Below, piece after piece: positions 1-21,944 of a DNA stretch of 21,944 bases. A model generated the notes under the pieces. The model ran no database searches, had not been told where the DNA came from, and saw only the letters and a list, made by a program, of their open reading frames with translations. The translations under genes were made by a program, and so were the position numbers. This DNA is from a virus. The first letter of the stretch is position 1. Each line of letters begins with the position of its first letter. The stretch is from positions 1-21,944 of the IMG/VR virus record IMGVR_UViG_3300009529_000055; one strand, 5' to 3'.

Positions 1-54
1 ACAGGAGCAGACAGTGGAGAGGTGACCATTAAGGTAATCCATGACGCCAGTTAA
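1..54 (+). CDS. C-terminal end of an upstream gene (5' partial)
   Basis: Frame 1 is open from the window edge to a TAA at 52-54 and encodes 17 residues ending VTIKVIHDAS. It overlaps the terminase start by 14 nt, in the same style as other junctions here. The position directly before the large terminase makes the small terminase subunit the natural guess, but so short a tail cannot show it. The open frame and the tight overlap are seen; the identity is inference. Confidence 0.4.
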   Translation, partial: TGADSGEVTIKVIHDAS

Positions 55-1279
55 AGAGATTCACCTAATAAAGCTTCATAAGGCACAGAAGGAAGTTTTA
101 AACGAGTCTAAACGCTTTAACGTACTAAGGATAGGACGAAGGTGGGGAAAGACTGAACTAGCTAAGGTCTTAGCTATTAGAACAATGTTAGATGGCTATC
201 CTATAGGCTACTGGACACCAACTTACAAAGACCTAGCAGAGATTTGGAATGAAATGAAGCACACCTTATTTGAAGTAATACAATCAAAGAACGAACAGTT
301 AAAATCTATTAAAGTACTAGGTGGGGGACGTATAGACTTTTGGTCAATGGAAGAGCCCAACTCAGGACGTGGACGTAAATACAAACGTGCTATAATAGAC
401 GAAGCAGAGAAGGCTAGAAACTTTCAGGAAGCATGGGGACAGGCTATAAGACCAACACTAGCAGACTATGAGGGTGATTGCTGGATTCTTTCAACTCCTA
501 AAGGCAAAAAGACTTTCTTTACTCAGCTAACAGACTATCCTAAGAAGTATGACAACTGGGCTTCATGGACGCTCTCTACATATACAAATCCCTACATCTC
601 TAAGGACGAGCTAGAGATAATGAAATCCCAAATGAATGATCATGAATTCAGGCAGGAGATCATGGCTGAAAGTCTAGATCAGAACGCTATGGCTTTCTGC
701 TTTAACTTTACGCATGAACACATAGGGAAAACAACGTGGCGATCAGACTTAGAAACTTATCTATCGTTTGACTTTAACAGAGAACCTTTGACTTGCATTG
801 TCGCTCAGAAGCCAGAGTTTAACAAACTTCATATCATTGAAGAAATCGTTGATAACATAGATATTGAAGAAATGTGCAAGATAATTTTAATTAAATATCC
901 AAACGCTTTGTTTATAATAACAGGCGACCAGACAGGCGAACACGCATCAGCTATACAAAAAGGACTAACCTATTACAGAAAGATTAAAGAGGTTCTATCT
1001 TTAACTGAAGGACAGATAAGACTACCAGGCAAAAACCCTTTACATCGTATCTCTAGGATGGAGGTCAATACCTTACTAAGCAGAGCAGAGATAGTCTTTG
1101 ATGAAGAAAACTGCAAACAAGCGATATGGGATTGTAAGAATGTAGAATATGACCCTGAGAAACTAAAGATAGTTAAAGAGGACAGATCAAAGATGGAACA
1201 GCAGTCAGACCTTTTGGATTGTTTTAGATACTTAATTCACAGTTTTATGAGGGATGAACTTAAACACTTAGGACTATGA
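41..1279 (+). CDS. terL: Terminase large subunit (ATPase and nuclease)
   Basis: This is the DNA-packaging motor, which pumps the genome through the portal and cuts the concatemer. The 412 residues carry both expected domains. The N-terminal ATPase has a Walker A loop GRRWGKTE at residues 32-39, a Walker B strand AIIDEAE at 117-123 with the catalytic Glu, and the coupling motif STPKGK at 151-156. The RNase H-like nuclease has acidic residues in the expected order: Asp244 in LSFDFN, Asp296 in ITGDQ and Asp390/Asp393 in SDLLDCF near the C-terminus. The length is normal for the family. The ATG at 41 is chosen because it lies just ahead of the first conserved block and overlaps the upstream gene slightly. 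The stop overlaps the next start as ATGA, suggesting coupled translation. Confidence 0.96.
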   Translation: MTPVKEIHLIKLHKAQKEVLNESKRFNVLRIGRRWGKTELAKVLAIRTMLDGYPIGYWTPTYKDLAEIWNEMKHTLFEVIQSKNEQLKSIKVLGGGRIDFWSMEEPNSGRGRKYKRAIIDEAEKARNFQEAWGQAIRPTLADYEGDCWILSTPKGKKTFFTQLTDYPKKYDNWASWTLSTYTNPYISKDELEIMKSQMNDHEFRQEIMAESLDQNAMAFCFNFTHEHIGKTTWRSDLETYLSFDFNREPLTCIVAQKPEFNKLHIIEEIVDNIDIEEMCKIILIKYPNALFIITGDQTGEHASAIQKGLTYYRKIKEVLSLTEGQIRLPGKNPLHRISRMEVNTLLSRAEIVFDEENCKQAIWDCKNVEYDPEKLKIVKEDRSKMEQQSDLLDCFRYLIHSFMRDELKHLGL

Positions 1280-1593
1280 ATATAATACTACTCTTAGTTT
1301 TTAACTGTTTGTATATTTTTGGCTTTTATAAGGCAACTCAATATAACGACGTAGACGGCAAAGCAGACCCTAACGATAGGGAAGTACTATGGTGGCTAAG
1401 ATACTACCTTAGGAACGCTCCTAATGGTTTTAAAAAGCCTTTGTTCGGTTGTGTTGTTTGTATGGCTTCTATTCATTCATGGGTCTTTTGGGTTTTCAAT
1501 GATTTCAATTTAACTAATCTTTGTATTTATATTATTTATATATTTGCATTGTCTGGGCTTAACTCTTTTGTGAATGATAGACTTTCTTCTTAA
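1276..1593 (+). CDS. Small membrane protein with CxxCMAS motif
   Basis: The 105-residue protein starts with a hydrophobic segment (about residues 2-20), followed by a polar stretch, then GCVVCMAS with Cys59 and Cys62, and a second hydrophobic part (about 66-97) that could hold one or two membrane spans. The function is unknown. The CxxCMAS arrangement next to a membrane segment resembles small membrane proteins seen in other Bacteroidota phages; this is from memory and unverified. It could bind metal or form a disulfide. The ATG overlaps the terminase stop by 4 nt, so it is probably translated with it. Its place between terminase and tail chaperone does not reveal its role. Confidence 0.72.
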   Translation: MNIILLLVFNCLYIFGFYKATQYNDVDGKADPNDREVLWWLRYYLRNAPNGFKKPLFGCVVCMASIHSWVFWVFNDFNLTNLCIYIIYIFALSGLNSFVNDRLSS

Positions 1594-1606
1594 GACAGGA
1601 TTTCAG

Positions 1607-1786
1607 ATGTACAAACATTGTGATTGTGAAGGTGGGAAGCGTTGGTTTAAGAAACAAGCGATGCCAGGTGTAGAGATTATCTTACGTAAGAGAGGCGAAC
1701 AATACGAGATCAAAAGAAGCAACAAGATAATTAACAGAGGCTATCAGCACCAACTTGAAACTGAGTACAATAAACTATTTTTATGA
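1607..1786 (+). CDS. Small hypothetical protein
   Basis: A 59-residue basic protein with a CDCEGG motif near the N-terminus and a Lys/Arg-rich centre; no family is recognised. The ATG at 1607 is preferred because it falls 13 nt after the previous stop and avoids overlap. An in-frame ATG at 1574 would add 11 residues and overlap the membrane protein by 20 nt, which other genes here also do, so it cannot be excluded. The stop overlaps the chaperone start as ATGA, which supports it as a real link in the operon. Confidence 0.55.
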   Translation: MYKHCDCEGGKRWFKKQAMPGVEIILRKRGEQYEIKRSNKIINRGYQHQLETEYNKLFL

Positions 1787-2346
1787 AGTTAATTAACTGG
1801 CTCAAAAGCAAGACCGAAAGAAAGCCTGAGTTAAAAGATGCTATCCAGAAAGTCTTTTCTATTGAAGGTGTTAATTACTACCAATTTAAAGACATAGCAA
1901 AGATCAAATGTCAAAGAGCCTTAACTGTTAATGACTTTTATAACGAACTAACAATGAGAGCGACCAGGGACTTTCTTATTCAACATACGGAAGCCGTAGA
2001 AAAGATTTTAAACAGTAACAAAATAGACATCTTTAAAGTAAACACATTAAACAACCAACTTAAAGAACGCTTGGAAATGATCTACGAAACTGATATAATC
2101 TATAAGATAGCTTCGGTTGTTTACTTTACTAAGGAAGAAAGCCCTTACGAGTATGACGATCTAGTAGGTCGTGAAAAGATTGATCTGTTTAAAAGTCAAG
2201 GTGACGCTTTTTTTTTCGCAACGCTTTTCAAAAATTTGATTGGCTCAGTGGATATATCAGACAACGATTTAGCAACTTATATGAAGGTGGGCAAGGAGAT
2301 AACGAGGGAGCATTTGAGGAACATTTCTTCCATAATGTCCAACTAA
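1783..2346 (+). CDS. Tail assembly chaperone, short form (G-like)
   Basis: This 187-residue protein lies directly before the tape measure gene, where long-tailed phages encode the chaperone (lambda gpG type) that coats the tape measure and recruits tail-tube subunits. The sequence is soluble and mostly helical-looking, with no recognisable enzyme motif. The call rests on position and on a nine-T slippery run at codons 142-145 leading into a second open frame that ends just before the tape measure. Normal decoding gives this short form, ending ISSIMSN. In lambda, the short form is made in large excess over the frameshifted form; the ratio here is unknown. Its start overlaps the previous stop by 4 nt. 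Confidence 0.75.
   Translation: MKLINWLKSKTERKPELKDAIQKVFSIEGVNYYQFKDIAKIKCQRALTVNDFYNELTMRATRDFLIQHTEAVEKILNSNKIDIFKVNTLNNQLKERLEMIYETDIIYKIASVVYFTKEESPYEYDDLVGREKIDLFKSQGDAFFFATLFKNLIGSVDISDNDLATYMKVGKEITREHLRNISSIMSN
2208..2217 (+). promoter_or_regulatory. Programmed -1 ribosomal frameshift site (T9C)
   Basis: Nine T followed by C are read in the zero frame as GCT TTT TTT TTC. Both T TTT TTT (2208-2214) and T TTT TTC (2211-2217) are perfect X XXY YYZ slippery heptamers. The -1 frame is closed by TGA four bases upstream and opens exactly here. AAGGTGA at 2198-2204 could act as an internal Shine-Dalgarno-like stimulator, though such sites work poorly in Bacteroidota. I saw no convincing pseudoknot or strong stem downstream. 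Confidence 0.8.
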
Positions 2347-2501
2347 AAAGAGATGAACGAATGTCAAGTAATATGATACTAGCAAAAACAAACGGCATGA
2401 CATACGAGGAACTAAGTAGACTTAGCTGGTACGACCATCATATTTTATTAGAGCAGACCAGGGCAAACAGCCGACAGAAAACTACAGAAAATGACTTTTA
2501 G
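2208..2501 (+). CDS. Tail assembly chaperone frameshift extension (T-like, -1 frame)
   Basis: The -1 frame is open from just after a TGA at 2202-2204, begins at the T-run and runs without a stop to TAG 2499-2501. A ribosome slipping back one base on the T-run would make a 239-residue fusion: about 144 residues shared with the short form plus about 95 new ones, ending TENDF. The last part contains MTYEELSRLSWYDHHILLEQ, the kind of short helical segment seen at the end of other phage T-type extensions. Nothing in this frame before ATG 2361 could serve as a start, so most of it would be pointless without frameshifting. ATG 2361 alone could give a 46-residue protein. The fusion is expected to bind the tape measure; this is inferred from lambda gpGT. 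Confidence 0.8.
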   Translation, partial: FFFRNAFQKFDWLSGYIRQRFSNLYEGGQGDNEGAFEEHFFHNVQLKRDERMSSNMILAKTNGMTYEELSRLSWYDHHILLEQTRANSRQKTTENDF

Positions 2502-2515
2502 ATATAGCATTCGTT

Positions 2516-5005
2516 ATGGCTCTGGAAACCGTAGTAATAAAGATTACTGGAGACAGTAAAGACCTAAACAAGACTATTGACCAACTTGAAAAGGTCGGTA
2601 AGGTAGATCGGCAAAACGCAGAATCTTTTAAAAAGACCTCTAAGCAGATGGGGTCTGGTTTTGACGGTTTAAAAAAGAAAGCAATGGCTCTTGGTGCAAC
2701 TATGCTAGGAGCATTCGCTATCCAGCAAGTAGTAAGTTCAGCAATAAACACTCTTAAAAACTTTGAAAAGGAACTATCCACGCTTCAAAGTATTACAGGC
2801 TCTACAGCAAAAGAAATGGAGTTCTTTAAACAAGCAGCGAAGGACGTAGGACAAGCCACAAAGACATCAGCAACGGAAGTAGTAAAAGCCTTTACAATGA
2901 TAGGCTCGGCTCAGCCTGAACTTTTAAAGAATAGCAAAGCACTAGCAGAGGTTACTAAACAAGCTTTAATATTATCTAAGGCAGCAGGGATTGACGCTAC
3001 TTCGGCAGCTACAGCCTTGACAAGCGCTATGAATCAATTTGGTGTAAGTGCAGATGATGCTGCAAAGTTCACCGACATATTCGCCACATCACAACAAAAG
3101 GGTTCATCTTTTATCGCAGCTACTAGCGAAGCATTGATTAATTCAGGAGCAGCTGCAGCTGCAGCAGGACTTAGCTTTGAGACTACCAACGCTGCAATCC
3201 AAGCACTAGCCAAAGGTGCTATCGTGGGAGCAAGGGCAGGAACAGCTTTGAGGGGTGTTTTAAGTAAGTTATCATCACAAACTGACGATAGTATTAATCC
3301 ATCTATGGTGGGTCTAGGAAAGACCATCACTGAATTAGCAAAAAGAAACCTAACCCTTAAAGATGCTACTAAGTTAGTAGGTGAAGAAGGAGCAACAGGA
3401 TTACTGACTTTAATTAAACAAAGGGATATTTATTTTGAGTTAGATGGTACTCTGAATGATACTGGCAATGCAATGGAGCAGATGGCAATTAATACTGATA
3501 ATCTAGATGGCTCACTTGATGAATTAAATAATGCTTGGGAAGGTTTAATGTTAGCTTTTGGTGGCTCAACTGGTGTTTTAAAAGGTGTTACTGATGAATT
3601 GACTGGAATGGTAACAGCTACGACTGATATAATTGAACTGGATGCTACATGGTTTGAGAAATTGGCAGCTTTAGTAGACCAATCAGGTTTGTATAGATTT
3701 ACATTAAAACGTGAAGCAGAAGCAAGAAAACGAGTAAAGGAAGAGCAGGAAGAGAAAATTGAAAAGACAAAAGAAGAAATTGAACTTGATAAAAAACTTG
3801 CTGAACTAGAAAAGAATAGACCCAAAACAATAGGAGATTTAAAAAAGGAATTAAAGGAACTAAGAGAAGCACAGAATGCTTTAATTCCAGGCAGTAGAGA
3901 ACTAGCAAAAAATCAAGCAAGAATCAAAGAAATACAAAAAATCTTAAAAGGTGAAACAAAGAAAGTATCAACAGAGTTTGAATTATTGCAGAAGGTAGTT
4001 TCTAAACTTAAAAAGGAACTATTAGACCAAGCTCTTGCTGGTGATCTTGATGAGAAGACGTTAGCAAAATTAAAAGATGCAACTGACAAACTTACCAAAG
4101 CACAGGAGAAGTTAAACGATGCAGTAAAAGTTGAAACTGATGAAGATATTGCAAAGAAAGCAGCAGCCAGAGCAACGGCTATAAATAAAATGAGATCAAT
4201 GGAAATGGACATTGATGAATTTGTTAAACAAGTAGAAAATGAAAATAAAAGGATAAGAGACGAAAATTTCAATAAAAGAGTTGATCAAATTAATAAAATT
4301 GCTGCAATAACGAGTGACGTAGAGGGACAACTATCTGCAATTATAGGACAAGCAAATGAGAACAAATTAATTGCTTTAGATAATGAAGAAAAGAGAGCCT
4401 TAGAAGCACTAGAAGCTCAGGGATTAGGAGAGGAAGAACTGGCTAAGAAGAAGAAAGAGATACAAGAAAAAGCAGAAAAGGAACGTGCTAAAATATTAAC
4501 AAAGCAATTCAAAGCAGACAAAGCAGCAGCCTTAATTCAAATTGCAATAGATACGGCTCTAGGGATTATGAAAACACTAGGACAGACTGGATTTTTGGGA
4601 ACACCTTTAGCAGCTATTATCGGCACAATGGGAGCAGCACAGGCAGCAGTAGTGGCTTCTCAACCAATCCCAGAATTTCACGAGGGTAAAAAAGCAGAAC
4701 TTAAAGATGGTGAGATTTTCGCTAAAGTATTAAAGAGTGAGTCGGTAATACCTCCAGAGCAATCAAAGAAATACAAGGGTGCAATAGATTCAATGATTGA
4801 CAAGAAGTTTGAGAACTATGTTTTTCAAGAGTATATGCTTCCAATGATGAAATCAATGAGCAAGAAAGACGCAACACCTTACGATGATGTTCATTTGTGG
4901 AACAACCAAAAGAAACAAATCAGGCTCATGCAAGAGAGCAACGGACTTACTAAACTAATGATTAGGACTTTAGATACAAATTCAAGACGTAGCTGGGGTG
5001 GATAA
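2516..5005 (+). CDS. Tail tape measure protein
   Basis: The protein sets tail length and is threaded inside the tail tube. At 829 residues it is the largest product here. The N-terminal third (to about residue 345) is the Ala/Ser/Thr-rich helical domain of minor-tail/tape-measure families, with motifs such as the TSATEVVKAFT segment and the long Ala run near residue 210. Residues about 395-670 are highly charged Lys/Glu coiled coil. A hydrophobic segment at about 679-718 (IAIDTALGIM to AAVVASQPIP) is typical of tape measures and may enter the host membrane. The start at 2516 follows the chaperone extension by 14 nt. Codon use between about 3400 and 4500 shifts strongly to GAT/AAT, unlike the flanks, which could mark a recombined segment. 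Confidence 0.92.
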   Translation: MALETVVIKITGDSKDLNKTIDQLEKVGKVDRQNAESFKKTSKQMGSGFDGLKKKAMALGATMLGAFAIQQVVSSAINTLKNFEKELSTLQSITGSTAKEMEFFKQAAKDVGQATKTSATEVVKAFTMIGSAQPELLKNSKALAEVTKQALILSKAAGIDATSAATALTSAMNQFGVSADDAAKFTDIFATSQQKGSSFIAATSEALINSGAAAAAAGLSFETTNAAIQALAKGAIVGARAGTALRGVLSKLSSQTDDSINPSMVGLGKTITELAKRNLTLKDATKLVGEEGATGLLTLIKQRDIYFELDGTLNDTGNAMEQMAINTDNLDGSLDELNNAWEGLMLAFGGSTGVLKGVTDELTGMVTATTDIIELDATWFEKLAALVDQSGLYRFTLKREAEARKRVKEEQEEKIEKTKEEIELDKKLAELEKNRPKTIGDLKKELKELREAQNALIPGSRELAKNQARIKEIQKILKGETKKVSTEFELLQKVVSKLKKELLDQALAGDLDEKTLAKLKDATDKLTKAQEKLNDAVKVETDEDIAKKAAARATAINKMRSMEMDIDEFVKQVENENKRIRDENFNKRVDQINKIAAITSDVEGQLSAIIGQANENKLIALDNEEKRALEALEAQGLGEEELAKKKKEIQEKAEKERAKILTKQFKADKAAALIQIAIDTALGIMKTLGQTGFLGTPLAAIIGTMGAAQAAVVASQPIPEFHEGKKAELKDGEIFAKVLKSESVIPPEQSKKYKGAIDSMIDKKFENYVFQEYMLPMMKSMSKKDATPYDDVHLWNNQKKQIRLMQESNGLTKLMIRTLDTNSRRSWGG

Positions 5006-6974
5006 GTATAAGTTTATATTAGAGGGAAACGAAGTAAGCAATCCTAACGGATGGGATAAGTTTGAACTCAGGCTAAAACGTGATGACGATATTGCAGGGC
5101 TTTTGATTTCTAGTACAAACAAGTTCACTTTTAAGGGTGATGGTTACGATATTATAAAAGATAGATTTGATAATAACTATAATGACAAGATTAACGCAAC
5201 AATAGAAGTGCTGGAAGATAATTCATACGTAGAGAAATACAAAGGAGTCATTATCTTGACTGATGTTCTTTTTAATTTAGAAAAGCGAACAGTTCAGACC
5301 ACTATAGAAGATGCAAGTTTCCAGGGTGCAATACAAGCAAATAAAAACATAAAGAGTTTCTTAAACGCAGGGATGACAAAGAATGGTGAGCAAGTTACAT
5401 CACTGACAATCTTTAACTTAGATTATTTTATCGCTAACGGAACATATCAAACCCTAGCGAATAGAAGGGCTTATTTATTAAAGGACGCACTAGATTTTAT
5501 GGTTCGCTTTATGACTGACGACACTGTTAAAGGTATTCAATCTACTTACTTAGACGACACCAATAACTTTGATGGTTATCTTCCATACATTACTACAGGT
5601 GAAGCCATAAGACTAGCAAACAGCGACGCACCGAATGTTTCTTTTAGTGAGCTGATGACTTTCCTACAAAGAACACATGACCTGACTTTTGATTTCGTTA
5701 CTGTCTCAGGTGAGGTCGTTATGCGTATAGAAGAAAGGGCTTTCTTTTTTCAATCTGATGTAACTGATACCTTCAGGGACTTGACAGACCTTTCTTTAAA
5801 CGTAGATTCTCAGAAGATCGCCTCACATTTAGAGGTAGGAAATAATACGACAGCAGACGCTGGAAATTGTTCTTTGACTACTAGATTCTTTTCATTTCAG
5901 GAAGAAGATTACGCTTTAAAAGGAAAGGGAAATGTTGATAAGTTAATAGACTTAAAGACAGATTTTGTCACCGACTCAAATGTGATTCAATATATAGTTA
6001 CTAATCTAAGCGATGACGAATTTGACGATAATATTGTTATTGTCCAAGCAAGTACAACACAAGCAGCTAGATTTCAAAGCACAAGTTATTGCTCAAATAA
6101 TTATTATTATAATGCAAGTTTTACTAATGACAAAATAATAGACAGAAATCTTAACGCTATCCCTAACTCAATTACGAAATACTTAACAGCAGCAACAACA
6201 CCAGCGAAAGCTGAGATTTCACAAGCCACTGTCTTAGACACAAACGCTACTGGCTTTGTGGGAATGCCAGACGATATATTGACTGATGTAGTTAGATACA
6301 TAAATCCCTTAGAGTTTGACAGTGAAATTTATGATCTTGGTAACAACTATGACCCTAATCTACCAGACACTTTTTATGATGTTCCTTTTACTGGTAATTT
6401 CTCTTTTCAGGCTAATGTTTACGCCTCTTTGCAACTGACTGAAATATGGAACACTTCTTTCGCTACAAGTATCAGCTTTAGTATAGAGATAAGACGATGG
6501 AATTCAAGTTTTACGCAAATGAAAGAATCAGTCAAAAGTGGTGAGATTAGTGTAGGCTTTACAAGTCTTTATCAAATGAAGTTTTTAAATAGATCGGTTC
6601 AGACCACTATGTCATGCGATACTGGAGATCGTGTCAATGTATTGGTAGTTTTTAGAGTTCACGCAGGAACTACAAACGTAAAAACAATAATAGCAACGAT
6701 AATTAAAAACACTAACCTAACATTCTTTGAATGTTTAGGTGCTGAAGATGACGCAGGAACTTATAAGGTCTTTGACCCTAATAGCTTTAAGGCTAGACTT
6801 TTTAAATTTAGAAAAAACGTATCTTTGCAAAGATCAGATAATATTAGAGAAAACACCAGGAGTTCATTTATAATTAATGAGCTGTCAGATACCACGCTAG
6901 ACAAAACAGTCTGGATTGAAGAAGTGGTAAATAACGTAGAAACTGGAGAAACTAGTTTCACAATGATAAACTAA
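4998..6974 (+). CDS. Large tail-tip/distal tail structural protein
   Basis: This 658-residue protein follows the tape measure, where distal-tail and baseplate-hub proteins are encoded. It opens with KYKFILEGNEVSNPNGWDKFELRLKRD, a beta-rich start I associate with conserved tail proteins of Bacteroidota phages (memory, not a search). The rest is beta-strand rich with many Asp, Asn and Thr, and ends with a segment (ETGETSFTMIN) that looks like a tail-hub closing strand. It starts at GTG 4998, overlapping the tape measure stop by 8 nt; no ATG lies close enough to replace it. No enzyme motif is visible. Whether it acts as hub, Dit or fibre anchor is undecided. Confidence 0.7.
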   Translation: MDKYKFILEGNEVSNPNGWDKFELRLKRDDDIAGLLISSTNKFTFKGDGYDIIKDRFDNNYNDKINATIEVLEDNSYVEKYKGVIILTDVLFNLEKRTVQTTIEDASFQGAIQANKNIKSFLNAGMTKNGEQVTSLTIFNLDYFIANGTYQTLANRRAYLLKDALDFMVRFMTDDTVKGIQSTYLDDTNNFDGYLPYITTGEAIRLANSDAPNVSFSELMTFLQRTHDLTFDFVTVSGEVVMRIEERAFFFQSDVTDTFRDLTDLSLNVDSQKIASHLEVGNNTTADAGNCSLTTRFFSFQEEDYALKGKGNVDKLIDLKTDFVTDSNVIQYIVTNLSDDEFDDNIVIVQASTTQAARFQSTSYCSNNYYYNASFTNDKIIDRNLNAIPNSITKYLTAATTPAKAEISQATVLDTNATGFVGMPDDILTDVVRYINPLEFDSEIYDLGNNYDPNLPDTFYDVPFTGNFSFQANVYASLQLTEIWNTSFATSISFSIEIRRWNSSFTQMKESVKSGEISVGFTSLYQMKFLNRSVQTTMSCDTGDRVNVLVVFRVHAGTTNVKTIIATIIKNTNLTFFECLGAEDDAGTYKVFDPNSFKARLFKFRKNVSLQRSDNIRENTRSSFIINELSDTTLDKTVWIEEVVNNVETGETSFTMIN

Positions 6975-7421
6975 ATGGCAACAACAGTAACACCAGCAGA
7001 CGCAGTAGTAACTCTAGGAGTGACGCTGACTTTGGCAGGGAAAACATTTGACATTTCCTACGCTAAGACATTAAGTTCTTGCACGAGAGCAGACAGAAAC
7101 ATAGTCCCTGTACCGACCTCAGAAATAGGATTGGTTCAATTAACAGCAGCAGCACTTGCACCAGGCACGTTCTCAGACTTTAACGGATTCTTTGTGATGA
7201 ATCGTGACGATACTAACTTTGTAAGGATAAGATTCTCACAGAACGCAGGGGACACTGTAGACTTTAAACTAGAGGCTGGACAATTTATGATTCTTTGGAA
7301 TAAAAAGCTAGAAGTCAATACAACGGAAGCAGCGTTTTCTGCTTTTGTAGACTTTGACACTGTTTATGTCCAAGCAGATACGGCAGCCGTAGACGTTGAA
7401 TACCTAGCAGTAGAAATTTAA
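6975..7421 (+). CDS. Small beta-rich virion structural protein
   Basis: The 148-residue acidic protein has an alternating hydrophobic/polar pattern that suggests a beta sandwich. A central stretch around GFFVMNRDDTNFVRIRFSQ resembles small tail or decoration proteins of Bacteroidota phages. There is no signal peptide, Cys cluster or enzyme motif. Its ATG directly follows the previous stop without a gap, and it sits between two tail proteins, so a tail-tip or fibre-accessory part is likely. The exact role is unknown. Confidence 0.6.
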   Translation: MATTVTPADAVVTLGVTLTLAGKTFDISYAKTLSSCTRADRNIVPVPTSEIGLVQLTAAALAPGTFSDFNGFFVMNRDDTNFVRIRFSQNAGDTVDFKLEAGQFMILWNKKLEVNTTEAAFSAFVDFDTVYVQADTAAVDVEYLAVEI

Positions 7422-7423
7422 TT

Positions 7424-8971
7424 ATGAGTTTTGTAGGTGTACCAACTAGATTTCTAGACTTTGGTGCTGTTAAGATTAACAGCTATCCGAAGCCTGTACC
7501 ATGTACTTCAAACGCTATCTTTTGCCAACCGACAGAGCAGACAGATGATATAGAGTTTCAGTTTATAGCTTCGGAGAGTTTAGAGCTTGTCACTAATGGG
7601 GATTTCTCTGATTCTAATCGTTGGAATGGATGGGACAACACCTTTGGATGGAGTCAGCCAAATACTGAAAACAAGGCTTGTTGTTATGCTAATCAGAATG
7701 GACTGATTCAGACTGGCATACTAGCATATCAAGGCTATTATAAAATAACAATAACAATCACGGAACGAACAACAGGACGATTATTAATTTACAGCAGCAC
7801 AGGGGGTGTTTCTCAGGGGACATTGGCAATGAATAAAGATTCAAATGGAACATTTACAAGCTATTTTTACAACGGAACAGCAGGAGCAACGAACCTCTTA
7901 ATATTAGGATTTAATGACTTTGATGGATGCGTGGATGATATAAGCGTCACTCAGATTACTTACATAGATGACTATACGATTCAAATATTAGATCATGAGA
8001 CATCGGCAGTCTTAGACACTGTCCCTGTTAGTTTCTTGCGTGTTACTGGTAATGTTATAAGCGTACAATTCAACTGGGATGATCTTAGTGTTACAAACGG
8101 CTGCAGGGTTATCAGGGTTTTAGACGCTACTAAAGTCTTTGAAGATAATTTTGACACTGACCCTTTGTTGCCCTGGACACTTGGCTCTGACGTAACAATC
8201 TCAGGGGGTGATATGACATACGCTTATTCTGGTGCTTCATGCCTTGCGCCTTCAGGATTTGATTGTGGTGCTTCTATTGACGCTCTAGTAGTGGGTGAAA
8301 GTTACGACATTACTTATACTGTTCAGAACATTTCTGGAGCATCTGTGACAGTCTTTGCAGGAAGCACTCAGGGAACGACACGCTCAGCTAATGGAACATT
8401 TACCGAGACTTTAGTATGTGCAACCCATACGAGATTAGCTTTCTACTTTAATGGAGCAGCCCTGCAAACGATTGAGATAGACACTATTTCAATAATTCAC
8501 ACTAATAACATAGATGGACAGAGCGAATGTTATGACTTACAAGATTCACACGATTGTTCTTTATTATTTGAATGGTCTAACAGCGAAACGTGGGGTGATT
8601 ATGATTACTCTACACCCACGACAGGAAGCGCATTTAAACAAAAACTAAGGCTGATCTCTAAATTCAGGGGAACTAAATATCCATCTACTAGGTTGATCGG
8701 TGAAACATCAGCAGGGGTCAAGAGTATGGACTATTCAAGTCTTAGAAAGAAGAAAATCCTTGACATTGACTTTGCACCTGACTACATTCACGATGCTTTG
8801 GCTGCTATGTGGATGCAAGATACTAGAACAATCGGAGCTGTAAGTTACATCTTAGACGATGATTACGAACCATCAGCACCTAGCGAATCAAGGGTTTTAT
8901 TTAAAGATATGATGACGGCTAGGATTGAACTAGAGCAAACAACACAATCAAATCAAATAAACAGATCATGA
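7424..8971 (+). CDS. Tail protein with two carbohydrate-binding-like modules
   Basis: The 515-residue protein seems to be a tail frame interrupted by two similar inserts. Residues about 53-180 begin ELVTNGDFSD and continue with a Trp-rich jelly-roll pattern typical of CBM4/9-type domains. Residues about 238-358 repeat the pattern, starting VFEDNFDTDPLLPW and including NGTFTETLV, matching NGTFTSYFY of the first copy. The N-terminal 50 residues and C-terminal 140 residues (FRGTKYPSTRLIGE, then IDFAPDYIHDALAAMW) form what looks like the conserved phage part. A receptor-binding or adhesion role toward surface glycans is inferred from the modules and from the place after other tail genes. Its stop overlaps the next gene as ATGA. 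Confidence 0.68.
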   Translation: MSFVGVPTRFLDFGAVKINSYPKPVPCTSNAIFCQPTEQTDDIEFQFIASESLELVTNGDFSDSNRWNGWDNTFGWSQPNTENKACCYANQNGLIQTGILAYQGYYKITITITERTTGRLLIYSSTGGVSQGTLAMNKDSNGTFTSYFYNGTAGATNLLILGFNDFDGCVDDISVTQITYIDDYTIQILDHETSAVLDTVPVSFLRVTGNVISVQFNWDDLSVTNGCRVIRVLDATKVFEDNFDTDPLLPWTLGSDVTISGGDMTYAYSGASCLAPSGFDCGASIDALVVGESYDITYTVQNISGASVTVFAGSTQGTTRSANGTFTETLVCATHTRLAFYFNGAALQTIEIDTISIIHTNNIDGQSECYDLQDSHDCSLLFEWSNSETWGDYDYSTPTTGSAFKQKLRLISKFRGTKYPSTRLIGETSAGVKSMDYSSLRKKKILDIDFAPDYIHDALAAMWMQDTRTIGAVSYILDDDYEPSAPSESRVLFKDMMTARIELEQTTQSNQINRS

Positions 8972-9843
8972 GGGGTGTAGTAATATTAACTTTAGGTCAT
9001 GCTTACTGGGGTCGGTGGGCTTACAACCTAGCGATGTCATTGAAATACCAAAGCCCAGAGATAAATATTTCACTTCTATACGCTGGGGATGGGATAAGCC
9101 AGATAAAAGACACTTCTTTATTTGAGAAGTTTATAAAGATACCAGAGAAATACTACCTAACAAACGGACGTACTGAATATATGAAGGTCAAGACAGCCCT
9201 TTACAAGTTATCGCCTTACGAAACAACCATCTGCCTAGACGCAGACACTATCTGGATTAACCAGAAATCTATTAATGATTTATTTAATGAGTTAGATAGT
9301 GTAAACTTCACTATGGCAAATCGTTCTTTTATGGACTTAGAGGAAGAACGTATCACAGATGAGTTTGGAGTATGGGCTTCACCTAACTACATTAAAAAGA
9401 AGTTCAACTTTAAGAAGGGCAAATTTTACAATCTTAGCTCTGAAATGATATACTTTAAAAAAGATAAAAAAGATAAAAGAATAAGTAAACTATTCTCTGA
9501 CGCTTTTAAGATTTACGATAAACCTTTAGAACATAGAATCTTTAATGGTGGTATGCCTGACGAATTACCTTTCACAATTTCAATGATTAAGAACGACATC
9601 TACCCACATATAGACAACTATATGCCATTCTACTGGGAAGCTGCTCAGCTACCTCCTAAACGTCTTACAGGGGGTGATTTGTCGCCTTACTACGCTTATT
9701 CAATGGGTGGACACATGGCACATCCTTTAATGAAAAAAACTTACGACAATTTTGTTAAATTTTACGGAAAACAATTTAACGTGATGCACCCCTATTTGTG
9801 GATAGATAAACGAGCTTACATGCCTGAAAGAAATAACTTATGA
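8968..9843 (+). CDS. Glycosyltransferase, GT8-like (GT-A fold)
   Basis: The 291-residue enzyme should transfer a sugar from a nucleotide-sugar donor to an unknown acceptor. The start VVILTLGHAYWGRWAYNLAMSL is the first Rossmann-like strand and helix; Lys75 and the metal-binding CLDADTIW (Asp91 and Asp93) match GT8-type enzymes. FNGGMPDELPF (about 190-200) resembles the acceptor-side motif after the DxD. No membrane span or signal is present, so it acts in the cytoplasm. It is wedged between tail and portal genes with 4-nt overlaps on both sides, so it must be made at the same time as the virion proteins. Donor and acceptor cannot be told from sequence. Confidence 0.78.
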   Translation: MRGVVILTLGHAYWGRWAYNLAMSLKYQSPEINISLLYAGDGISQIKDTSLFEKFIKIPEKYYLTNGRTEYMKVKTALYKLSPYETTICLDADTIWINQKSINDLFNELDSVNFTMANRSFMDLEEERITDEFGVWASPNYIKKKFNFKKGKFYNLSSEMIYFKKDKKDKRISKLFSDAFKIYDKPLEHRIFNGGMPDELPFTISMIKNDIYPHIDNYMPFYWEAAQLPPKRLTGGDLSPYYAYSMGGHMAHPLMKKTYDNFVKFYGKQFNVMHPYLWIDKRAYMPERNNL

Positions 9844-11636
9844 ACCCTAACGACATAGTAAAAAAATACATTCAAGGAAACCAACGACACGCTGGTTACT
9901 ACGAATCAGTAGATATTGAGAATCATTTATCTTTTCACATAGACGGATATAAACCCAGTTCGTCAGACACGCATCACGATAGGTTCTTGCAGCACTTAGG
10001 TATCTCTGAGGAAAATCCTTACTTTAATATCCTAATTGACCAACGACGACCAGGCGAAACAGCAGTAGTGCAAAAACACCGTAGGGTTATTTATGCGTCA
10101 ATAACAAAAGAGCCATGTTTTAAAGTTATTTCTAGTCTTAATAAGATACTTCGCTCGGAGGACTGGAAAATAGACTACTCACATTCAGAGACTATTAAAC
10201 AAGAGAATGAAAACCTAGAAGATTACTGCGAATACAACTATCCTAATTTCGGAAGTGTTTCAAACTGGTTATATACTTACGGACTTAAAAAGATATTAGC
10301 TGACCCTAACGGAATGATTGTCGTACTTCCACTTAGTTTTAACGTAGAGTCAAACGAATTTCTTAAGCCTTTTGCACATTACGTTTCTTCTAAAGATATA
10401 TTATACTTTGACCCTAAAAAAGTCATCGCTTATAAGAGTAACGACGTAGCAGAGGTTTCAACAAAGCAAGGAGTGAGGCTGACACCTATCTACAGGATTG
10501 TTTCTATTGAAGGTATCTGGGAAGTTATTCAAAAAGAAGATAAGTACGAAATTACCGAAATAGCAAAGTATCATAATAAACTACCAGTAATTTCAAACGG
10601 TGGTGTGATTAGTAACATCATTAATAATATTCCTATTTATAACTCTTTTATTAATCCGATGTTGCCTAGATTAGACGAAGCAACCAGAGAGTATTCAGAC
10701 CTACAGGCTGAGGTGTTGTTACATATACATTCTACTCTAGCAGTCGTCCAGGGTGATAACTGTCAGCTATGTAGTGGAACAGGAAAGGTCATAAAAGATG
10801 GTAAGCCCGTAGCTTGTGGAGATTGTAAAGGTAAAGGAGCGTTAAAACAAGACCCTTATGACCAGATAGTGGTAAGGATAAGAGACGCCGATAAACAACA
10901 GATACCATTTCCACCGGCTCAGTACATTACTAAAAGTACAGACATTGTTAAGATTCAAGAAGAAAGAATTGAGAATCATTTATACAAGGCTTTAAGTTCT
11001 TTGAATATGGAATTCCTTGCACAGACACCACTGAATCAGTCAGGGGTAGCCAAAGAGATAGACAAAGAAGAACTAAATAACTTTATATATTCAATAGCTT
11101 TTCATATAGTTAAGAACGTCATGGAGCCTATTTATACTTGTATAGCAGAGTATAGATATAACCTTCTAGTAAGTGATACTAAAAAACTGCTTCCTTTGAT
11201 TCAAGTTCCTGAACATTACGACCTATTAACGGAGAACCATTTAATAGAGCAGATTAAACTAGCAAAAGACGCATCTGTAGACCCCACTATCATAAAAGAA
11301 CTTCAGGTGGACTTTATAAATAAAAAGTTCAGAGATATTCCAGAGACCAGAGATCAGTTAATTGCAAGTATAGACGTCAATCCGTTTCCTACAGCAACGC
11401 CAGAGCAGATCGTGGATATGGAACTAAACAGAGACATTCCTAAAAAAGATGCTGTCTTAGCGATTTATTCTAATTACTTTGTTCAGAAGGCTATTGAAGA
11501 TGACGACACTTTCTTGAAGAAGGACTTTAACGAGCAGCTTAAGGTAATAGAAAACATGACGGATGCGAAAATAAAAGAAATAACAGATGCCAGACCCACT
11601 CAGCCAGTTACAAAAATTGACGAATTTCTTGGATAA
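9840..11636 (+). CDS. Portal protein with DnaJ-like zinc-binding insert
   Basis: This 598-residue protein would form the dodecameric channel at one capsid vertex. The length, the N-terminal core (with ETAVVQKHRRVIYASITKEP), the stretch around DEATREYSDLQAEVLLHIHS and the helical C-terminal half with repeated polar helices all fit phage portals, as does the MuF-like gene immediately after. The odd part is a pair of CxxCxGxG motifs: CQLCSGTG at 308-315 and CGDCKGKG at 326-333, the layout of a DnaJ-type zinc module, in the region where portals carry loop or wing insertions. The C-terminus overlaps the next gene by 50 nt. The portal call is based on context and overall pattern, not on a strict motif. 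Confidence 0.82.
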   Translation: MNPNDIVKKYIQGNQRHAGYYESVDIENHLSFHIDGYKPSSSDTHHDRFLQHLGISEENPYFNILIDQRRPGETAVVQKHRRVIYASITKEPCFKVISSLNKILRSEDWKIDYSHSETIKQENENLEDYCEYNYPNFGSVSNWLYTYGLKKILADPNGMIVVLPLSFNVESNEFLKPFAHYVSSKDILYFDPKKVIAYKSNDVAEVSTKQGVRLTPIYRIVSIEGIWEVIQKEDKYEITEIAKYHNKLPVISNGGVISNIINNIPIYNSFINPMLPRLDEATREYSDLQAEVLLHIHSTLAVVQGDNCQLCSGTGKVIKDGKPVACGDCKGKGALKQDPYDQIVVRIRDADKQQIPFPPAQYITKSTDIVKIQEERIENHLYKALSSLNMEFLAQTPLNQSGVAKEIDKEELNNFIYSIAFHIVKNVMEPIYTCIAEYRYNLLVSDTKKLLPLIQVPEHYDLLTENHLIEQIKLAKDASVDPTIIKELQVDFINKKFRDIPETRDQLIASIDVNPFPTATPEQIVDMELNRDIPKKDAVLAIYSNYFVQKAIEDDDTFLKKDFNEQLKVIENMTDAKIKEITDARPTQPVTKIDEFLG

Positions 11637-12474
11637 GTCTGTTGAGGACTTTTCTAAAGATTTGCCTGGTGTTCAAGATAAGATATTTGACAGGGTTCAG
11701 GTCTTGCTTAGAGATTTGGAACTTTCAAGAGGTAGCGTCAAGGCTTCTGTTAAGAATTTAAGAAAGATTAATCGTATAAAACGTGAAATAGAAGATATTG
11801 TCTACAGTGCTAAATACTTTAAAGATGTAGATTATTTCACTAACGCTTTTGATATTAGTACTGACTTACAGACAGGATATTTCCAGACGATGGAGAAAAA
11901 CTTTACCACTCCAAAGTTCATAGAGGTATTAAAAAAGTCCACTATGGAAAGCACTAAGGTAGCTTTAACAGAAGCAGGGATTCAGGCGAATGTAGTGGAC
12001 AAAGCAGCAGAGATTATTCAGACCAATATCAGTCAGGGCAGGAAGTTTGGTAATATGGTTACCGATATGAGAAACTTTCTAGTAACAACGCCAGAACACG
12101 TCGGAGCATTAAAGAGTTACGCTTCGCACATAGTAAGGGATTCAATTAATACCTACGCTGCTCAATACAATCAATATGTAAGTGACGATCTAGACTTTCA
12201 GTGGTTCGTTTACACTGGTGCTTTAGTTAAGACATCACGAAGCTTTTGTGTTAAGTTAGTCAAGAAACAATACGTACACAAGTCAGAGTTTGGAAAGGTG
12301 GCAGCAGGAAACTTTATACCAAAACCCTTAAACATGAAGGGACTAAAACCAGATACAAAGGCTACTAACTTACAAATATTAAGAGGTGGTTATAATTGTA
12401 ATCATTTACTTTCGCCTATTGGAGAAGCATGGGTTCCTAAAAAATTAAGATTAAAATATGAAGATATTAGTTAA
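11587..12474 (+). CDS. Minor head protein, MuF/SPP1 gp7-like
   Basis: The 295-residue protein follows the portal, the usual place of MuF-type minor head proteins that attach to the portal and may be carried inside the head. The N-terminal 100 residues are helical and charged. The C-terminal part has SYASHIVRDSINTYAAQYNQY, then a Cys in SRSFCVKLVKKQYVH, and RGGYNCNHLLSPIG, which corresponds to the conserved Arg-Gly-Gly...Cys-Asn-His ending of the MuF family. It overlaps the portal by 50 nt and the next glycosyltransferase by 17 nt. No toxin or protease domain is appended. Confidence 0.8.
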   Translation: MPDPLSQLQKLTNFLDKSVEDFSKDLPGVQDKIFDRVQVLLRDLELSRGSVKASVKNLRKINRIKREIEDIVYSAKYFKDVDYFTNAFDISTDLQTGYFQTMEKNFTTPKFIEVLKKSTMESTKVALTEAGIQANVVDKAAEIIQTNISQGRKFGNMVTDMRNFLVTTPEHVGALKSYASHIVRDSINTYAAQYNQYVSDDLDFQWFVYTGALVKTSRSFCVKLVKKQYVHKSEFGKVAAGNFIPKPLNMKGLKPDTKATNLQILRGGYNCNHLLSPIGEAWVPKKLRLKYEDIS

Positions 12475-13087
12475 ATTTCCAACACGTTCAAGACCTTTGC
12501 AATTCTTAAAGGTTTTAAGTTTACTTCAAAAAGCTGAAGGCGTAGAATACCTTATAACGATTGACAATGACGACCCAACAATGACAAACTTTGAACAAGA
12601 GGGGGTCTTAGTGGATAGGGGAATTTCTCATTCTAAGATTCACGCTTGTAACAGAGGACTTGAAAAGATCAAAGACTGGGATATTGTAGTTCTTATCTCT
12701 GATGATATGATACCTCAATACGAGAATTGGGACAAGGTTATAAAAAGAGATATGATTAAAAACTTTCCTGACACTGATGGTTGTCTGTGGTATCATGACG
12801 GCTATCAGGACAGGATTTGTACGCTATGTATCTTAGGGCGCAAGTATTACGAACGTTTTAATTATATTTACAATCCAGAGTATCACAGTTTATTTTGTGA
12901 CAATGAATTTACTGAGGTCGCTCGTAGTTTAGGGAAAATGAAATACTTTGACAGGGTTTTATTTAAACATGAACACTTCGCCAATACGACAGAGACAAAA
13001 AGGGATGCTCTTTATGATCGCAACGAAGCACTTTTTAATATAGACAAACAAACTTTTGAAAGAAGAAAAGAATTAAATTATGTCTAA
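12458..13087 (+). CDS. Glycosyltransferase, GT2-like
   Basis: A 209-residue GT-A type enzyme. It starts MKILVKFPTRSRP, has an early acidic motif IDNDDP (residues 35-40), an Asn/Arg helix (HACNRGLEK) and the metal-binding SDDM at 81-84. The His-rich segment FKHEHFAN near residue 171 could contribute to the active site. It lacks any membrane segment. The donor sugar and acceptor are unknown. It begins inside the end of the minor head gene and opens the glycan-modification island; the next gene begins inside its last codons. Confidence 0.75.
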   Translation: MKILVKFPTRSRPLQFLKVLSLLQKAEGVEYLITIDNDDPTMTNFEQEGVLVDRGISHSKIHACNRGLEKIKDWDIVVLISDDMIPQYENWDKVIKRDMIKNFPDTDGCLWYHDGYQDRICTLCILGRKYYERFNYIYNPEYHSLFCDNEFTEVARSLGKMKYFDRVLFKHEHFANTTETKRDALYDRNEALFNIDKQTFERRKELNYV

Positions 13088-13574
13088 ACTTATAATCTTA
13101 TCAACTCAAAGAACAGGGTCATCAGCTTTATTTTATAAGTTTGAAGATTGCATGATTGGATATGAGCCGTTCAACTCAGAAGATTCAAGGTCTGAATTTA
13201 TAGAAATCATTGAGACAGACTATTATAGAAACAGACTAGAGAATCCTTTAGAATATATAGATTACCTTTTTGAATTTGTTGAATGTATTAAGATTCAAAT
13301 GGAGTTAATACCAGGATATGTTTTAAAAGAGATTCTCACTTCACTTTACGAAAAAGTCATGTTATCCAGAAACCACTTAGACCAATTCAGGAGTTTAAAG
13401 ACAGCCCAGGCGACCGATCAATGGTGGTTAAACGAAGGGGAGGTTAAAAGAGAAGTAAACATTGATTTTGACATTTCTGAATTCAGGGAATATTCTAAGA
13501 AAATGACTGACCTTTATACATTTGCAAGAAGAAATGTTGTTAATTGTACCCACGTAAGACACCATGAAAACTAA
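13080..13574 (+). CDS. Short sulfotransferase-like protein
   Basis: The first 17 residues contain STQRTGSSALF, the P-loop-like motif with which sulfotransferases bind the 5'-phosphosulfate of PAPS. SRNHLDQFRS at 96-105 fits the second element, with Arg97 and Ser105 eight residues apart, as in the 3'-phosphate-binding motif. Such enzymes move sulfate from PAPS to hydroxyl groups, often on sugars. At 164 residues it is much shorter than usual (about 230-300): the C-terminal Tyr-Glu-Asp region and last helices are missing and it ends at VRHHEN. It may be a minimal enzyme, need a partner, or be decayed. It overlaps both neighbours (8 and 11 nt), placing it firmly in the glycosyltransferase operon. 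Confidence 0.65.
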   Translation: MSKLIILSTQRTGSSALFYKFEDCMIGYEPFNSEDSRSEFIEIIETDYYRNRLENPLEYIDYLFEFVECIKIQMELIPGYVLKEILTSLYEKVMLSRNHLDQFRSLKTAQATDQWWLNEGEVKREVNIDFDISEFREYSKKMTDLYTFARRNVVNCTHVRHHEN

Positions 13575-14226
13575 CTGTATAATTAATCTTTCTACAGGAC
13601 GCTTTATAAAAGGGCAACAGAGACTTATAGGCTCTTTAAATGGTTGTGAAGTTCTTACATGGACATCAGAGAGTCAGGTAGGTAGCCCTTTACATAAAGA
13701 CAATCCTTATGCTTTTAAAATTTATGCTTTTGAAGAAGCCCTACGTCAAGGCTTTAAACGTATTCTTTGGGTAGATGCTTCTATTTACGCAGCAAAGCCC
13801 TTAGATGCGCTCTGGGATAGCCTAGACAAGGGATATATGATACAACACGCAGGACACTATACTGGAACATGGGCAAACGATAAAACTTTAAATTATTTTA
13901 ACATCACCAGAGACGAAGCCATGACGATGCCAATGTTTCACGGAGGTTTTATCGCTTTAGATTTTAATAATATAATTGCTCGTGATCTCTACGACCTTTG
14001 GGCTGAGTCAATGTTAAACGGAATGTTTAAAGGCGAATGGACAAACACTAACAAAACAGAATCGCAAGATATTAGATGCGAAGGACATCGTCACGATATG
14101 ACTTCACTCTCAATAATAGCTAATCAAATGAAGTTGGAATCATCAGAACCGTTACTTGCTTACGTGGGAGAAAGTTATAATGAACCTCCTGAAAGTTCAG
14201 TGATGTATGCTGAAGGAATAATATAA
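13564..14226 (+). CDS. Putative nucleotide-sugar transferase
   Basis: The 220-residue protein has the look of a GT-A transferase without belonging clearly to a family I can name. RILWVDASIY (66-75) puts an Asp-x-Ser in place of DxD at the end of a strand; HGGFIALDF lies in the middle and GHRHDMTSLSIIANQ (about 175-189) offers His/Asp residues that could complete a metal site, as in several sugar-transferase families. No membrane span is present. Its stop and the start of the methyltransferase share one base (TAATG), so the two are likely translated together. It could instead be a non-catalytic sugar-binding relative. Confidence 0.6.
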   Translation: MKTNCIINLSTGRFIKGQQRLIGSLNGCEVLTWTSESQVGSPLHKDNPYAFKIYAFEEALRQGFKRILWVDASIYAAKPLDALWDSLDKGYMIQHAGHYTGTWANDKTLNYFNITRDEAMTMPMFHGGFIALDFNNIIARDLYDLWAESMLNGMFKGEWTNTNKTESQDIRCEGHRHDMTSLSIIANQMKLESSEPLLAYVGESYNEPPESSVMYAEGII

Positions 14227-14804
14227 TGTACAGCCAACGAGAAGAAGAAAAACACATCTTAGAACACTTCGGAAACGAGGGGACGTTTCTAGACATAGGT
14301 GCTTATCACCCTGAGACGTTTTCAAATACTAGGGCTTTATTTGACAGAGGCTGGAGTGGTGTTTGTGTAGAGCCATCACCTAACTGTTATCCGACCCTTA
14401 GAGATTTTTACAAAGGGACTGACGTAGAGGTTTATAATTGTGCAGTCGGTAACGGAACTGGAGTGATTGAGTTCTTTGATTCTAACGGTGACGCTCTTAG
14501 TAGTACAGACAAAGACCATGTTAAACTTTGGGAAACAAATTATGGTTCAATCTTTTCCAAGATCACTGTTCAGTGTTTTACTTTAGAGGACTTAATAGAT
14601 AGAAGTTTTTACAAAGATTTTGATTTTGTTAGTATAGATGTAGAGAACGACCGACTAGGGATTGACATTCTAAAACAGCTAGACTTAGATAGGGTAAAAA
14701 TGATCTGTTTGGAATGTTCTTATCAACATCGTGAAGAAGTGAAACAAATAACAGGCTGGAATGAGATTTATTCTAATGCCGAAAATATATTAATGATAAA
14801 ATGA
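14226..14804 (+). CDS. FkbM-family methyltransferase
   Basis: The 192-residue protein shows the SAM-dependent O-methyltransferase pattern of the FkbM family: FLDIGAYHPETFSNT (21-35) is the glycine-rich SAM loop with Asp23; VCVEPSP (46-52) has the acidic residue for the ribose; NCAVGN (71-76) and FVSIDVE (134-140) are the later strands. Family members methylate hydroxyls on sugars or antibiotics, so in this island it probably caps or modifies a glycan. The length is somewhat short but complete. A one-base overlap links it to the gene before and an ATGA overlap to the zinc-ribbon gene after. Confidence 0.88.
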   Translation: MYSQREEEKHILEHFGNEGTFLDIGAYHPETFSNTRALFDRGWSGVCVEPSPNCYPTLRDFYKGTDVEVYNCAVGNGTGVIEFFDSNGDALSSTDKDHVKLWETNYGSIFSKITVQCFTLEDLIDRSFYKDFDFVSIDVENDRLGIDILKQLDLDRVKMICLECSYQHREEVKQITGWNEIYSNAENILMIK

Positions 14805-14935
14805 ATTTAGTTTGTTATTTTAAAGGTCATATTCCTGTTAAGTATTACATAAAAAAACATAAAGTAAATCAAAGCACTTACGTTATTAACATATTTTGCA
14901 AAAGATGTTCCAAGAGATTAAACTTTCCATCTTAA
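14801..14935 (+). CDS. Zinc-ribbon miniprotein
   Basis: A 44-residue frame starts with the ATG that overlaps the methyltransferase stop as ATGA and ends at TAA 14933-14935. It encodes MNLVCYFKGHIPVKYYIKK and, later, IFCKRCSKRLNFPS. Cys5, His10, Cys33 and Cys36 have the spacing of the small zinc ribbons of the type CxxxxH...CxxC that are common in phages. It is basic and likely binds one zinc ion. The function is unknown. It overlaps the next glycosyltransferase by 31 nt, so it may also adjust that gene's translation. Confidence 0.6.
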   Translation: MNLVCYFKGHIPVKYYIKKHKVNQSTYVINIFCKRCSKRLNFPS

Positions 14936-15477
14936 TACCTTCAATCCCTTCAAGGTTTAAAAGGTTTGAAAGGTTGTTTGAGAGAATAAACGACCAGGCT
15001 TCTAAGAGTGATATGGTGGTTGAGGTTCTTGGGCTTTTTGATAACAAACAGCGTTCAATAGGACACAAAAGGGACGCTTTAGTTCAGATGTCAAAAGGTG
15101 ATTACGTTTGTTTTTGTGATGACGATGACGATGTTTCGGACGATTACGTAGAGTCTTTACTAGAGGGGATTAAACACAACCCTGACGTTGTTTGTTTTAA
15201 ACAGAAAAGTATCATAAACGGAGACGAGTGTACAGTGGATTTTGATCTTAAGAACGAAAACACCGAATTTAAAAAGGACAGGATAGTACAACGAAAGCCG
15301 TTTCACGTATGCGCTTTTAAGGGTGAGATAGCTAGGAAGTATCGTTTTAATGACTCAAATTATGGAGAAGATTGGCAATGGTGCGAACTGGTCTTAAAAG
15401 ATATTAAAACCCAGTATAAAATAGATAAGATAATTCACACCTATGTTTTTGATTCTGAAGTAACAGAAGCGATATGA
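14905..15477 (+). CDS. Glycosyltransferase family 2, first of tandem pair
   Basis: A 190-residue GT2 enzyme. KLSILIPSIPSR is the first strand with the nucleotide loop; SIGHKRDALV (51-60) is the helix before the metal site; DDDDD at 72-76 within YVCFCDDDDDVSDDYV is the metal/diphosphate site. DSNYGEDWQW near residue 150 contains the ED pair expected to act as catalytic base. The ATG at 14905 is chosen over a TTG three codons earlier. Without the large C-terminal extensions of processive enzymes, it is a simple cytoplasmic transferase. It resembles the next gene closely in layout and motifs. Confidence 0.85.
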   Translation: MFQEIKLSILIPSIPSRFKRFERLFERINDQASKSDMVVEVLGLFDNKQRSIGHKRDALVQMSKGDYVCFCDDDDDVSDDYVESLLEGIKHNPDVVCFKQKSIINGDECTVDFDLKNENTEFKKDRIVQRKPFHVCAFKGEIARKYRFNDSNYGEDWQWCELVLKDIKTQYKIDKIIHTYVFDSEVTEAI

Positions 15478-16022
15478 AATTAAGCATCTTAATATGTACT
15501 TTAGAAAATAGAAAGACTTTGTTTAACGTCTTGTTAGCTGAACTAAAGAAACAATCTAAAGGTTTTAAGGTGGAAATTTTATCTGATTGTGATAATGGAG
15601 AGCAGACTATCGGCGCAAAAAGAAACAAACTTCTTCAAAAAGCTACAGGCGAATATGTTTGTTTTATAGATGATGACGACTGGGTGGATTCTGAGTATAT
15701 TTCTAAGATCATGGAAGCCCTGGAGTTTAACCCTGATTGCGTTCAATTAATAGGAGTTATGAACACGAACGGTTTTAATAAAGTAAGGTTTGAGCATTCT
15801 ATTAATTTCGGTGTTTATTCAAATCATAAAGGAGTTTACTATCGTCCTCCTAATCATTTAAACCCTATAAAGACAGAGATAGCTCAGCAGTTTAAATTTC
15901 CAGAGTCAAACTTCGGTGAGGACACGAACTGGGCTTTGCAGATAAGAGACTCAGGGCTTTTAAAAGAAGAAGAAAAGACCTTTAAAGTTCTTTATCATTA
16001 TCGGTTTAAGTCAAAAAAATAA
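15474..16022 (+). CDS. Glycosyltransferase family 2, second of tandem pair
   Basis: The 182-residue enzyme repeats the plan of the gene before it: MKLSILICTLENR, TIGAKRNKLLQ (45-55), metal site IDDDDW (65-70) and ESNFGEDTNW with the catalytic ED pair. Strand order and spacing match so well that the two are probably ancient duplicates, now clearly diverged and perhaps adding different sugars. The start overlaps the previous stop by 4 nt. It ends the glycan island; only 57 bases follow before the next gene and these hold a promoter. Confidence 0.87.
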   Translation: MKLSILICTLENRKTLFNVLLAELKKQSKGFKVEILSDCDNGEQTIGAKRNKLLQKATGEYVCFIDDDDWVDSEYISKIMEALEFNPDCVQLIGVMNTNGFNKVRFEHSINFGVYSNHKGVYYRPPNHLNPIKTEIAQQFKFPESNFGEDTNWALQIRDSGLLKEEEKTFKVLYHYRFKSKK

Positions 16023-16027
16023 AATAA

Positions 16028-16060
16028 TTGTATCTTAATTAATATTTTTACGTACTTTTG
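16028..16060 (+). promoter_or_regulatory. Bacteroidota-type promoter for the capsid operon
   Basis: TTG at 16028-16030 and TACTTTTG at 16053-16060 are 22 nt apart. This matches the flavobacterial consensus TTG-N17-23-TAnnTTTG with no mismatch. Transcription should begin near 16064-16068, shortly before the ATG at 16080. It lies in one of only two non-coding gaps longer than 50 bases, right between the glycan genes and the scaffold/capsid genes, so it probably gives extra capsid-gene transcription. Confidence 0.72.
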
Positions 16061-16079
16061 TATAAACTAAACTCTTCCA

Positions 16080-16247
16080 ATGTTACAACAAGGACAAATC
16101 AGAATACATTTTAAAAATGGTACTCAGAGCATACATCCTGAGTTAAATAAAAATAATATAGTGCGTTTATTCACAGAAGAAATTGCAAGGATAGAACACT
16201 TTAAGCCCATTGTTGAAACAAGAGGACGACCCAAAAAGACTATATGA
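16080..16247 (+). CDS. Small protein with basic RGRPKK tail
   Basis: A 55-residue frame is the first gene after the promoter. It reads MLQQGQIRIHFKNGTQ and ends TRGRPKKTI, where GRP flanked by basic residues resembles an AT-hook that binds the minor groove of AT-rich DNA. The rest has a short helix (FTEEIARIEHF). Its stop overlaps the scaffold start as ATGA, so it may act partly as a translational lead-in. The function is unknown; it could also be a small virion protein. Confidence 0.6.
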   Translation: MLQQGQIRIHFKNGTQSIHPELNKNNIVRLFTEEIARIEHFKPIVETRGRPKKTI

Positions 16248-17116
16248 AAACAGGAGACTTAATTAGCTCGTTAGCAAAGCAGACTGGAACTGAAATATCA
16301 GAAGAACAGTCTAAGGTGATTCAAGAAATCACGCAAGAAATACCAGATGAAGTGGCAAATCAAATTAAAACAAATCTTTTTACAAAAGAATCTGCTCTAG
16401 CTAATCCCGATATTATTAATAAGCTGAAAGCCGAAAGCCTTGACGCTGTTGATGGTAAACTGAAGGATATGGCAAAGGACTTTGGTCTTGATGACGGTTT
16501 TATTCATAACCTAAATGAGGTCAAAGGTACTTATAACAGGATGGACTCAGTAAAAAAAGCAGTTTTAGAAGCGCACAAACAATCTCTTTTAAACAAAGAG
16601 ACTAAGGGTGGAGATTTGCAAGATGAGATCGCTAACTTAAACAAAGAACTAGCCAATCTTAAAGATACTACTATAGGAAAACAAGATCATGACGATGTTG
16701 TTAAGACCTACGAAGACAAGCTTAAAGAACACGCTAGTAGAATGTTAAACCTACGTGCAGAGAGTTTATTCTCTAATGCTAAATGGGCAATGGACATCAG
16801 TCCAGAAGCCAACTTACAGACTGCAATGGGACTTTTAAACAGCGAACTTAAAAACAAAGAACTAAGTCTGGTAAACACTAACGGACATCTGTCCCTGCAG
16901 ACAAAAGAAGGAAGCGAGTTTTATGTGGAAAACAAACCAATTACTCCACAAGAATTTGCGAACAATCTATTGGCTGGTCATAAACTCCTAAAGGTTTCAG
17001 AACCAACCCAGACGACGCCGACTGTAGTTAATACAACGACTGACCCTGGTCTAATGGAAGCTGTAAACCAAGCGAATCAACTTAATGCTGATTTGAATAA
17101 GTTAGGAGAACTCTAA
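16244..17116 (+). CDS. Capsid scaffold protein
   Basis: The 290-residue protein is acidic, helical and coiled-coil rich, and lies 14 nt before the major capsid gene, the classic place and character of a scaffold. A clear heptad region spans about residues 122-165 (LQDEIANLNKELANLKD onward). The C-terminal 45 residues become Thr/Asn/Gln-rich and end with a short helix (MEAVNQANQLNADLNKLGEL), which in other scaffolds contacts the capsid protein. No Ser-His-Asp protease pattern is visible, so it does not appear to be a protease-scaffold fusion. Confidence 0.78.
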   Translation: MKTGDLISSLAKQTGTEISEEQSKVIQEITQEIPDEVANQIKTNLFTKESALANPDIINKLKAESLDAVDGKLKDMAKDFGLDDGFIHNLNEVKGTYNRMDSVKKAVLEAHKQSLLNKETKGGDLQDEIANLNKELANLKDTTIGKQDHDDVVKTYEDKLKEHASRMLNLRAESLFSNAKWAMDISPEANLQTAMGLLNSELKNKELSLVNTNGHLSLQTKEGSEFYVENKPITPQEFANNLLAGHKLLKVSEPTQTTPTVVNTTTDPGLMEAVNQANQLNADLNKLGEL

Positions 17117-17130
17117 ATAACTAACTAAAA

Positions 17131-18237
17131 ATGGCACAAGGATTAGGCTTTGCCGATTCACTTACAAGGCATATTGCTAAAGTGACGGCAGAAAACACGC
17201 CAGATTATAAATTAAACTGGCAGGGAGCATTGAATCTCCTAAAAACAAATAGAAATGCTGATGTAGTTCGTTTAAACGACGCTACTGACGAAGGACACAG
17301 AAGGAACGTAATCATTAAAGCACGACAAAGATGGAACGTATCTCATACAGATACTGCTCATTCATGCGATAATGTGAACGTACCAGCTTATTATGAGCGA
17401 ACTGTTCCTTTAACTGGATTCCGACAAATAGCTTTGTATATAGATGACGAAACTATTGCAAGGTATCCTTACGAAGCATCTAAAAATTCCTCTTTAGGAA
17501 CACCATCTACACCCATCATGCACGAATTTTTGCTGATGATTAAAGATAGTGCAGATGCTTTACTTAGTGGTGTAAATCAGGACTTGTATACATTAATGGC
17601 AGCTAATATCGGTGTCAATGTAAGGACTGGAAACAACGCAGCTTCAGCAATTAACTTGTCACTAGACACGACTAACAACCCATTAAGTCAAGGACTTACT
17701 CAGGTATTAACAGACTATCAGTTAAACGAATCTAGAGGACGACCAATGATGGTGGGAAGTGGTTTGGTGCATAACTTTATGCTTCAACAAGCAGCTAAAG
17801 GAATTGATCAGGCAGGAATTGAGACGCCAATTTTGGCTAACAACTTTCAGTTTTTTCAAGACCCTTTTTCAGCTACAGCACTTGGTGCTAACGAAGCGAT
17901 TGTTTATGAGCCTGAAGTGGTTCAACTCGTGGAATACATGCGTTACAAAGGCTTTAAGGCTGGAGACAAGCTAACATCTTACTTCTTTACTTTTATGTTG
18001 CCTATGCAGGTATCAGACAGGGTGAAGATGGTTGAGTTTGACGCTCAATTAAAGTACCATGACTGTCCGACGACGCTAACAGATGCTTATTACGGCACAA
18101 GCGTTACAGTGGATAAGGGATGGGCTTTGATTATCTCTAAGGACTTTGGTTTATTCACGGTAGACCAAGCATATAGAGCAACTGACCGATTAAACGGTAA
18201 CAGAGGTTCATACAGATATTCGTTCACAAACGTATAA
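17131..18237 (+). CDS. Major capsid protein
   Basis: A 368-residue protein placed between the scaffold and a strong terminator, followed by neck genes. N-terminal residues 1-60 are helical; NLLKTNRNADVVRLND and later EFDAQLKYHDCP and GSYRYSFTNV fit an HK97-fold shell protein with mixed helices and sheets. The ATG is preceded by the A-rich leader ACTAACTAAAA, a good Bacteroidota start. A promoter 1.1 kb upstream and a hairpin right after would give an abundant transcript. No separate maturation protease gene lies nearby. The name rests on order and general character rather than on a strict signature. Confidence 0.84.
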   Translation: MAQGLGFADSLTRHIAKVTAENTPDYKLNWQGALNLLKTNRNADVVRLNDATDEGHRRNVIIKARQRWNVSHTDTAHSCDNVNVPAYYERTVPLTGFRQIALYIDDETIARYPYEASKNSSLGTPSTPIMHEFLLMIKDSADALLSGVNQDLYTLMAANIGVNVRTGNNAASAINLSLDTTNNPLSQGLTQVLTDYQLNESRGRPMMVGSGLVHNFMLQQAAKGIDQAGIETPILANNFQFFQDPFSATALGANEAIVYEPEVVQLVEYMRYKGFKAGDKLTSYFFTFMLPMQVSDRVKMVEFDAQLKYHDCPTTLTDAYYGTSVTVDKGWALIISKDFGLFTVDQAYRATDRLNGNRGSYRYSFTNV

Positions 18238-18243
18238 CTGTTT

Positions 18244-18280
18244 GGAATTAAGGGGTGGGAACTTCCCACCCCTATATTCC
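18244..18280 (+). terminator. Strong hairpin after the capsid gene
   Basis: GGGGTGGGAA-C-TTCCCACCCC (18252-18272) is a perfect ten-base inverted repeat with one centre base (in practice an eight-pair stem with a five-base loop), extended by GGAAT/ATTCC at 18244-18248 and 18276-18280 around a small mismatch. TTAAATCTTTT follows. In an otherwise AT-rich genome this GC block stands out. It most likely ends or reduces transcription after the capsid gene; it may also protect the 3' end of the mRNA. Confidence 0.78.
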
Positions 18281-18294
18281 TTAAATCTTTTGTT

Positions 18295-19359
18295 ATGAGT
18301 TTAGACTGTCTTAAAGACTATATAGGCGTACAAGGGTGCGCCGTTACTACGCCAGATTCAGGAGTGTTTATTAATCAACTTCCAGGCATAGAATTGGAAA
18401 TGATTGATTCACTAGCTGACGAACAGCAAGTAGACTTCAATGGTGTATGGGATGACGTTCAAGAACGTGCAGTTAGAAGATTAAAGACCGACGTAAATGC
18501 TGAGTTTAAAAAACGTTATAAGTTAAAAAACATCACCGAGTCTATTAATATGGCTCGTATAATAGACACTACTAGCACAACAGCAGGAGCAGCACAATAT
18601 AGAGGTGTTGCTTTGACCTTAAACAGAAGCGATGAAAACTTCGCTTATTCCAATCTCCAGACTTTTTACATTCCTGATATTAGTCTCTACTTTACTTCTT
18701 TAGACGCTACGACAATAAAGATTTTTGATCTACGTACAGGGACAGAACTTTATACTCAGTCGGTGGTAGCTCCAGCAGCTACAGGATGGACAACAATACA
18801 GATTAACGAAACATTTACTTCTAGAGAACTATATATCTGTTATGACGCTACCAATCTAGATTCTGTACTACAAGACTTAACTAAGCTAAAGAACGCTGTA
18901 AATCGCTCTCAGGGGGTGTGTTCGTTCTCTTGTGGTGGTGGTAATGCCAACGCAGAGTTAAGAGGCGCAACATCTAATATTTCAACTCTAATAACCGAAA
19001 GCGACCTAACGACAGGAGACAACTCTTTTGGTCTTTCAGTTAAGTGGAGTGTTGTTTGTTCTTTTGATTCTTTTGTATGTCAAAACAAAGAACCTTTTTT
19101 ACGTTCACTTTGGTTACTCTTAGGGATTGAGCTTTCAAGAGAAAGACGCTTTACTTCACGTCTAAACGAGTTCACGGCTTTTGACAATAACATGGCTCAG
19201 GAATTAATGAAGATGTTTGAAATTGAGTATAGAGGTGGAATGATGGATGATATTCAATACGAAGGTGAACTTTTCATGGCTATAGATGCTATTAACGTAC
19301 ACAACTCTGACTATTGTATAGAATGTAACTCAGAGGTCAGGGTTTTAGAAATGATATGA
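18295..19359 (+). CDS. Neck/head-tail connector region structural protein
   Basis: The 354-residue protein comes right after the capsid terminator. It begins MSLDCLKDYIGVQGC and has SGVFINQLPGIELEMIDSLADE (residues 22-43) and a helix VDFNGVWDDVQERAVRRLKTDV, a layout I associate with conserved Bacteroidota phage proteins in the connector position. A beta-rich middle follows and many Cys occur (for example CSFSCGGG near 208 and CIECNSEV near the end), which may form disulfides or a metal site. An adaptor role between portal and tail is inferred from position. Confidence 0.6.
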   Translation: MSLDCLKDYIGVQGCAVTTPDSGVFINQLPGIELEMIDSLADEQQVDFNGVWDDVQERAVRRLKTDVNAEFKKRYKLKNITESINMARIIDTTSTTAGAAQYRGVALTLNRSDENFAYSNLQTFYIPDISLYFTSLDATTIKIFDLRTGTELYTQSVVAPAATGWTTIQINETFTSRELYICYDATNLDSVLQDLTKLKNAVNRSQGVCSFSCGGGNANAELRGATSNISTLITESDLTTGDNSFGLSVKWSVVCSFDSFVCQNKEPFLRSLWLLLGIELSRERRFTSRLNEFTAFDNNMAQELMKMFEIEYRGGMMDDIQYEGELFMAIDAINVHNSDYCIECNSEVRVLEMI

Positions 19360-19835
19360 AATATCAGAGCAATTTAGACGATGTAATGGACAATCTGGTT
19401 TTAAAGCTAGAAAGTATAAAAGAAACAAGCCCTGTTTTAAGAGAGATTGCTATCTCTTTGGCTACTTCTAATAATAGGAGAATACATAATGAGGGCAAAG
19501 ACGTAAGTGAATCAAAAATCACTTATAAACGATCTAGAAAAACACCAAAGCAAGGAGCATATTCTAAAGCATACGCAAAAGTTAGATCGTCAAAAGGACG
19601 ACAAACGTCTTATGTAGATTTATCAATGACTGGACAACTAAGCAAAGGTTTTCAAGCACAACCGATTCCAGGTGGGTGGGGTGTAGGCTTTATGACTTCT
19701 TATGGTGGTGATTTATATAAGTATTTAGATAATGATGGCAAAGGTTCATTTGGCAGAGTTTGGGGAATTACAAAAGATGACAAAAGGGCAATAGAAAAAA
19801 CTTTAAGCAAAGAAATTAAAAAGCGATTAAGATAG
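19356..19835 (+). CDS. Virion morphogenesis/neck protein (tail-completion type)
   Basis: The 159-residue basic protein matches the style of the HK97 gp10/phage virion morphogenesis group: an N-terminal helix, a Lys/Arg-rich middle (about 45-80), DLSMTGQLSKGFQ (about 86-98), the GGWGVGF strand and a last helix (DDKRAIEKTLSKEIKKRL). Such proteins sit at the head-tail joint. It overlaps the previous gene as ATGA. Codon use is AT-richer than its neighbours, like the middle of the tape measure gene. Confidence 0.66.
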   Translation: MKYQSNLDDVMDNLVLKLESIKETSPVLREIAISLATSNNRRIHNEGKDVSESKITYKRSRKTPKQGAYSKAYAKVRSSKGRQTSYVDLSMTGQLSKGFQAQPIPGGWGVGFMTSYGGDLYKYLDNDGKGSFGRVWGITKDDKRAIEKTLSKEIKKRLR

Positions 19836-19978
19836 AAATAACAGAATGGTTTTTTATATTAAAAGATTTATCAAATACAAATCCAGAATTATTATATTTG
19901 TTTAAAGGTTTTGAGATTGCAAAAATAGGAGATTACAAGATAAGATATGAAGGAAGCAGAGATCGTCGCACAGATTAA
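19826..19978 (+). CDS. Protein-like 50-codon frame without a standard start
   Basis: The 111 bases between the neck gene and the tail terminator gene are filled by a frame that looks like real protein: IEITEWFFILKDLSNTNPEL and then LYLFKGFEIAKIGDYKIRYEG. It is closed upstream by TAA at 19817-19819, and the only early candidates are ATT 19826 or ATA 19832; there is no ATG, GTG or TTG. It ends at TAA 19976-19978, overlapping the next gene by 32 nt. It could use a rare ATT start or be reached by a -1 shift near TAAAAAG at 19817-19823, which is not a canonical slip site. A decayed gene is also possible. Confidence 0.38.
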   Translation: MKIEITEWFFILKDLSNTNPELLYLFKGFEIAKIGDYKIRYEGSRDRRTD

Positions 19979-20513
19979 CACCGACTTAAAAGGTGGTCAG
20001 TTTGACTCTAAGAAGTTCCAAAAAGGAAGGTTCTCAGGCATTGCTGAACTTGTGGGAAGAAAAGAAGAAACTGTTCCTGCTATTATAGACAATAACGGCA
20101 ACGAAACGATCTTAGTAATTAACGACATATATCCTTTTGAGGTTTATCACCGACATACAGGAAGCAACGTGCAAGAGGTAGAGGGCAACTTCGGTGATCT
20201 TGTTTACCGTCAAGAGACAGCCCAGATGATAATGGTTGTTATCGGAGATCGTAAAAGATTAAAAATGACCAAAGAAGAAATTATAAGTGGAATTTTATTA
20301 GGGATGCCTTTAGAGCTTGGCTCAGCATTCTTAACTACAAATTCGTTAGACAATGCGAATATAATACCAGGAGACTTTAACCTCTCAAAAGTAGATGCGT
20401 GGAACGGCGAATACAACACCGAAACGGTGAAGCTAAAACCAGAAACAATCTTCTTCACTTTAACGTATACGATAGAGACAAGGGCTAAGGTTGATTGTAT
20501 AGATATTTGCTAA
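19947..20513 (+). CDS. Tail terminator/completion-like protein
   Basis: The 188-residue protein lies just before the likely tail tube gene, where tail terminators are encoded. It has an alpha/beta pattern with IYPFEVYHRHTGS, YRQETAQMIMVVIGDR (a long exposed strand) and a final sheet FFTLTYTIETRAKVDC; that last type of strand is usual in tail-terminator and completion folds. There is no enzyme motif. The start ATG 19947 follows an A-rich region. The role as ring protein between tail tube and neck is inferred from order. Confidence 0.58.
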   Translation: MKEAEIVAQINTDLKGGQFDSKKFQKGRFSGIAELVGRKEETVPAIIDNNGNETILVINDIYPFEVYHRHTGSNVQEVEGNFGDLVYRQETAQMIMVVIGDRKRLKMTKEEIISGILLGMPLELGSAFLTTNSLDNANIIPGDFNLSKVDAWNGEYNTETVKLKPETIFFTLTYTIETRAKVDCIDIC

Positions 20514-20529
20514 TTTTAAATTAAAAACA

Positions 20530-21069
20530 ATGAGTGTTTATTATCCAGGGTGTACGACATCACAAGCCGACCCAGTCTGTTCAGATTGCCCAACCAAAGA
20601 ACTCGGAGATATTAGAAGTTTCTTTTTTGTAAAGAGCGACTTTACTTTCACCGACATTACAGCGACAGGCGAATGGACAACAGGACTGAATGCCAAAGAC
20701 ATCTATGTTTTTCCTTACGCAAGGGGAACACTGGAATTGTCTGAGAACCTTCAGCCAGGTTTCGGTGATACAGTGGAAGAATTAGACGGATATGAGTTTA
20801 CGGCTAACGTATTTGAACCAAATTATAAAGCAAATTGTGACTTTTGGAATGACATAAAAAGGAGCAAAGAGTGGAAGTTTGGCTATCGTACTGAGACGCA
20901 AGTTCATTTGTCTGAAAACGTAGCGACAATAATTCCAAAAGCACCGATTCCTGATGACAAGAAGCAGTCAGTCATTTGGAATGCTATCGTAAAATTCACA
21001 CAAGAAGATATTCCGTGTCCATCAGACAAGCCTACAGGCGTCTTTGATGTATGTATTGGAATCAACTAA
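20530..21069 (+). CDS. Probable major tail (tube) protein
   Basis: The 179-residue, beta-rich protein has four Cys in the first 22 residues (GCTTSQ, VCSDCP), an aromatic strand SFFFVKSDFTF, and ends CIGIN. Size, composition and place after the tail terminator fit a siphovirus tube subunit. ATTAAAAACA just before the ATG is a good Bacteroidota-type leader for high expression. It is about 15 kb away from its chaperones and tape measure, because the tail genes are split in this genome. It could be another virion protein, but no better candidate is in the window. Confidence 0.64.
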   Translation: MSVYYPGCTTSQADPVCSDCPTKELGDIRSFFFVKSDFTFTDITATGEWTTGLNAKDIYVFPYARGTLELSENLQPGFGDTVEELDGYEFTANVFEPNYKANCDFWNDIKRSKEWKFGYRTETQVHLSENVATIIPKAPIPDDKKQSVIWNAIVKFTQEDIPCPSDKPTGVFDVCIGIN

Positions 21070-21079
21070 GCTTTAAGCT

Positions 21080-21397
21080 TTGGGATTCTGTACTAACACG
21101 ACACCGACTTGTGATACTTGCTATGAGATTGCAGATGGTAATTGTACTGATGTTTTAAATATCAATTTAGGGATTAACCCTGCTACAACTTACTATCTCA
21201 ATCTTATAGATAAGTTTGATATTACTACTGAATTAACTATCACAACCGACGGAGCTGGTAATTTTACCATTACCCAAATGTGGACAGAGTTCAGTGGAGC
21301 TGTAGAAGTAGAGATATACTCAGACGCAGCACGGACAGTTAAAGTTTCATTTACAATAAGTGGAACGAGTTATAATTGTATAATCTTAAAACAATGA
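21080..21397 (+). CDS. Small Cys-rich beta-structured protein (TTG start)
   Basis: The 105-residue protein begins with a Cys-rich leader (GFCTNTTPTCDTC) like the tail protein before it, then has a beta sandwich-like body ending in YNCIILKQ. The only possible start near the left end is TTG 21080, since a TAA at 21074-21076 closes the frame and no ATG precedes the long conserved-looking part. It starts just after a tandem TAAGCTT repeat. It is likely a virion protein associated with the tail; the similar Cys-rich start may mean shared packing with the tube protein. Confidence 0.55.
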   Translation: MGFCTNTTPTCDTCYEIADGNCTDVLNINLGINPATTYYLNLIDKFDITTELTITTDGAGNFTITQMWTEFSGAVEVEIYSDAARTVKVSFTISGTSYNCIILKQ

Positions 21398-21711
21398 GCA
21401 ACACATTAATAACCGAAGGTGGTCAGGGAAGTATAGACATCACCGATACTGCTTTACATGACTTTTCTAGCACCCCAGTAGGGCAGATTGTCGTCTTAGA
21501 AGATTCAACAGGATTTTCTACAGTTAATATGGAGACTAGGGACGATGATACTCTAGCGTGGAGCGTTTCAGATCAGATTGCAGGAACAGGAACAGCACCA
21601 GGATTCAGTACAGGACACCCTAAAGGAGAATATATTACAGGGATAAACAACAAGCAAAGGTTCGTCGCTGTTCAGTTAAGTGGTGGACGTGTAAGGTGTT
21701 ATTTTACTTAA
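21394..21711 (+). CDS. Small virion structural protein
   Basis: The ATG at 21394 overlaps the previous stop as ATGA and gives 105 residues; an upstream TTG at 21376 is less likely. The protein is rich in Gly, Thr and Asp, with short strands (GQIVVLED, RFVAVQLSGGRVRCYFT) typical of fibre or tail-surface beta structure. No family is recognised. The next gene starts 3 nt after its stop. Confidence 0.58.
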   Translation: MSNTLITEGGQGSIDITDTALHDFSSTPVGQIVVLEDSTGFSTVNMETRDDDTLAWSVSDQIAGTGTAPGFSTGHPKGEYITGINNKQRFVAVQLSGGRVRCYFT

Positions 21712-21714
21712 AAG

Positions 21715-21944
21715 ATGATAGGAATAGGAGTAAGACAAAACAGAATCGGCTTTGATGGTGTCACCCCTCCGACACCCTGGGAAAATACTTATTCTCTTGA
21801 CTTTGATGGAGTGGATGATTTTGTTGATTGTGGGACAGGCATAGGGGATAGTCTTGGAGATAATTACACAGGCGATTTGTCTTTAAGTATGTGGTTCAAA
21901 GCAGATTTGACAAGTGGAAATGATGGTTTTTTTACAATAGGGGA
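21715..21944 (+). CDS. LamG-like lectin-domain protein (3' partial)
   Basis: From ATG 21715 the frame is open to the window edge (76 codons). After a Pro-rich leader (VTPPTPWENT) it reads YSLDFDGVDDFVDCG and later LSLSMWFKADL, the two hallmark strands of a LamG/concanavalin-A-like beta sandwich that often binds glycans. In phages such domains lie in tail fibres, adhesins or head decorations. It begins after a 3-nt gap, in the same operon. The missing C-terminal part would show what the lectin is attached to. Confidence 0.75.
   Translation, partial: MIGIGVRQNRIGFDGVTPPTPWENTYSLDFDGVDDFVDCGTGIGDSLGDNYTGDLSLSMWFKADLTSGNDGFFTIG

Follow-up and report, generated by a model that had tools for sequence, protein, structure and literature searches.

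In lambda-type phages, whose G and T frames are encoded between the tail tube and tape measure genes, the G protein binds the tape measure protein and the T domain binds the tail tube; neither is found in the virion, and G greatly outnumbers G-T. The lambda gpG/gpG-T pair is encoded just ahead of the tape measure gene and its extension is reached via a slip site, as in the locus described here. The ratio of G to G-T in lambda is about 30:1, and the recoding of tailed-phage G-T genes, with lambda G-T as the working example, has been described as ribosomal (PMC5009743). The cluster of frameshifted genes for HK97-like tail assembly chaperones resembles the present locus in having a two-frame chaperone gene of phage origin that is expressed by recoding, and frameshifting of 6–7% has been measured for it (PMC3711429). 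A different precedent is the programmed transcriptional realignment at Thermus dnaX (A9) and Shigella mxiE, genes that share with the present locus a stretch of roughly nine A or T where the two frames meet, and two C-terminal variants.

The window, i.e., the whole stretch of DNA that was analysed, is the 21,944-base virus record IMGVR_UViG_3300009529_000055 (positions 1–21,944) from an uncultivated phage. In our reading, the phage is long-tailed and the window encodes its G/G-T pair of tail-assembly chaperones, with G-T produced by a ribosomal -1 slip at a nine-T run; the probability of this reading is put at about 0.78. That lambda-like G and G-T products are made at all, by whichever route, is very likely.

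Layout of the locus

The features of the locus are as follows.

1783–2346, plus strand: G-like gene, 187 aa, the short product; an ORF with homologues in 53 related loci
2198–2204, plus strand: AAGGTGA, proposed as a stimulator and judged not to be one; 3 nt from the run
2202–2204, plus strand: TGA closing the -1 frame ahead of the run, read directly
2205–2501, plus strand: -1 frame with the T-like extension, 98 open codons to the TAG at 2499–2501
2208–2216, plus strand: T9 slip run; T9, A9 or T7 in all 35 distinct loci
2217–2346, plus strand: dual-coded overlap of the G 3' end and the T 5' end, where third-position variability of G drops
2516–5005, plus strand: tape measure gene, 829 aa; matches PHROG tape measure families (to 2e-38) and Pfam PhageMin_Tail (6e-24)

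The initial annotation had described a nine-T run with two perfect slippery heptamers, a -1 frame shut by TGA ahead of the run and then open for 98 codons to a TAG, and products of 187 and 239 residues, and direct reading and codon counting bear out all of these. The 0-frame across the run is GCT TTT TTT TTC GCA, in which T_TTT_TTT (2208–2214) and T_TTT_TTC (2211–2217, with the C at 2217) are both read in phase. The 239-aa fusion consists of 144 frame-0 codons (1783–2214) and 95 codons in the -1 frame, and its length is the same from either heptamer. The +1 frame meets a stop after 9 codons, which leaves only the -1 frame productive. The TAG of the -1 frame is separated by 14 nt from the tape measure ATG at 2516.

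Most passes over 1783–2346 would yield the G-like protein, and a minority of ribosomes, carrying tRNA-Phe at the two codons of T_TTT_TTT (or T_TTT_TTC), would slip back one base at the T9 run. The slipped tRNAs would re-pair perfectly and the -1 frame would then be read to 2501 to give the fusion. By analogy with lambda, many copies of G would coat the neighbouring tape measure protein, the presumed client of the putative chaperones, and the much scarcer G-T would recruit the tail tube protein through its T part.

The G-like gene is preceded by the gene for the terminase large subunit (TerL) and two small ORFs, and no tail tube gene was recognised by profile in the window, nor directly upstream of the G-like gene. 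From 41 to 5005 the terminase gene, the small ORFs, the chaperone genes and the tape measure gene lie side by side. Chaperone and tape measure genes apparently stand ahead of the head genes, an unusual arrangement beside the usual order of terminase, portal, capsid and tail. Between 1276 and 1786 the genes overlap by a few bases, the starts at 1276, 1574 and 1783 each preceding the stop of the gene before, which suggests a single translationally coupled operon from terminase to tape measure. Elsewhere in the window, small glycosyltransferase-like and FkbM methyltransferase genes lie amid structural genes (12458–16022 and 8968–9843), with the following Pfam matches.

14226–14804: Methyltransf_21
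14896–15477 and 15474–16022: Glycos_transf_2

In three diverged relatives (L082, L085 and L089), the terminase gene was seen by eye to be followed by a long block of other ORFs.

Conservation of the layout and selection on the two frames

A T9 run on its own is not improbable in this AT-rich window. One such run is found, against a mean of 3.2 in dinucleotide shuffles (both strands), and T9 arises in 48% of synonymous recodings because the protein has Phe-Phe-Phe at this position and the phage codon usage is what it is. However, only 0.17% of synonymous recodings of the 0-frame protein leave the -1 frame free of stops across the overlap. Across the related loci, T9 on the coding strand forms the slip site in 15 of 35 and occurs only twice elsewhere in the 354,629 nt of the same loci.

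A direct search recovered four close contigs (G identity 92–96%) and one at 67%. T9 has the same phase in all five. Four of them extend far enough to show the -1 frame continuing open almost as far as the tape measure gene, and the fifth (L005) ends within that frame. A search with the T domain added L010, whose run is A9 and lies further upstream. A scan by terminase alignment and profile gave 80 related loci. When their open frames on the plus strand were searched by profile, G was recognised in 53 sequences and T in 48; where G is present and T is missing, the sequence ends inside G. T is at -1 to G in every locus that carries both. Once identical copies and one truncated locus had been set aside, the set comprised 35 distinct sequences including the window. 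All of them have a heptamer in phase, in a run that is T9 in phase 2 (12), T9 in phase 1 (3), A9 (2) or T7 (18). The -1 frame of every relative has a stop no more than about 60 nt ahead of the run, and in many the stop directly abuts it. Relatives that lack the slip site or have stops in the -1 frame, which the initial annotation had named as evidence against recoding, were looked for, and all 35 distinct loci keep both the site and the open frame; the -1 recoding layout is still kept where G identity falls to about 27% across the family. Neither an in-frame G-T fusion nor a relative without the run was found among the loci that reach the region. Eleven further TerL loci inspected ORF by ORF gave no counter-example: L062 carries the pair, and the others either stop short of the region or show different genes downstream of TerL in the stretch covered.

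The extension itself is under selection. For T beyond the G stop, dN/dS is 0.05–0.06 at dS of 0.6–1.0 (window against L003, L012 and L017), which indicates purifying selection on the -1 extension. Among the same four sequences, 69 of 141 third positions of G vary before the run and 8 of 44 in the overlap, and the varying sites of the T frame past the G stop are 19 of 51 third, 8 of 50 first and 1 of 51 second positions. The codon periodicity is what would be expected if G were coded alone, then G and T together, then T alone, and substitutions in these sequences point to purifying selection on both frames. The comparison with relatives, as we read it, is decisive against chance.

These observations bear on two other explanations of the split gene. 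Homopolymers are prone to length error and replication slippage (PMC3711429), and one frame could in principle have been split by a sequencing or assembly error or by phase variation or decay of a single gene. However, the two-frame layout recurs in 35 distinct sequences from many metagenomes, the near-identical relatives are all T9, the fused version was not found and both frames are under purifying selection. For the family, this explanation is refuted, and for the window it is barely credible.

T might otherwise be a separate protein made from a start within the -1 frame, at ATG 2361 or another codon, by re-initiation or coupling after the G stop. The initial annotation had noted a single late ATG in that frame, which is wrong: there are three (2361, 2373 and 2397), just past the G stop at 2346, and they are present in the close group. 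Against a separate T, strongly conserved residues (e.g., GAF and the HF-H stretch) lie upstream of ATG 2361, and the start is not conserved, since the T frame of L019 has no ATG, GTG or TTG and that of L018 only a late TTG. A separate T would also leave the conservation of the T or A run in 35 of 35 loci unexplained, and such a product is considered very improbable.

Ribosome or RNA polymerase at the slip run

The slip run of the family is nine T or A or exactly seven T, and never eight or ten. In the tree of G, T9 is spread across deep branches, and A9 and T7 each occupy one side of a branch. Nine-base runs occur in 17 of 35 loci and in three codon phases. Where T9 is in phase 2, TTC, TTG and TTA are all seen as the third codon and TTT never is, so that the run has been held at exactly nine through Phe-to-Leu changes; among near-identical relatives its length is constant (all T9). 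The T7 clade keeps TTT TTT after GAT (once AGT), as in GAT TTT TTT ATC, and the heptamer is retained in L071 even though TTT accounts for only 13% of its Phe codons. In L018 (8726–8734) and L019 (2612–2620) the slip site lies about 26 nt upstream of its position in relatives and A9 replaces T9, with T still at -1.

The same G and G-T products could also arise if RNA polymerase slipped on T9, so that mRNAs one base shorter or two bases longer were read into T. Nine A or T in a row do cause bacterial polymerases to slip (PMC5009743, PMC3711429), and the retention of exactly nine in 17 of 35 loci, despite differences in codon phase, third codons of TTC, TTG or TTA and a relocation from T to A, fits such slippage, as does the lack of a clear ribosomal stimulator in the window. 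On the other side, the run is only T7 in 18 of the 35 distinct relatives, shorter than polymerases usually need in order to slip and exactly in phase as a ribosomal heptamer. The slippage reported at polymerase sites, 15–30% (PMC4256274), is well above the low level at which G-T pairs are made. Moreover, a nine-base run has an in-phase heptamer in any register, and therefore the phase and length of the nine-base runs cannot discriminate between ribosome and polymerase. Polymerase slippage is regarded as an unlikely source of G-T here.

Ribosomal slippage is favoured for three reasons: the T7 clade has the minimal in-phase heptamer, U_UU.U_UU.Y motifs work efficiently as -1 sites in E. coli (PMC4066793), and the published account of G-T recoding in tailed phages is a ribosomal one (PMC5009743). 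As to the programmed -1 frameshift of the initial annotation, the run and the open -1 frame stand in 35 of 35 loci and the extension is selected; its ribosomal step is probable and is favoured over an RNA polymerase step. We infer a low shift frequency, as in the known G-T pairs. The family may also have two chemistries, with T9 and A9 acting mainly by polymerase slippage and the derived T7 clade by ribosomal slippage with a fixed AAGGAGG, a combination that seems decidedly unlikely. In the literature searched, no tail G/G-T switch was found to have been attributed to transcriptional slippage.

An SD or a 3' structure is common at prokaryotic -1 frameshift sites and is not obligatory. The AAGGTGA just before the run had been proposed as stimulating slippage, and it was rejected for its spacing of 3 nt and its absence from the more distant relatives L022 and L021. 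An internal SD stimulates -1 slippage from 8–11 nt away, and one juxtaposed to the E site attenuates -1 and promotes +1 (PMC6321510), which makes a stimulatory role for AAGGTGA unlikely. A well-spaced internal SD was not found in the window, where this element is the nearest that is SD-like, and no consistent SD was found across the T9 members. The sequence downstream of the run in the window showed no stimulatory stem-loop (z about -0.5 for 45 nt and 0.7 for 70 nt). A family-wide 3' stimulatory structure was likewise rejected, z below -3 in the 45-nt stretch being reached only in L071, L061 and L078 of the 35 loci. All 18 distinct loci of the T7 clade have AAGGAGG ahead of the run at a spacing of exactly 16 nt (e.g., L053 8813–8842); these loci fall on one side of a branch and are not independent. 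The motif is retained in L052 though AAG makes up 15% of its Lys codons and GAG 21% of its Glu codons. AAGGAGG may be a stimulator unique to the T7 clade, but its spacing of 16 nt is outside the published 8–11 nt (PMC6321510), and the association is only suggestive.

Identity of the proteins and comparison with known systems

The structural model of G is confident (pLDDT 88.9) and helical except at the N-terminus, and that of T is moderate (pLDDT 77.5). Sequence profile and fold searches gave no significant match for G in PHROGs, Pfam, PDB or BFVD, and T had none in PHROGs, Pfam or BFVD. Weak BFVD matches named tail assembly chaperone were set aside, their E values being above 1. Searches by tblastn with three different family members recovered no homologue of G in named phages. 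A host was sought by a genome-collection scan, which returned only L015, a locus in a Lokiarchaeota MAG, and its ORF is unrelated. G-T genes are known for their low sequence similarity (PMC5009743), and the missing match to a chaperone is therefore not decisive. Since no named family was matched, the assignment of the pair as tail assembly chaperones is supported by position, architecture and conservation, and the lambda-like function is proposed by analogy rather than from common descent. The long tail assembly chaperone of the initial annotation thus fits its locus on these three counts and matched no named chaperone in the searches run.

The analysis gives the G/G-T arrangement and the protein boundaries for an uncultivated phage lineage whose putative chaperones are unmatched in Pfam, PHROGs and the named phage records searched, and the T9, A9 and T7 series offers natural variants for comparing ribosomal and polymerase slippage in one gene.

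Beside lambda gpG/gpG-T, the window differs in three respects: its slip site is a T9 homopolymer, its proteins have no sequence or fold similarity to named chaperones that could be detected in the searches run, and the genes ahead of it are those of the terminase and two small ORFs rather than a recognised tail tube gene. No homology to the HK97-like cluster was detected either, the window family being unmatched in Pfam, PHROGs and the named phage records searched. Realignment of the Thermus dnaX and Shigella mxiE kind contrasts with the present family in that 18 of its 35 distinct sequences have only T7, placed in phase as a ribosomal heptamer. Taken together, the sequence comparisons strongly support a new protein family whose recoding architecture is a known one and appears to follow the rule established since lambda.
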